A stretch of DNA of 53,657 nucleotides from a virus. Shown here piece by piece: positions 1-53,657 of this stretch (position 1 is its first letter; the number at the start of each line of letters is the position of its first letter). Under the pieces are notes generated by a model. That model saw nothing but the letters and a program-made list of their open reading frames with translations. It was not told the DNA's origin and searched no databases. The stretch covers positions 1 through 53,657 of the IMG/VR virus record IMGVR_UViG_3300042922_000451, one strand, 5' to 3'. A program made the translations under genes and the position numbers.

Positions 1-3000
1 ATAGGTTCTTTACTGAATAATGTTTTAAATACATATGGTTGAGCAAATTGAGCACCAGTAGCAGTCCATGTATTAATCTTTTTAGTTTTAGCAGCCCATC
101 CATATTTTGCAATGTAAACTGCGTCATTTACCAAACACATTCTGCTATATGTAGCTTCATGCTCAAACTCATATCCATATCTTCTACCAAACTCCATTAC
201 AAAATCTATTATTTCTTGTGTAGCATTTGGTATCTTTATGGAGTCAGTTTTTATATGTGCAACTACAAAACCTCGCTCCTGTACTGCATGTCTCAAGTCT
301 ATCATAAACAAAGCTCCACGTTTAGCAACTATGTTATCTATATTTCTACTATCTCTGAATGGATTATCAAATTTAGCTGAGGTTAATCCATAGACAGAAT
401 TAATTGCAGTTTTTAAAGCATCTGCTAATTCTCCGGAAGTCATTTCACCGTTTAATACTTTTTGTATATATGGAGTCAATACACCATTCAGCATTTTGTT
501 TACTATATCCCATGCTTCATGTTTAATGTTAACTCTACCATCGACTATTTCTTTAAATCGTCTAGTAAATTCAACACCAAATAAAACTTCGCATATTGTG
601 CTATTAGGATGCATAGATGTTGCATCTAATAAAGCCACATCAAAATACATCCCAGGCTGAGCATATACTTCTCCACCTTCACCAACTTCTTCACCTCTAT
701 ACATACTTTTACCATTAGTATATGTATATCCATCGAAATATGGTAAAATGGATTTTTCGTCAAATGGTTTCTCCATCATCTTTGGTTTGGCTTCTTTTAG
801 AAATGCGTAGGTTTCTTCATCCAATTTAGTTACAGGTTTTGATAAATCTCTATAATTAAATTTCGATTGTGGGGACTTATTTTTTCCAAATATTATTCTT
901 GTCGATAGTGTGTTAGTCGTATCATTAACCGTCATACCTGCGATATCTGCTAATATCTGTCTAGCAGTCCAATCACCGGATAAATGATTAAATACTATTT
1001 CAGTTGCCACTACATCGTTAATACAATAATCAGCAACGGTAGTCCATAAGTCTTCTGAAACAGGCTCGTCCCATTTGAGTCCTAGTTCTTGATGATGGAT
1101 TCCTAATTCTATTTCAAATTTTTTTAAACTTTTCTTATTAACAGCAGATGCAAAATCATATACATCAGTATATGACAAATTATAAGCTTCTCCAAACATA
1201 CAATTACTACTGCCATTTATAATTCGTTGACTTAGATTATATAATTGTTCATTATTATAACCAATATAAGCCGCATATAATATATGATTGTCATATCGTC
1301 TACAATTAAATCCAACTAGTTTAAAAGACAGCAATAACTCTATATCTGATGGTTTTGGGTTTATCATCTTAACAGGTGCTTTACCTGCCATTTTCCATAC
1401 TACAACAAATAAGTTAGGAAATACTTCAACATCAAAGAACACTAAATCATCATTATTGTATTCTTCTTTATTAGCACTTATTTCCTCAGATTTTATTTTC
1501 ATTTTGCTAACTAACTTTATACAATAATCAGATTGATTACTACTATTATTAGCAAATGTTAATATAGCAGGTCGCATATCAGATATATCATATTTCAATC
1601 CAGAGTTATATGCATCTTCCAGTATTTTATTTATGAAGTCTATACTTGGTTTTGTTCCTGGATGTATTTCTTTATTCAAGTTTTTCTTAACGAGTTCTCT
1701 TAAACCTTTCTCGCTTTTTACAGCATCAAAATTGACCATCTTTTCTCCTTTCAAAGGTAATCCGGAATTTATAGTGGTGATAGGTATATTAAGACATTTT
1801 GTTAGTTTTCGTCGAAGTGAACTATTACCAGTAAATACTTTAATTTCTATTCCATCGGAATATACTCTACTAAGTTTATTAACGTCACCATCATAAATGT
1901 AATGTAAATGTATTCCAGCTCCGCTTTTACTAAACTCAACATAAGTCGCAGGCCATTTACTAGCAGCTTCTATATTTTTCTCTAATGATTTTTTTCCATT
2001 TTCATCTTTTAGGTCAAAATCCACAACTATATGATTTTTATGATTTTCAGGAAAGTAAATATAATGTATTTGAGTAGTATCTAAATCACATAATTTAGTT
2101 GTAACGTCAGACCAATATTTAGTTGGTTTTTCTGTAGCTGTAGCATATTGTGCAGGATATGAAGCACATATTTCATCGAGTATACTTTCTGTAGATTCTA
2201 AAACTAATGATGATTGATGTTCTTCTTTTTCATTAGATACTACTGTAAATTTATTAATTAGAAAACCTGAATAATAACTTCGTATTTGAGTTCCATTCAC
2301 ACGTGCTATATCTGAGAATACCTGAAAATAGTTTTTAAGTTCTTCTCTAAATTTATGTCTAGGAATTTTATATTCTACCATTGCATCTTCACAATAATTC
2401 TTATACATCTCATAAGCTTGTGATAATGTAACACCATCTTGTTCTTTAAATGAGTAGTAATTAGATTCTACGAAGTTAAAGAATACATCTGTTTGTAATA
2501 TCATATCTAGCGGTCTATACGAGTTATAGTAATTTTTACCCATCTCTCTATACACATCAAGACAATGATATGCAATCGCACCAAGTTCAAAATCAATTTG
2601 AGACATGATCGCTTGATATTTCTTCGGAGGTAGTTTCCTACCAGACGGTTTAACATCTATGAGCCTCCTTATAATACCTGATTTTGCATCGGTAATTTTT
2701 ACAGGTCTATTGGTACCCATAAACAAGAAGCAGTTAACCCTCGCCATATATGAAGGTTTATACTTCTCATTCATTGTCATCTCTTCATGAGAGATGATCG
2801 AATTGAGTTTCGTGTTGTCTTCGATTTTCGACAAGTCGCCATCATGCTGTATTGCAACCAACGGGTTGGATTTAAATACTTCGGTGGCAAAGGCATTCCC
2901 GGATGCAGTGAGAGCTTTTGCTTCAAATGTAGTGTAGTATCCCTCGAATAGTTTTTGGATAATATTAAGAATAGTTGATTTTCCTGCACCAGCTTCTCCA

Positions 3001-3536
3001 TAGAGCACGATAAATTTTTGTATATCTTTTGCATCTCCTGACACAATTGATCCAATTGCCCATTCGAGTTTAGCTCTCTCATCCACGTCGTATAAAGTTC
3101 CAATAAGTTCGTTGAATGCATCTATTTTTCCTCCTTCTAATGGATAATTTAATCTTTTACTAACATAATCTTTCTTCTTAACTTCAGTATTAAGAAATGT
3201 TAACTTCTCATCTAATTGATGAGCATTATCAGAAATGTGACTTATATAATTTCTAAATTCAGCCCACGATTTAGTTGAGAAATCACTCATCATTTTTGTA
3301 ATAACCACCCCATCGGTTCGTTGTATAACTTTTTCTCGATAAGCAATTAAATCAGAATCAACAAGTCGTTGAACATCGTATTCATCAGTAGACCATAATC
3401 CTTTCTCTTCATCCCATATCGCATAGAATGATTTTCCTCGAACCATTAAATCTTTTGAACGCCCAACTTTAAAATCTGGATATATCTCAACGACTGAATT
3501 TTTAACGCTTCTCTCTTTTATTTGATAAAAGTCCAC
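1..3536 (-). CDS. Fused SF3 helicase-primase-family B DNA polymerase (N-terminal 1178 codons)
   Basis: Replicative protein that combines unwinding, priming and DNA synthesis. The frame is open from GTG at 3536 to base 1 and continues at 53530 down to 52924, giving 1380 residues. Order seen: SF3 helicase with Walker A GEAGAGKST near 180-188, motif C GTNRP near 274 and an RR arginine-finger stretch; primase-like region with VVDFDLKD (D506, D508) followed by SGAGIHLHY; 3'-5' exonuclease with FFDVEVFPN (D702, E704), FNCRRYD (D749) and YCIND (D841); polymerase motif A DATSMHPN near 971, motif B KTAINSVYG from 1042 and motif C KTDS near 1098. A GAAAGGGGG ribosome site lies 11 nt before the GTG, and an in-frame TGA upstream excludes an earlier start. 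An internal ATG at 1739 has its own GGAG box and could give a separate polymerase subunit. Domain names follow motif knowledge; the triple fusion is read directly. Confidence 0.9.
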   Translation of the reverse strand, partial: MDFYQIKERSVKNSVVEIYPDFKVGRSKDLMVRGKSFYAIWDEEKGLWSTDEYDVQRLVDSDLIAYREKVIQRTDGVVITKMMSDFSTKSWAEFRNYISHISDNAHQLDEKLTFLNTEVKKKDYVSKRLNYPLEGGKIDAFNELIGTLYDVDERAKLEWAIGSIVSGDAKDIQKFIVLYGEAGAGKSTILNIIQKLFEGYYTTFEAKALTASGNAFATEVFKSNPLVAIQHDGDLSKIEDNTKLNSIISHEEMTMNEKYKPSYMARVNCFLFMGTNRPVKITDAKSGIIRRLIDVKPSGRKLPPKKYQAIMSQIDFELGAIAYHCLDVYREMGKNYYNSYRPLDMILQTDVFFNFVESNYYSFKEQDGVTLSQAYEMYKNYCEDAMVEYKIPRHKFREELKNYFQVFSDIARVNGTQIRSYYSGFLINKFTVVSNEKEEHQSSLVLESTESILDEICASYPAQYATATEKPTKYWSDVTTKLCDLDTTQIHYIYFPENHKNHIVVDFDLKDENGKKSLEKNIEAASKWPATYVEFSKSGAGIHLHYIYDGDVNKLSRVYSDGIEIKVFTGNSSLRRKLTKCLNIPITTINSGLPLKGEKMVNFDAVKSEKGLRELVKKNLNKEIHPGTKPSIDFINKILEDAYNSGLKYDISDMRPAILTFANNSSNQSDYCIKLVSKMKIKSEEISANKEEYNNDDLVFFDVEVFPNLFVVVWKMAGKAPVKMINPKPSDIELLLSFKLVGFNCRRYDNHILYAAYIGYNNEQLYNLSQRIINGSSNCMFGEAYNLSYTDVYDFASAVNKKSLKKFEIELGIHHQELGLKWDEPVSEDLWTTVADYCINDVVATEIVFNHLSGDWTARQILADIAGMTVNDTTNTLSTRIIFGKNKSPQSKFNYRDLSKPVTKLDEETYAFLKEAKPKMMEKPFDEKSILPYFDGYTYTNGKSMYRGEEVGEGGEVYAQPGMYFDVALLDATSMHPNSTICEVLFGVEFTRRFKEIVDGRVNIKHEAWDIVNKMLNGVLTPYIQKVLNGEMTSGELADALKTAINSVYGLTSAKFDNPFRDSRNIDNIVAKRGALFMIDLRHAVQERGFVVAHIKTDSIKIPNATQEIIDFVMEFGRRYGYEFEHEATYSRMCLVNDAVYIAKYGWAAKTKKINTWTATGAQFAQPYVFKTLFSKEP

Positions 3537-3570
3537 ACTAACGAGTACCCCCTTTCAAGTTATGTTTATC

Positions 3571-3978
3571 TTAAGCTATATAAATAATACGACTTCCGCT
3601 TTTCAACCAAACAACTATTGCATTTGGCATATATGGGACTCCATATGTTTCAACACAAGGTCTATAATCATCTATAAGAGCTTCTTTAATTTTCATCTCT
3701 AAACGAAATTGGCGATATATATCACCATAGGTTTTTTCTTCTTTATTCCTTAAGTTTACATATTCTTTTTCACTTAAGTTTTCATGATCTATGTCACCTT
3801 TATGTTCTGTCGCTTGACGTTTACAGATCGGACACTGAACTGCATATTGAATACTCCCATATGACGATATATCTTTCCAATCTTCCTCTTGAGCTTCCAA
3901 CATGATTTCACAATTTCTGCATCTGAACATTTTTGTTACTTTCTCTTTCTTATTTTCAATTCGTATTATTTTTATCAT
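3571..3978 (-). CDS. Zinc-ribbon hypothetical protein, 135 aa
   Basis: Unrecognised protein just upstream of the replicase gene. It contains CRNC near residue 20 and CPIC near residue 50, a spacing typical of a zinc ribbon; the rest is charged. The first ATG is preceded by GAAAGGAG at good distance, so the longer start is preferred over the internal ATG 16 codons later. It ends 34 nt before the replicase GTG, suggesting co-transcription. A role in replication is only inferred from position. Confidence 0.72.
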   Translation of the reverse strand: MIKIIRIENKKEKVTKMFRCRNCEIMLEAQEEDWKDISSYGSIQYAVQCPICKRQATEHKGDIDHENLSEKEYVNLRNKEEKTYGDIYRQFRLEMKIKEALIDDYRPCVETYGVPYMPNAIVVWLKSGSRIIYIA

Positions 3979-4005
3979 GGTTATCTCCTTTCAAGGTATA
4001 TTAAT

Positions 4006-4227
4006 TTATTTATATTCTACTATTGCTGAGAATATAGAGAAATGTGTTCCACAATAATTACAAAGTGGCATAGCATCTCGTCTTGGATTATTCTGTTCGC
4101 CAATCCCTTGTAATTTAGTACAATCAAATCTGTCTGTAGACATTACATCTTGATTGAGTTCAAATAGTGGAGTTTTACATTGCCCACATTTATATATAGT
4201 TCCCTTTTTTATTTTGTATGATTCCAT
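4006..4227 (-). CDS. Small zinc-ribbon protein, 73 aa
   Basis: Unrecognised. CGQC near residue 14 and CNYC near residue 56 would form a four-cysteine zinc site. The start has an AGAAGGAG ribosome site. It is the first gene downstream of the repeat-rich non-coding region at 4228-4518 and lies 27 nt ahead of another zinc-ribbon gene, so both may act at or near the putative origin; this is inference from order only. Confidence 0.7.
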   Translation of the reverse strand: MESYKIKKGTIYKCGQCKTPLFELNQDVMSTDRFDCTKLQGIGEQNNPRRDAMPLCNYCGTHFSIFSAIVEYK

Positions 4228-4518
4228 GTTAACACTCCTTCTAAAATACTCTGTGACACTTGTGACACTTTTTGTACAAGCCTAAAACTTTTATATATTA
4301 TATTTTTTCTATATAATAGTTAAGAGAAAAAAGTGTATTTTTGTCACACAAGTCTGGAAACCCGCATGAATACAGGGATAGAGCCTGTTACACTTTTTTT
4401 AAAAAGTGTCACAATGTTACACTTTTTTGTCACACTTTTCAACACTTCCAAAAAATGTCAAAAATTTTACTAAAAAAAGTGTCACACTTGTGACGTTTTT
4501 GTCACACATTTTTAGACT
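4228..4518. repeat. Non-coding region with iteron-like TGTGACA/TGTCACA repeats; candidate origin
   Basis: No gene with a start and ribosome site is visible here. The stretch holds many copies of a short motif in both orientations: a 9-bp tandem TGTGACACT at 4252-4260 and 4261-4269, further TGTCACA-type or GTTACAC-type copies around 4341, 4388, 4405, 4416, 4428 and 4501, and a palindrome GTCACACTTGTGAC at 4481-4494. A run of almost pure A/T lies at about 4288-4325. Repeats plus an AT-rich segment beside the replicase operon are the usual make-up of an iteron-type origin; an operator region is the alternative. Confidence 0.55.
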
Positions 4519-4626
4519 TTATTTTTCCAATTCCTTGACTTTTTTGCTTAATTTACAAACCTTAATGTCAACAAATCCCACATAAATTATTGCAACAACA
4601 CCAACTGCAGCTCCAATCATTCCCAT
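4519..4626 (-). CDS. Short membrane protein, 35 aa
   Basis: Starts MGMIGAAVGVVAIIYVGF, one hydrophobic segment of about 17 residues, then a lysine-rich tail. The ribosome site is weak, so translation may depend on the gene just upstream (20 nt away). Function unknown. Its 3' end borders the repeat-rich region. Confidence 0.5.
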   Translation of the reverse strand: MGMIGAAVGVVAIIYVGFVDIKVCKLSKKVKELEK

Positions 4627-4645
4627 CTTTTTACCATTACACACT

Positions 4646-4759
4646 TTATTTCACACCCTTTCCATTGCATTTTTTACAAGGTACCTGCACATCACAGAAC
4701 GGTTCCTTCCAAATTTTACCAGTCCCATTACAGAAATTACACTTTTTAACTGTAGCCAT
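4646..4759 (-). CDS. DnaJ-type zinc-finger mini-protein, 37 aa
   Basis: Two CxxCxGxG units, CNFCNGTG and CKKCNGKG, about 15 residues apart, match half of the cysteine-rich zinc domain of DnaJ. There is no J domain. The ATG lies one base after the stop of the upstream gene with a GAGAGG box, so the two are translationally coupled. It may be a stand-alone zinc-binding chaperone-like or adaptor peptide; function unknown. Confidence 0.65.
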   Translation of the reverse strand: MATVKKCNFCNGTGKIWKEPFCDVQVPCKKCNGKGVK

Positions 4760-4760
4760 A

Positions 4761-5345
4761 CTACATCATATCCTCTCTATTATAGTATTTTTCAACCAAA
4801 TAAGCATTCATTTGATACCAAAGTTCTACTTTTCTTTGGTCTTTTTTAGCATTTTTAAGTGGAAATAACCCACCTTTACCGTCTTTTTCGTACGTCCTAT
4901 CTATGATTTTATTAAGAATTGAGTCAACTTTATACTCCGTTTTCGAGTCAACCCAAGCCTTATCTGAGAATTTATCTAGTCCAACATTAGACAAAAACTT
5001 CCAAAACCAGTACTTCATAGGATTATCATTACCAGTATCAGCCATCATATTTCTACATCTATAGGCTAATCCAATAATTAATTCTAACATCGAACAAGTT
5101 TCTTCATACTGTTCTTGGTCATAATATACTTTACATTCATCGCAGAATTTAATACGTAATGTCTTCCCATCAAAAGTTCTATTGTCATCATTAGGTACTG
5201 ACCATAGAAATTTCTTAAAATGTAGATATAAGATTAGATGAGTAAACTCCTCATTTTCATCAACTTGCGAATGTAACCAAGAGCTATACTTAACTCCAGC
5301 ATCTATGTTTGATAGAAACTGTAAATCAACAATTCCGTCGCTCAT
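4761..5345 (-). CDS. Conserved phage hypothetical protein, 194 aa
   Basis: Soluble protein without a recognised catalytic motif. Its C-terminal part, with GGLFPLKNAKKDQRKVELW, resembles a conserved hypothetical family I know from Firmicutes and actinobacterial phages. It contains one CDEC pair near residue 69. The gene is 2 nt from its upstream neighbour and 1 nt from the downstream DnaJ-like mini-gene, so it sits in a tight operon. Confidence 0.7.
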   Translation of the reverse strand: MSDGIVDLQFLSNIDAGVKYSSWLHSQVDENEEFTHLILYLHFKKFLWSVPNDDNRTFDGKTLRIKFCDECKVYYDQEQYEETCSMLELIIGLAYRCRNMMADTGNDNPMKYWFWKFLSNVGLDKFSDKAWVDSKTEYKVDSILNKIIDRTYEKDGKGGLFPLKNAKKDQRKVELWYQMNAYLVEKYYNREDMM

Positions 5346-5347
5346 AA

Positions 5348-6001
5348 TTATTTATAGCCCATTTGTGTTTCGGAGTAACTCTGTTTAAGCAATACTATTT
5401 CATAATCAATTCTCAATTTATTGTTACGTACGTATACGGTATTCCCTATTTCTGAGGTTAACAAGTCTATAGAATCCTTACCAACAGTCCCATTAATGTC
5501 CGCGATAACTTCCTCCGCATCAGCATCAGTTAATACTTGGTCATCTCTATAGTAATATAAAGTTACTTTTTCATTGTCTTCCATTTCCTCAGAGAACTGT
5601 TCAATGTCTATTATATAAGGTGATAAATTGGTTACGTTATTAATAGTATCTTTAGAACTCTCAGTCTTAGTACCCTTATCGAATTTAACACTACCATTAT
5701 AATCTGTAACTATTTTATTATAACGATCATTATACGCATATACTTGTTCGCCTTCATCGTCAACCACCTTTTCATCAGCAGTGTCATCGCTGCATCCTTT
5801 CATTGACTCATCTGCGTTTTTATTCACTCTAGCATATCTGTTTGCTCTAAGTGATTTTACTATTTCCTCATTCTCAAGCATAATACTCTCATTTTCAGTA
5901 GTTAATTTTTTCCTAACCACTAAAGCAGAAGCGATTCCACCTATCACCGCCCCACTTACAAAAACTAATGTTGTTTTTACTGTATTAATATTCATATTCA
6001 T
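5348..6001 (-). CDS. Membrane-anchored phage protein, 217 aa
   Basis: An N-terminal hydrophobic segment (about residues 9-28, TTLVFVSGAVIGGIASALVV) is followed by a charged stalk and a C-terminal domain starting near SPYIIDIEQF with the VTLYYYRDDQVLTDADAEEV and YEIVL signatures of a domain that recurs in clostridial phage hypothetical proteins. It overlaps the upstream gene by 17 nt. Predicted inner-membrane protein with a soluble domain; role unknown. Confidence 0.7.
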   Translation of the reverse strand: MNMNINTVKTTLVFVSGAVIGGIASALVVRKKLTTENESIMLENEEIVKSLRANRYARVNKNADESMKGCSDDTADEKVVDDEGEQVYAYNDRYNKIVTDYNGSVKFDKGTKTESSKDTINNVTNLSPYIIDIEQFSEEMEDNEKVTLYYYRDDQVLTDADAEEVIADINGTVGKDSIDLLTSEIGNTVYVRNNKLRIDYEIVLLKQSYSETQMGYK

Positions 6002-6239
6002 CTTCCTCTCCTGGATAAATTAATTCAACTGGTTGACCGTCAACTCCATATACAAACATATTTTCTTTTCTATGTTTGAATAAATATAGAGTATTGGGTG
6101 TTATTATTCTAAATATATTCGTAATTTCAAAGCCATTACTATCTATAAACAAATTAGTATGTTTGTCATACCATAAAGTCATATCATTGTCTATATACAT
6201 ATCTGGACAGTAGTAATCATATCGTCTGTTAATGCTCAT
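5985..6239 (-). CDS. Hypothetical protein, paralogue of the 6261-6470 product, 84 aa
   Basis: Unrecognised soluble protein. It shares the pattern IFxIIxPNxLYLFK, then MxVYGVxGxxVxLIYP, with the next gene upstream, so the two are a tandem duplication that has diverged. The C-terminus adds an acidic EEDEYEY tail that lies in the overlap with the downstream membrane-protein gene. Start supported by a GAAGGGAG box. Confidence 0.72.
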   Translation of the reverse strand: MSINRRYDYYCPDMYIDNDMTLWYDKHTNLFIDSNGFEITNIFRIITPNTLYLFKHRKENMFVYGVDGQPVELIYPGEEDEYEY

Positions 6240-6260
6240 AATCTATCTCCCTTCGAGATA

Positions 6261-6470
6261 TTAGTCGGGATAAATTAATCCAACTAAATTACCAGTTACT
6301 CCATATACAAGCATATCTTTCTTTTTAGCTTTAAATAAATATAGTGAATTGGGAGATATAATACTAAATATGTCTACTATTTCTTCTCCTTCTTCGTCAG
6401 TGAGTAAGTTTTGTTTTTCATCATAGTAATAAGCTTTCTCCCAACAACCAATAGTATCCCCATTACTCAT
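6261..6470 (-). CDS. Hypothetical protein, paralogue of the 5985-6239 product, 69 aa
   Basis: Shares with its downstream neighbour the block FSIISPNSLYLFK and the block YGVTGNLVGLIYP. Its ATG overlaps the TGA of the reading frame that continues from the DUF6353-like gene (ATGA arrangement) and a GAAGGGAG box sits within that frame. Function unknown. Confidence 0.72.
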   Translation of the reverse strand: MSNGDTIGCWEKAYYYDEKQNLLTDEEGEEIVDIFSIISPNSLYLFKAKKKDMLVYGVTGNLVGLIYPD

Positions 6471-6592
6471 CTTAAATCTCCCTTCACTACTCTGTCATTA
6501 AGACGACCTCTTTCATACATGTATAAATGTGGATAATTGATAAGGTCTTGTTCTCTATAACCTGAGCCGACAGCTGATAAACCGTCCCTATC
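6467..6592 (-). other. In-frame continuation after a TGA stop, 41 codons
   Basis: Directly after the TGA that ends the upstream DUF6353-like gene the same frame stays open for 41 codons, reads DRDGLSAVGSGYREQDLINY and onward, and ends in a TGA that overlaps the next ATG. No good start codon lies inside except an ATG 17 codons from the end without a ribosome site. It could be a decayed former C-terminus, a read-through extension, or chance. Confidence 0.4.
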
Positions 6593-7525
6593 TCAAATCA
6601 TATCATATATAACTCCAGCTACATTAAAGTCTAGAAGTATTGATCTTTCATATCCATTCACAAAGTCTCTAACTGCCATTTTCTCACCATCGAATAGACC
6701 GAAATCTACGAAGTCATCTCCATACCCTTTAGCCCAACCTGTTATAGAACCTGCGGTAGACCTAGGAATCCCTAGCATATCGTACACTTCATTTAAGAAT
6801 ATATGTCCTCTAGAATGCAACAAATCATTAGCATAATTCTGTTGACACTTTAAGAATGTCAAATTATATTCTGGTGTATTACTCCATTGAGTGCTGCTCT
6901 CATCAAAGTATCTAGCATATTGACTAATGCCATTTGGATCTGTAGTTTCAACTACTTTTGTAACTTTCTTTTCCTTTCCGTCCTCATCAATTTCGGTTAC
7001 TTTAACTTTGTTTTGTTTAATTCCGTTTTTAAGTATCCTATCTTTCTCTGACCCAAATTCATCTACTACACGCTTTCTATAATCAGAGAAGCTAGTTTCA
7101 ACAGCTTTATAAGCCGCTATAAGAGCTATGTTACGTTTCTTCATAATACCATGAGCACCAAGTACACAACCTATAGAAGCCGCACCAAGCACTATTGATG
7201 GACCATACAATTTAACAAAATCGACCCCAGTCTGTACTGTAGCAACTGTTAAGTCTTTTTTATAATCATTTTCTGAATATTCTTCACGAGATAACTCTCC
7301 GGATTCAACTTTGCCCCATGCTTTCTTTATTTTTCCTATTTTTTCCTCGTGAGTATCAAGTACTTCATCTACCTTCAAAGTTGCTCTACATGCCAATACT
7401 GTACTAGCTACTATACCAGCAACTCCAACCGTCATCAATATCTCAGGGCTATATTTTTGTAATATAAGACCACTTCTACCTGCTGTTCTGCTTATTGTAT
7501 TTTTAACCATTTCAATTTTATTCAT
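6593..7525 (-). CDS. DUF6353-like membrane-associated phage protein, 310 aa
   Basis: Resembles the phage DUF6353 family: N-terminal KYSPEILMTVGVAGIVAST with a following ACRAT, a second hydrophobic block near residues 110-130 (GPSIVLGAASIGCVLGAHGI), and a soluble C-terminal half ending LLDFNVAGVIYDMI. The ATG at 7525 has GGAGG seven bases upstream; a TTG five codons earlier is less likely. It overlaps the upstream gene by 8 nt. A second, shorter member is encoded at 10509-11339. Function of the family is unknown; two membrane spans suggest it acts at the host membrane. Confidence 0.75.
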   Translation of the reverse strand: MNKIEMVKNTISRTAGRSGLILQKYSPEILMTVGVAGIVASTVLACRATLKVDEVLDTHEEKIGKIKKAWGKVESGELSREEYSENDYKKDLTVATVQTGVDFVKLYGPSIVLGAASIGCVLGAHGIMKKRNIALIAAYKAVETSFSDYRKRVVDEFGSEKDRILKNGIKQNKVKVTEIDEDGKEKKVTKVVETTDPNGISQYARYFDESSTQWSNTPEYNLTFLKCQQNYANDLLHSRGHIFLNEVYDMLGIPRSTAGSITGWAKGYGDDFVDFGLFDGEKMAVRDFVNGYERSILLDFNVAGVIYDMI

Positions 7526-7706
7526 TTCTCTTTCCTCCAATTTTTGTATTTGTTAAGATATTATATATTGATTCCGCTTCCGAACCAATAAATGTTTTTA
7601 CACGTTCTAATCTGTTTCCAACACGTTTATCCACAGCGATAACAGATTTATCACTATTTTTGTCAATGTCAACGCTAACTATATAACTTTGACTTGATTT
7701 TAGCAT
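7518..7706 (-). CDS. Small hypothetical protein, 62 aa
   Basis: A short beta-rich protein with the phage-type pattern SYIVSVDIDKNSDKSVIAV followed by a helical FIGSEAESIYNIL end. Similar peptides accompany DUF6353 genes in other phages as far as I recall. Stop codon overlaps the start of the downstream gene (ATGAATAA), indicating coupled translation. Function unknown. Confidence 0.65.
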   Translation of the reverse strand: MLKSSQSYIVSVDIDKNSDKSVIAVDKRVGNRLERVKTFIGSEAESIYNILTNTKIGGKRNE

Positions 7707-7724
7707 TTTAAACCCTCCCCCATT

Positions 7725-7862
7725 TTACTTAAGTTTCTTACTCTCTAAAAACTTATGATATATAGCAATAACTTGATTGTCTGACATGTTTCGTACTTTA
7801 TTTCGCCATTTGTCTCCAGGATAAACGTTCTTAACAGCCTCCCTCATTAGTATAATCGACAT
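7725..7862 (-). CDS. Small conserved protein, 45 aa
   Basis: Start MSIILMREAVKNVYPGDKW, then RNMSDNQVIAIYHKFL, a basic helical peptide. An AAGGGG box lies 8 nt before the ATG. Such short proteins with the NMSDxQVIAIYH pattern occur in phages; function unknown. It is 20 nt from the upstream gene and 18 nt from the downstream gene, so part of the same operon. Confidence 0.62.
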   Translation of the reverse strand: MSIILMREAVKNVYPGDKWRNKVRNMSDNQVIAIYHKFLESKKLK

Positions 7863-7882
7863 ACCTCCCACCCCTTATGAGA

Positions 7883-8098
7883 TTATTCTAAAAATATTAT
7901 AATATATTCATCTGTTTTTTGAACATCTACTATTTTTTTAGGAACCCCTAAAAAATCAAATTCGCTACCTATTTTATCTACATATGCTTTTAATAAAGCT
8001 TCCTTATGACATACTATACCAGGTGCTATATTAGTATCTTTATTAGGAACACTAATGACTATTGGTTTATTTACAATCTTCTCTATAAAATTATCCAC
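7883..8098 (-). CDS. Small hypothetical protein, paralogue of the C-terminus of the 8110-8583 product, 71 aa
   Basis: The block GIVCHKEALLKAYVDKIGSEF aligns with CIACSKGVLLKSYIDKIGS near the end of the next protein upstream, and both finish with a beta hairpin ending in FLE or ELE. It therefore represents one module of the larger neighbour, produced as a separate protein. Function unknown. Confidence 0.68.
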   Translation of the reverse strand: MDNFIEKIVNKPIVISVPNKDTNIAPGIVCHKEALLKAYVDKIGSEFDFLGVPKKIVDVQKTDEYIIIFLE

Positions 8099-8109
8099 AA
8101 TAACCTCTC

Positions 8110-8583
8110 CTATTCTAATTCAATATAAATGGTTTTCTCTGTAACTTTAACACTTACTACTTTTCTTTTCTCACCAGCGTAATCGATGCAAGAACCTATT
8201 TTGTCTATATAACTTTTCAACAATACTCCTTTAGAACAAGCAATACATTCTGTAAACCATGCATCTTCATAAGGAACTGTAAAAATAATATTCTCTCTAG
8301 CCTTATCTATTTGAGTTATTCTGAATTTATCCAAACATATTGGATCGGGTAAAGTCAATTTATAAACGCCATCCGAATTTTGCTTTATTACTGGTGGTAT
8401 GATTCTATCCCAACCATATCTAACATCCATATCTTTACCAATCCCTCCAATTATATCATAAAAATCAAATACAGATGCAACACCATATTTTATAATATTA
8501 GAATTTAAACCGTCAAGTATCAAGTCTGCATCCTTTTTATTTTCACACATTATATTACTGAAAGCCATATATCTTATATTCAT
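8110..8583 (-). CDS. Two-module phage hypothetical protein, 157 aa
   Basis: N-terminal half (DADLILDGLNSNIIKYGVAS, then YDIIGG, YGWD and LTLPDPICLD) aligns with the C-terminal third of the protein encoded just upstream at 8596-9312. C-terminal quarter aligns with the 71-aa protein downstream. It thus links both neighbours, pointing to module shuffling within this operon. No catalytic motif seen; function unknown. Confidence 0.7.
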   Translation of the reverse strand: MNIRYMAFSNIMCENKKDADLILDGLNSNIIKYGVASVFDFYDIIGGIGKDMDVRYGWDRIIPPVIKQNSDGVYKLTLPDPICLDKFRITQIDKARENIIFTVPYEDAWFTECIACSKGVLLKSYIDKIGSCIDYAGEKRKVVSVKVTEKTIYIELE

Positions 8584-8595
8584 TTATTTCTCCTC

Positions 8596-9312
8596 CTAAT
8601 CTAATGGTATAGCTCTTGGTAAATTCAATTGCCATCCACCACGTGCTCTACTTACTCTAACTCTACTAAGGTCATCCCAACCAAATTTATCATCTGTAAA
8701 GCTACTAGATATTCCAACCAAACCATACAAATCCGAAACAGTAGCTTGACCATAGTCAGTAATCAAATCAACCAAATGTCCAAGAACTTCTTCAGCTTCA
8801 TCATAAGATTCAAGAACTATATCATCAAACGTATGTCGACTTATATTTCTAGATGATGCTTCTCTTCTATCATCTCGTTTATTAGATGAATAGCTATTAT
8901 AACTTACATAAGATTTATTTCTATTTCCTCGACTTCTATTTCTAACAGCCTCACCAAATAAAGCAACTTCTATTCCAGTCTGAACGGCATCGAATATACC
9001 CTGAGCTATATCAGTTATAGTGCTTTTTGCTGAAGGAACTAATACATCTTTAATAATGTAATCCTTAACATTGATTATATCATCGGCTATAAATGTCTCC
9101 ATAAATCTTTTACTTAACGATTTTTTTCTAGTTATGACTTTACCCTGAGTAACTCGTTCAACTTTCTTGGGTTCTTCTTTTTCCTCTTTTTTATAGATGC
9201 TATTTGATGGATAAGAATCTTTAAGAAGTTTTTTATTACGGTCATCTAGTTCTATTCCGGCATGAGCGTCCTGTGCATAATCGCCAGCATCTATAATATC
9301 TTTCTTAGTCAT
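8596..9312 (-). CDS. Conserved phage hypothetical protein, 238 aa
   Basis: N-terminal charged, lysine-rich half; a helical region IADDIINVKDYIIKDVLVP; a serine/arginine-rich linker; and a C-terminal domain (AEEVLGHLVDLITDYGQATV, VSDLYGLVG, FGWDDL, LNLPRAIPLD) that is widespread in Firmicutes phages. Overlaps its upstream neighbour by 4 nt. A DNA- or membrane-associated structural role is possible because of the basic linker, but I cannot assign a function. Confidence 0.7.
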   Translation of the reverse strand: MTKKDIIDAGDYAQDAHAGIELDDRNKKLLKDSYPSNSIYKKEEKEEPKKVERVTQGKVITRKKSLSKRFMETFIADDIINVKDYIIKDVLVPSAKSTITDIAQGIFDAVQTGIEVALFGEAVRNRSRGNRNKSYVSYNSYSSNKRDDRREASSRNISRHTFDDIVLESYDEAEEVLGHLVDLITDYGQATVSDLYGLVGISSSFTDDKFGWDDLSRVRVSRARGGWQLNLPRAIPLD

Positions 9313-9506
9313 TTGTTTTCCTCCTTTTTATTGTAATTTTGATTTCGGCAGATATCTAAACCAAACATTAACGAATAAAACCCATCGAATCTATCATGAA
9401 TACTTTTAACAGTCCCATCGCCACATACCATTTCGAATCCAGCTTCATATGCGTCCGTAGCATCACCAATAGTTAACAGTTCGTATTTCTTCCCAATCCA
9501 TTTCAT
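9309..9506 (-). CDS. Small hypothetical protein, 65 aa
   Basis: No recognised family. Acidic first half with GDATDAYEAGFEMVCGDG and a basic C-terminus ending in KKEENK that overlaps the next gene. Strong ribosome site GAGGAGG is provided by the end of the upstream cysteine-rich gene. Function unknown. Confidence 0.65.
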   Translation of the reverse strand: MKWIGKKYELLTIGDATDAYEAGFEMVCGDGTVKSIHDRFDGFYSLMFGLDICRNQNYNKKEENK

Positions 9507-9653
9507 TTATTTATCCTCCTCAGCATATCTTTCGCACGAATCATTTTTTGAAACGTGCTCATTATTTATTGAGCATACAACTAATCCGTCTTCCGTACAT
9601 AAATCGCAACCACATGAATAATGCCAGATACAATTCTCACATTTCTTTTTCAT
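9507..9653 (-). CDS. Cysteine-rich small protein, 48 aa
   Basis: Contains CENC, CGCDLC and two further cysteines (VVCS, DSC), consistent with one small zinc-binding domain. GGAGG lies just ahead of the ATG. It begins inside the end of the upstream membrane-protein gene (17-nt overlap) and stops directly before the next ATG, so translation of the three is coupled. Function unknown. Confidence 0.65.
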   Translation of the reverse strand: MKKKCENCIWHYSCGCDLCTEDGLVVCSINNEHVSKNDSCERYAEEDK

Positions 9654-9807
9654 TTATAACCTCCGTAGAATCAACAAAAGCTGCTATTAAAATAGACACC
9701 CAAGACCACAATATTATTGCGCCAGTTGCTTTATTGAATTCATAAATTATCAAAGCCAACCAAACTAGTAATGCTCCAATTAATGATATCCATATACTTT
9801 TCTTCAT
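9637..9807 (-). CDS. Small two-helix membrane protein, 56 aa
   Basis: Two hydrophobic segments (about residues 5-23, SIWISLIGALLVWLALIIY, and 30-45, GAIILWSWVSILIAAF) separated by a short loop. An AGGAGG box precedes the ATG. First gene of the leftward hypothetical operon after a terminator-like hairpin. Topology suggests an inner-membrane hairpin; function unknown. Confidence 0.65.
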   Translation of the reverse strand: MKKSIWISLIGALLVWLALIIYEFNKATGAIILWSWVSILIAAFVDSTEVINEKEM

Positions 9808-9818
9808 AGTATATCCTC

Positions 9819-9856
9819 CTAAAAATCAAAAGATAAGTACCATGTTTAATGATACT
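9819..9856 (-). terminator. Terminator-like hairpin after the 9866-10129 gene
   Basis: On the minus strand AAGTATC and GGTACTT form a 7-bp stem (one G-U) around a 9-nt loop, followed by a T-rich stretch ending TTTTT. It separates the last accessory cassette from the hypothetical operon. Confidence 0.55.
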
Positions 9857-9865
9857 TTCTCTTCA

Positions 9866-10129
9866 CTATTCGACTTCATACTTTACGTTTTCAATTATAT
9901 TTCTTATATTCTGCACATCTTCCACAACTTCGTCTATTTTACTTTCAGTATATTTTGTTGCAGCTTCGCTTATCATGCTAGTTAACACAAAACCACCAAT
10001 CCCCATACAAACTTTTGTTGCTAGTTTTAATGGTCCTGGTGTCGTATATTTAATCGCATTTTTAACAATTGCTCCAACTCCTACTGAAACTATAATATTA
10101 CTAACTGCTTTTATTGTACTTTTGTTCAT
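9866..10129 (-). CDS. Small membrane protein, 87 aa
   Basis: Two hydrophobic stretches (about residues 8-22 and 42-57) and a C-terminal amphipathic helix. The N-terminus MNKSTIKAVSNIIVSVGVGA resembles small conserved phage membrane proteins. The ATG is chosen because an AAAGGTGG box lies upstream; an upstream in-frame TTG is part of that box. Own promoter at 10161-10185 and own terminator downstream. Function unknown. Confidence 0.7.
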   Translation of the reverse strand: MNKSTIKAVSNIIVSVGVGAIVKNAIKYTTPGPLKLATKVCMGIGGFVLTSMISEAATKYTESKIDEVVEDVQNIRNIIENVKYEVE

Positions 10130-10160
10130 AATAATTCCACCTTTCAAGTTTTAGTCTCTC

Positions 10161-10185
10161 ATTATAGCATATGTTTTTCATGCGA
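10161..10185 (-). promoter_or_regulatory. Shared-family promoter, copy 1
   Basis: TCGC-N15-TATAAT on the minus strand, with ACATATGC before the -10 box (TGn-extended type). It drives the 87-aa membrane protein gene and directly follows the terminator of the preceding unit. Confidence 0.75.
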
Positions 10186-10186
10186 T

Positions 10187-10224
10187 TTAAAAAATAGAAT
10201 GCTATGTAATCATAACACTCTATT
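10187..10224 (-). terminator. Intrinsic terminator after the 10234-10449 gene
   Basis: A 14-bp stem (AATAGAGTGTTATG with CATAGCATTCTATT, two G-U pairs) around ATTA, then a T run that touches the next promoter. Confidence 0.85.
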
Positions 10225-10233
10225 TGTTGATCA

Positions 10234-10449
10234 TTAATCTTGATCATCTGGTTTTTCTGATAAATCTCCAGGTTCATTTCCTTCTTCAGAATAATCCATA
10301 TTATTTCCTACTGCCTCAACAAAGTGAATCTCTTCTGGTGTATCTTTCTTTGTAACTAATGCTAATCCTAGCAAAGCTCCTCCGATAATTAACGCCTTTT
10401 TAGCAATTTCACCTTTGTTTGATTTGATAATGTCTAATATTTTTTTCAT
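10234..10449 (-). CDS. Single-span membrane protein, 71 aa
   Basis: A lysine-rich start, one hydrophobic helix near residues 18-33 (ALIIGGALLGLALV) and a strongly acidic C-terminal tail (EEGNEPGDLSEKPDDQD). The charge pattern suggests the tail faces outward or binds a basic partner. Own promoter at 10481-10505 and own terminator. Function unknown. Confidence 0.7.
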   Translation of the reverse strand: MKKILDIIKSNKGEIAKKALIIGGALLGLALVTKKDTPEEIHFVEAVGNNMDYSEEGNEPGDLSEKPDDQD

Positions 10450-10480
10450 TTTTTAATTCCACCTTTCAAATATATCTTTC

Positions 10481-10505
10481 ATTATATGGTATGTAATTTT
10501 CGCGA
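10481..10505 (-). promoter_or_regulatory. Shared-family promoter, copy 2
   Basis: TCGC-N15-TATAAT with ATTACATA core; starts 3 nt after the stop of the upstream DUF6353-like gene and serves the 71-aa membrane protein gene. Confidence 0.75.
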
Positions 10506-10508
10506 GCA

Positions 10509-11339
10509 TTAATAATCTCTAGTCACATACTTTGGTTCAGTTTCAAAATCTAATGATAAACACGGACGTCCGTCATCTGTTAAATGACTACTAAAATATG
10601 GTTTAATCAAATCACTACCAACTTGGTCTAAATGCCATCCAACAAGGTCCCCCAACTTAGTGCCTTCCAATCCAAGTTCTTGATAAACCTGACTTAATGA
10701 TATAAACATATCACTCATTAAATCTCTGCTAAGTTTATTCAAAGCAGCTCTTATTTTATCAGCATCACTTTTAAAGTATCTGCCAGACATGACATCATAA
10801 CATAAAGTCTCTCCACTTCCAGTGATTATTACTTCGTTTTTACTAACTGGATTCTTATTTATTTTATCTTGTTTAACATCGTCTGATATTTTCTGTTCTT
10901 TTGTTTTACCTACCACCTCAACTACTTTTGCTTGATATTCCTTCAGAGCAGTTTCAGATATAGAATATAAACTGACTAGAGCTGCATTTCTACGTAGGTT
11001 TATACTATTTGCACCAACAATACATGCTATTGTGGCACCCCCCATAAGAACTGTCGGTACATAGCATTTCCATGTTAGTTTAATTACTTCTTTTTTAGTG
11101 AAATCTTTTATTATTTCATTAACTGGTGGAACCATCTTAGTTTTACCATCTATAGTCACTTCCCCATCTCTTCTCTTTCTAAAGGTCTCATCCTGAAGAA
11201 TTTGTAGAGCTTTAGGGGTAGCTCTAATACCCATTATAGTAGTACCAATCATACCAGCCACACTTATGCCTGTTAATATGGTTGGTGAATTTTTAGAAGT
11301 AAAACTACCTATCGATTTAGTTAACGATTTTATATCCAT
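10509..11339 (-). CDS. DUF6353-like membrane-associated phage protein, second paralogue, 276 aa
   Basis: Same layout as the 310-aa protein at 6593-7525: NSPTILTGISVAGMIGTTIM with following GIRATP, a second hydrophobic block near residues 88-108 (YVPTVLMGGATIACIVGANS), and an ending that matches in position (LSLDFETEPKYV). The two copies differ along most of their length, so the duplication is old or they were acquired separately. Ribosome site AGGAGG close to the start. Function unknown. Confidence 0.73.
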   Translation of the reverse strand: MDIKSLTKSIGSFTSKNSPTILTGISVAGMIGTTIMGIRATPKALQILQDETFRKRRDGEVTIDGKTKMVPPVNEIIKDFTKKEVIKLTWKCYVPTVLMGGATIACIVGANSINLRRNAALVSLYSISETALKEYQAKVVEVVGKTKEQKISDDVKQDKINKNPVSKNEVIITGSGETLCYDVMSGRYFKSDADKIRAALNKLSRDLMSDMFISLSQVYQELGLEGTKLGDLVGWHLDQVGSDLIKPYFSSHLTDDGRPCLSLDFETEPKYVTRDY

Positions 11340-11353
11340 TTGTTATTCCTCCT

Positions 11354-11662
11354 TTATAAAAATTCTTTTAACGGAATAATTTCTCCATCAGAATTAGCGA
11401 TGTTTAAATGTCCAACACTCTGTTCTAATTTCCGATAGTCATACTCCGATATACAAATTAAATTTAATCTAAATTGTGTTGCCATATTTGCGAAGTCTGG
11501 TGATTCTTTTATTGTTAGAAGATCTTGATGATTCTCTAATAATTCACGAATTAATTGTTCTATTAGAGATTCCTTAATTGAGTTCATTAAATATTCTTTA
11601 CCATGAACTAATTCTTCATTAGATATTTTTAATCGTGCTCGTATCAACTGGTGTTTTTTCAT
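11354..11662 (-). CDS. Hypothetical protein of the MKKHQ pair, 102 aa
   Basis: Begins MKKHQLIRARLKISNEELV; its upstream neighbour begins MKKHQIIQVTTSISEAELV, and both continue with helical segments and a TxFxLNLxxI-like strand. They are tandem paralogues. The ATG at 11662 has GGAG at proper distance, whereas the ATG 6 nt earlier is too close to that box. Starts inside the upstream gene (44-nt overlap). Function unknown. Confidence 0.68.
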   Translation of the reverse strand: MKKHQLIRARLKISNEELVHGKEYLMNSIKESLIEQLIRELLENHQDLLTIKESPDFANMATQFRLNLICISEYDYRKLEQSVGHLNIANSDGEIIPLKEFL

Positions 11663-11999
11663 TTTCATTCTCCTTTAAAAAAAAGTTTTTTAATAATATT
11701 TTAATATCATCTATTGTCAGATCTCCAGTATCATTACATATTTGATTAATAATCCAGTTCATTCGATCATTATCATCATGTTGAATGGCTACCAAATTTA
11801 ACGTGTAAACCGTTAAATTATTTTTGAAATCTGTTTCAACTTCCATCTTTAAGAAATCACGATTTTCAGTACATAAATTTTTTATTAATTGGATTGTCAA
11901 GTAATCTTGAATGGTACTTTCAGTTAAAATAAGTGGAGCCTTTACTAATTCAGCCTCGGATATTGATGTTGTTACTTGTATTATCTGGTGTTTTTTCAT
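11619..11999 (-). CDS. Hypothetical protein of the MKKHQ pair, 126 aa
   Basis: Paralogue of the 102-aa protein downstream (same MKKHQ start and SEAELV/SNEELV block), with a longer lysine/asparagine-rich C-terminus that overlaps its neighbour. Start chosen at 11999, preceded by GAAAGGAG; an upstream in-frame extension lacks a ribosome site. No known domain. Confidence 0.68.
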   Translation of the reverse strand: MKKHQIIQVTTSISEAELVKAPLILTESTIQDYLTIQLIKNLCTENRDFLKMEVETDFKNNLTVYTLNLVAIQHDDNDRMNWIINQICNDTGDLTIDDIKILLKNFFLKENENEKTPVDTSTIKNI

Positions 12000-12000
12000 T

Positions 12001-12231
12001 TTAGTTCTCCTTTCTAAATGCTTTATAACTAATAAATAAATCATTAACCCAATCTTTATTATTGCCTAATTCTGGATCTATAAAGCTAGCACCAATTAAA
12101 ATTTCTCTATATCCATCGCTATCCGTAACATCCCATATTTCTCTAACTATACATGTTTTTCCCTTATTTTTACCAAACAATGGACTAACGTGATTTCCGC
12201 TTTTTAAAGTTTCAAATTCTTTTAATTTCAT
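12001..12231 (-). CDS. KOW-like small protein, 76 aa
   Basis: Contains FGKNKGKTCIVREI, similar to the KOW-type turn G(K/R)NKGKxGIVR seen in the 12483-12875 product. Both could be small SH3-like barrels. Gene stop lies 1 nt before the next start. Function unknown. Confidence 0.62.
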   Translation of the reverse strand: MKLKEFETLKSGNHVSPLFGKNKGKTCIVREIWDVTDSDGYREILIGASFIDPELGNNKDWVNDLFISYKAFRKEN

Positions 12232-12254
12232 GGCGATATCCCTTTCGATTTTTA

Positions 12255-12452
12255 TTATTTATTTTTAGATTGAATAGCGAATTGATATAGTAAAAATGGC
12301 CACAATAATTCAATTACTAAGAATAAACAACACAATACCCAAACTATATGAAGTTCTGATTCATATGAATCCATCTTAAACAATACAATAATGTATAAAA
12401 TCAGACCAATTAATAGGTATATTCCTATAAACACATTTATTATAATTTGCAT
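12255..12452 (-). CDS. Two-helix membrane protein, 65 aa
   Basis: Two hydrophobic segments, about residues 3-25 and 36-58, joined by an acidic loop DSYESEL. Starts after a GAAAAGGAAA box. It lies between the two KOW-like genes. Predicted inner-membrane hairpin; function unknown. Confidence 0.63.
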   Translation of the reverse strand: MQIIINVFIGIYLLIGLILYIIVLFKMDSYESELHIVWVLCCLFLVIELLWPFLLYQFAIQSKNK

Positions 12453-12482
12453 GGTGATTATTTCCTTTTCCTCTTTTATTTT

Positions 12483-12875
12483 TTATAAATCAATTTTTCT
12501 AATATGCATATTTACTATGTCAACGTCATCGTCATCGTCACATAATTTCATTTGTTCAAGCATTTTTTCAAGAGCATCTATAGCCTCTTGTTTAGATTCC
12601 GCAACGATCCATCCTATTATTCGATTTGGTTCAATTTCTTTTTCAATGAAATTTACTTGTGTATACTTAAACATATACCATTTGACCTTATCGATCTCAT
12701 ATTTTTTAAGTTCCTTGTTACTAAGTTCAAAACTACAATTTTTTGGTTCTAACCATACAAATCCAGTATCAGTACTTAAATGCCTAACAATACCTATTTT
12801 TCCTTTATTGCGACCGCGGTGTGTCACAATGAGTTCATCTCCAATATTTACATTTTTAAGTTGGTCTGCTTTCAT
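12483..12875 (-). CDS. KOW-like hypothetical protein with acidic tail, 130 aa
   Basis: N-terminal SH3/KOW-like block IGDELIVTHRGRNKGKIGIV, then a domain with a helix EAIDALEKMLEQM and an aspartate run CDDDDDVD. The GAAAGGAG box supports the start. The KOW-type motif binds RNA or protein in other contexts; here the role is only a guess. A TATAAT at 12903-12908 upstream lacks the shared TCGC box. Confidence 0.62.
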   Translation of the reverse strand: MKADQLKNVNIGDELIVTHRGRNKGKIGIVRHLSTDTGFVWLEPKNCSFELSNKELKKYEIDKVKWYMFKYTQVNFIEKEIEPNRIIGWIVAESKQEAIDALEKMLEQMKLCDDDDDVDIVNMHIRKIDL

Positions 12876-12928
12876 TTTTATTAACTCCTTTCATTCTTTA
12901 CAATTATAGTAAATACTAATGATTCATT

Positions 12929-13246
12929 TTATTCACGGTACTTTTTATATAGATTTCTAATTTCATAATCTATATATGCCTGTTTATAGTTAATACTATT
13001 TTTTACTAAATCCATCACAACCATAAAATATTTAATGGCTCTAGTTAGCTCCTCAACACAAGCCCCTTTTTTCAACATATCTTTAATCAAATTAAACGCC
13101 CCACCAATCTTTGCATGGCGCATTTTAATACTTAATTCTGTCATTTCATCATAAGCTGGATAAGAAGCTTTAGGATCAAAGTTTCTAAGCTCCTCATTAT
13201 TGATTTGCATTTTGGTGATTTGTTCCAACACATTATTCTTTACCAT
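12929..13246 (-). CDS. Stand-alone segment of the phage RNA-polymerase-like protein, 105 aa
   Basis: Residues about 22-104 align without gaps to residues about 597-679 of the 944-aa protein at 46989-49823, the part that begins about 20 residues after the DxDGD motif. Shared landmarks are NFDPKxSYPAY, NLIxDM, KGA, MVVxD and NYKQxYID; about half the positions are identical by eye. The catalytic motif itself is missing. Start at 13246 has GAAAGGAG upstream; an in-frame ATG at 13300 with a GGGAG box could add 18 residues. It has its own copy of the shared promoter. It may be a subunit, a competitor, or a gene fragment kept by selection. Confidence 0.75.
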   Translation of the reverse strand: MVKNNVLEQITKMQINNEELRNFDPKASYPAYDEMTELSIKMRHAKIGGAFNLIKDMLKKGACVEELTRAIKYFMVVMDLVKNSINYKQAYIDYEIRNLYKKYRE

Positions 13247-13347
13247 TTCATTAACTCCTTTCAATTTTAGAAAAAAATATAGGCATAGCACTTCTCCCAT
13301 TTCAGGGCGTTTTAACTTTTAAACTATTAACGGCTGCTATTCCTTTC

Positions 13348-13372
13348 ATTATATGCTATGTAATCTTCGCGA
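13348..13372 (-). promoter_or_regulatory. Shared-family promoter, copy 3
   Basis: TCGC-N15-TATAAT with ATTACATA core, beginning within 2 nt of the stop of the upstream gene. It gives the RNA-polymerase-segment gene a leader of about 95 nt, longer than those of the other cassettes. Confidence 0.75.
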
Positions 13373-13373
13373 G

Positions 13374-13565
13374 CTAGTCAGCAAGAAGCCAAAGTTTTCC
13401 ATAATATAATACAGCTTCATTATATAATTCCTGAGTTACCAATGTAGTTTCATTAAGTCCCTTTGCCCATAAAACAGCCCTACTAGAATACGCATATTCC
13501 TCTGGGTATATTTTTGATAATTCTATAGTGGTGTTTTGTATTAGTCTTTTTATTTTTTCATTCAT
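13374..13565 (-). CDS. Small hypothetical protein of the KIYPEE pair, 63 aa
   Basis: Contains SKIYPEEYAYSSRAVLWAKG and a YGKLWLLAD end; the product of 15791-15979 has LKIYPEEADGGSRWSVWTMA and FGDLWLYTRK, so they are paralogues. The ATG is preceded by AAAGGTGG. A terminator hairpin sits immediately upstream, with no shared promoter between it and this gene, so expression probably needs read-through or an unseen promoter. Confidence 0.68.
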   Translation of the reverse strand: MNEKIKRLIQNTTIELSKIYPEEYAYSSRAVLWAKGLNETTLVTQELYNEAVLYYGKLWLLAD

Positions 13566-13580
13566 AATAATTCCACCTTT

Positions 13581-13612
13581 CAAAAAATATGATGCTAAGT
13601 TTCCTTAACATC
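13581..13612 (-). terminator. GAAA-tetraloop terminator between two small genes
   Basis: GATGTTAAG and CTTAGCATC form a 9-bp stem (one G-U) closed by GAAA, followed by TATTTTTT. The T run merges with the ribosome site of the next gene. Confidence 0.7.
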
Positions 13613-13626
13613 TTTTGTAAACTAAT

Positions 13627-13815
13627 TTATTCTTTTTCAACGGTTATCCTTACGTGGTCAGCTTTACACTTTATCTTAATTGTGTCTTTAGTATTTCCTT
13701 CTTGGCTCTTATTAGGATTAGGAATTTCAAATTCCATTTCATAATTTCTAGCTTCGAATAAAACACCCTTCTTCATCAATGCAGATACAAGCATATCTTT
13801 TATATTTCCTAACAT
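13627..13815 (-). CDS. Small hypothetical protein, 62 aa
   Basis: MLGNIKDMLVSALMKKGVLF amphipathic start followed by a beta-rich, lysine-rich half (TIKIKCKADHVRITVEKE). Start at 13815 has GAAAGGGG upstream. Own shared-family promoter and a terminator behind it. No recognised family. Confidence 0.66.
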   Translation of the reverse strand: MLGNIKDMLVSALMKKGVLFEARNYEMEFEIPNPNKSQEGNTKDTIKIKCKADHVRITVEKE

Positions 13816-13850
13816 AATAATATCCCCTTTCAAAAATAAGTTTATCTTTC

Positions 13851-13875
13851 ATTATACCCTGTGTAATTTCTGCGA
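13851..13875 (-). promoter_or_regulatory. Shared-family promoter, copy 4
   Basis: TCGC-N15-TATAAT with AAATTACACAGGG between. Same sequence as copies 5 and 8. Serves the 62-aa gene and abuts the terminator of candidate RNA 1. Confidence 0.78.
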
Positions 13876-13877
13876 GC

Positions 13878-13993
13878 AAAAAAGAAAGAGTACTAATGGA
13901 CTCCCTCGACTAAATACTATAAACTCCACCTTATAGTTTGCGATGTTAATATCTTTCAATATTATCCTCTTAGTGTTCATTGGCTTGAACTTC
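13878..13993 (-). ncRNA. Candidate small RNA 1 with own promoter and terminator, about 116 nt
   Basis: Between promoter copy 5 and promoter copy 4 there is no gene with a ribosome site. The expected transcript contains a perfect 7-bp hairpin (ACTATAA/TTATAGT, 13916-13937) that displays GGTGGAGT in its loop, and ends in an 8-bp stem (GAGGGAGT/ACTCTTTC, two G-U) followed by six T. An ATG-initiated frame of about 42 codons runs through the terminator but has no Shine-Dalgarno sequence, so a non-coding RNA is preferred. Confidence 0.55.
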
Positions 13994-13999
13994 TCTTTC

Positions 14000-14024
14000 A
14001 TTATACCCTGTGTAATTTCTGCGA
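14000..14024 (-). promoter_or_regulatory. Shared-family promoter, copy 5
   Basis: TCGC-N15-TATAAT, identical in core to copies 4 and 8; drives candidate RNA 1 and directly follows the terminator of the 64-aa gene. Confidence 0.78.
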
Positions 14025-14025
14025 G

Positions 14026-14049
14026 CAAAAAAAGAAGACTAAGCTTCTT
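14026..14049 (-). terminator. Terminator overlapping the end of the 14039-14233 gene
   Basis: AAGAAG-CTTAGT-CTTCTT then seven T. The stem encodes the last residues (lysine, glutamate, alanine) and the loop holds the TAG stop. Confidence 0.8.
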
Positions 14050-14233
14050 TCGCTATAATCTCCATTTCTTTTATTTTTTGTAATCCTTTATCTATTTTTT
14101 TCTGTAAATCCTTATTTAATTCTTTTTCAGTTCTAATCTCCTTAAGTCCCTTCAAACCTTTATATATCATTACTATACCCGCTATCATTAATGCTCCGCG
14201 TAATCCTAATTCCACTTTATTGTTTGTAAACAT
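14039..14233 (-). CDS. Single-span membrane protein with coiled-coil tail, 64 aa
   Basis: Hydrophobic helix near residues 13-26 (ALMIAGIVMIYKGL) and then a charged helical tail (EKELNKDLQKKIDKGLQKIK). It ends AKEA-stop inside the terminator stem. AGGAGG box upstream of the ATG. Own shared-family promoter. Function unknown. Confidence 0.7.
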   Translation of the reverse strand: MFTNNKVELGLRGALMIAGIVMIYKGLKGLKEIRTEKELNKDLQKKIDKGLQKIKEMEIIAKEA

Positions 14234-14268
14234 AATTAATTCCTCCTAAAATTCTTATTAATTCTTTC

Positions 14269-14293
14269 ATTATATACTGTGTAATTTCCGCGA
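14269..14293 (-). promoter_or_regulatory. Shared-family promoter, copy 6
   Basis: TCGC-N15-TATAAT with AAATTACACAG core; lies after the stop of the diphosphohydrolase-like gene and serves the 64-aa membrane protein. Confidence 0.76.
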
Positions 14294-14308
14294 GGATAGA
14301 ATTATTCA

Positions 14309-14710
14309 CTATTCAGACTTTGGGTGATCCGTAGAATCAATATAGTTATAACTAACAGTCTCAGACCCATCAACTATCGGTATTCTTGAAGGTATATCTT
14401 GTAATTCTGGATGTTTTTCTTCCATCCACATAGCCCCTAATATATTCCAAGCCGCAGCAGTTAAATGGTCCTCGTCGGTTTGTCCGTCTAAATATTTTAA
14501 CAAATGTCTCATTCCACTATCAATCATAACACTAAGTGGAATTCCTTTTTCCCAATTTCTATCGGCATATTTTTTAGCACCTTCTTCATAATGTTTTGAT
14601 AATCTTAATAAAGCACACGCAGGTAATAAATCGCACCTACCCTTTCCATTAGGCATATCTCTAACCGCACCGGAACTAAATTCTCGTCTATTTCCACTAT
14701 CTTTTAACAT
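14309..14710 (-). CDS. dATP/dGTP diphosphohydrolase-like protein (DUF5664 type), 133 aa
   Basis: Matches the N-terminal domain family named dATP/dGTP diphosphohydrolase: SSGAVRD, GRCDLLP, LSKHYEEGAKKYADRNWEKG, IPLSVMIDSGMRHLLKYLDG and DEDHLTAAAWN, with the conserved E, D and H residues expected of an all-alpha NTP hydrolase. Likely adjusts host or phage dNTP pools; it lies two genes from thyX, which fits a nucleotide-metabolism group. Start supported by a GAGGTGA box. The exact substrate is not shown by the sequence. Confidence 0.78.
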   Translation of the reverse strand: MLKDSGNRREFSSGAVRDMPNGKGRCDLLPACALLRLSKHYEEGAKKYADRNWEKGIPLSVMIDSGMRHLLKYLDGQTDEDHLTAAAWNILGAMWMEEKHPELQDIPSRIPIVDGSETVSYNYIDSTDHPKSE

Positions 14711-14734
14711 ATTATATCACCTCTGTTTTATATA

Positions 14735-15130
14735 TTATAGCATTTGATTTATTTTATACAATTGTTCGCGGTACATATCAGTATCGAAATTATGCCCGAA
14801 TCTCATCTTTCTAACCCTGGCCAAAGCCCAATCGCGCCGATCATGTTTTTTACCAATCATAAATGTTGACGCCCATGGTGTGGCATTGGGACTAATATAA
14901 AAATATAATGGTACCCATATTAATTTTCCTCCATATGAGAAGAAGTCCACAATTCCACAGAAAAGCGGTAATCTGAAACATATATACCCAAATTTTTTAG
15001 TGCTAAATGTTACACCAAAGTGCATAGCATTATCTCCAAAAATCGTTAGCTTACCAATACTAATGTGTCCGCCTATTATTCTATTTAAGAATCTACCAAT
15101 CTTTCTCTTCACAATATATTTATTAATCAT
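14735..15130 (-). CDS. Conserved phage hypothetical protein, 131 aa
   Basis: Contains KKFGYICFRLPLFCGI and the distinctive PLYFYISPNATPWASTFMIG stretch that I recognise from hypothetical proteins of many phages; no function is known. It lies 11 nt downstream of thyX and ahead of the diphosphohydrolase-like gene, in the same transcription unit. Confidence 0.7.
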   Translation of the reverse strand: MINKYIVKRKIGRFLNRIIGGHISIGKLTIFGDNAMHFGVTFSTKKFGYICFRLPLFCGIVDFFSYGGKLIWVPLYFYISPNATPWASTFMIGKKHDRRDWALARVRKMRFGHNFDTDMYREQLYKINQML

Positions 15131-15141
15131 ATTACCATCCC

Positions 15142-15765
15142 CTATTTCAATAATTTTACTATATCTTCAAATATTACCGGCATTACTTCATATAATTCCA
15201 TTAATAATGGTACAGTCACTTCTCTTATTTGTGGATGCGCAGCCTGTGACGTACGTAGCCTCAAGAAGTGTCTCCACTCACGTATGTTCGCTGTCATTAT
15301 TATATCTGTCTTGAGACTATTTGGTAATACCGAACGAGCTTCTTGTGGTGTTGCTCCATCATTTAATAATGATATATAATTATATTCTGCTACTTCACAC
15401 GACCTTTTCCATTTGTCATATTCTTCATCCGTCGATTCCCAGAATAATGGCTCAATAACCGTTATTTCATCAGCTTTTCCATAATTACAATATCGCGTTG
15501 ACTCTTGTGAAAATGATGCTATTCTATGACGCACTATCTCATGAGATATCCCCCTATCCACAATAAAGCGTACTGAGAAGCTAACATGTTCTAGCACAGA
15601 TTCGTGTCCTCTATTTATGATGTTTACAATAAACTTCTCAGCTGAGCTTACTGTTATTTTTTCTTCAGATTTATAACAAACTCGTCCACAAAGTTCTATT
15701 TTTTTCAGAATATCGTGCCCTTTCAATTCATCTATAATTGAGTAACTAGCTTTAATAATGTTCAT
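15142..15765 (-). CDS. thyX: Flavin-dependent thymidylate synthase ThyX
   Basis: Converts dUMP to dTMP with methylenetetrahydrofolate, FAD and NADPH, independent of ThyA. The signature RHRxxSxxxxSxR is present as RHRIASFSQESTRY at residues 79-92, and the length (207 aa) fits the family. The segment SLKTDIIMTANIREWRHFLRLR near 150-170 matches the C-terminal active-site helix, and RTSQAAHPQIREV follows. It is co-transcribed with a small KIYPEE-pair gene upstream and nucleotide-metabolism genes downstream. Provides thymidylate for AT-rich phage DNA. Confidence 0.96.
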   Translation of the reverse strand: MNIIKASYSIIDELKGHDILKKIELCGRVCYKSEEKITVSSAEKFIVNIINRGHESVLEHVSFSVRFIVDRGISHEIVRHRIASFSQESTRYCNYGKADEITVIEPLFWESTDEEYDKWKRSCEVAEYNYISLLNDGATPQEARSVLPNSLKTDIIMTANIREWRHFLRLRTSQAAHPQIREVTVPLLMELYEVMPVIFEDIVKLLK

Positions 15766-15790
15766 ATATTTTCCTCCCTATTATTTTAAT

Positions 15791-15979
15791 TTATTTTCTA
15801 GTATAAAGCCATAAGTCGCCAAAATGACTCTTAGCCTGTTCGTAAAAGTCTAGAGTTATTAAACCATCAATTAAAGCCATAGTCCACACACTCCATCTAC
15901 TGCCACCATCAGCTTCTTCCGGATATATTTTTAATAACTCAGTTGTTTTCTCATCAAAAATTTCAATATTTACTTCCAT
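15791..15979 (-). CDS. Small hypothetical protein of the KIYPEE pair, 62 aa
   Basis: Paralogue of the 13374-13565 product (shared IYPEE and DLWL-type end). A GAAAGGAGG box precedes the ATG. It lies 25 nt upstream of thyX and 32 nt after the stop of the 52-aa gene, whose terminator overlaps that gap. Function unknown. Confidence 0.67.
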   Translation of the reverse strand: MEVNIEIFDEKTTELLKIYPEEADGGSRWSVWTMALIDGLITLDFYEQAKSHFGDLWLYTRK

Positions 15980-15994
15980 GGTAATCCTCCTTTC

Positions 15995-16023
15995 AAAAAA
16001 TAAAAAGAAGCTTATTCAGCTTC
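15995..16023 (-). terminator. Terminator overlapping the end of the 16012-16170 gene
   Basis: GAAGCT-GAATA-AGCTTC stem followed by TTTTTATTTTTT. The stem and loop encode the last residues (E, A, E) and the TAA stop. Genes from 15979 leftward, including thyX, therefore need read-through or an unseen promoter. Confidence 0.75.
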
Positions 16024-16170
16024 CTTCTTTAAATTCTTTTTAATTTTTATTACAAATTTAATATTATCGATAAATGCATCTCCTAGATTTGTTATGTATT
16101 CTACCACCATAATAATTGTCATGATTGGTAAGTATAATAGACCTACTATAAAATATAAAATCTTTTTCAT
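16012..16170 (-). CDS. Small membrane protein, 52 aa
   Basis: N-terminal hydrophobic helix (ILYFIVGLLYLPIMTIIMVV) and a basic C-terminal half (KFVIKIKKNLKKEAE) that ends within the terminator stem. AGGAGG box upstream of the ATG. Own shared-family promoter. Function unknown. Confidence 0.66.
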   Translation of the reverse strand: MKKILYFIVGLLYLPIMTIIMVVEYITNLGDAFIDNIKFVIKIKKNLKKEAE

Positions 16171-16196
16171 ATTAATTCCTCCTAAAAATTTATTTC

Positions 16197-16221
16197 ATTA
16201 TATGATATGTAATTTCAGCGA
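16197..16221 (-). promoter_or_regulatory. Shared-family promoter, copy 7
   Basis: TCGC-N15-TATAAT with AAATTACATATC core; serves the 52-aa membrane protein and abuts the T run of candidate RNA 2. Confidence 0.76.
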
Positions 16222-16223
16222 GC

Positions 16224-16331
16224 AAAAAAAAGAGCTAGGGCTGACGACCCAACGAAAATCGTCATTAGGGAGTTTCTCTGCTCCCGCCTAGTAGAGTGGA
16301 CTATTGCTCCACCACCTTCGTGTCTTACTAC
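16224..16331 (-). ncRNA. Candidate small RNA 2, highly structured, about 108 nt
   Basis: Non-coding interval bounded by promoter copy 8 and a run of eight T. Helices that can be drawn directly: GTGGA/TCCAC, GGGAG/CTCCC, TGACGA/TCGTCA, an outer CTAGG/CCTAG pairing around the last two, and AGTAG/CTACT around the first. The 3' end is TAGCTC then TTTTTTTT. It shares an AAGGTGG-containing segment with candidate RNA 1. There is no ribosome site followed by a start, and no tRNA cloverleaf. Function unknown. Confidence 0.68.
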
Positions 16332-16337
16332 TCTTTC

Positions 16338-16362
16338 ATTATACCCTGTGTAATTTCTGCGA
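16338..16362 (-). promoter_or_regulatory. Shared-family promoter, copy 8
   Basis: TCGC-N15-TATAAT, core identical to copies 4 and 5; drives candidate RNA 2. It lies about 30 nt beyond the stop of the SGNH hydrolase gene. Confidence 0.78.
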
Positions 16363-16393
16363 GCTAATTATTCTTCATGATAATTTATCATAT

Positions 16394-17143
16394 CTAAAAT
16401 AACCCGTTCAACAAATTAATTAATGGTATTGCTATTCTTTTATGACCGTCTTCATTTGGATGCACCCCATCTCCCTTATTAGAATAATATTTCTCAAACA
16501 TATACCCATTATTAGGATTTAATCCACTATATTTATTTGTGTCATATATAATACATCCATACAATTCAGAAATATCTCTAATAGCTTTTCTATAATCGCC
16601 TAATAAAGCTCCTGTAGCATTTTTAGTATAATCAAATACATTATCTCCGTACGTAGCAATTAACGGCGTCATTAATACTATTTTAGCCTTAGGGTACATA
16701 GCTTGCATATTATATATTGTCTCACCCAGTGCCCCTATAAATGTTTTTCTATCAGTAGAGAAGTCACCTATTGGTACATTCATCGCATAATCATTGGTAC
16801 CACCAAATATAACGATTATATCAAAGTAATCTCTAGGATATTCTTTTATGATGTCTTTATATCTATCTACAAATGCCCCATATTTAGCATTGTTATTCTC
16901 TGCAATAGTTGACTCGTTTTGTCCAAAATTATAACAGTTAGCTCCTGTTTCTTGTGCTATAATATCTATATACTTTTTAGTTCCATTCTTAGCAGTTAAG
17001 CTATCTCCTAAGAATACTATATTTTTATCACTCAATTTAGATTGGTTTTCTATTGACTCATTAGCGTTCGTACTTACCCTTGGTAACGTTGACCATAATA
17101 CCGATATAAATAACAAACCAATTGCTAATATTATTTTTCTCAT
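16394..17143 (-). CDS. Secreted SGNH/GDSL-type hydrolase, 249 aa
   Basis: N-terminal signal peptide (RKIILAIGLLFISVLWS, cleavage after about residue 27). Then block I FLGDSLT with the catalytic serine near residue 48, a glycine-asparagine block NFGQNES, block III GGTND near residue 114, and block V DGVHPNEDGH near residue 226 with the catalytic Asp and His. This is a complete esterase/lipase triad; cell-envelope members deacetylate or deacylate surface polymers. A surface-modifying accessory gene is the likely role (for example receptor alteration); the substrate is unknown. No shared-family promoter lies upstream; a terminator separates it from the 76-aa gene. Confidence 0.85.
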   Translation of the reverse strand: MRKIILAIGLLFISVLWSTLPRVSTNANESIENQSKLSDKNIVFLGDSLTAKNGTKKYIDIIAQETGANCYNFGQNESTIAENNNAKYGAFVDRYKDIIKEYPRDYFDIIVIFGGTNDYAMNVPIGDFSTDRKTFIGALGETIYNMQAMYPKAKIVLMTPLIATYGDNVFDYTKNATGALLGDYRKAIRDISELYGCIIYDTNKYSGLNPNNGYMFEKYYSNKGDGVHPNEDGHKRIAIPLINLLNGLF

Positions 17144-17186
17144 AATTTTACACCATCCTTTTTTAAATTATGTGATAATTTCATTA

Positions 17187-17212
17187 ATAAAAAGGAAAGC
17201 CTAAGCTTCCTT
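17187..17212 (-). terminator. Terminator overlapping the end of the 17201-17431 gene
   Basis: AAGGAAGC-TTAG-GC(T)TTCCTT stem with one bulge, then TTTTTATT. The stem encodes the final K, E, A and the loop the TAG stop. Confidence 0.78.
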
Positions 17213-17431
17213 ATTGTTTTTATTTTCGCAATATAATCCAATATGATTTAATATTAATATAATTGACCAAAATAGTATTACTATTAGCATGCCTGTCACA
17301 CATCCCATTTTCCATCCTAAACGTTCATCTGCATCCTTCAAACCAATGTATTCATCTTTATTAAGTGATGCGCGTAAGGCCCAAATAGCATATACTACTC
17401 CTATCAATAAGTATGTAATTAATATAATCAT
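17201..17431 (-). CDS. Two-helix membrane protein, 76 aa
   Basis: Hydrophobic segments at about residues 2-19 and 44-66, with a charged loop carrying KDADERLGWK. Related in layout and ending (NKEA) to the 64-aa protein upstream; both begin with a YLxIGxxxxxxxxxx helix. Own shared-family promoter and terminator. Function unknown. Confidence 0.7.
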   Translation of the reverse strand: MIILITYLLIGVVYAIWALRASLNKDEYIGLKDADERLGWKMGCVTGMLIVILFWSIILILNHIGLYCENKNNKEA

Positions 17432-17458
17432 TTTATATTCCTCCTTAAAATTTATTTC

Positions 17459-17483
17459 GTTATAGCATATGTTTCTAATGCGA
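17459..17483 (-). promoter_or_regulatory. Shared-family promoter, copy 9
   Basis: TCGC-N15-TATAAC, the only copy with a non-consensus last -10 base; AACATATGC precedes it. Serves the 76-aa membrane protein. Confidence 0.72.
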
Positions 17484-17484
17484 G

Positions 17485-17507
17485 CAAAAAAGAAGACTAA
17501 GCTTCTT
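17485..17507 (-). terminator. Terminator overlapping the end of the 17497-17691 gene
   Basis: AAGAAG-CTTAGT-CTTCTT and a T run; same sequence as the terminator at 14026-14049. The TAG stop lies in the loop. Confidence 0.8.
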
Positions 17508-17691
17508 TATTTCTCTCATTAATTAGATATATAAATGCCCATATGTTTGTTACTGGCCACACAATAGTTCCTAATACAATACTTAATACGTACCATCCAA
17601 TAAATTCTTTCTCAAATTCTTTTCGTTGATTCCATATTCCTATTCCACTATTTATTATTCCTATCACCAAGTAAATTACTATATATTTCAT
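17497..17691 (-). CDS. Two-helix membrane protein, 64 aa
   Basis: Hydrophobic segments near residues 3-18 and 32-55 with a charged loop RKEFEKEF; ends RNKEA at a TAG within the terminator loop. Probable distant paralogue of the 76-aa protein downstream. Own shared-family promoter. Function unknown. Confidence 0.7.
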   Translation of the reverse strand: MKYIVIYLVIGIINSGIGIWNQRKEFEKEFIGWYVLSIVLGTIVWPVTNIWAFIYLINERNKEA

Positions 17692-17720
17692 ATTAATACT
17701 CTCCTTTTAATTAAGATTTC

Positions 17721-17745
17721 ATTATACCCTGTGTAATTTGTGCGA
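17721..17745 (-). promoter_or_regulatory. Shared-family promoter, copy 10
   Basis: TCGC-N15-TATAAT with AAATTACACAGGG core; serves the 64-aa membrane protein and abuts the upstream terminator. Confidence 0.78.
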
Positions 17746-17746
17746 G

Positions 17747-17770
17747 CAAAAAAGAAAGCCTAAGCTTTCC
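17747..17770 (-). terminator. Terminator after the 17774-17884 gene
   Basis: GGAAAGC-TTAG-GCTTTC followed by TTTTTT, starting a few bases after the TAG stop. Confidence 0.82.
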
Positions 17771-17773
17771 TTA

Positions 17774-17884
17774 CTAATGTGTTCGTAAATATCTTATAAA
17801 TACCCATACAAGCCAAAAACCGCCTGTGAAAATAGTCATTAGTAAATCAAACATAATACCAATTCCACTTTGTTTATTTTTCAT
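17774..17884 (-). CDS. Very small membrane protein, 36 aa
   Basis: MKNKQSGIGIMFDLLMTIFT with a glycine pair and then FWLVWVFIRYL: a single aromatic-rich hydrophobic segment. A GGAGGG box precedes the ATG, with its own promoter (17912-17936) and terminator, so the 36-codon frame is well supported as an independent gene. Function unknown. Confidence 0.65.
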   Translation of the reverse strand: MKNKQSGIGIMFDLLMTIFTGGFWLVWVFIRYLRTH

Positions 17885-17911
17885 AATAAGCACCCTCCAT
17901 TTATTTCTTCT

Positions 17912-17936
17912 ATTATAGCATATGTTCCTGATGCGA
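17912..17936 (-). promoter_or_regulatory. Shared-family promoter, copy 11
   Basis: TCGC-N15-TATAAT with AACATATGC before the -10 box; serves the 36-aa gene. Confidence 0.75.
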
Positions 17937-17937
17937 T

Positions 17938-17968
17938 CAAAAAAAAAAAGAAAGGCTAAGCTTTCTTT
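17938..17968 (-). terminator. Terminator overlapping the end of the 17967-18299 gene
   Basis: AAAGAAAG-CTTAGC-CTTTCTTT and a run of eleven T beyond; touches promoter copy 11. Confidence 0.82.
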
Positions 17969-18299
17969 AAATTTGTTCTAATATCGTATCACCTTCTGCT
18001 AATATAACTTTACTGTGTTTACCTAGTATAAGTCCTATGTAATTACAGCCGTCTTTAATTATGGCAAATGATGCTTCGTCGTTATTAGCATTTAAATCTA
18101 ATGCTTTCTTAGCTGATTCTAATGATATAAAACTTCGATCTGGTCTCCAACTAATCGCATCCAATTCTTTAGGTATTAAATGAAAATTCTTATTATAGTA
18201 TCTATTTGTTAGGTATACGGCTCCAATTAATCCACCTATAATAGACCCTAATATAATTTCATTTTTATTTTCCTTAATGAATTTTTTAATTTTTGACAT
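17967..18299 (-). CDS. Membrane-anchored protein, 110 aa
   Basis: A lysine-rich start, one hydrophobic helix near residues 14-30 (IILGSIIGGLIGAVYLT), then a soluble domain with SLESAKKALDLNANNDEASF and IKDGCNYIGLILG. The ATG at 18299 is preferred to a TTG two codons earlier because of spacing from AAGGAG. Own promoter and terminator. Function unknown. Confidence 0.68.
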   Translation of the reverse strand: MSKIKKFIKENKNEIILGSIIGGLIGAVYLTNRYYNKNFHLIPKELDAISWRPDRSFISLESAKKALDLNANNDEASFAIIKDGCNYIGLILGKHSKVILAEGDTILEQI

Positions 18300-18327
18300 A
18301 GTCAATCCACTCCTTAAAATTTATTTC

Positions 18328-18352
18328 ATTATATCATATGTATCCCTCGCGA
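18328..18352 (-). promoter_or_regulatory. Shared-family promoter, copy 12
   Basis: TCGC-N15-TATAAT with TACATATGA core; serves the 110-aa gene and abuts the UUCG-type terminator. Confidence 0.75.
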
Positions 18353-18353
18353 C

Positions 18354-18376
18354 CAAAAAAGAAAGCCGAAGCTTTC
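18354..18376 (-). terminator. UUCG-tetraloop terminator after the 18379-18600 gene
   Basis: GAAAGC-TTCG-GCTTTC followed by TTTTTT; the stable UUCG loop makes this a strong intrinsic terminator. Confidence 0.88.
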
Positions 18377-18378
18377 GA

Positions 18379-18600
18379 TTATTTTGTATGTAATTTTATC
18401 ACTTTCTTAAGGTCTTCATTTTTTTCACATTCTTTTAATAATAGTTCTTTAAAACATTCAGCTGTGTCTTTCCATATGCCGATAACTTCATTGTTAACTT
18501 TTTTGTTTTGTTTCTCAACAATAGTTCCTCCAATTAAAGCTCCAATCATTAGAAATGGCACACCTATTAGTCCTATACCTATTATATCATTTTTGTTCAT
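18379..18600 (-). CDS. Single-span membrane protein, 73 aa
   Basis: MNKNDIIGIGLIGVPFLMIG begins a hydrophobic helix to about residue 27, followed by a charged helical region with a cysteine (ECFKELLLKECEKNEDL). The ATG at 18600 follows TAGGAGG. Own promoter and terminator. Function unknown. Confidence 0.68.
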   Translation of the reverse strand: MNKNDIIGIGLIGVPFLMIGALIGGTIVEKQNKKVNNEVIGIWKDTAECFKELLLKECEKNEDLKKVIKLHTK

Positions 18601-18631
18601 AATATAACCTCCTAAGTTTTTAATTACTTTC

Positions 18632-18656
18632 ATTATAGGATATGTTATTTATGCGA
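18632..18656 (-). promoter_or_regulatory. Shared-family promoter, copy 13
   Basis: TCGC-N15-TATAAT with AACATATCC core; serves the 73-aa gene. Confidence 0.75.
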
Positions 18657-18657
18657 C

Positions 18658-18681
18658 CAAAAAAGAAAGCCGAAGCTTTCC
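18658..18681 (-). terminator. UUCG-tetraloop terminator after the 18689-18874 gene
   Basis: GGAAAGC-TTCG-GCTTTC followed by TTTTTT; nearly the same as the terminator at 18354-18376. Confidence 0.88.
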
Positions 18682-18688
18682 TTATTAT

Positions 18689-18874
18689 TTAGACTGCCTT
18701 TTTAAGTTGTTTAATTTCTCTTTTGAAAATCACCCTACTTAAGTAATATCCTCCAACACCGATTCCTGTTACTGCAGCCGCCGCGCCTATTATAGCTAAC
18801 GCCGGTACTATAGCAACTTCTTCGCCTACGAGTAATATTCCTTTAATGGCAATTAGTGATTTTTCCTCATCCAT
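18689..18874 (-). CDS. Small membrane protein, 61 aa
   Basis: A long alanine/glycine-rich hydrophobic stretch (VAIVPALAIIGAAAAVTGIG, about residues 19-38) and a basic end KREIKQLKKAV. The ATG at 18874 has GAAAGGGGTGGGAG upstream; the longer in-frame extension runs into the promoter and terminator and is rejected. Function unknown. Confidence 0.68.
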   Translation of the reverse strand: MDEEKSLIAIKGILLVGEEVAIVPALAIIGAAAAVTGIGVGGYYLSRVIFKREIKQLKKAV

Positions 18875-18901
18875 TTCTCCCACCCCTTTCAATTTAGTCT
18901 C

Positions 18902-18926
18902 ATTATAGGCTATGTTTTGGACGCGA
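18902..18926 (-). promoter_or_regulatory. Shared-family promoter, copy 14
   Basis: TCGC-N15-TATAAT with AAAACATAGCC core; serves the 61-aa gene. Confidence 0.74.
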
Positions 18927-18932
18927 ATCGAG

Positions 18933-18964
18933 CAAAAATAAAAGGGCATGTTTTTCACACGTCC
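18933..18964 (-). terminator. Terminator after the 19009-19305 gene
   Basis: GGACGTGT and ACATGCCC form a stem with one mismatch and one G-U around GAAAA, followed by TTTTATTTTT. The 44 nt between it and the gene hold nothing else. Confidence 0.72.
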
Positions 18965-19008
18965 TTTTTTGGTCAGGCCCTTAATCCTTTAATGGTACAA
19001 ACTTTGGT

Positions 19009-19305
19009 TTATAATCGTCCTTTAACGACAAAACTTAATGCTTTACTAGTGATTATTCCAGCTTTCTCATATCCAAGTATCATTCCAATACCCAATAGAT
19101 TACCTGCTATTATAGCTATTGTATCTGGTTTTACATGACGAGCGTGTTCATTCTCTTTCGCCTTGTATAACTTTCCTAAATTATCAGCTATTTTAGCATA
19201 TTCCTCTGAGTCTGGATCAAATTTCTTTAGATATTCTAATACTGAATCAATCTCCTTTTCAAGATTAGTTCTTTTGTCTCTTTTGGTGACTCTTTTATTT
19301 TCCAT
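19009..19305 (-). CDS. Phage hypothetical protein with C-terminal membrane helix, 98 aa
   Basis: A basic, coiled-coil N-terminal half (TNLEKEIDSVLEYLKKFDPD, EEYAKIADNLGKLYKA) and a hydrophobic segment near residues 64-80 (TIAIIAGNLLGIGMILG). Similar proteins are common in Firmicutes phages. Start supported by TTGAAAGGGG. Own promoter overlaps the tail of the holin gene. Function unknown. Confidence 0.72.
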   Translation of the reverse strand: MENKRVTKRDKRTNLEKEIDSVLEYLKKFDPDSEEYAKIADNLGKLYKAKENEHARHVKPDTIAIIAGNLLGIGMILGYEKAGIITSKALSFVVKGRL

Positions 19306-19339
19306 TTGTTTAATCCCCTTTCAAGTTTTAATTCCTTTC

Positions 19340-19364
19340 ATTATACCATTAGTAATTCCTGCGA
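19340..19364 (-). promoter_or_regulatory. Shared-family promoter, copy 15
   Basis: TCGC-N15-TATAAT, the most divergent core (GAATTACTAATGG); begins at the base next to the holin stop codon and serves the 98-aa gene. Confidence 0.7.
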
Positions 19365-19688
19365 CTACTTCCTAAATTCAGTTGTATTAGTTGGCTCTAT
19401 TTTCTCAGGTGGAGGTAGTTGCTGAAGATCGTCTTTTTTGATTCCTTCCATAGTTTGCTTATATAATTGATTACCAGATATAGTCATACCCCATAATACA
19501 AACGCTTGAATTATAGAGTCTATACTAAGACCCATAACCCCTACACAAAATGCTACGGCGAACGTCAACAATATTAAAGGTATTAACCAATTAGGAATTA
19601 TACTATTTTGTTTAATAACATTTCCTATTGCCCACATTACTGGTATTAATATTAACAATCTAGGATCTAAGAATTGTGATAAATCCAT
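19365..19688 (-). CDS. Phage holin-family membrane protein, 107 aa
   Basis: Three hydrophobic segments (about residues 10-24, 33-52 and 57-73) and a proline-rich cytoplasmic tail (QQLPPPEKIEPT). The pattern NWLIPLILLTFAVAF and IQAFVLWGMTISGNQLYKQT matches holins of Firmicutes phages. It would form the membrane lesion that releases or triggers the endolysin encoded just upstream (12 nt away). One of two holin-like genes in this module. Confidence 0.78.
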   Translation of the reverse strand: MDLSQFLDPRLLILIPVMWAIGNVIKQNSIIPNWLIPLILLTFAVAFCVGVMGLSIDSIIQAFVLWGMTISGNQLYKQTMEGIKKDDLQQLPPPEKIEPTNTTEFRK

Positions 19689-19700
19689 ATTACATTCCTC

Positions 19701-20594
19701 CTATTTCTTGAATAATTCAGTCATTGTATTTTTACCAATTATACCGTCATCTTCAAGTTGTCTGGACCTTTGGAAGTCTATTACCGCTCTTTCAGTCTCT
19801 CCTCCAGAACTCATTTCTCCATCAGCTCCATATCTCTGAAGGTTAAATCCTAAACTCATAAGTCTTTTCTGGATAACCTCAATTAGTAACCCTTTTGCAT
19901 TACCTTTAATAAACACCTTACTCATGGCTTGATTGGAGCAATCTCCTAAATATCCGTCAACCTCTAAAGAATTTCCGTTATTATCGGTTACACCCCACAC
20001 ATTTAAAGCCACTTGAAGTTCTTTAGCTACATCACCCTGAACAAACATTTCATATATTTTACTACTTGGTGTTGTATTTGGAATAGTAGTATCTATAGGA
20101 TAATCTATATATGGGCATTTTAACCAATGAGTCCATCCTGGAGAAGTAGGACCCTTAAGTGATGAGTCTATAACTCCTTGAAAAGTTCCCCTAGCTTCAA
20201 TGACTTGACCTCCTCCGCAATATACTCCAATATGTCCTTTCTTCCATAGACATATACCTGGAATTTCAGGAATGGTATCAATTGTTCCTTTTTCAGTAGC
20301 AAGATTAAACATACCATCAGCTGATACGTCCGTAGAAGGTTCATATCTTAAATTTCCATCTATTGTCCAATATGCACCTTTTATAAGTCCAACACAATCT
20401 GCAACTTTTCTATTCATCCAATTTCTGGATATAAATTCTACTTTTCCACCAACTTCTGTTGGATATTGTCGAGCCTTCTGAGTTAATAAGTCTATAGTTA
20501 AGACTTGACCAAACGTTCCCCAAACATAGCCCCAGCAATCATTAAGCGCATTCTTGACGAATCCTACTAATTCTTCATTATTCAATATGTACAC
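19701..20594 (-). CDS. Endolysin: NlpC/P60- or CHAP-like peptidase with peptidoglycan-binding domain, 297 aa
   Basis: Residues 1-165 look like a cysteine peptidase that cuts peptidoglycan peptides: the nucleophile in VADCVGLIKG near residue 67 and the histidine in KGHIGVYCGGGQVIEA near residue 115. A linker follows, then a C-terminal PG_binding_1 type domain with VIQKRLMSLGFNLQRYGADG and the ending AVIDFQRSRQLEDDGIIG. No signal peptide, so export depends on the neighbouring holins. The lysis cassette order is ComEA-like, BhlA-like, endolysin, holin. Confidence 0.87.
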   Translation of the reverse strand: MYILNNEELVGFVKNALNDCWGYVWGTFGQVLTIDLLTQKARQYPTEVGGKVEFISRNWMNRKVADCVGLIKGAYWTIDGNLRYEPSTDVSADGMFNLATEKGTIDTIPEIPGICLWKKGHIGVYCGGGQVIEARGTFQGVIDSSLKGPTSPGWTHWLKCPYIDYPIDTTIPNTTPSSKIYEMFVQGDVAKELQVALNVWGVTDNNGNSLEVDGYLGDCSNQAMSKVFIKGNAKGLLIEVIQKRLMSLGFNLQRYGADGEMSSGGETERAVIDFQRSRQLEDDGIIGKNTMTELFKK

Positions 20595-20603
20595 CTCACT
20601 TAT

Positions 20604-20894
20604 TTATTTTTCTTTTTCGATTCCTAATAGTTCTATTAAATAGTCAATATCTTCTTGCATTTTTGGAATGACCTTCATGTTACTACTTATTTCCTGAAGA
20701 CTTGTATTGTATTTATCAAGCTGATGCATAAGTTTATCTTCTCGTTCCTTCGATTCCGTCCGAACTTCTGTTACTAAATTTTGAAAGCTCTGTTGTTCTT
20801 TATTTCGACTATCGACATAGTTCTTCAATAGGAAACCAAGTACTACAACAAGAGCTACTGCTGGACTTACATTAGCTAATAGTTCATAAGGCAT
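20604..20894 (-). CDS. BhlA/UviB-family holin-like protein, 96 aa
   Basis: One N-terminal hydrophobic helix (about residues 8-25, VSPAVALVVVLGFLLKNY) followed by a long charged coiled coil ending in YLIELLGIE, the layout of BhlA/UviB proteins. It may be the pinholin or a partner of the three-span holin. Sits 9 nt upstream of the endolysin gene. Confidence 0.82.
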   Translation of the reverse strand: MPYELLANVSPAVALVVVLGFLLKNYVDSRNKEQQSFQNLVTEVRTESKEREDKLMHQLDKYNTSLQEISSNMKVIPKMQEDIDYLIELLGIEKEK

Positions 20895-20897
20895 TTA

Positions 20898-21221
20898 TTA
20901 AACCCCCAACCTATCCTTTAAATTTTCAAAAGTCTTTTCTCCAATAATGTTCACTAAATCATATATTGATATATATGGTCTATTGTCAATTATTTTTTGG
21001 GCTTTTATTTCTCCTATATTATACAACGATTCAAGTTCTTTTTTAGTCGCTGTATTTATATTTACTTTATCTTTTGTAGATTCGGTGTTAACATTGACAT
21101 TCTGGTTAACGTGTTGATTCACTATTGGAATTGTGGATTCTCTTATATTTCCAATAAAATAACCAAGAAGCACTGCTATTATAATAATCATTATGACCAA
21201 TATTATATTTTTATTTTGCAT
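20898..21221 (-). CDS. ComEA-like membrane-anchored helix-hairpin-helix protein, 107 aa
   Basis: An N-terminal membrane anchor (ILVIMIIIIAVLLGYFIG), an asparagine/valine-rich spacer, then the ComEA-type DNA-binding unit VNINTATKKELESLYNIG, IKAQKIIDNRPY and FENLKDRLGV with two helix-hairpin-helix loops (YNIGEIKAQKI). ComEA binds incoming DNA at the cell surface during competence. Here the gene is in the lysis module, 3 nt from the BhlA-like gene. Confidence 0.85.
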   Translation of the reverse strand: MQNKNIILVIMIIIIAVLLGYFIGNIRESTIPIVNQHVNQNVNVNTESTKDKVNINTATKKELESLYNIGEIKAQKIIDNRPYISIYDLVNIIGEKTFENLKDRLGV

Positions 21222-21248
21222 ATTACACCGCCTCTAATACTGTGAGAC

Positions 21249-21479
21249 TTAGATTAAATTTTCCTGCACTACCTGAATGAATTCATTATATCTTTCCTTA
21301 TATAATATCATATTTTCTGGACTTTTTTCTATAACTTCTTTTTCGGTAACAGTTATATTTATATTATGATTCATTTTATTTTCGCCTATATTAGCTGTGA
21401 ATACCGCGACTACTTTGTTAAGTCCCTCATCTTCAATTCTTACGGTAGCATTCAAAGTTACTGATTTATTTATTTCCAA
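21249..21479 (-). CDS. Small hypothetical protein, 76 aa
   Basis: Beta-rich with a regular alternation (LNATVRIEDEGLNKVVAVFT, NINITVTEKEV) and a helical end. Overlaps the upstream gene by 14 nt. Position between tail tip and lysis genes is typical for small tail-tip or lysis accessory proteins; function unknown. Confidence 0.65.
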   Translation of the reverse strand: MEINKSVTLNATVRIEDEGLNKVVAVFTANIGENKMNHNINITVTEKEVIEKSPENMILYKERYNEFIQVVQENLI

Positions 21480-21654
21480 TATTATTCACCTCCAATCTCT
21501 GTTTAGTGATAGTAGCTCTAGTTTGCTCTGCCACTTCTCCTGTTAATTCTTTTAATATCATAAGCATTACAGTTATTGGAAGTCCACTCTCATTAAGGTC
21601 TTTTATCAATAATGCTTTTGTATCCTCAACTAATAAATCGAATGATTTGTCCAT
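21466..21654 (-). CDS. Small hypothetical protein, 62 aa
   Basis: Helical, acidic first half with KALLIKDLNESGLPITVMLM and a polar end. It lies 3 nt after the tail endopeptidase stop. Function unknown. Confidence 0.65.
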   Translation of the reverse strand: MDKSFDLLVEDTKALLIKDLNESGLPITVMLMILKELTGEVAEQTRATITKQRLEVNNIGNK

Positions 21655-21657
21655 ATT

Positions 21658-23400
21658 TTAACCTCCTAACGCAGTCACTCTTGACTGAAGATCTGATATC
21701 ATTGAATATACGCCATTAAATTGAATGCCAACACTGTTAAATTCGTTATTAACAGTAGTTTTATCCGCGTATTGACTATGTGTATGATATGTAGATGCCC
21801 ATGGTGGACTAATACATGAAATACTATTGCAACTTATATCCGCGGCACTTAAATCCTGATTACAAGACAATCTTTCACATAAAATAAGGCCACCAAATGT
21901 GGGAGTACCATCATCATATATTACTACTTTATTGTAAGCTGTTTTCAGAAACTTATTATCTATAGTTAAGAATACTGTTCCATCTGTTGCGTATAATTTC
22001 TTAGCTATAATTTCGCCATTGTTTATAGTTACGTTACCACTCGGGTCCATTACTACTAAACCAGCTTGTGAAATCATAACCTTAGGGCTAATATTATTGA
22101 AATACAACTTAACATCAGTTGGGTTTTGTTGTATCAAACTCATTACTTCACCGCTTGACACTTTTGATGAAATTTGACCCGCTTGAATAGTTATTTGTGA
22201 TTGTAAATTGGCTGTTTTATTAGTAACTTCTTGTAAAATTTGGTCTTCGGATAATTCTATTTTAGAAGTTAATCTAGCATCTAATGATGATACACTAAGT
22301 TCTATTTTTTGTTTTGTGAATTCAATTTGAGCTAAGGTCTTATTCATAACTATATTTATATCTTTCTTGATTATGCCTAATACTATTTTTTTATATTTTT
22401 TAAGTATACAATCATATTCATAACTTATGATACGTCCGTCAAGGTCTATATTCATTTTAAGATGTCTTATTTTGACTTTATCACCAAGATTAAGACTTAT
22501 TAAATTCTTAAATTGCTCATATTCTCTTGTATTACCAAGATGCTCAAATTCTATTTCATAGTTGAAAGACGGTTGGTCTACATGCTTTTCGGAATATAAT
22601 AAATTTACTAAATCTCTTAATTGTTGTAAAGCTGTAGCTTCGGTCGTGTTCTCGTTAACTGTTATAGAATCAAATGTCATATGGCGCACTATTGGTTGAG
22701 GATAAGAACTTACAAGCGGCGAATCTATATAATATTCAGGAAGCAACAATTCATCTGCGCCTTGCGGAACTATTCTAGTCGCCAAAGTATCCATATCTAA
22801 AGTTTCTGTTATACCGATTAGATTTTTACCATAACTTATTATATATCCACTGTTGACACCTATTTCATCTTTAACAATAATATTAAAGTTATTAAAATCA
22901 AATTCGCCACCCCAACGAGTAAGTATGCTGTTATCATCATCTGAAAATATAGCTGATATAGGATTTTTTCTAACTATTCTCGCATTATCTATTGGCTCAG
23001 TAGTATCACCAGACGCAGTAAATATGTGAGGATTTAAAGTATTATTTAATATTTGTTGAACAGCTTGAAGTCTATTTTTCCCAACTATGTTCGTATCAGG
23101 GACGAAATTATCCATCAAATCAAATACTATATGTTTCGCATAGACAATGATAGTATGAGGTTCTTTTTCAGTTTTTTGAATTCTAAATAATTGATAGCCT
23201 GAAGGAGTTGGAACTTTTATAATTCTATAATTTTGAAGTTCTTTATATATTGTTTTCCCTCCGCCATACATTGGATACTCAAGCTCTAAATACCAAACAC
23301 CATTAAGTTCTCTTGATATATCAGCCCTTATACATTCATTTAAAACACCTATACCATTGTGTTGGAAGTTAGTTTCTGTGCTATTGTATAAAGTTATCAA
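21658..23400 (-). CDS. Tail-associated endopeptidase / tail-spike (Prophage_tail family), 580 aa
   Basis: N-terminal 340 residues match the siphovirus Tal (gp27-like) fold: ECIRADISRELNGVWYLELE, YRIIKVPTPSGYQLFRI, YAKHIVFDLMDN, then ISLNLGDKVKIRH near residue 300. A helical linker (LAQIEFTKQKIELSVSSLDA) leads to a beta-rich C-terminal part with TYHTHSQY. It forms the tail tip below the distal tail protein and may bind or cut the wall. The start follows an AGGAGG box (AAGGAGGTGAACT). Confidence 0.82.
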   Translation of the reverse strand: MITLYNSTETNFQHNGIGVLNECIRADISRELNGVWYLELEYPMYGGGKTIYKELQNYRIIKVPTPSGYQLFRIQKTEKEPHTIIVYAKHIVFDLMDNFVPDTNIVGKNRLQAVQQILNNTLNPHIFTASGDTTEPIDNARIVRKNPISAIFSDDDNSILTRWGGEFDFNNFNIIVKDEIGVNSGYIISYGKNLIGITETLDMDTLATRIVPQGADELLLPEYYIDSPLVSSYPQPIVRHMTFDSITVNENTTEATALQQLRDLVNLLYSEKHVDQPSFNYEIEFEHLGNTREYEQFKNLISLNLGDKVKIRHLKMNIDLDGRIISYEYDCILKKYKKIVLGIIKKDINIVMNKTLAQIEFTKQKIELSVSSLDARLTSKIELSEDQILQEVTNKTANLQSQITIQAGQISSKVSSGEVMSLIQQNPTDVKLYFNNISPKVMISQAGLVVMDPSGNVTINNGEIIAKKLYATDGTVFLTIDNKFLKTAYNKVVIYDDGTPTFGGLILCERLSCNQDLSAADISCNSISCISPPWASTYHTHSQYADKTTVNNEFNSVGIQFNGVYSMISDLQSRVTALGG

Positions 23401-23485
23401 TAGTTCACCTCCTTGTGGTATTGTGAAGTAATACCGAGTCTTATTAACTCAGTATCACCCCACAAGTTTTTAAAGTAGTCATTTA
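23401..23485 (-). other. Short non-coding gap with hairpin
   Basis: ATACTGAGT and ACTCGGTAT form a 9-bp hairpin (one G-U) at about 23431-23456. No T run follows, so it is more likely an mRNA processing or stability element than a terminator. Confidence 0.45.
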
Positions 23486-23632
23486 TCAAACATGATTAGC
23501 TAAATATTCTGCAACTGGTAGTACATAGTTGGTTGGAACTACAGGCCTTTCATCACCATCTATAGGCTCTAAAAGATATACGCCTGATCTAACAAGGATT
23601 GCGTAAGATACTACTAAGTACTGTTTTATCAT
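23486..23632 (-). CDS. Very small protein in the tail module, 48 aa
   Basis: MIKQYLVVSYAILVRSGVYL followed by an acidic, proline-rich half. The ATG lies 1 nt after the upstream stop, so translation is coupled. Short proteins of this kind (XkdX or CD1375-like in position) are common next to tail-fibre genes; the family assignment is not certain. Confidence 0.6.
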   Translation of the reverse strand: MIKQYLVVSYAILVRSGVYLLEPIDGDERPVVPTNYVLPVAEYLANHV

Positions 23633-23633
23633 A

Positions 23634-23900
23634 TTAGTCACCACCCTTCGCTTCTAATATAGCCATCCTGGCATCTAAATCTATAATAGCTTCTGCCATA
23701 GCAACCTTTTCCCAGTCAACAGGCTCTTCGACATAAATAGGTTCTTCCGAGGTCGGTTTACCATCTGGATATAACTCTCTCCATTCTTTGAAGAGTTCTC
23801 TTTCTTCTTCGTTAGCTAACTCTTCAGGAGTGATTTTAATTTCACCATCTAGCTGTATTATAAGTGTATTATCTATTATATTTACATTTGATAAATCCAA
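23634..23900 (-). CDS. Small acidic tail-module protein, 88 aa
   Basis: N-terminal LSNVNIIDNTLIIQLDGEIK, a conserved-looking helix EERELFKEWRELYPDGKPTS, and a C-terminal helix IIDLDARMAILEAKGG. It is next to the large fibre gene with no gap, as expected of a fibre chaperone or accessory protein. No confirmed family. Confidence 0.62.
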   Translation of the reverse strand: MDLSNVNIIDNTLIIQLDGEIKITPEELANEEERELFKEWRELYPDGKPTSEEPIYVEEPVDWEKVAMAEAIIDLDARMAILEAKGGD

Positions 23901-26705
23901 TTAAATCACTCCTCTACAATCAGCTATAATTTTTACAGTCATAGCTGTATTTTGAGCTCTCACTAAGGCACCATCTACTGCATCCACAATTCTAAAAGTT
24001 AGCATTACAGAGTCGGTATCTACTTTTATTAGAGAAGCGTATGGTGAGAATTTGGCTGTTAGGTCTGTGCCTAAGTAGGCTAAAAGTATCTTTAGATTTT
24101 TAAGACTTATTCTTGGTACCGCGTTCTTTTTAACCTTGAATGGCACTACTATCTGTACAAAAGCAACTCCAGCACCGTCAGAAGTCATAGTACAAAATGC
24201 TCCGTTAACATTTATCTCTTCATATACGCTTAAATCAACTACTCTATCTAAAGCTAAATTGCTTTTCTGTCTGCTCTCTAAAGCATTCGCTACGCTTGTA
24301 ACTCCAGATACTAAATCTTGTTTAAAGGTTAGAGCTATAGTTCCTGCGTTTGGAGCTACGGTATCTAATATTTTGTAGTCTATTGTGTATATGGCATTTG
24401 CGTCTAGAGTAGCCGTAGTCATATTAGCCCCCACTCTGTCGTAATAGCCATCGGCAGCTGCACTGATAGTCCAAGAATTACTATCATATATTTCGTTCTT
24501 TAATATATCTATAATGTTATTAGCTCTATTTTTTAGGGCACTTTCTGGATAAGTGGTATGATTTATACGACTCCAACCGCCCCCAGAGCCAACTATTGCA
24601 ATCTCCCCTAATACCATGCCACTATCTACATATACATAATTGTCTCCCGTATCTATCTTTGGTATGTCTCCGACTATCTTAGTATTTGCGTCAGTTATAG
24701 GCTCAGGATTAGCTAATTTATAATGTAACTGATATCCTTCATAACCAGGAGCTACATTGTTTTTGCACCAAGTAAGTAGAGATACGTTTGTAGTTCCGTT
24801 GTCTGATCGTATTATTGATGCGCCACTACTTATAGCAGATATTAAGTTACTCGACATAGTTACAGCGTTAGTGCTCTTACTTTGTACAGCATATGTATTC
24901 CAAGCACCTGCTGAATTTTTTACAGTTATTAAATCACCGACATTGAATTGTGAAGCATCTGTAAAATTTATTACTGCTTGACCTGCACTAGCGGCACTAG
25001 CTACGGTGGTAGTTAGCCCACCTGCTGGTAGTACATTTCCGTCTACTACAGATACCCACACAACGTATCTTGAGCCATAAGCACCTGCAGCTTTCCAACC
25101 ATTCATAAAGGCTTTAATTTCATCTGCATTAGGGTTAGTGGCATCTAACCACCCCGAGTCTGTAGTAGAAATAGATACCCACAAAGTTCCGTTTGGTCTG
25201 TCAGAAGTGATTTGATCTACATCAGTAATAGTTCCTGCAGGTAAAATCTTTTCATCATACTTAATAGCCGCAAGAGCATATCTACCATCTGTGAGTATAT
25301 CAACTCCTGGCATACATGAATTTAATCTAACAACTTTCCTTCCTGTAGTTGTTGATGAATAAATCCAATCATAATCTTTACCGTATAAAGTTTTGTGCTT
25401 CCAGTTAATTAACCCTTCAGCTTTACCGTTCTTAAGAGTTACTGTATCTCCATCACCGAATTTACCCTCTATGACACATCTTTCCATCCTACAAGGTTTA
25501 TAGGAAGGAGTTGATGAGCCTTCAACAATCATAGCTTCTTTATGGTAAGCTACACCTGTGTCGGCTACAATACTACCCGATATCATACTAACTCTTAAGC
25601 GTTTGGTATCTGAACTTGTTGTGACTGTAGCTGATATTTTTGTGTCCGTAGTATTAGTTGTAGTTACATTAGCTAGCAATGCATTTGTATCGGCGTCTAA
25701 TATTTGAATTCTAGCGGCAGTGGCTGTCCCTCTTTTGCAAACTGTTGAAAAAGTATACTGAGTATTAGGTTTACAGGGGACAATTTGATTATAACCGTTA
25801 TTGGCAGAAGCATTGTTGTCTTCCACTACAAAATATCCATTTTCTATACGAGGATTAGTATTTCCATAACTTAAGCTCCACCAGTTAATACCTTCTTCAC
25901 CATTACCGTTCCTTACGAGGTTGTCATGCCTTATCTCAATATAAGGATTAGTAAGTATACCATAAGAATCAACATATGAGTACTTTTCTAAGAGCTGCTC
26001 TACAGTAAGATTGTTGTATTCTTCCGCTGTAATTTCGTTAACTTGTACACCATCCATATATGCATATTGACCTATTGAGCCGAGTAGGTGCATGCCCATA
26101 GCAGGCATAGAAGTAACTGTTGCCGCAGGCAATTTAAGTCCTACTCTAGTAAAATTTATTGTATCTGTAACATAGCCGGTATATAGATTTGCTTGACCTA
26201 TTCCATCCGTATTCCAATACCCTCTAACGCCTGAACTAAGATTACCATTCTTTAGATACACACTAAAGAACAAATATTTACCAGTTATTTTCGGTATTAG
26301 CTCATTTCTTACTGTTCCTGATAGATCTGTGTAACCCCCTGCACTTGTAAGTATTCCTTTTAGACTACTTAACCCAAAGACTTTATTGCTGATATCTGAA
26401 GACAGGGTTAAGCCTCCTTGAGTCCACTTACTTACATCTTCACAATTTCCATCTTTACCCAACAAGTTAACATAGTGCCTTCCACTCCAAGCTACCTCAG
26501 GTATAACTGGAACTTTAACAGGGTTAACGATTTTACTATTCATTCCATAACTTAAGGTCAGAGTCGCTACAACTCCACTACCGAGAACATCATCAATTTC
26601 CTTAAATTTAACATCCACACTGTCAAAATTGTCATTAATATCTTTTATATCCGCTGGGTCAGTGTAATCCGGTTTTTTATAATTATAATTAAGTGTGTAT
26701 TTCAT
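23901..26705 (-). CDS. Large tail fibre / receptor-binding protein, 934 aa
   Basis: N-terminal attachment motif YKKPDYTDPADIKDINDNFD, common to baseplate-linked fibres. Then beta-rich modules: a lectin/carbohydrate-binding-like repeat (YLFFSVYLKNGNLSSG; later TQYTFSTVCKRG), a central region with GKDYDWIYSSTTTGRKVVRL, a linker rich in alanine and serine (TVASAASAGQAVINFTDASQ) and a C-terminal domain. This is the best candidate for host binding. Coding is visibly richer in G and C than the neighbouring genes, suggesting exchange. Confidence 0.75.
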   Translation of the reverse strand: MKYTLNYNYKKPDYTDPADIKDINDNFDSVDVKFKEIDDVLGSGVVATLTLSYGMNSKIVNPVKVPVIPEVAWSGRHYVNLLGKDGNCEDVSKWTQGGLTLSSDISNKVFGLSSLKGILTSAGGYTDLSGTVRNELIPKITGKYLFFSVYLKNGNLSSGVRGYWNTDGIGQANLYTGYVTDTINFTRVGLKLPAATVTSMPAMGMHLLGSIGQYAYMDGVQVNEITAEEYNNLTVEQLLEKYSYVDSYGILTNPYIEIRHDNLVRNGNGEEGINWWSLSYGNTNPRIENGYFVVEDNNASANNGYNQIVPCKPNTQYTFSTVCKRGTATAARIQILDADTNALLANVTTTNTTDTKISATVTTSSDTKRLRVSMISGSIVADTGVAYHKEAMIVEGSSTPSYKPCRMERCVIEGKFGDGDTVTLKNGKAEGLINWKHKTLYGKDYDWIYSSTTTGRKVVRLNSCMPGVDILTDGRYALAAIKYDEKILPAGTITDVDQITSDRPNGTLWVSISTTDSGWLDATNPNADEIKAFMNGWKAAGAYGSRYVVWVSVVDGNVLPAGGLTTTVASAASAGQAVINFTDASQFNVGDLITVKNSAGAWNTYAVQSKSTNAVTMSSNLISAISSGASIIRSDNGTTNVSLLTWCKNNVAPGYEGYQLHYKLANPEPITDANTKIVGDIPKIDTGDNYVYVDSGMVLGEIAIVGSGGGWSRINHTTYPESALKNRANNIIDILKNEIYDSNSWTISAAADGYYDRVGANMTTATLDANAIYTIDYKILDTVAPNAGTIALTFKQDLVSGVTSVANALESRQKSNLALDRVVDLSVYEEINVNGAFCTMTSDGAGVAFVQIVVPFKVKKNAVPRISLKNLKILLAYLGTDLTAKFSPYASLIKVDTDSVMLTFRIVDAVDGALVRAQNTAMTVKIIADCRGVI

Positions 26706-26965
26706 TTAACCACCTCCACGTAAATACGCGCTTTTAGTATTTCAGGTCCTATCCTATATATAAAATCACAATAAAATGCACCTATATTTAATCCAGAAAA
26801 TAAAGTTGAAATTCGTTTATTGTCAACCATTGCTGACCCATTTTCTACTTCATTTCCATTGATATCTGTGATTTTATAATCAGCTGATGTTATAACAAAA
26901 TCCTGCTTAACTTGACTTAATACTTCAATTCCTATTTGTCGTACTTCCCCTTTTCTTATAATCAC
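26702..26965 (-). CDS. Small baseplate-region protein, 87 aa
   Basis: Beta-sandwich-like sequence (RQIGIEVLSQVKQDFVITSA, IGAFYCDFIYRIGPEILKAR). Overlaps both neighbours by 4 nt. Probably a baseplate or fibre adaptor; not assigned to a family. Confidence 0.62.
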   Translation of the reverse strand: MIIRKGEVRQIGIEVLSQVKQDFVITSADYKITDINGNEVENGSAMVDNKRISTLFSGLNIGAFYCDFIYRIGPEILKARIYVEVVK

Positions 26966-27279
26966 ATTATCAACTCCCTGTACGAATAAGTTAATTCATG
27001 ATGGAGGTCACTAAATATTGGTTCATACTGTCTATAGCTAAAACCCTCACTATTTTGAATGATATCATAATTGTCCATAATTATTCTAACCTCCAGTTTT
27101 AAATAATCAATTTTTATAAATATATTGTTATAATAAGTCATATTACCAGCAGAATCTCTAGCATGCAATTCTAATATGTATACTCCACTATTTTGTTTTG
27201 GTATTTCAGCAGTAAAAGTATTAGGTGGAAGGAAGTCAAAACTGACCTCCACTCCATCTAAAAAACCTATTAGCTGCAT
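26962..27279 (-). CDS. Ig-like small baseplate protein, 105 aa
   Basis: First half is an Ig-like strand pattern (FTAEIPKQNSGVYILELHAR, DSAGNMTYY) and resembles one repeat of the Ig-domain protein just upstream. The second half (YDIIQNSEGFSYRQYEPI) is separate. 1 nt gap to the upstream gene. Probably surface-exposed on the baseplate. Confidence 0.65.
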   Translation of the reverse strand: MQLIGFLDGVEVSFDFLPPNTFTAEIPKQNSGVYILELHARDSAGNMTYYNNIFIKIDYLKLEVRIIMDNYDIIQNSEGFSYRQYEPIFSDLHHELTYSYRELIM

Positions 27280-27280
27280 T

Positions 27281-28207
27281 TTACACGTCCGTAACAGTTA
27301 CTGAGATTGTGAATGTAGCGCCTCCAGTAACTGGATTTGGTGTTATAGTAACTGCTGTAATTGCTGGAGGAGTAGTATCTAATGTAACAACTCTTGTGAC
27401 TTCACTATATTTACCAGCCGAATCAGTAGACCTTATTGCAATAGTGTTAGACCCTTGAGCTAATGTTATGGCTTTACTGAAGCTTCCTGATGAAACAGTA
27501 ACTGAGCCTTGGTCTGCATCATTGAGTTTAATAGTAACACTGACTGGAGATGAAGTTGCGTCATTAGTCGTTCCAGAGACAGTTAAAGAAGCATTATTAG
27601 TTATTAGACCTTCAGAAGGATTGCTAATATTAAGTACTGGTGGAACAGTATCTACTGTAAATGTAGTAGATGCAGTATTTGAAGTGTTATCATCATTATC
27701 CTGTATAGTAATCGTTATGGTATGACTTCCTTCACCTAAAGCCGATTGAACTACATATGTGCAATTATATCCATTAGTAACGGAAGTGCAAGTCATTCCT
27801 GTAGCGGCATTTCCTATAGATGAACCTCCATCTATTTTGAGAGAAAGTGTAGCAATATCTATACCAGAACCACCAGCTTCATCCCTAACTTGGAATGTAA
27901 TAGTTGGACTAGCTGAAGTAAGCTTTGCGCCGGACGAAGGTGATGTGATAGAAATTGTTGGTTTTGTTGTTTCCTTTACTTGTAATTTCAAACTACTACC
28001 TAACGTAGCATCAGCATCCGTTTTAGTTGTAGTATTACCCGCCTCATCGGTAGCTTGAACTTGTACTGGATAATAATGTCCAGCATTCACGTTATAAGAC
28101 GTTACACTTGGAGCGGTTATGGTTTTCTCATATTTACCTGTGGAACCATTGTAAATTAAGTCATAGGTTTGACCGTTGATAGTGACTCTAACTGTATTAA
28201 CAGCCAT
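27281..28207 (-). CDS. Multi-Ig-domain tail/baseplate protein, 308 aa
   Basis: At least three Ig-like repeats: YPVQVQATDEAGNTTT, then TISITSPSSGAKLTSASPTI, then VLNISNPSEGLITNNASL with SGTTNDATSSPVSVTI, and a partial fourth (AVTITPNPVTGGATFTISVT). Phage Ig domains decorate virions and bind cell-surface glycans weakly. The last repeat is cut short, and the gene 1 nt downstream starts another Ig-like unit, as if a longer protein had been split. Confidence 0.72.
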   Translation of the reverse strand: MAVNTVRVTINGQTYDLIYNGSTGKYEKTITAPSVTSYNVNAGHYYPVQVQATDEAGNTTTKTDADATLGSSLKLQVKETTKPTISITSPSSGAKLTSASPTITFQVRDEAGGSGIDIATLSLKIDGGSSIGNAATGMTCTSVTNGYNCTYVVQSALGEGSHTITITIQDNDDNTSNTASTTFTVDTVPPVLNISNPSEGLITNNASLTVSGTTNDATSSPVSVTIKLNDADQGSVTVSSGSFSKAITLAQGSNTIAIRSTDSAGKYSEVTRVVTLDTTPPAITAVTITPNPVTGGATFTISVTVTDV

Positions 28208-28220
28208 TTATATTCCTCCT

Positions 28221-28481
28221 CTATAAATTAGTTAATTTAATATTTTTCCATGAATTAATAGGGATTGACCCCCAAACTTTATCTTTCGTAGTGCTCCAAG
28301 TTTGTAGGTTAACTGGTCTTGTTTTAGTTAGAATCCAACTCTCATCCAAGGATATATCCCATGATTTGTTTAATTGATTCCCCCAGGTAGCCATAACTTC
28401 TTCTATAGTTACTGACATTATAAATGTTTCATTAGTATTAACTGGTCTTTTACTGTATTCTATATTTTGAATAACTAACAT
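28221..28481 (-). CDS. Small tryptophan-rich baseplate-region protein, 86 aa
   Basis: Six tryptophans in 55 residues (ATWGNQLNKSWDISLDESWI, QTWSTTKDKVWGSIPINSWK). The ATW motif also occurs as PTWGNF at the end of the upstream baseplate protein. No family recognised; probably virion-associated by position. Confidence 0.6.
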   Translation of the reverse strand: MLVIQNIEYSKRPVNTNETFIMSVTIEEVMATWGNQLNKSWDISLDESWILTKTRPVNLQTWSTTKDKVWGSIPINSWKNIKLTNL

Positions 28482-28485
28482 CCAA

Positions 28486-28953
28486 TCACCTACCTACAAA
28501 ATTCCCCCAAGTAGGCATCCTAATATCCTGTAATTCTCTGATAGTTTGCTGTAGGATATCAAATTCCTCCCTAGCCTCTACGGCTTCATCACTGTAGACA
28601 CTCTCTTCAACTTTAATGCTAAATGTTGCCGAGCTTATTTTATTAAGACCTTCAAAAATGCTTACATCAGCCTCAACTATACCAGCCTTATCAAGGACTT
28701 CATAAAGCACATTAATCTTTGCTTCACCTGTTGACGCGTTCGTAATAGTTACACCAGTTGTACTATCTTGATATCTGCTAACCTTGTCTGGTCTTTTAAA
28801 GTTGGCTCTTAAACTTAATCCAGTTAAAGATAATGGCACCGAATCTTGTATTAATTTTAAATATATTACTAATTTGTCGCCTCTTTTTATTCCAGTAAAG
28901 GTTTCAATTTTTTCGCGTTTAGTATCCAATTTGACTATTAAAGGTTTTTCCAT
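28486..28953 (-). CDS. Baseplate upper protein (BppU_N-like), 155 aa
   Basis: Beta-rich with FTGIKRGDKLVIYLKLIQDS, then SLTGLSLRANFKRPDK and TGEAKINVLYEVLDKAGIVE, which matches the N-terminal domain of BppU-type baseplate proteins that attach fibres to the tail tip. The C-terminal helix (AREEFDILQQTIRELQDI) likely trimerises. Start at 28953, because the GGAGG box covers an earlier in-frame ATG; it overlaps the last base of the upstream gene. Confidence 0.75.
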   Translation of the reverse strand: MEKPLIVKLDTKREKIETFTGIKRGDKLVIYLKLIQDSVPLSLTGLSLRANFKRPDKVSRYQDSTTGVTITNASTGEAKINVLYEVLDKAGIVEADVSIFEGLNKISSATFSIKVEESVYSDEAVEAREEFDILQQTIRELQDIRMPTWGNFVGR

Positions 28954-29651
28954 TATAACCACCTCCATCTAGGAGTTATCTCGATTTTTGTAACAGACCC
29001 ACTCCAACTTATTGAATTTTCATTTGGTTGTAATTTCGGAAATTCACCAATCATTTGATTGTTGAGCAATGTGGTACTTTTATAACATTCTTCAGCTTCT
29101 GAATCTAGTTCTATATACGAAGAAACTCCAGTTAAATTGATAGTCGTACCATTGATGATTAAATCTATATTGCCAGTTCCAAATATTTTTATATACGGAG
29201 TGCTGACGTACGTACCCGGATTATATACTGTTGATGGTGATGTTAAAGTTAATTCATCATTTGAATATATAAATGGGTCACACGTGAAAGTAGCAGTAAA
29301 CCTGCCCAAAACTATTAGAGTTCTTTCTATATTAGTGCATGAAACCGATTTTACTTTATAATAGTTATTATCATCATCACTAAATATAAGCCTATTATCT
29401 ATAATTTTGCTAACAATCCATTTTCTTATAAGTCTAGCTTTATCATGCATGTTGTTAAAATCAACTACTCCAAAATCTATCGGTATTTCTATATCACCAT
29501 ATGTTTCTTCATCCTCAGTTAAACTCCCGTTTCTTCCTGGGATTATTAATTGATTGGAATTTCTTTTAGGGATAGGAATTATAGGCCTATGTTCCATAAC
29601 TAATCCCAAATCTTCAAAACTATTAGAATTATTAAAATTAATACTAAGCAT
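28953..29651 (-). CDS. Distal tail protein (Dit family), 232 aa
   Basis: N-terminal SFEDLGLVMEHRPIIPIPKR and IPGRNGSLTEDEETYGDIEI with FTATFTCDPFIYS near residue 125 are characteristic of siphovirus distal tail proteins, which form the hub between the tail tube and tail tip. The C-terminal half is a galectin-like beta region (YIKIFGTGNIDLIINGTTIN). Located between the tape measure and baseplate genes as usual. Confidence 0.85.
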   Translation of the reverse strand: MLSINFNNSNSFEDLGLVMEHRPIIPIPKRNSNQLIIPGRNGSLTEDEETYGDIEIPIDFGVVDFNNMHDKARLIRKWIVSKIIDNRLIFSDDDNNYYKVKSVSCTNIERTLIVLGRFTATFTCDPFIYSNDELTLTSPSTVYNPGTYVSTPYIKIFGTGNIDLIINGTTINLTGVSSYIELDSEAEECYKSTTLLNNQMIGEFPKLQPNENSISWSGSVTKIEITPRWRWL

Positions 29652-29655
29652 AAGT

Positions 29656-32600
29656 CTATCCTCCTATCAAACTTTTCCGTCTGTTTATATTGTATAATTC
29701 CTCACTCATTGCCGGAGCAGTCGCTTTTGCTATTTGTCGTCCATCTAATTCACTAACTACTGTTATATTTAATCCTTTTAAAATTTCATTAACATTACCA
29801 TTCGATGAACCTGAATTTGAACTATTATTTGAGATTCCATTTACTCCGGAAGCAAATTGGCTTGCTATTATAGATGCTTTACCATTAGCATTATCGACAG
29901 ATATACTTCTATTGGAGTTGAATAAGGAATTCATAGCGCCAACTCCTGATGTCACATCCTCTAAATCTAGAACTGGACGGATTGTTGGATTCATGTCCAT
30001 ATTACCACTAACAATATCAGATATATTTTTCATTGCATTGGATAACGAATTTATCGCATTATATCCAACACCTTCACTGGCATCTGTAACTAAACCTGAA
30101 AATTTAGTCATACCATTTGCTAGACCTATGTCTGTGTTCATACCCATCCACTCAAACACTTTTGAAGGTGAATGTATGTCAAGTATACTTTTAGCACCAT
30201 CTATTACATTATCGATAACTCCTTTAGTGGATTCGGCTACTTTTCCGGCTGTGGATTTAATTCCATCAGCAAGACCCTTCATTATATTTCCTCCGATATC
30301 AAAGAAACTTTTAATAGTGTCTTTAAAACCGTCAATCATTGCGTCTATAAGATTAGCTATTGCATCATTCACTAAAGGTGTGTTTTCTCTTATAGAATCT
30401 GCTATACCATTTATTAAATTGATTACCATTTTGAAGCCAGCGTCCACTATTCTAGGATACTCATTACCAATAGCCTCTAAGAAATTAACAACGATGTCAA
30501 CAGCTGTTTTTACAACCTCACCAATATTGTCAGCTATTCCTTTTAAGAATGCTATTATAATTTTCATTCCAGCGTCTACTAATTCAGGTACAAATTTCAC
30601 AATTTCTTTTAACAAAGATGATAAAAGTACATACGCAGCTTCTATAATATTAGGCGTTATTTCTATAATAGCTTTAAGAAAACCATTAACAATTGCTATA
30701 ACTGCATCTACAATTTTTGGAGTTAATTCTATAATTTTGTCCAATATTGCGACTAATATTTTAGCTATTGCTCCTACTATTTCCGCGGCACCATTACCTA
30801 TAGCTTTTACAAATTCAACTATACCATCACCCAAAGTTTTAAATACAAAAGGTATTAAACTAAGAATTGCGGTTATAGCTAATACTATTCCAGCTGAGCC
30901 AAGTGTTGCAGCCGCCGCTAAAGCTGTAATACCTGCAGCGAATGCTATCATACCAGCTCCAACTGCTAAACAACCTATTCCAAATAAAGCCACAGCCGCA
31001 GCTATGCCTAAGATAATAGGAGTTATAGGACCTAAAATTAATCCAGCTAATCCAATAACCGCAAATGCTCCAGCTAAGGCAATCAAACCTTTTACTATTT
31101 CAGAAAGTGACATTGAGCCGAGAGTTACTAAAACTGGAGCTAATATTGCTAATGCCGCTGATATTATCAATAATGCAGCTGCTCCTGGTAATGCTCCTGT
31201 CATGGCACTCATTGCTACTGCAATTATTGTTAATGACCCAGCAAGTGTAACTAATCCTTTTGCCACTTCGTCCCATGTCATTCCACCCATTTTAGATAAG
31301 GCTTCTGATAAAATAACTAAGGCACTAGCTACAATAACTAATGCTGAACCAGTCACAAGCATATTTTTCGGCATAAATTTCATAGCTATAGCAATTTCAG
31401 TTAACGCTATCGCCATTGCTAATAAACCTTTTCCAATTTGAGCTAACGACATTTGTCCCATTTTACCAATAGCTTCCGCAAATATAAGCATAGCTGCACC
31501 AAGAATAGTTAAACCTACAGCTGTCGATATAACTCTCTTTGAATCTCCTGTTAGAGTTATAAATACTCCAATTTCAGTCAAAACTATTCCCATACCAATA
31601 AGACCTTGTATCATTGCTCCTGTATCAAGCGCTGCGAATTTTCCTACAGCATCGGCTAATATAGATATTGCACCAGCTAATGCCAATAAACCAATTCCTT
31701 TCAATACGCCAATTCCATCTAGGTCTGCTATTTTTGTGAATAAAGCTAACTCTGCAGCTAATACACCAACTCCAACTAACCCTTTAATTAAATCGTCCGT
31801 ATCCAATGCTCCAAGTTTTCCAACAGCATCGGCTAGTACATTTATGGCAGCTGCAAATATCACAAATCCTAAAGAACCTTTTATTAAACTTCCGGAGTTA
31901 GCTGATAATAGTTTAGCAGTTCCAATTAATACTCCACTTAGAACTGTTACTGATACTAAACCTTTAGCTATACCATTCCAATCAAGCTCTGCTAGGTTCT
32001 TCATAGCTATTGATAATATTAAAATGGCTGCAGATAAAGTTATCATAGCTCTTGTTATTTTTCCCATGGATTTAAATCCGGAACTACCCATTATTTTCTC
32101 AAATACAGCCATTGAGCCAAATAATTCAACAAACATTGTTGTCATAGCAGTTAAAGCTAAAGTTAATTTATCAGAATCAATGAGTGATAAAGCTACAAGA
32201 GCGGCGACTAATATTGCTATGGCACTAGCTATTTTTAATAAAGTTCCGGCTTTTAAAGAAGATTGATAAGCTTCCAAACTACCTTTAACTCCATCAAGAA
32301 TTCCTTTTATTCCATTTAAGAATCCACCAGCGCCATCGGCAACATTCCCTAAAGACTTAACGAATTCCCTTATTCCAAATAATATTCCTGCGAATAATCC
32401 TCCATTTACAATATCAAATATTGAATTAAATTCAGCATTGTCGAGGGCGTTCATTATATTAGTTCTTAACTTATCAAAAGCTCCGCCAATTAAATCTGCT
32501 AATTTTAAAAATATAGGTGATAATTCTGTTAATACATCGGCTATTTTTGAGAATACATTCTGTATAAACTCACCCATTTTAGTAAATGGTTTAAATCTAG

Positions 32601-35262
32601 CATCTACTCGTTCTGAGAAGGAATCAAGACCTGATAAATCAACATCACCAAACGACGCAAATGTAGATATTATAATTCCAATAGAATCTTTTACAGCATC
32701 GGCTATAGGTTTCATGAAACTTCCTAGTTTTTCTATAATAACATTAAACGCATCCGTCTTCTTTATAGCCTCATCTATTGATACAAAGAAATCACCGACG
32801 GAACCTGTTACGGAAAGAAGTCCATCACCAACTGGAAGTAAATATCCAATTAAATCGCTTATACCTCCAACTATTGCAAATAGCGCCTCTTTACCTATGT
32901 CAATAATAGCAAATAAACCTTTAAAAGTACGTTTTAGATTATCTGCAGTAGTTTCCCCTATTTTGAAGTTTGAAGTAAGACTTTGTATCGCTTTCGATAT
33001 ATCAACAAGTTGTTGTCCGGTTGTAGCAGGAAATACTTCTCTGAATGCTTCGCCTATAGGTTTTAATATGGATTGTAGTCCAATGAAGGCATTTGAAAGT
33101 GATTCTATTATTGCAGTACGACCACCATTAGCACTCCAAAAAGCAAGCATTTCATTTCTAGCATCCGATGATGAACCTACTATTGACTCAAAGCCATCGT
33201 TAATTGTTGTGAATAATTTGGTAGCCTCGTCCTTATTACCTATTATGTATTCCCAAGTTTTAGCCCATCCGGATTGAACCGACTCTTTCATTGTATCAAG
33301 TAATTGAGTTAAAGTTTTAACTTCAGTAGCTGCTTTAATCAAAGATTCGTCTTCAGCAAATTTGGATAGAGTCTTGGTTAGTACTTCAGTTGTTATCCAA
33401 CCTTTTTCTAATGATTCCCTAAATGATACTGACATATCACGTCCGTGACCTAATTCCTCAGCTGTCTTTTCTAAAGCTCTCTGGAATAATTGACCGCCCA
33501 TGCCAGCATTTACTACTGAATTCCAATCTTGAAGTTTAACAGAACCTGCCGCTAAAGCTTGAGATAACTGATACATCGCGGTCGATGCTTGTTGAGTGGT
33601 TGAACCTGAACCTGCAGCAAGATTAGCAATACCTTTAATTGAAGTTACAGATGTGTCTAAGTCTACTCCAGCGGCTGTAAAAGTTCCAATATTTTTAGCC
33701 ATATCTGCAAAGTTATAAATGGTTTTATCAGAATATTTATTAAGTTCATCTAAAGCTTTAGTAACATCTTCTAAATTAGAACCCTTAGTCAATTCTCCGG
33801 AATCGGACGCAACTTGTGCTTGGGCACTTCTTTGAGCTTCTATACCCTTCAAAGCTGCTGAATTACGTTTATTAATGGCGTCAATTTCATTATCTTGTTG
33901 TTCCTTAAGAATATCTTTTTGTAATGTTTGACGCTCTTTAATAAAGTCTACTTCTTCTTGATGTGTCTTGTTTAGAGCTTTAGTCTTTTCATCTTGCTCT
34001 TCTTTCAGCATATCTTTTTGTAATGTCTGTCTTTCTTTTAAGAGATCTTTTTCTTCTTGATATGTATTTTTTAAAGCGTCTTTCTTTTCATCTTGCTCTT
34101 CTTTTAATTTATCGGAAGACAGTTTATAAAGCTCATTTTCAGTGTCTTTATTCTGAATATATTCAGTTTTTATTTGTTCTTTCTTTAGGTCATATTCTTC
34201 TTTTATACTATCTTTACTAGTTTTAAGATTATCAATTTGGTCCTGACGTTCTTTTAAAAGTTGCTTACGGCGAAGACTTTCTTGATACTCTGAAAGCTCT
34301 TTAGATGCAGCAAGTCTATCTTCGCTAGTGGTAGCCGAATTGACTTTATTTTGTAAATCAGCGAGTTTCGCTTGTTGTTTTTGTAATTCTAATGCTTCCT
34401 CTTCGGATTTGGTTAAACCATTAATAGATTTTATCTCATCGTCTATGGCTTTTATTTTATTATATCGTTCTTCATCTATAGCTTTGAGTTTACTCATATA
34501 CTCTTCTTCATATAAATCTAATTTGTATTGATGAGCATCACTGAGTGCTTTATTTTCATCAGTGATTGATTTTTCTAAAGCTTTAGATTGTTCTTCGTAT
34601 TTGTTATCAAGAATTTTACTTTCCTCATCAGCAATCTTTTGATATTCTTTAAGATTTTGAGCTTGTGTTTTTCTCAATGCATCTGATTCATCTTCTTGAC
34701 GCTCTTTGACCGCATCAAGTTCATTATCAGCAAGTTTTTGAACTTCTTTTAATTTTTGTTCATTAGTTTTTCTTAAATCTTTTAATGACTCTTCATTAGC
34801 CTCTTTCATTGATTCCATTGCGGAGGCATTTGATTCTCTAGTGGATGCTATTGCCCCCTGAGTAACCTTTTTTTGACCACCCTGAGTATTGGTTAAGATA
34901 GTTTGAATAGCTCCCATCTTAGTTTCATACTCTCTAAATCCCATTTTGATAGGATCTATTGTTAACGAGGACACTAACTGTTTACCAGTATTTATAACTG
35001 AATTAGTTAGATTTTGTAATGCTGTTATAGCTATAATACTAAAAGCAGAGAACTTAGTTGTTATCTTTTCAACACTTTCAGATATATTAGACAATGAAAA
35101 TGATCTACCTGCTCGCTCCAAATCGGATAATCCTCTAGAAGCTCCTTCTAAATTCAAACCTTTCTTTAACTCGTCAAGTGAATTAATACTTGTTTGTATT
35201 CCAGTTTCAAATTGTTTATTGTCAAATTTCATTTGTACAATACGTTCGTCGACTGTGCTCAT
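29656..35262 (-). CDS. Tail tape measure protein, 1868 aa
   Basis: Determines tail length and is ejected with the DNA. Residues about 140-480 are a heptad-rich coiled coil containing repeated EEQDEKKDAL, KERQTLQKDMLKEEQDEK and KERQTLQKDILKEQQD units. A conserved YNFADMAKNIGTFTAAGVDL region follows at about 530, then long hydrophobic alanine/isoleucine-rich repeats with the recurring ...IxxGLxxLAxxL... pattern over residues 1000-1600. Start at 35262 follows GGAGGGAGG; the earlier ATG lies inside that box. The reverse strand shows a long shadow frame only because of the hydrophobic codons. Confidence 0.95.
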   Translation of the reverse strand: MSTVDERIVQMKFDNKQFETGIQTSINSLDELKKGLNLEGASRGLSDLERAGRSFSLSNISESVEKITTKFSAFSIIAITALQNLTNSVINTGKQLVSSLTIDPIKMGFREYETKMGAIQTILTNTQGGQKKVTQGAIASTRESNASAMESMKEANEESLKDLRKTNEQKLKEVQKLADNELDAVKERQEDESDALRKTQAQNLKEYQKIADEESKILDNKYEEQSKALEKSITDENKALSDAHQYKLDLYEEEYMSKLKAIDEERYNKIKAIDDEIKSINGLTKSEEEALELQKQQAKLADLQNKVNSATTSEDRLAASKELSEYQESLRRKQLLKERQDQIDNLKTSKDSIKEEYDLKKEQIKTEYIQNKDTENELYKLSSDKLKEEQDEKKDALKNTYQEEKDLLKERQTLQKDMLKEEQDEKTKALNKTHQEEVDFIKERQTLQKDILKEQQDNEIDAINKRNSAALKGIEAQRSAQAQVASDSGELTKGSNLEDVTKALDELNKYSDKTIYNFADMAKNIGTFTAAGVDLDTSVTSIKGIANLAAGSGSTTQQASTAMYQLSQALAAGSVKLQDWNSVVNAGMGGQLFQRALEKTAEELGHGRDMSVSFRESLEKGWITTEVLTKTLSKFAEDESLIKAATEVKTLTQLLDTMKESVQSGWAKTWEYIIGNKDEATKLFTTINDGFESIVGSSSDARNEMLAFWSANGGRTAIIESLSNAFIGLQSILKPIGEAFREVFPATTGQQLVDISKAIQSLTSNFKIGETTADNLKRTFKGLFAIIDIGKEALFAIVGGISDLIGYLLPVGDGLLSVTGSVGDFFVSIDEAIKKTDAFNVIIEKLGSFMKPIADAVKDSIGIIISTFASFGDVDLSGLDSFSERVDARFKPFTKMGEFIQNVFSKIADVLTELSPIFLKLADLIGGAFDKLRTNIMNALDNAEFNSIFDIVNGGLFAGILFGIREFVKSLGNVADGAGGFLNGIKGILDGVKGSLEAYQSSLKAGTLLKIASAIAILVAALVALSLIDSDKLTLALTAMTTMFVELFGSMAVFEKIMGSSGFKSMGKITRAMITLSAAILILSIAMKNLAELDWNGIAKGLVSVTVLSGVLIGTAKLLSANSGSLIKGSLGFVIFAAAINVLADAVGKLGALDTDDLIKGLVGVGVLAAELALFTKIADLDGIGVLKGIGLLALAGAISILADAVGKFAALDTGAMIQGLIGMGIVLTEIGVFITLTGDSKRVISTAVGLTILGAAMLIFAEAIGKMGQMSLAQIGKGLLAMAIALTEIAIAMKFMPKNMLVTGSALVIVASALVILSEALSKMGGMTWDEVAKGLVTLAGSLTIIAVAMSAMTGALPGAAALLIISAALAILAPVLVTLGSMSLSEIVKGLIALAGAFAVIGLAGLILGPITPIILGIAAAVALFGIGCLAVGAGMIAFAAGITALAAAATLGSAGIVLAITAILSLIPFVFKTLGDGIVEFVKAIGNGAAEIVGAIAKILVAILDKIIELTPKIVDAVIAIVNGFLKAIIEITPNIIEAAYVLLSSLLKEIVKFVPELVDAGMKIIIAFLKGIADNIGEVVKTAVDIVVNFLEAIGNEYPRIVDAGFKMVINLINGIADSIRENTPLVNDAIANLIDAMIDGFKDTIKSFFDIGGNIMKGLADGIKSTAGKVAESTKGVIDNVIDGAKSILDIHSPSKVFEWMGMNTDIGLANGMTKFSGLVTDASEGVGYNAINSLSNAMKNISDIVSGNMDMNPTIRPVLDLEDVTSGVGAMNSLFNSNRSISVDNANGKASIIASQFASGVNGISNNSSNSGSSNGNVNEILKGLNITVVSELDGRQIAKATAPAMSEELYNINRRKSLIGG

Positions 35263-35636
35263 AGTTTTGTTACCTCCCTCCATAATTCATTTGCTATTTT
35301 ATCAAATATGGGTTGGAGTGCTGGGTTTATATAATCTTTTCCTGAAACATACCCTCCATTTCTTGAAACATGCCCATATTGTATAATTATGGCTATAGGA
35401 ACTCCATTTACTATATTAGAGTTAGTCCATGTTATGGATGCCCCCCCTTTAGTAAAATTTATTTTATACCCCCAAGAATTCGCAGTCTTTCCGGAGTCCA
35501 TAGGTGTTGCGGAGCGTAATGCTGATACTCCTTCTTGACCATATCTATCTAATATACGTACGTAATCGGAGCTAGCAATATTTTTAAAGAATTTATCAGT
35601 CTTATCAAAATTACCTTTTTGACTTATAGATATCAT
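35259..35636 (-). CDS. HK97 gp10-like tail completion protein, 125 aa
   Basis: DYVRILDRYGQEGVSALRSA, TPMDSGKTANSWGYKI and IAIIIQYGHVSRNGGYVSG are typical of HK97-gp10/neck family proteins that complete the tail. It sits directly before the tape measure rather than between connector and tail-tube genes, which is not the usual order. Confidence 0.72.
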   Translation of the reverse strand: MISISQKGNFDKTDKFFKNIASSDYVRILDRYGQEGVSALRSATPMDSGKTANSWGYKINFTKGGASITWTNSNIVNGVPIAIIIQYGHVSRNGGYVSGKDYINPALQPIFDKIANELWREVTKL

Positions 35637-35640
35637 TTAA

Positions 35641-36180
35641 TCACCCCTTAGTACGTAATTCTTTTTTACGTGCAGCGTTTAAAGCAGCATTTCTGCTCAT
35701 AGTTTCTTTTTTACCAATAGGTTTGGATGGGGAATTCTTAATATTACATACATTAATCAATGTTAATAATCTATTAAGATGCCACTTTTGGCAATCGAAC
35801 GGTATATTTAAAGCTATCATCCAATAATAAATGATTTCAGCTGTTATTGTCTCTTTATTAATCGTTTTTTTTTGATTTGAAAACGTAGTTGCAGTCATTT
35901 CATGTTCGATATATTTTTTAACTTGATTTATATTATCATTAGTTATATATTCATATACTTCATCGTCAATGTTTTGAGTTATAGTCATGCATTTAATATA
36001 GTCAATTGTTTCTTTTACTGATTTATCTTCTTTTTTAAGAAATGGTTTTTGCCACTTCGACTCCCATTTTGAAAGGGAGACTAGTGAATGTTCCAAACAT
36101 AATGTATGTTCTTTTGTTGATTTAAATTCATTGGTTTTTTCATCAAATAATTCTATAGATGGTATTACAATTTTTAACAT
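35641..36180 (-). CDS. Conserved tail assembly protein, 179 aa
   Basis: SLVSLSKWESKWQKPFL, ETIDYIKCMTITQN and TAEIIYYWMIALNIPFDCQK form a highly conserved signature present in many siphoviruses between the tail tube and tape measure genes, the place of the gpGT-type tail assembly chaperone. It ends with a basic helix (NAALNAARKKELRTKG). No overlap or obvious slippery site with the upstream chaperone gene. Confidence 0.78.
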   Translation of the reverse strand: MLKIVIPSIELFDEKTNEFKSTKEHTLCLEHSLVSLSKWESKWQKPFLKKEDKSVKETIDYIKCMTITQNIDDEVYEYITNDNINQVKKYIEHEMTATTFSNQKKTINKETITAEIIYYWMIALNIPFDCQKWHLNRLLTLINVCNIKNSPSKPIGKKETMSRNAALNAARKKELRTKG

Positions 36181-36200
36181 TTCACTAACCTCCTTTTATA

Positions 36201-36566
36201 TTATTTATCCATTTGTGGTAAAATACCATTAACGAAAGCTACTGCCATATCAGCTTTAGTAGCCAGTTCCATAAACAACTCACTATAAGCTTCTGTTTGC
36301 ATGAATGCCTCACTAAGTTCTTTAGATTTAATGAATCTTTTACCATCCAATGATTTTTCGCCATATGATTTAGAAATAAGATCTTCAAAAGTTTCTATAA
36401 TCCTTTTTGAATCTTTTGTGTCTACGATTTTTTGTAAACTAACCCCTAATCCACCATTCGTAGACAGCTCCATTTTAGTTACTTCAGCCTTTGTGAGATT
36501 GAAGTAAAAATCCTCAGTTATTTCATTTCCATCAAAATCCGTATAAGTAATTTTTTTTCTTAACAT
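36201..36566 (-). CDS. Tail assembly chaperone (gpG-like), 121 aa
   Basis: RKKITYTDFDGNEITEDFYF, FNLTKAEVTKMELS and FEDLISKSYGEKSLDGKRF match the small chaperone that binds the tape measure during tail assembly. 20 nt separate it from the next chaperone-type gene, so no frameshift fusion is evident. Confidence 0.78.
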   Translation of the reverse strand: MLRKKITYTDFDGNEITEDFYFNLTKAEVTKMELSTNGGLGVSLQKIVDTKDSKRIIETFEDLISKSYGEKSLDGKRFIKSKELSEAFMQTEAYSELFMELATKADMAVAFVNGILPQMDK

Positions 36567-36596
36567 AGTTAGTTATCTCCTTTCAATATTTACAGT

Positions 36597-37064
36597 TTAT
36601 TCTAAAATTATCCAGTCTTCAGCTAAACAGTCATTTATAGACGGAACCCACATTGAATGTGATCCATTAACCATTTTTATTTGCAAATAAGGTTCACATC
36701 TAAATAAATCCCCTCGATTAAGCCCCCATGCTATAGCAGTTTGTTCATTGCAAGGTATGCCATTAGGATAGGCTTTTTGGTAAACCACAAACATATTTTT
36801 ACCATTCCATCCTTTTCGAGCAACTTTGAATCCTTTTTTCAAAGCTTCTAAAGCTAATCCAAATGTAAGGTCATCAATTCTTTTACATGAATCAATAAAA
36901 TTAGATTTCGGACACCATGACACATATCCATCAGAATATCTAACCAACATTCCTTCATCATCTGGATTTTCATTTTTAGTAATAGTCGATCCTTTAAATT
37001 TATGATATTCGCCTCTTGACATTGGTCTAGCTTCTACCACTTTTATGCTTAAATATTTTTCCAT
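36597..37064 (-). CDS. Tad2-like (DUF2829) protein, probable anti-Thoeris, with N-terminal domain, 155 aa
   Basis: C-terminal half has the DUF2829/Tad2 signature: TFGLALEALKKGFKVARKGW near residue 69, WNGKNMFVVYQ, and an ending SINDCLAEDWIILE. Tad2 proteins sequester the cyclic nucleotide signal of Thoeris defence. An N-terminal 65-residue domain (MSRGEYHKFKG, GMLVRYSDGYVSWCPKSNF) precedes it, a fusion seen in some relatives. Start at 37064 follows GAAAGGAG. It is inserted between the major tail protein and chaperone genes, behind a terminator-like hairpin. Confidence 0.8.
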   Translation of the reverse strand: MEKYLSIKVVEARPMSRGEYHKFKGSTITKNENPDDEGMLVRYSDGYVSWCPKSNFIDSCKRIDDLTFGLALEALKKGFKVARKGWNGKNMFVVYQKAYPNGIPCNEQTAIAWGLNRGDLFRCEPYLQIKMVNGSHSMWVPSINDCLAEDWIILE

Positions 37065-37090
37065 TTTGAACTCCTTTCTATAATAAAAAT

Positions 37091-37130
37091 AAGGAGGCCC
37101 TGTTTTCCAGAGCACTCCCCTAAGAGGGCA
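37091..37130 (-). terminator. Terminator-like hairpin after the major tail protein gene
   Basis: GCTCT and AGGGC (with an outer GGAG/CTCC pairing) form a stem around GGAAAAC, then TTATTTTTATT. Partial read-through would lower expression of downstream genes relative to the tail tube. Confidence 0.65.
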
Positions 37131-37131
37131 A

Positions 37132-38088
37132 TTAAGCAGTTGTGAATTTCTTGATTACAGGGGTAAGGGTTTGTGAATAGATATCAGCAACGCCAACGAG
37201 AGCTACGAGATAAGTAGTAGCTGCAGTTAAGTTTGCAGTCGGATCTATAGTAAGTATCTTACCAGTGGCATCCCAAGTCTTTGAAGCTGGTATAATAACT
37301 CCAGCAGCAGAAGATACTATGATTGATTCTTCAAGTATCTTGTTATTAAATGTTATAACAATATTAGCACCAACGGCAATTGCTGTAGCGGCATCAGCTG
37401 GAACTATAGTTGACATAGCTAAAGCCGTAGGAGCTGCAGTTGCAAATATAGAAGCTATTTCATCAGGCAATGGTAAACGAGGTTCAACACCAGTATTACC
37501 ATAGAGAATTAATTCAAGAGCCGCTAATTTAGCAGAATCAACTTTTGTTGAGTCTATGGTTATTGATGCTGTTGGTTTCTTATTAGTAACCTCAACAGGA
37601 GTTGTTTCTATTTCCCATGAGAAAGTTATAGCTTCTGGAGAATCATTTATAGTGCTATATGCTTTCTCCGAAGGAGCTGCAGTTGCACCATATATTAAAT
37701 GAAGTTTATATCCGTAATCTATATTTTCAACATCATTACCAATAGCGGTTCTGTAAGCTAAACCAAAAGTTTTCCTTGACTGTTGTCCTATTCTAACTCC
37801 AGTTGATAATTCAGCGCTACCATCGCAATCTGCGAATTCCTCTGGATATGTGTAGGCCTCTATTGTAGCTCCAAATTCTTCAGTCGATCTTATATTTACA
37901 TATTTGATATCATCAGCATACAATGGCGAACTTTCGGCACCAGTCGGACTTTCGGTTACAGCTGTTAACCCATTCCATGCAATACCTAATGGGTATATAC
38001 CACTCCCATTTTGAGGATATAGTACTCCCATTTTAACGCCAGTCTCATAAACTCGTTCCCCAATTTTGTCCCAAATTAATTTTGACAT
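37132..38088 (-). CDS. Major tail (tube) protein with C-terminal Ig-like domain, 318 aa
   Basis: N-terminal 205 residues are the tube fold: WDKIGERVYETGVKMGVLYP, ATIEAYTYPEEFADCDGSAE, GQQSRKTFGLAYRTAIGND and GYKLHLIYG with EAITFSWEIETTPV. The C-terminal 95 residues (TALAMSTIVPADAATAIAVG, TFNNKILEES) resemble a bacterial Ig-like (SbsA/Big_5) domain that would decorate the tail surface. GGGAGG box precedes the start. Followed by a terminator. Confidence 0.88.
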   Translation of the reverse strand: MSKLIWDKIGERVYETGVKMGVLYPQNGSGIYPLGIAWNGLTAVTESPTGAESSPLYADDIKYVNIRSTEEFGATIEAYTYPEEFADCDGSAELSTGVRIGQQSRKTFGLAYRTAIGNDVENIDYGYKLHLIYGATAAPSEKAYSTINDSPEAITFSWEIETTPVEVTNKKPTASITIDSTKVDSAKLAALELILYGNTGVEPRLPLPDEIASIFATAAPTALAMSTIVPADAATAIAVGANIVITFNNKILEESIIVSSAAGVIIPASKTWDATGKILTIDPTANLTAATTYLVALVGVADIYSQTLTPVIKKFTTA

Positions 38089-38102
38089 TATGTTTCCTCC
38101 CT

Positions 38103-38408
38103 TTAATAGAATATAGTATAGACATTATAATTTAAATTATCTTTTGTATAATGTCTATTAAATTTACACATTTGCAATGACTCTACTTTTTCCAAAATCT
38201 GACTGTCTGGATCATTATCAATCACCTGCAGTTGATAACCAATGCGCTTGTTATAAATAGAATCATCAGCATATTTTACATCATCTGATATCCTAGAATA
38301 AATTATACATGGGTATTGGATTTTAAAATTTTCTGGAGGCTGAAAATATACAGCATTCGGCATGATTAAATTTTTTAAAAGTTCATGAAATTCAAGTCGT
38401 TTTGCCAT
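38103..38408 (-). CDS. Head-tail joining / tail terminator-type protein, 101 aa
   Basis: ELLKNLIMPNAVYFQPPENF and YPCIIYSRISDDVKYADDS, then YQLQVIDNDPDSQILEKVES match small neck proteins encoded before the tail tube gene. Start at 38408 is preferred since GGAGG covers the earlier ATG; 17-nt overlap with the upstream gene. Confidence 0.72.
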   Translation of the reverse strand: MAKRLEFHELLKNLIMPNAVYFQPPENFKIQYPCIIYSRISDDVKYADDSIYNKRIGYQLQVIDNDPDSQILEKVESLQMCKFNRHYTKDNLNYNVYTIFY

Positions 38409-38715
38409 TATATATACCTCCAATTGATAAAATTAGACGGGGTCGTTGAACATCAACCTTAGTGATTTTCCACAATGCCCCCATCCATTTTATGTATTTC
38501 ATACTATAAAAATTTTCATAGGCAAATGGGTCGGCTACAATACTAAATTCATTGTTCAATGTCAAATCATCGTTTAAGTTATCCCCAGTTTGCCAACGTC
38601 TTGATAATCTAATAACATCTCCATAATAATTTCGCTCAGTTACTTCTTCAGTCCATACACCAGGAGATGTTTCAACAGTTTTAGAGTAGCCTATTGTCCC
38701 ATAAAATCTTGCCAT
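38392..38715 (-). CDS. Head closure / connector-type protein, 107 aa
   Basis: RRWQTGDNLNDDLTLNNEFS, IVADPFAYENFYSMKYI and KVDVQRPRLILSIGGIYNG form a conserved connector signature in Firmicutes siphoviruses. Order after the capsid gene fits a head completion role. Confidence 0.72.
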   Translation of the reverse strand: MARFYGTIGYSKTVETSPGVWTEEVTERNYYGDVIRLSRRWQTGDNLNDDLTLNNEFSIVADPFAYENFYSMKYIKWMGALWKITKVDVQRPRLILSIGGIYNGKTT

Positions 38716-38734
38716 TTTGATTTTCTCCTAACTA

Positions 38735-40486
38735 CTAACCTGCAGCAACTTCTTTGGATTCTATAACAAGAGCTGAGTATGGTTTTGTTAAAGCACCACT
38801 TGCACGCGTTTCAATAAGATACTTTTGAGCATTATAATCTATATCGAAATCGTCAAACATATTAACTGCTCCACCTTTGTCTGCACCAACATTATAATCG
38901 TCAAGATTTACAACTATTCCATGAAGAGTTAATGTATCACTTCCAACTACCCTAGTCTTATTTTCCATAACAGCAACAGTTATTATTTCTCTAACTCTAA
39001 GAGTTGTAGCTAACTTAGTAACTGAATCATATATAATACGACCAGTTGTATCTTCTAGAAGTAAACAATCTGTTAGCATATCTTCAGTGATAAATAATAC
39101 AGGATCGCCTGAACCTTTATAGTTCTTTCTAGATTTAATTGTAGCACGAATAAATGCTTTTGCTCTTTGATCAGCAGTGGAGTCCGCAGTTACATCAAAA
39201 GTAGCTTTAACTGAATATAGAGCCTCATCTTTCCATATAGGTCTTATGCTATCTTCTTTGATCTTTTCATCAGATGAAGATAAACGTCCGTCACCTATAA
39301 GGAAAGCCCTAGCAAGTTCCTCATCAAGCATCATTCTCATTTCAGACTTTAACCAAGCAACAACATCGAAATCAGTAATATCAATAACATCATCTCTATC
39401 TAACTTCTGCTTCTTATACACAGTAGTTGGGGATGTAGTTCTCTTCAATAATGAGAACACTTCATCTTTTTTAACATCACCTTTTATATAACCTTTAGCT
39501 CTAGCATCTTCTTCAGTAATATCGGCTAATACGGATTTGATTCTAGAGAAAGGAGTATGATGAACAGCTCCCATAACTTTTTGAACCCAACCAGTGTCTC
39601 TCTTTACAAATTGTGGGGTTCCATCAATAGCAGTTGCTTCCGGGAATAAGTAATCAATATTGGTTATACCATGAGCTAAGGCACTATCCTTTAAACTTCC
39701 ATAACGTTTAGCATCTGCAAAGACCGCAGCTACATCTGCATGACTAATAGTATCTTTTGAGTTTGTTTCCTTGTCGAAAATATTCTTTTTCATTTTGTAT
39801 CCTCCCTTATTTGAGTGCTCTATATTTTCTTTTTTATTGTCAGTTTCTTCCGGATTTTCTTTCTTTTTGATATCTTCTTCCGGATTTTCTGGTTCTTCAC
39901 TTCCAAGAGCATGAGCTATCATTGCATAGCATACATTTTTTTGCTCTTCATTCATAGTATCGAATACATCTTTCATTGTTTTGTCATTATCATTTTTATC
40001 TGCATGTTCTATATCAGTTAAAGAAATATCTTCATCTGTATATATGATAGCCTCAGTATCATCAGTAGTATAAGTACCATCACCATGCTTGAAACTTAGA
40101 TTATCGATAAACGCTCCAGGATTAGCTCCGGCTAATACCAAACTCACCTCCTTAATATCTCCATGGATTACATCATTAACTTTTTGCTGCAATTGATTTG
40201 CGAAAATGGATAATCTATTGATATCTCCATGTTCAACTAATTCTTTAGCATTCTTTCCTGCATCTGTATTATTAAAAGTACAATATGCATATACTCCATC
40301 TGGTCTATTTTCCAGAAGAGCATGTCCAAGAATATTTGCAGGGTCATTGTGTATATGTTGCCATACCAATGGGACAGTTTGTCCGTCATTGTGTTTAAAT
40401 GCATCTTTACGGATTATTCTTCCATCAGAGCATTTAAGGTCTGCTTTAGTAGCATAGCCACTAAAATCAAATTTCTTTTTTGTCAT
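38735..40486 (-). CDS. Fused prohead protease and major capsid protein, 583 aa
   Basis: Residues 1-150 are a prohead-protease-like domain (FDFSGYATKADLKCSDGRII, VPLVWQHIHNDPANILGHAL with His near 41, KEVSLVLAGANPGAFIDNLS with Ser near 117). An acidic linker of about 80 residues (scaffold-like, PENPEEDIKKKENPEETD) leads to the HK97-fold capsid protein from about residue 232. An in-frame ATG at 39793 has its own GGGAGG box 7 nt upstream, which would release a 352-aa capsid protein. Start at 40486 follows AAGGGAGA. Protease, scaffold and capsid in one frame allow cleavage-coupled maturation. Confidence 0.85.
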   Translation of the reverse strand: MTKKKFDFSGYATKADLKCSDGRIIRKDAFKHNDGQTVPLVWQHIHNDPANILGHALLENRPDGVYAYCTFNNTDAGKNAKELVEHGDINRLSIFANQLQQKVNDVIHGDIKEVSLVLAGANPGAFIDNLSFKHGDGTYTTDDTEAIIYTDEDISLTDIEHADKNDNDKTMKDVFDTMNEEQKNVCYAMIAHALGSEEPENPEEDIKKKENPEETDNKKENIEHSNKGGYKMKKNIFDKETNSKDTISHADVAAVFADAKRYGSLKDSALAHGITNIDYLFPEATAIDGTPQFVKRDTGWVQKVMGAVHHTPFSRIKSVLADITEEDARAKGYIKGDVKKDEVFSLLKRTTSPTTVYKKQKLDRDDVIDITDFDVVAWLKSEMRMMLDEELARAFLIGDGRLSSSDEKIKEDSIRPIWKDEALYSVKATFDVTADSTADQRAKAFIRATIKSRKNYKGSGDPVLFITEDMLTDCLLLEDTTGRIIYDSVTKLATTLRVREIITVAVMENKTRVVGSDTLTLHGIVVNLDDYNVGADKGGAVNMFDDFDIDYNAQKYLIETRASGALTKPYSALVIESKEVAAG

Positions 40487-41729
40487 TTTGATTATCTCCC
40501 TTCGATTTTTCATCAGGCTCGGTCGGAGTATTCTCCGAAGTCTTAGCATTTGTCGGATTTAAATTCTTGTTTCTTAATTCATCAGCACGTGGATCTTTTG
40601 ATGGACTATAACCAATAACTCCTCTAAACTCATTGGAAGTAAGAATTTCATTTCTTGTTAATTTATCGGCTATTTCTGCTAATTCGCTGACTGGTACCAA
40701 TTTAAATGGATCTTTAAAATATTCTATAGACTGCTTTTGTGTTCTAGCAGTTTTAGTTAGGAATTTTCTTTTCATCTCATCAACTATGGCTGAAACAAAA
40801 GGTTCTACGGACCGAGTATAGTAATTAAGCATTGTCTTCTCATCAGCAGTTCCATCTAATATACTTTGTGTGATTCCTAACTGGCTATATAGCATACTCG
40901 TTAGAAACTGTATTTGACCCATTAGATTATTTTCCACTGGACGATTCAACTGTGTAACTTTTTCAGTACCATCGGTATATGCAATTCCATATCTAGAACC
41001 AGCCAATTGATCTTCTATGTCTTTTCTACGTTGTTCAGCTTGTAGTTTTTTAGCCTCGGTTTTTATAACATAAGGTAGTTGAATTATCATGTCCAATTTA
41101 CCAGATCCACTTTGTTGATCAATGCTATCCAATAAGTTTAGCTTTGAAATTAATCTTTGCATTGTGGAATTTGGTTCATTAATAACTAAATATAAAGGAT
41201 TTTCTATAATTCCAACCATTTTCTTTGGTAAGTCAATATCTTCTTGTATTCCTGTTCGTTCATTATAAACTCTAACTTTAACATATTCAGGATACCAAGC
41301 TACTATCTTGCCTGTTCTCATATTCAAAATATCAAAAGAACCTACTACTTTCGGATCAAGGGATGTTTCAACTGGGACTATAGCTACACAACCTTCATCT
41401 AACATAGATATAACTACATCTTGTATAAATGATCTCCCAGTTTGATCTATATTGGATTCTAAGTTTAAACAATTATTTAAACCTGAATCAATTGTCGATA
41501 TAAAACTATCGTTATCATCTAATCGAACATGTTTTATCGATATGGCTGATACATCCATAGCTATTCGGTTATATATGGGTGTTATTATAGATCGATCATT
41601 ACCACGAGTTAATCTAGGTCGATCTGGTCGATACGAATATCCCATTCCTCGATCCTTATAAGGTGTTGGATCTTTGTTTAGGAATGCGTTCCATGCGTGT
41701 TGTAATCTATCTTTAAAACGTATATCCAC
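40467..41729 (-). CDS. Portal protein, 420 aa
   Basis: GTG start with AAAGGAG upstream. SIITPIYNRIAMDVSAISIK near residue 45, NLIxQ-type stem features (MGQIQFLTSMLYSQLGITQS near residue 275, LDGTADEKTMLNYYTRSVEP) and a C-terminal disordered acidic tail are those of HK97/SPP1-type portals. Overlaps the protease-capsid gene by 20 nt. Forms the dodecameric DNA channel. Confidence 0.88.
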   Translation of the reverse strand: MDIRFKDRLQHAWNAFLNKDPTPYKDRGMGYSYRPDRPRLTRGNDRSIITPIYNRIAMDVSAISIKHVRLDDNDSFISTIDSGLNNCLNLESNIDQTGRSFIQDVVISMLDEGCVAIVPVETSLDPKVVGSFDILNMRTGKIVAWYPEYVKVRVYNERTGIQEDIDLPKKMVGIIENPLYLVINEPNSTMQRLISKLNLLDSIDQQSGSGKLDMIIQLPYVIKTEAKKLQAEQRRKDIEDQLAGSRYGIAYTDGTEKVTQLNRPVENNLMGQIQFLTSMLYSQLGITQSILDGTADEKTMLNYYTRSVEPFVSAIVDEMKRKFLTKTARTQKQSIEYFKDPFKLVPVSELAEIADKLTRNEILTSNEFRGVIGYSPSKDPRADELRNKNLNPTNAKTSENTPTEPDEKSKGDNQNDKKEI

Positions 41730-41743
41730 TTTTTCACTCCTTT

Positions 41744-42391
41744 TTATTGTTTATTAATATCTTGTATTTCTTTGATAGAAAGAGATTTCCTTCGATCAAA
41801 TATAATAACTGGAGCAGATGATAATCCGCCATTAATATCAGCATCATCCATAATCATAGAATATCCCTGTTTTTCTAACTGCTTAAAGTACGGATCTCTT
41901 AAATCTCGTTGAGACACCAACAAATATGAAAATTTGTTATAAGCTTTTTGTGCTTGTGCTGGATCATCGAGTTTATTAAGTCTATTTTTTGGCATGAATA
42001 ATATTGGATTTCTCGTGGCCTTAATCATAGCATCTCTTGCTTTTGGATTGGAATCCATTAATTTTATAAACTCATCAACTCTCTTTTTTTCAGATGGGGA
42101 GATAATATTATGTTTAGCCTTAAACGTCATATCAACATAATTATTTCCACCACCAAACATTTTAGCGAAGTTTTTATATTGTTTAACATCCTCTGGTTTA
42201 AATGAAGCATAAGCATGACCAGAATATGTTTTTTCTTTTTCAAGCCAAGATTTTGGTATGACACGATGAATTTCAGATCCTTTTTTAATCATAATTTCGT
42301 CGGAGGAATGTTCTTTTTTACGAACACCCCATTTCATACCTTTAACACCGACATGAGCTATAAAATATTCATTATTGTTAATTATGATCAC
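41744..42391 (-). CDS. Virion-module protein with HxGxxGMKWG tag, 215 aa
   Basis: The N-terminus has AHVGVKGMKWGVRKKE, the tag found at the start of many phage head-module proteins. The rest (SGHAYASFKPEDVKQYKNFA, FDRRKSLSIKEIQDINKQ) resembles an ADP-ribosyltransferase or toxin-like region only vaguely, so no function is given. Start is unclear: the annotated GTG overlaps the AGGGGTG ribosome site, and an ATT at 42382 would give a start equivalent to the related 107-aa protein (NNNEYF versus NDNEFL). Confidence 0.65.
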   Translation of the reverse strand: MIIINNNEYFIAHVGVKGMKWGVRKKEHSSDEIMIKKGSEIHRVIPKSWLEKEKTYSGHAYASFKPEDVKQYKNFAKMFGGGNNYVDMTFKAKHNIISPSEKKRVDEFIKLMDSNPKARDAMIKATRNPILFMPKNRLNKLDDPAQAQKAYNKFSYLLVSQRDLRDPYFKQLEKQGYSMIMDDADINGGLSSAPVIIFDRRKSLSIKEIQDINKQ

Positions 42392-42393
42392 CC

Positions 42394-44139
42394 CTATTCA
42401 AAAGAATCTTTATTCAATTTATAAGCTACATACGCATCCATCAATGCTGATACACTATCTATTTTTCTATCACGGCGGCCTTTATACAGTTTTCTGTTTC
42501 CATTAGTATCTTCTAATGTTATAGAATTACCCATACAAAATGACATAAGTTCTTCATAAAATATAAGCATTCTTTCTTCGGCTAGTGTTTTGATTTCACC
42601 TAATGGAACTGATTCTGTTTTAGCTCCTTGTATTACTTTATCTACTCCATATGGACCATTCTCACTCACCCAACGATCAACGAACTCTTTTGCGTTGTAT
42701 GGATCAAACCCAAAACTCATTACATCATATTGTTCGTTTAATATGAAGTTGTCTAAATCATCATACACCTCATTGCTATCTAAAACTGTTCCCGGTAACA
42801 CTATTAGACTACCTTCATTTATAAAATTCTCATATTTAGAACGCATTGCTCCCGGTAATTTCTTTAAGGTTAATTCTGTAATATAACATCTAGCTTTAAC
42901 CCCAAATGAGCCATTACTCAATGGAAATAAAAAAGTAAATGCCCAGAAATCATCACCCTGTGATGCGTCCATCCCAAGTGAACATGACATAGACCAGAAT
43001 TTTCTTTTTCGATGGGCTTGAGTTTCTTCGTACGTAAAGAAATAAGTGTATCCTTCCATTGGAAGACCAAAACGTTTTGCTAAAATGTCGTTTCTAGTAG
43101 CTGGAGCTTTTTCAGCTCTTTCAACATCTAATTGATATACTTCATATGAAACAGTTTTATCAATATTTGGTTGGGCTTTAGGCCATGTGGAAGGGTCAGC
43201 TATTTCTTTAATATCATCTAGTTTATACCACCAAATAGAAACATGTGGATTTATGTATTCACCTTTTAAAATATCCATCAATTCCATTTTAATTGTATCG
43301 CCGCTACCATTTCTAACTGTTCCTTCGGAACTTACTGCTATTATTAGATAATCATCTAATTTAGAAGCGCCTTGCTCTATTGCACCTATCACATCTTCTC
43401 GAACATCTCCAGATAACCATTCGTCAACAGTGGATACTTTTGGTCTATATCCTTGTAATTTATCAATCGTCATTGGTAACACTTCTATTACAGAATTAGT
43501 TAAGAAGTTGACAATTCCTTTTTTTGTTTTAGCTAATTTAACACGATTCATTAACGAGCCAGTTGTATTTTGTAGTGAACCTTCCGTTAAAAATTGAAAT
43601 AATGGACCTCTAGCTCTAGTTATGGCAGTCGTGATTGGGGCTATAACTTCATTGGCTTGTTTCATTGTTGGAGCAGTTGTTAATTGAAAAGTAGTACTTG
43701 TATCCACGTTTTGAAAATACGATTGTATAAAAGATAAATATAGCGACTTAGCAGCGCCTCTTCCGACAATTAAGTATTGTTTTGTTATTAGACGTTTTTT
43801 AATTCTTTTACGTACGTATCTTCCTCCATGATTATTTGGAGATGGTTCATATACACTACGTTCCACATAATAGTACCAACCAAATATTTGTTCAGACCAA
43901 AGTTTAAAGGTGTCAAGTAGTGTTAAATCTGAGCCATCGGTAAGAGTTAATTCGCTCTCACAATATTTTATAAAGCCTTCAACAACTTCATCATCATAAT
44001 ATATACCAGGATTGGCTATTAAATCGTCTATACGATTCATCTCCATGGATACTTCTTTACAAACTGGTATATCTCCTCTTATAACTGCATCGCGAAACTC
44101 TCCATAATATTTAGGTACTGCTGTATTTGATAATGCCAT
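42394..44139 (-). CDS. terL: Terminase large subunit, 581 aa
   Basis: Packaging motor and headful/cos nuclease. ATPase: YLIVGRGAAKSLYLSFIQSY (Walker A near residue 126) and YRPKVSTVDEWLSGD (Walker B-type acidic pair near 222). Nuclease: SLGMDASQGDDFWAFTFLFP near residue 385 with the first catalytic Asp, DVMSFGFDPYNAKEFVDRW near 470, and KIDSVSALMDAYVAYKL near 560 with the last Asp. Length and order fit Terminase_1 type enzymes of Firmicutes siphoviruses. Confidence 0.95.
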   Translation of the reverse strand: MALSNTAVPKYYGEFRDAVIRGDIPVCKEVSMEMNRIDDLIANPGIYYDDEVVEGFIKYCESELTLTDGSDLTLLDTFKLWSEQIFGWYYYVERSVYEPSPNNHGGRYVRKRIKKRLITKQYLIVGRGAAKSLYLSFIQSYFQNVDTSTTFQLTTAPTMKQANEVIAPITTAITRARGPLFQFLTEGSLQNTTGSLMNRVKLAKTKKGIVNFLTNSVIEVLPMTIDKLQGYRPKVSTVDEWLSGDVREDVIGAIEQGASKLDDYLIIAVSSEGTVRNGSGDTIKMELMDILKGEYINPHVSIWWYKLDDIKEIADPSTWPKAQPNIDKTVSYEVYQLDVERAEKAPATRNDILAKRFGLPMEGYTYFFTYEETQAHRKRKFWSMSCSLGMDASQGDDFWAFTFLFPLSNGSFGVKARCYITELTLKKLPGAMRSKYENFINEGSLIVLPGTVLDSNEVYDDLDNFILNEQYDVMSFGFDPYNAKEFVDRWVSENGPYGVDKVIQGAKTESVPLGEIKTLAEERMLIFYEELMSFCMGNSITLEDTNGNRKLYKGRRDRKIDSVSALMDAYVAYKLNKDSFE

Positions 44140-44149
44140 ATTATATCCC

Positions 44150-44473
44150 TCATTTGACTACTTTAAAAAGCTGATCTAATTCTTTAGTAGCATATTTTGT
44201 AATGTAGTTAGCCGCTACTTGTTTCGCAGTGCTGGTTAACAAATCATTAACAAATTTTTTCCCAGGATTAATTTCTGATTGAGTTAATTGTTTATACTGT
44301 CGTTCTAACTGTAATCGTTCATTAAATGATTTTAATTCAGCATTGGTCATCTCATTTATTTTTTTACCTTTTAAACTAACTTTTTTATTATGATCATCAC
44401 TGGTTCTAACTTTTTTACGTCCCCATTTCATTCCTAAAATTCCAACATGTTCTAAAAATTCATTGTCATTCAA
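44150..44473 (-). CDS. Small virion-module protein with HxGxxGMKWG tag, 107 aa, TTG start
   Basis: Begins LNDNEFLEHVGILGMKWGRK (first residue read as Met), the same tag as the 215-aa protein downstream of terL. The rest is a basic helical protein. TTG at 44473 follows GGAGGTG at 6 nt and lies 1 nt after the upstream stop, so the longer frame is rejected. Unknown role; the tag links it to head assembly. Confidence 0.68.
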   Translation of the reverse strand: MNDNEFLEHVGILGMKWGRKKVRTSDDHNKKVSLKGKKINEMTNAELKSFNERLQLERQYKQLTQSEINPGKKFVNDLLTSTAKQVAANYITKYATKELDQLFKVVK

Positions 44474-44474
44474 T

Positions 44475-44834
44475 TTATACACCTCCTTCCACTGTTTGTG
44501 TACTCTGTGCATTAATTCTCCATTCTGCTTCGATTATTTGTCTTTCTATCGATTTTATTAGAGATTCATTTGTTGGGGGGTCAAATAATAAACGAACTTT
44601 TAGATATACGTATGTTTTTACAGCTGATAAATCTTTTCTATCACCAAATAAATCTGTCCATGTTTCTTCTTCACCTGTTATTTCAAAACCATCTGATGGA
44701 CCTACTCCTAGTTGATTTAAAGATAACATAACTGAATTTATAAATAATATTATATCTGGATCAAATTGTGTGAAATCTTGTTCATACCCTAATAATTTTT
44801 TGGTTGATATAAGTATACTATTCATGAAGGTCAA
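44475..44834 (-). CDS. Head-tail adaptor-like protein (gp6/connector type), 119 aa
   Basis: TQFDPDIILFINSVMLSLNQ, LGVGPSDGFEITGEEETWTD and VKTYVYLKVRLLFDPPTNES are the signature of small phage connector proteins. It is upstream of terL here instead of after the capsid gene. TTG at 44834 is favoured as start, since GGAGG lies 9 nt ahead, while the first ATG is 18 nt away. Confidence 0.72.
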   Translation of the reverse strand: MTFMNSILISTKKLLGYEQDFTQFDPDIILFINSVMLSLNQLGVGPSDGFEITGEEETWTDLFGDRKDLSAVKTYVYLKVRLLFDPPTNESLIKSIERQIIEAEWRINAQSTQTVEGGV

Positions 44835-45138
44835 GTTCTGTCACCTCCTTTATATAGATTCTCATAACATAACCACTTATATTATTTGTATGAATATACG
44901 CCCATTCGGAATCTACATTTTGATTCGAATGTAATTCTATTATAGTATCTTTATTTAAAACACCTAAAACTTCAGAATTTTTATCTTGAGATTTTCTTAT
45001 ATTTAATTTTGTGGCAACAACTATTGCCTTTGATAATATTTTAGGTGGATTAATTTTGTCAGCAGTGGTCGTAATTTGTTCATCCATAATACTAATTGTT
45101 GGTTTATTTCGTGTATGCATCTTATTATATTCTTTCAT
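44818..45138 (-). CDS. SH3b-domain protein, 106 aa
   Basis: C-terminal 65 residues are a bacterial SH3 domain (VVATKLNIRKSQDKNSEVLG, VLNKDTIIELHSN, EWAYIHTNNISGYVMRIYI), a cell-wall-binding fold. No catalytic domain is attached. Start at 45138 follows GGAGGTGA. It may be a virion-bound wall adhesin or partner of the transglycosylase two genes upstream of terS. Overlaps the next gene by 17 nt. Confidence 0.75.
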   Translation of the reverse strand: MKEYNKMHTRNKPTISIMDEQITTTADKINPPKILSKAIVVATKLNIRKSQDKNSEVLGVLNKDTIIELHSNQNVDSEWAYIHTNNISGYVMRIYIKEVTELDLHE

Positions 45139-45142
45139 ATTA

Positions 45143-45559
45143 TCACCTCCATGGACAAGTATCATTAGGTTTTCGTTCTACAGGCATTTTGAATAATAGC
45201 GATTCATTACTAAAATGTATAGCCTTATGAGTATTATCAGAACTGCTTATTAAAAATTCATGATTAAAAACTATTGGACTTTCATTTTCTATATCTTCTA
45301 TAGTTATTGGATTCATATGATGAACGAATATACTACCATAAATTTCAAAATCTATAAGTCCAAGATCACAAGCATTATCACGTATAATAATATCGTCTCT
45401 TATTTTCTTCCATTTTCTAGAATTATATAATAATTGATTTAAATATCTATCAAATCCAAAAGTACTTTCTCCAACAGTTCCACCTAAACGCAGATAATTA
45501 TATCGTTCTTCGAAAGTTTTAAATTTTATTAATTCAGTATAAGTTCTAATCTTCATCAT
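45143..45559 (-). CDS. HNH endonuclease, 138 aa
   Basis: WKKIRDDIIIRDNACDLGL, then FVHHMNPITIEDI and HKAIHFSNESLL give the HNH core (His pair near residues 84-85, Asn near 87). HNH proteins next to terminase genes assist cos cleavage and packaging in many siphoviruses. Start at 45559 follows AAAGGAG; 14-nt overlap with terS. Confidence 0.82.
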   Translation of the reverse strand: MMKIRTYTELIKFKTFEERYNYLRLGGTVGESTFGFDRYLNQLLYNSRKWKKIRDDIIIRDNACDLGLIDFEIYGSIFVHHMNPITIEDIENESPIVFNHEFLISSSDNTHKAIHFSNESLLFKMPVERKPNDTCPWR

Positions 45560-45884
45560 TGGAATCTCCTTTACCACTATAAGATTTCATGGCATTTAGA
45601 GCATTCTTATATAATTCTTCGACTCGCTTCTGTGAAGCAATTGCTTCGGTTTTGGCTTTTAGAAGTTTATTTTCCTGTTCGAGTTTTTCTATTTCTTTTC
45701 TTTCTCTAGTAGACGCCAATTTTAAATAATGTGCTAGTACTTGAGAAGATGCTGTTCCTTCAGAAAGTTGTTTTTCAGCCAAATCGACAGCAAGAGTTAT
45801 TAATTGATTTTCACGTGCTTCAGGAGTTAAAGCTGGAGGACGACGTCTTTTTGGAGATTCTTCTTTCTTACTAGTTGACATCAT
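45546..45884 (-). CDS. terS: Terminase small subunit, 112 aa
   Basis: Recognises the packaging site. RRRPPALTPEARENQLITLA, AVDLAEKQLSEGTASSQVL, YLKLASTREREK-like helix and KRVEELYKNALNAMKSYSG match the short TerS family common in Firmicutes phages. The candidate packaging region at 46513-46746 is one gene upstream. Confidence 0.88.
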   Translation of the reverse strand: MMSTSKKEESPKRRRPPALTPEARENQLITLAVDLAEKQLSEGTASSQVLAHYLKLASTRERKEIEKLEQENKLLKAKTEAIASQKRVEELYKNALNAMKSYSGKGDSNDED

Positions 45885-45894
45885 TTTCTCCTTT

Positions 45895-46512
45895 CTAAAA
45901 TTGTTCCGCTTTAGATAGAACTGATTTTGCGTAATAACTTATATTGCCTTCACGATATAATTTGAATGCTGAGTCATGATTCATATTATATAACATGAGA
46001 ACTAATTTTATATCTTTATACTGATTCATTAATTCGGATAAATAGTCGACACCTAATAATATATTTCCATATGGGTCATAAAAATTTGTAACTCCTAATT
46101 TAGACGCTCTGTCTTTATGCCATCGCATACTTATTTGCATTAATCCAACACAATCTCCATTTGTTGTATTTGGATTATATGTGGATTCATGAAAGATTAC
46201 ACTTTTAACTAGAGCTTGTCCCACATTAGAATAGCGTGTGCAAATATCGTCAACATATGAATTGATTTCTTCATATGGGTCTTTAACGATTTCAATTTTA
46301 GGTTGAGTCGCTTCAGGGATTTCAATTTTAGGTTGAACCACCTCAGGGATTACTATCTCCTCTACAATTATATTTTCATTGTCTACTATTTGTATGTATT
46401 CGATAGTATTATTATCAGTTGACATGACTTTAACCTCCTGAAAATTAATTAGCATAAAAATCAAATTAAGTATTAATAGACTTTTAAATATTTTCATCTT
46501 TGATAAGGACAT
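45895..46512 (-). CDS. Secreted or anchored lytic transglycosylase, 205 aa
   Basis: N-terminal hydrophobic segment (IFKSLLILNLIFMLINF) works as signal or anchor; then a two-copy spacer repeat (VVQPKIEIPEATQPKIEI); then an SLT domain with VKSVIFHESTYNPNTTNGDC (catalytic Glu near residue 119), VGLMQISMRWHKD and LMLYNMNHDSAFKLY. Cleaves peptidoglycan glycan strands. Position ahead of terS suggests a virion or late-infection wall-opening enzyme. Confidence 0.83.
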   Translation of the reverse strand: MSLSKMKIFKSLLILNLIFMLINFQEVKVMSTDNNTIEYIQIVDNENIIVEEIVIPEVVQPKIEIPEATQPKIEIVKDPYEEINSYVDDICTRYSNVGQALVKSVIFHESTYNPNTTNGDCVGLMQISMRWHKDRASKLGVTNFYDPYGNILLGVDYLSELMNQYKDIKLVLMLYNMNHDSAFKLYREGNISYYAKSVLSKAEQF

Positions 46513-46746
46513 ATTATCACCCCTTTTCGTATAGTTTTTGAGTGCTTTTACATATGGAGTCGGGTCTTTATAGATAAACTTGAAAGGAGAACAGGATCAC
46601 CACAACCTGTTTGGAAGTAAAGACCCGGCACCATATGTAAAAGCACTCAGAAAAATGACCTCCGGAGAATTTTTTAGGAGGCACGCGATAGAGATGGGGG
46701 GTCTTTTCTGCGAGACCCTCCCCCTATACCATAAACAATTATAAAA
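46513..46746. repeat. Non-coding 234-bp region with 31-nt inverted repeat and further hairpins
   Basis: Arms 46540-46570 and 46618-46648 are inverted repeats matching at about 29 of 31 positions (GAGTGCTTTTACATATGG at the outer ends, CGGGTCTTTA inside). The 47-nt loop holds a second 6-bp inverted pair AACAGG/CCTGTT. Next to it are CCTCC/GGAGG (46660-46682) and a G6/C5-type hairpin (46695-46732). No gene with a start is seen. It lies just upstream of the packaging genes, so a cos/pac site, a structured RNA or a transcription control element are the options. Confidence 0.6.
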
Positions 46747-46983
46747 TTAATCTTTAGATACTTTTCTGTAGATTCCAATAATATTGAATTTAACTATTTC
46801 ATCAATAGCCAACTCAATAGCAAGTTCTTCGTCTTCTTGACTTAACTCATCAGATGTCTTAGTTATCCTGGCAAGATACGAACAAGTATTATATCCTTTA
46901 TTTGTATCATACGCATACCATTCATCGAATTGAATGAATGGATTAAATGGATTGTCAATAGTTGTCAGCATTGATTGTTTCAT
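46747..46983 (-). CDS. Small acidic protein, 78 aa
   Basis: MKQSMLTTIDNPFNPFIQFD with the pattern NPFxPFxQFxEWYAYD, known from small phage proteins, and an acidic helix (DELSQEDEELAIELAIDEIV). Start at 46983 follows GAAAGGAG. It lies 5 nt after the RNA-polymerase-like gene and before the inverted-repeat region. Function unknown. Confidence 0.68.
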   Translation of the reverse strand: MKQSMLTTIDNPFNPFIQFDEWYAYDTNKGYNTCSYLARITKTSDELSQEDEELAIELAIDEIVKFNIIGIYRKVSKD

Positions 46984-46988
46984 TAAAC

Positions 46989-49823
46989 TCAACTCCTTTC
47001 AAATATTTTAGCTATAGTACTTGTAGATACACCTAAAGCATCTGCAATCTCAGCTTGCGTATACCCAGCTTCAACCATCATTTTAGCTTTTTGTTGTTTA
47101 CCATCACTAACACCTTTATTAGTTCTAGGTGTAGCTAATTGTTTAACTTTATCAAGGTCAGTGTTACTAAGTATTTGTGTTAGAATGTTGGTACTAACAG
47201 CTCCAGCTTGTATAGCTTCCCATTCTTTATCAGAGATAGTCACTAATGTTTTTTTAGCATCAACTCTAGTACGAGCTTCTGCCATAGCTTGACCTCTTAT
47301 CTTTTTTAAATCTTCTTTAGTCATATTAGGATTAGCTGATTTTTTCATTGATACTATAGTATTACCTATAATTTGCGCTTGTCTTTCTAAAGGCGCATTC
47401 TTTAAAGCTATGTTCAAACTGGCTTTTAACGAATTAACTTCTGATTCGTATACTTGTTTAGCTGAAGGTGAATAGGGTACATACTGTGTAGTAATAGATG
47501 CTTTTCTAGCTTCATTAGCTAGACTTTTTAATTTATTAGCATGTTGAGCATACACTGTTTCCATAGGGGTACCAGATGATAATTCAAAGGCATCTTGTGC
47601 CTCAGCCATTTTAGTTGACGATATAGTACGGGGTTGTTCTTTTCCTTTCGCATCGATATATGTTTCATTTGTATATGTGTATATTTTTTTACCTGTCTTT
47701 GGATCTATTGTTTCTTTTCTTACGCCAACTCTTTCATCAGAAGACGCTTTTGATATTAATGTAGAAGATCCACTTCGTTCACTACCTTGATATCTTTTCT
47801 TTAATTCAGCAATCCCATTGTCTATATAGGACTGCTTATAATTAAGATTGTGTTTTTCAGAATCGATAACCACCATTGAATGTCTAACAGCTGCGGCTAT
47901 TTCATCATCGTTTGCTCCTTTTATGGTCATGTCGGTTATAAGATTAGATACATCCCCCATTTTCATTTGCTTAGTTCTAGGACTTATTTTAGTCATACCT
48001 TCATATGCTGGGTACGAAATTTTAGGATCAAAATTAGCAAGACCCTTTAATGGAGATGATACTTTTATTTCTCCTTTTGGATTAGGAATTACTAATACTG
48101 TATCGCCGTCAGCATCGGCACCTGATAATGTTTGAAAAGTTTTAGGATGTATTCCGATTGCATCTTTAGCATTTTTAAATAGATTATTTCCAGTTTTATT
48201 TTTATTATTTACAGTAAGTTGAGGTATTTCAAATATACCTCCATGTGGATATCTAATCAAAACTACAGTTTCACCATTTCTATAATTTGGTGCGTATACT
48301 TCATTTTTTTTGATATCTACAATTGGAAGCAATACATGTGCTGCTTGTCGTGGAAGGGCAGCTGCTTTTAGATGAACTGATGATGAATCGCAATCATCAG
48401 CGAAGGAATCAAGTAATCTTTTTTTAACAGCTGGATTAGTTAAGGACATTATCTCATCAAATTCTTCTTTCTTAATATCAAATGCTAACCCTAACTGTTT
48501 TTTAGCTAGTGCTGGAGTTTGTTTGGAAAGCATCTGTGAAGATAATGTTTTAGACCATTTACCCCAATCTCCTTCTTCGTTTACTATATTTAATGATGAT
48601 AGTTTTTTATCACCATTAGAATCTATATAATGTTTTTGCCTGACACTAGCTCCGAATGGATTATCAGGATCTGGTTTTATAGAACCATCACTTACTCCTT
48701 TTTTAATCAAATCATCTTTTTCATCTTTGGATATATTTAATTCTAGAATCGATTTAACTTTAGGATCAGTCATATCTGCAGCCATAGTTTTAAATACTTT
48801 ACTTTTATCTGTTCCTAATTTCTTATTTGTATTATATATCATGTCAACTCCATCAGGCATGTTATCCGCATATATGGCCATACCTTTCATATAATGACGG
48901 TCATCAACGCCTATACGAACTTGTGCATATTTAGCGTTACCTAAAGATATATCATCAACACCTCTTCTTAATTCAACAACTCCATCTTTATCGACTCCAC
49001 CATCGTCGGCATATCTAATCATAACTCTTTTAGAATCAACACTTCTTATTGGTTCTAAACCCAAAACAGACCTTCCACCATCTTCTGAGTAGTCAGTTAT
49101 AAGTTTAACATTATTTTTATTTTTATATACATCAGAAAAGGAATCTTTTATTAAAGATTTTACATCATCCTCACTTATTCCTAATTCTTTAGATATATCA
49201 GATTCGGACATTTTTTTATTAAATAGTTTTATAACTTCAGTTGCTTCTTTTGTTTTCGGTTTAGATAACACCATTACTGTTGTATTTTTCCCTGTTCCTA
49301 ATTGTTCCACTTGAGTATATGTTACTAAATATCCTTCTTCCTCCAACATGGCTATCGATGTTTTTAATTTATTTCTAGGTATTCCAATATGTCTTTCTAC
49401 ACCAATACCAACATCAATATAACCTTTTTTTTCAACATTTTCTTTTAACATATTAGCAATCGTATCAGTTATTTCAGAACGTTCTTTAAGAGCAGGATCT
49501 AATAACGCCCTTACTGATGATTCATTAATTCCCATTCTTTCACCAATAGCAACATTTGAATATCCTTTATCTTTCAGTCTAAGAGCTTCTGCTAAATCAG
49601 CTTTTCTTTGTTCAGCTTTAGCTATAGATTTTTTATTTCTAAGTTGAGATGTTGTCATACCCATACCTTTTGCTATTTCAACTTCACTAATACCTTTTTT
49701 TCTTAAATCATCAACATAGCCTAAAAAACTTTTATTTCTTTGTTCTGGACTATCGCCCGACCCCCATGGATATCTACCAGAGTGACGAGGAGTTCCATAG
49801 TGGAGTATAATGTTATTAGCCAT
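46989..49823 (-). CDS. Phage RNA-polymerase-like protein with DxDGD motif and multiple HTH segments, 944 aa
   Basis: Residues about 490-582 read like the catalytic double-psi barrel of two-barrel RNA polymerases: VVLIRYPHGGIFEIPQLTV, then IGIHPKTFQTLSGADADGDT with D570, D572 and D574, comparable with the beta-prime NADFDGD loop. HTH-like segments: KGISEVEIAKGMGMTTSQL near 44, KGYSNVAIGERMGINESSV near 86, MSESDISKELGISEDDVKSL near 205, and AGYTQAEIADALGVSTSTI at the C-terminus. The N-terminus HYGTPRHSGRYPWGSG is a tag typical of phage head-module proteins, so it may be packaged. A copy of residues 597-679 exists as a separate gene at 12929-13246. A YonO/QDE-1-type polymerase is the best guess; activity is not proven. 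Confidence 0.7.
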   Translation of the reverse strand: MANNIILHYGTPRHSGRYPWGSGDSPEQRNKSFLGYVDDLRKKGISEVEIAKGMGMTTSQLRNKKSIAKAEQRKADLAEALRLKDKGYSNVAIGERMGINESSVRALLDPALKERSEITDTIANMLKENVEKKGYIDVGIGVERHIGIPRNKLKTSIAMLEEEGYLVTYTQVEQLGTGKNTTVMVLSKPKTKEATEVIKLFNKKMSESDISKELGISEDDVKSLIKDSFSDVYKNKNNVKLITDYSEDGGRSVLGLEPIRSVDSKRVMIRYADDGGVDKDGVVELRRGVDDISLGNAKYAQVRIGVDDRHYMKGMAIYADNMPDGVDMIYNTNKKLGTDKSKVFKTMAADMTDPKVKSILELNISKDEKDDLIKKGVSDGSIKPDPDNPFGASVRQKHYIDSNGDKKLSSLNIVNEEGDWGKWSKTLSSQMLSKQTPALAKKQLGLAFDIKKEEFDEIMSLTNPAVKKRLLDSFADDCDSSSVHLKAAALPRQAAHVLLPIVDIKKNEVYAPNYRNGETVVLIRYPHGGIFEIPQLTVNNKNKTGNNLFKNAKDAIGIHPKTFQTLSGADADGDTVLVIPNPKGEIKVSSPLKGLANFDPKISYPAYEGMTKISPRTKQMKMGDVSNLITDMTIKGANDDEIAAAVRHSMVVIDSEKHNLNYKQSYIDNGIAELKKRYQGSERSGSSTLISKASSDERVGVRKETIDPKTGKKIYTYTNETYIDAKGKEQPRTISSTKMAEAQDAFELSSGTPMETVYAQHANKLKSLANEARKASITTQYVPYSPSAKQVYESEVNSLKASLNIALKNAPLERQAQIIGNTIVSMKKSANPNMTKEDLKKIRGQAMAEARTRVDAKKTLVTISDKEWEAIQAGAVSTNILTQILSNTDLDKVKQLATPRTNKGVSDGKQQKAKMMVEAGYTQAEIADALGVSTSTIAKIFERS

Positions 49824-49825
49824 GA

Positions 49826-50380
49826 TTATTCCCCCATCTTCATTTTATCTATTTGTCTATCAAATACTATTATCTTATTCATTATATATAATATATCTTC
49901 GACATTAGGATTATATATTTCAACATCATCTAGTTGGTATATTCTTAGCTCTATTTTAATCGAGTTTGGATCTATGTCATATTCTAAACAGAATAGAGCA
50001 GTATATATTTCTAATTGTCGCATCGAAGTCGGACTCTCTCCAGTTTTTAAATCATGAATTCGTAGGAGATTTTGCTTAAAAGAAATAGCATCGGCTGTTC
50101 CGAAACAATTTTCAGAATAATATAATGGTTGTTCTGTTTGCATTTTAAAACCTATGGCATCATTAACATACATATTTAATGTAATTTTACTTTTAGGTAA
50201 TTTAATTCCTAACTTTATTAATTCGGAAGCTAACTCATGTTTTCTAGTTCCTAATTGAGCTGCTCGATATTTATTGAAGGATGTTTCTAATTTTTCTTCA
50301 TCATAGTTAACCCAATGATATTTACTAGCGCTTAGAAACGCATGCAATCCTTCTAACTCGAAATGCTTTTTGAAGTTCAT
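49826..50380 (-). CDS. RecB/Cas4-like PD-(D/E)XK nuclease, 184 aa
   Basis: GTRKHELASELIKLG near residue 44, GTADAISFKQNLLRIHDLKT near residue 94 with the catalytic Asp, Asp and Lys, and MRQLEIYTALFCLEYD near 120 (QxxxY). This is the PDDEXK_1 arrangement of phage recombination and DNA-processing nucleases. Overlaps the upstream nuclease by 56 nt. Confidence 0.83.
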   Translation of the reverse strand: MNFKKHFELEGLHAFLSASKYHWVNYDEEKLETSFNKYRAAQLGTRKHELASELIKLGIKLPKSKITLNMYVNDAIGFKMQTEQPLYYSENCFGTADAISFKQNLLRIHDLKTGESPTSMRQLEIYTALFCLEYDIDPNSIKIELRIYQLDDVEIYNPNVEDILYIMNKIIVFDRQIDKMKMGE

Positions 50381-50642
50381 TTATTATTTCCTCCTTATTT
50401 TCAGGATATATGACACTAGCAAATGACATTTCATCAAGTAAATCTAAATAATATTCTTGATTTGGTTGATATGTAGAATATGCATTCTGTTTACATTCTA
50501 AGGCCGCCCAAGTATTATTAAATAAAATTAATAAATCAGGAAAGCCTTGAATATAATTCGCATCGTTTTTTAAAATGACACAACCTTCAAATATTTCTTT
50601 AAGTTCTTTAATAAGATTGGCTTGAAATTTACTTTCTAACAT
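50325..50642 (-). CDS. VRR-NUC/PD-(D/E)XK-type nuclease, 105 aa
   Basis: SKFQANLIKELKEIFEGCVI, then YIQGFPDLLILFNNTWAALE with CKQ: the core Asp in GFPD and the E-x-K in LECK. Small single-domain nucleases of this type act on branched DNA. First gene after the shared-family promoter at 50695-50719 and AAGGAGG box, so it opens the operon that includes the RNA-polymerase-like gene. Confidence 0.82.
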   Translation of the reverse strand: MLESKFQANLIKELKEIFEGCVILKNDANYIQGFPDLLILFNNTWAALECKQNAYSTYQPNQEYYLDLLDEMSFASVIYPENKEEIINELQKAFRVRRIACVSKR

Positions 50643-50694
50643 CGAGCGACCTCCTTTTTAAAAAATTATAAGACAGGCGTATCCTATCTCTTCT

Positions 50695-50719
50695 ATTATA
50701 GCATACGATTTTCACGCGA
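50695..50719 (-). promoter_or_regulatory. Shared-family promoter, copy 16
   Basis: TCGC-N15-TATAAT with TCGTATGC before the -10 box. It is the only copy outside the 10-19 kb array and drives the nuclease/RNA-polymerase-like operon, possibly reading on into late genes. Confidence 0.75.
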
Positions 50720-50728
50720 GCATATTAT

Positions 50729-50923
50729 TTAACCATTCATTACTTGTCTAGCATCTCTTAGTCCATCAAATCCCATTTGTTTTAATCTTTTTCCAATTGT
50801 GTACTGACTTACACCCATCGCAATTTGTAAACTAATTGAATTTTTTCCAGAAGATATTTCTTTTAACAATTTCTCATCCAATTCCTTATTCCATATCTTA
50901 TGATTTTTACCTATCCCTGACAT
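50729..50923 (-). CDS. Small HTH protein, 64 aa
   Basis: KIWNKELDEKLLKEISSGKN and SLQIAMGVSQYTIGKRLKQM form a helix-turn-helix similar to small transcription regulators or resolvase-type HTH units. Start at 50923 has GGAG 8 nt ahead. It could regulate the adjacent promoter; target unknown. Confidence 0.7.
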   Translation of the reverse strand: MSGIGKNHKIWNKELDEKLLKEISSGKNSISLQIAMGVSQYTIGKRLKQMGFDGLRDARQVMNG

Positions 50924-50928
50924 TTCCA

Positions 50929-51144
50929 TCACTCCTTAATAAACGCTTTAATTATTGGAAGTGGATAAATACTATACATATGACGAAGAATCTGATGCTC
51001 TTTATCGGGATTGTTAAGAATTACACATTTCTTTCGACGACCATTATCCATAATAGAATTTATTTTCATTTCAACTATATTTCCTTTGCACACAGTAAGA
51101 ACTTTATCACCAATAGAGAGTTTTACAAATTCTAATTGATCCAT
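50929..51144 (-). CDS. Small beta-rich hypothetical protein, 71 aa
   Basis: FVKLSIGDKVLTVCKGNIVE resembles a small SH3/KOW-like strand pattern; the end IYPLPIIKAFIKE is helical. 4 nt after the helicase stop. Function unknown. Confidence 0.62.
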   Translation of the reverse strand: MDQLEFVKLSIGDKVLTVCKGNIVEMKINSIMDNGRRKKCVILNNPDKEHQILRHMYSIYPLPIIKAFIKE

Positions 51145-51148
51145 CTCA

Positions 51149-52372
51149 TCACTCCTTAATAAATTTTATCATATTGAAATTTTTCTTATTCTTTAAACTT
51201 TTTGATATAGCTAAATCTATAACAGAATTAGATATAAGATGATAATAATATAATTCTTTAAATGGAGTATTGAGTCTATCTATTCTTCCGGCGGATTGAA
51301 CCATTATTTTATAAGAATAATTCTGAGAATAGAAAATTATAGCATTAGTTGTTATGCAATTCCAACCTTCAGCTCCTGCAGTATATTGAACTAAATATAA
51401 CCAAGTATTGTCGTCTGGTACTGTCTGGTGTATATGTCCATTCCATTCATGTGTTTTAGTATTTAATGATTCACCTAATATTTTTAGCATTTCTAATTCA
51501 TAATCGAAGTTATAAAATATTATAATCTTTCGATGTTTTTGTAATATGTCTTTTATAGCTTCAAGTCTAGAACTGTCACTATTAACAACTTTCCTCATAA
51601 GATATCCTAATTCACCGATAGAATTAATTGGTTTATTTTTAAAGATATTCCAACGTTTAATATACACTTTATCGAGTAGTTCTTTATCATATTTAACATT
51701 TATTATTTCATTATGTGAAATAGTTGGTCTTTCGTAATGCATAGTCACAATGATACTATCTCTAAGTTTACATAAATGTGAAACTTCAATATATTTTTCA
51801 ACTTTTGGGTATTTAGTGAATCTATTATATACTGCATGGCGCCTAAGAAATTCAGTACGATTTTTATAAAAATTATTTGCGACGAATACGGGAATATAAT
51901 CACCCCATGTATCACCTGGCGTAGCACTTAAAAGAATCCATCTATTTACTTTTACTATTTTTAGAAAAGTTTTAACCCATGCGCCTGAACCAACTAATCT
52001 TTGCTCATCAAAAATAAAGAATGAGTTTTTTATATTTTTGTATTTTGTAATGTTATTCCATGAATCGACTACAACTTTCACACCACTAATACTTAATTGT
52101 GATTTTGTTGATATCATAAATGGAGCACATTCTTGTTCCCATTCTAAACTATCTCTCTTTTTTGCAGTGGTGATAATGTAAAGGTCTTTTGGTTTTTTCA
52201 TTTCACCGAACTCACCTTTACCATTAATTTTTATTTCACCCTGACATTCTTTTATGAAATAATAAGCTAAAGAAGTTCTAGATTTACCTGAGCCCACTCC
52301 ACCACAAAGGATGGAGCCAGACTTCAGTTTATTTACTGCTTCTTTCTGATAGTTATATAGTTCTATAGCCAT
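51149..52372 (-). CDS. SF2 DNA helicase, 407 aa
   Basis: Motif I ILCGGVGSGKSRTSL near residue 20, motif II IFDEQRL near 123, motif III LLSATPGDTW near 147, motif V TAGAEGWN near 332 and motif VI QSAGRIDRLN near 358. The shape and size fit the phage SNF2/DEAD-like helicases that unwind or remodel DNA in replication or recombination. ATG overlaps the SSB stop (TAATG), so they are co-translated. Confidence 0.9.
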   Translation of the reverse strand: MAIELYNYQKEAVNKLKSGSILCGGVGSGKSRTSLAYYFIKECQGEIKINGKGEFGEMKKPKDLYIITTAKKRDSLEWEQECAPFMISTKSQLSISGVKVVVDSWNNITKYKNIKNSFFIFDEQRLVGSGAWVKTFLKIVKVNRWILLSATPGDTWGDYIPVFVANNFYKNRTEFLRRHAVYNRFTKYPKVEKYIEVSHLCKLRDSIIVTMHYERPTISHNEIINVKYDKELLDKVYIKRWNIFKNKPINSIGELGYLMRKVVNSDSSRLEAIKDILQKHRKIIIFYNFDYELEMLKILGESLNTKTHEWNGHIHQTVPDDNTWLYLVQYTAGAEGWNCITTNAIIFYSQNYSYKIMVQSAGRIDRLNTPFKELYYYHLISNSVIDLAISKSLKNKKNFNMIKFIKE

Positions 52373-52908
52373 TATTTATCATGTTCACAATGACCATCAC
52401 ATTGGTCACAATTTCCACATCCACCTATTGAATCGACGGCACTATCAGGCACGTCATAATATTTAGATTCAAATTTGTCTTCATGAATGGTAACATACAT
52501 TGATTTAATATATGCTTTAACTCCACTTTTTTCATTTCGTGTTCCTTCATGAAGAGTCCAATTATATGGTCTTATTATTAAATCGACTTCTTTTATTTCT
52601 GCCCAATCAAGAATCGATATTGATTCTTCATCAAGTACAGTTTTACCTTTACTGGATATTATTACTATTTTTGGTGGAATATTACCGAAGCTAACTGTTA
52701 CTTGTAAGTATGCTTGCTTTTCTTCATTACTATCTTTCGGTTCTAGCCACCTCACATTCCAACCATCATTTTCTAATGTTTGACCAAGGTCACTATCTAT
52801 GAACACACAAAAGTTTTTTCTTCCTGCCGGATTATACTTTCCTTCTTTTCCACTAAAATTACGAAACCCTATTTTTGCATTTTCAATAACAATATTATTT
52901 TTTACCAT
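52372..52908 (-). CDS. Probable phage single-stranded DNA-binding protein, 178 aa
   Basis: IENAKIGFRNFSGKEGKYNP and NFCVFIDSDLGQTLENDGWN and EVDLIIRPYNW are the signature of a phage protein family annotated as ssDNA-binding. It ends with a cysteine-rich tail (GGCGNCDQCDGHC). It lies between the replicase and the helicase genes, which suits this role. Strong AGAGGAGG box. Confidence 0.75.
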   Translation of the reverse strand: MVKNNIVIENAKIGFRNFSGKEGKYNPAGRKNFCVFIDSDLGQTLENDGWNVRWLEPKDSNEEKQAYLQVTVSFGNIPPKIVIISSKGKTVLDEESISILDWAEIKEVDLIIRPYNWTLHEGTRNEKSGVKAYIKSMYVTIHEDKFESKYYDVPDSAVDSIGGCGNCDQCDGHCEHDK

Positions 52909-52923
52909 TATTAATATCCTCCT

Positions 52924-53657
52924 CTAAAATGGAGCACAATCGTGCCCTAGTTTACATTCATTTGGACCTGATAGTTTATTATCAATAAAATATTCACAAT
53001 TAAAACAATTCCCATTACAACGGCGGTCCATATATCCATCTATTAATGCTGACATTCTACTGTTAATTGGTTTATCATCGCTAACAAACATTTCGAAATC
53101 ACCATATTTAGATATATCATTTATAGCTCTGTCAACTAATTCATTATAGTATGCTCTTTCTATATCATCCTGTTTATTTAATGTTTTAACCATTTCTGAC
53201 TCGAGCCATCTATATCCTTTACTTCCAGTAGCAGCATAAAATTTACCATCTTTTTCTCTTAATAATTCACCTCCACCTTTTCCAGGTTTAATTGGACAGA
53301 AAGAACCAACTTTACCAACAAAATGATAGTTATGACCTCTATTTATTAATACCCTAAGTTCTACTAGTTTATCATCATTAACATTTGGTAATAATCCTAA
53401 TGAATCTGTATTTTTTCTAATCCATAGATCTAATTCCTTTTCATATCTAGATACATCTTCTAAATCTTCATTCATATCTAAATATAACGCCGATGTTACA
53501 GATTTAGTTTCACACATATCTTCAAACATAATAGGTTCTTTACTGAATAATGTTTTAAATACATATGGTTGAGCAAATTGAGCACCAGTAGCAGTCCATG
53601 TATTAATCTTTTTAGTTTTAGCAGCCCATCCATATTTTGCAATGTAAACTGCGTCAT
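52924..53657 (-). CDS. Fused SF3 helicase-primase-family B DNA polymerase (C-terminal part)
   Basis: Continuation of the 1380-residue replicase gene. Position 53530 joins base 1 in the closed circle, and 53531-53657 repeats 1-127. The C-terminal 201 residues begin at 53529 and include thumb-like sequence (VGSFCPIKPGKGGGELLRE, GYRWLESEMVK) and a cysteine cluster at the end (CNGNCFNCEYF, ECKLGHDC) that could bind zinc or an iron-sulfur cluster. It ends 15 nt before the SSB gene. Confidence 0.9.
   Translation of the reverse strand, partial: DAVYIAKYGWAAKTKKINTWTATGAQFAQPYVFKTLFSKEPIMFEDMCETKSVTSALYLDMNEDLEDVSRYEKELDLWIRKNTDSLGLLPNVNDDKLVELRVLINRGHNYHFVGKVGSFCPIKPGKGGGELLREKDGKFYAATGSKGYRWLESEMVKTLNKQDDIERAYYNELVDRAINDISKYGDFEMFVSDDKPINSRMSALIDGYMDRRCNGNCFNCEYFIDNKLSGPNECKLGHDCAPF
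53531..53657. repeat. 127-bp terminal direct repeat (circular assembly overlap)
   Basis: Identical to positions 1-127. The length equals a common assembler k-mer, and the repeat lies inside a coding gene, so it marks a circular or circularly permuted genome and not a phage terminal repeat. Confidence 0.92.

Follow-up and report, generated by a model that had tools for sequence, protein, structure and literature searches.

Why would a phage that encodes a large polymerase-like protein also carry, as a separate gene, a copy of one short segment of that protein? The question is raised by a small gene in the 53,657-base virus record that was analysed here as a whole (the window), for which an earlier note, made from the letters of the DNA, had suggested that the product might replace the corresponding segment in the large protein, inhibit it or act as its subunit.

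A separate gene for one segment of the large protein

The two genes concerned are:

12929–13246, minus strand: small gene P0001, 105 aa, separate copy of the polymerase segment located after the catalytic loop
46989–49823, minus strand: gene of the large protein P0002, 944 aa, a predicted two-barrel (QDE-1/YonO-type) phage RNA polymerase with a helix-turn-helix at both ends

The coordinates first given for the small gene stand, and its strand, which had been left unstated, is the minus strand, the plus strand of 12929–13246 being interrupted by stops. In a BLASTP comparison, residues 20–104 of P0001 aligned with residues 595–679 of P0002 without gaps and with statistics far from chance (E 9e-26), 42 of the 85 positions being identical (49%) and 60 similar, and the stretches NFDPKxSYPAY, KGA, MVVxD and NYKQxYID were all found in the match. 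The earlier description of a gapless match to residues about 597–679, identical at about half of its positions, is thereby borne out. Residues 1–19 of P0001 lie outside the homologous part and are new. Matches to the module occur at exactly two places in the whole record, P0001 and P0002. The profile of PHROG 4291 ('RNA-dependent RNA polymerase') also matches P0001 (E 2e-19), at positions 533–630 of 909; while P0002 is a full member of this family, P0001 spans about 10% of it, lacks both barrels and the catalytic motif, and is not a polymerase.

Two putative expression signals precede the small gene:

13255–13262, minus strand: ribosome-binding site GAAAGGAG of P0001, 8 nt before the ATG at 13246
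13343–13374, minus strand: promoter-like element GCTCGCGAAGATTACATAGCATATAATGAAAG, 32 bp with TATAAT, about 100 bp upstream of P0001, of a family repeated in the window

A second copy of the 32 bp element, with two mismatches, lies at 10476–10507 on the minus strand; four copies of a sister element, GCTCGCAGAAATTACACAGGGTATAATG, are located at 13.85, 14.0, 16.3 and 17.7 kb of the window. The chance expectation for the element and its relatives is 0, and related elements stand upstream of other genes. Of the claim that the gene has its own promoter and ribosome site, the second part holds; the first is supported by the repetition of the TATAAT element, but a generic sigma-70 scan of the window did not include 13343–13374 among its calls. 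Judged by these signals, P0001 is likely to be expressed. Taken by themselves, the TATAAT elements are near-identical, 28–32 bp long, of two subtypes and located before small genes on the minus strand (13343–13374, 10476–10507, 13850–13877, 13999–14026, 16337–16364 and 17720–17747); they may be promoters of the phage and might even serve its own polymerase.

The large protein is a predicted two-barrel polymerase

P0002 matches PHROG 4291 with E 0 and contains Pfam helix-turn-helix (HTH) motifs near both of its ends. Its whole-length relatives, annotated as HTH protein or as RNA-dependent RNA polymerase, occur in some 250 records of phages (Arthrobacter, Gordonia, Streptomyces, Lactococcus, Curtobacterium, Rhodococcus and others). 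The AlphaFold2 (AF2) model of P0002, built from 67 family members, has a pLDDT of 84.7 and, like that of P0001, rests on a family alignment of modest depth. Its best Foldseek matches were QDE-1 (E 8.8e-8), P74-26 gp62, P23-45 gp64 and plant RDR2 (to E 3.8e-4), with low global TM-scores (about 0.25–0.35), the match of fold being one of the core only.

48102–48116, minus strand: catalytic Asp motif DADGD, residues 570–574 of P0002, just ahead of the copied segment; P0001 lacks it

The motif DxDGD is invariant in the alignment of 67 P0002 relatives and is shared with the two-barrel polymerases YonO of SPbeta, QDE-1, phi14:2 gp66, P23-45 gp64/gp96 and RDR2. The second residue in P0002 is Ala (DADGD), while nearly all of its relatives have DFDGD. 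Because of its membership of PHROG 4291, its fold matches to QDE-1 and RDR2 and its DxDGD motif, P0002 is, as far as models and profiles can tell, a single-chain two-barrel polymerase, with predicted activity, of the broad class that includes QDE-1 and YonO, the latter itself a single-chain two-barrel polymerase (PMC5467207). The earlier designation of an RNA polymerase-like active site agrees with this assignment.

The copied segment is a helical module

47787–48041, minus strand: module copied by P0001, residues 595–679 of P0002 (BLASTP match)

The copied segment begins about 20 residues after the catalytic motif of P0002. The AF2 model of P0001 alone has a pLDDT of 93.6 and is nearly all helix; its helices 40–59, 64–79, 87–93 and 96–103 correspond to helices 615–635, 639–658, 662–668 and 671–679 of the P0002 model at a constant offset of 575, and an extra N-terminal helix (3–16) has no counterpart in P0002. 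The model contains a long hairpin of two helices, of 20 and 16 residues, not a short tri-helical HTH, and no Pfam HTH matched P0001. A fold search of the PDB with the P0001 model returned nothing below E 1.8. On the strength of the model, P0001 is predicted to fold on its own as a compact helical protein. Neither the DxDGD motif nor a double-psi barrel is present in its 105 residues and AF2 model and, having no barrel and no Asp triad, P0001 is unable to polymerise.

In RDR2, the Asp triad lies near residues 830–834 and is followed by a bridge helix (885–896), a trigger helix (906–922) and the trigger-loop residue Lys923, the counterpart of which is a lysine in QDE-1 and phi14:2 (PMC8713982). 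Helices 615–635 and 639–658 of P0002, together with its invariant Lys657, follow the motif at about the same spacing as in RDR2, the lysine being located some 83–89 residues after the motif. Profile searches of PDB sequences did not align QDE-1. By an argument from spacing and position rather than from superposition, we infer a bridge-helix/trigger-helix module in the copied piece.

Stand-alone copies occur in other phages and prophages

Searches of other phage and prophage sequences yielded nine more clear copies as separate genes, of 63–288 residues, giving ten with that of the window:

L258:10099–10671: 190 aa, prophage region of Clostridiales bacterium CCNA10
L315:17715–17996: 93 aa, ribosome site GAGGAGG, whole-record profile search
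L413: 70 aa, whole-record profile search
L414: 63 aa, whole-record profile search
L422: 100 aa, whole-record profile search
L423:7420–8283, plus strand: 288 aa, Lachnospiraceae prophage, fused to a C-terminal phrog_21980/DUF6273 part
L424: 106 aa, whole-record profile search
L436 and L438: pattern scan, short genes preceded by a ribosome site

Most of the nine start behind a good ribosome site. Extra C-terminal parts are present in L258 (phrog_13999-like), L423, L436 and L438, the N-terminal FDP part is absent from the shortest copies, and the outer boundary is fixed at KY[QR] in most. Two further candidates of 61 residues, L415 and L416, are very degraded and doubtful, with E values of 3e-5 and 5e-5 in one record versus 0.006 and 0.03 in the pooled scan, and L434 was rejected (E 0.22). 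The UniProt/BFVD entry A0A8S5QFQ9 from Siphoviridae sp. ctEBu1, of 190 residues like the CCNA10 copy and labelled 'RNA-dependent RNA polymerase' without comment, matches the P0001 model (E 3.1e-6, TM-score 0.80, 38% identity) and is, from this structural match and its automatic annotation, probably another stand-alone copy.

Which copies are found depends on the search. P0001 alone, run against 50 whole polymerase-bearing virus records, found no stand-alone copy; such a single-sequence search may be too weak, the wider profile A7 having found copies in other records. Alignment-driven scans with the patterns HSMVVID and SNLITDM, neither of which fits the stand-alone copies, yielded large proteins or contig-end fragments only. 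Among 1180 order- and class-level genomes (three sets of 391–395), the only separate copy was that of CCNA10, itself the seed of one set. Of roughly 230 polymerase-bearing records or genomes scanned whole, about 3% hold a clear separate copy, a lower bound, given the many fragments among the records and the use of P0001 as sole query for the first 50. The copies suggest a previously undescribed and unnamed protein family in phages, derived from a polymerase module.

The small genes show signs of constraint

The earlier note had named absence of the gene from related phages, with signs of decay, as evidence against its proposal; what was found instead are the nine further copies, and no copy found with a stop-tolerant search was interrupted by a stop within its match, the TGA and TAG seen at L414 and L424 falling outside the gene. 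In a neutral simulation starting from the P0002 segment, 5% of runs were still stop-free at 49% identity and 17% at 70%, and the argument from stop-free reading is therefore weak for one gene and strong over ten. Between P0001 and P0002, dN is 0.37 and dS about 2 (saturated), with dN/dS well below 1, and the differences are distributed as 23, 26 and 46 over codon positions 1, 2 and 3. This constraint is supportive rather than decisive, because part of it belongs to P0002.

When residues conserved in 95% or more of 222 full-length modules are taken as invariant, P0001 keeps or conservatively replaces 20 of the 20 hydrophobic or small invariants versus four of the seven polar ones (p 0.012). With the ten copies pooled, polar invariants are lost no more often than hydrophobic ones (p 0.22), which weakens the idea of a 'dead active site' uniform across the copies. 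At positions with little or no variation among the closer relatives of P0002, P0001 carries the changes H648Y, S649F, E656V, H658N and S665A, although residue 648 is Tyr rather than His in some more distant full-length proteins. Asp654 and Lys657, the latter near the site of the trigger-loop Lys of RDR2 and QDE-1 (PMC8713982), are kept in most copies, which would fit a role at the active centre. Decay of P0001 is unlikely.

Origin, distribution and neighbouring genes

For P0001 and L422, the most similar polymerase is that of their own phage, while the own polymerase ranks 11–21 for L315, L413 and L414, and 130–187 of about 240 for P0003, L423 and L424. That most copies are nearer to the polymerases of other phages is consistent with an old divergence, with horizontal transfer or with a target that is not the enzyme of the same phage. 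In eight of the ten copies, branch lengths reach 1.4–7.4 changes per column versus a median of 0.29, those of P0001 and L315 being 0.5 and 0.96, respectively. The free tree has seven label changes with bootstrap values of 6–8; a constraint of all stand-alone copies to a single clade is not rejected (p-AU 0.66), the tree obtained under it exceeding that of the free search by 25 log units. One old family and several independent derivations are both possible from a tree of 88 columns. The shared residues H648Y and S665A were dropped as a derived mark of a single clade, the pattern with Tyr instead of His having matched only large proteins.

Seven of the nine further copies share their genome or record with a full-length polymerase gene. 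The records of L436 and L438 are fragments of 16.5 and 22 kb with no visible polymerase gene and are too short to tell. In CCNA10, the polymerase gene lies 57 kb from the L258 copy and may or may not belong to the same prophage.

Two genes in the neighbourhood of P0001 are of note:

10509–11339, minus strand: neighbour gene of the DUF6353/phrog_2152 family
8596–9312, minus strand: neighbour gene phrog_4079

A DUF6353 gene lies within about 6 kb of every copy that was found without DUF6353 as bait (the window, L258, L422, L423 and L424), and the L258 copy adjoins DUF6353 and phrog_4079 genes, kinds that also flank P0001. Phage records with a phrog_4079 match numbered 251 and those with the large polymerase 250, their organism composition being the same, and this core gene may be functionally linked to the polymerase.

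The surroundings of P0001 are also rich in duplicates, all on the minus strand: two DUF6353 proteins (6593–7540 and 10509–11339), a full and a partial copy of phrog_4079 (8596–9312 and 8110–8583) and two small proteins that look alike by eye (11354–11668 and 11619–12044). Several DUF6353 copies were likewise seen in CCNA10 and in L422/L423. Elsewhere on the minus strand of the window, nucleotide-metabolism and other accessory genes (14309–14710, 15142–15765 and 16394–17143) include a short dATP/dGTP pyrophosphohydrolase N-terminal domain, a thymidylate synthase, of the flavin type by eye, and a GDSL hydrolase whose N-terminus has what looks like a hydrophobic stretch. At the end of the window, an ORF of 201 residues (52924–53529, minus strand) matches only positions 1167–1293 of the 1304 of the phrog_4210 DNA polymerase profile, pointing to either truncation at the contig end or a split gene.

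Possible roles of the freed module

P0001 is best explained as a real, expressed-looking paralogue of a single polymerase module, the helices after the DxDGD loop. If the freed module still recognised its packing surface, on the polymerase or on an intermediate of its folding, it could compete for the module site of a two-barrel polymerase or dock near it, in its own phage or in a competing one, and the docked protein would be a non-catalytic competitor or regulator of that enzyme. An inhibitor or regulator appears to be the most likely reading, and docking on the polymerase of its own phage or of a competitor is put forward tentatively, at somewhat less than an even chance, with binding and direction of effect both putative. 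The presence of a polymerase in the same genomes, the small size and the patchy distribution fit a regulator or a factor of interference between phages. That there is a whole family of module-derived small proteins, some with extra domains, which act in trans to switch transcription of their own phage or to block the polymerase of superinfecting competitors, is a bolder proposal and on balance a doubtful one.

Almost as likely as docking on a polymerase, although in itself also rather less than probable, is an exaptation in which the module now serves a job apart from the polymerase and binds another phage or host partner, possibly as a decoy for a polymerase-sensing defence. The long branches of eight of the ten copies, the different C-terminal fusions of L423 and L258, the alteration of P0001 at residues invariant in the enzyme and the location of the genes among small genes of unknown function near DUF6353 all speak for such a change of partner, but a polymerase gene accompanies the copy in every record long enough to tell, and most copies have kept Asp654 and Lys657. 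The genes might instead be debris of recombination or partial duplication that stayed open by chance. Scattered presence, the several origins that the label changes of the free tree allow, the degraded candidates L415 and L416, and a frequency of stop-free neutral runs at which one intact copy alone would be insufficient evidence are what such debris would leave; ten clear copies with uninterrupted matches, most of them behind ribosome sites and bounded at KY[QR], and the third-position excess, low dN/dS and preserved hydrophobic core of P0001 make this origin improbable.

Among the roles that the earlier note had offered, drop-in replacement is made unlikely by the five residue changes and the new N-terminal helix of P0001. 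A trans-acting substitute or extra subunit, which would swap for the module and alter the speed, fidelity or template choice of the polymerase, is compatible with the predicted autonomous fold and with the retention of Asp654 and Lys657. Such an exchange is nevertheless unlikely, because P0002 has an intact module of its own and P0001 lacks H648, S649, E656, H658 and S665, conserved in close relatives; moreover, an internal helical module is hard to exchange in trans, and nearly all relatives manage without the small gene, so that we give this role only a slim chance. The opposite direction of descent, in which the polymerase acquired the module from an ancient small helical protein of phages and the stand-alone genes are relatives of that protein that stayed free, would accord with the monophyly that the tree test did not reject; it is nonetheless very improbable, as the region is present in all described two-barrel polymerases (PMC10770324, PMC8713982) and the stand-alone copies are rare and long-branched, their apparent clade being a possible product of long-branch attraction.

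Relation to known systems and significance

A docking regulator of this kind would have analogues elsewhere. TraR/DksA on bacterial RNA polymerase and the viral protein RIP on archaeal RNA polymerase are reported to be small proteins that act at the active centre or at the bridge helix and trigger loop (PMC6970531, PMC8448823), and the likeness to P0001 would be in the proposed mode of working on moving parts of the active centre. In contrast, no relation of sequence or fold between these proteins and P0001 was found, and an effector such as P0001 would derive from the polymerase itself. In open-licence papers, no description was found of a separate gene for the bridge/trigger region of two-barrel polymerases, nor of stand-alone or dominant-negative fragments of phage polymerases. 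The earlier statement that no such case had been described for phage RNA polymerases agrees with this literature, apart from the existence of the uncommented 190-residue database entry.

Recurrent genes for the free module would demonstrate its ability to exist apart from the enzyme, and would provide a minimal soluble probe of the bridge/trigger region. The annotation of a set of short entries named 'RNA-dependent RNA polymerase' would be corrected. The free module could also reveal a new form of self-regulation of transcription by phages or of interference between them and, if a family acting in trans is real, a polymerase would have been turned into its own dominant-negative weapon.
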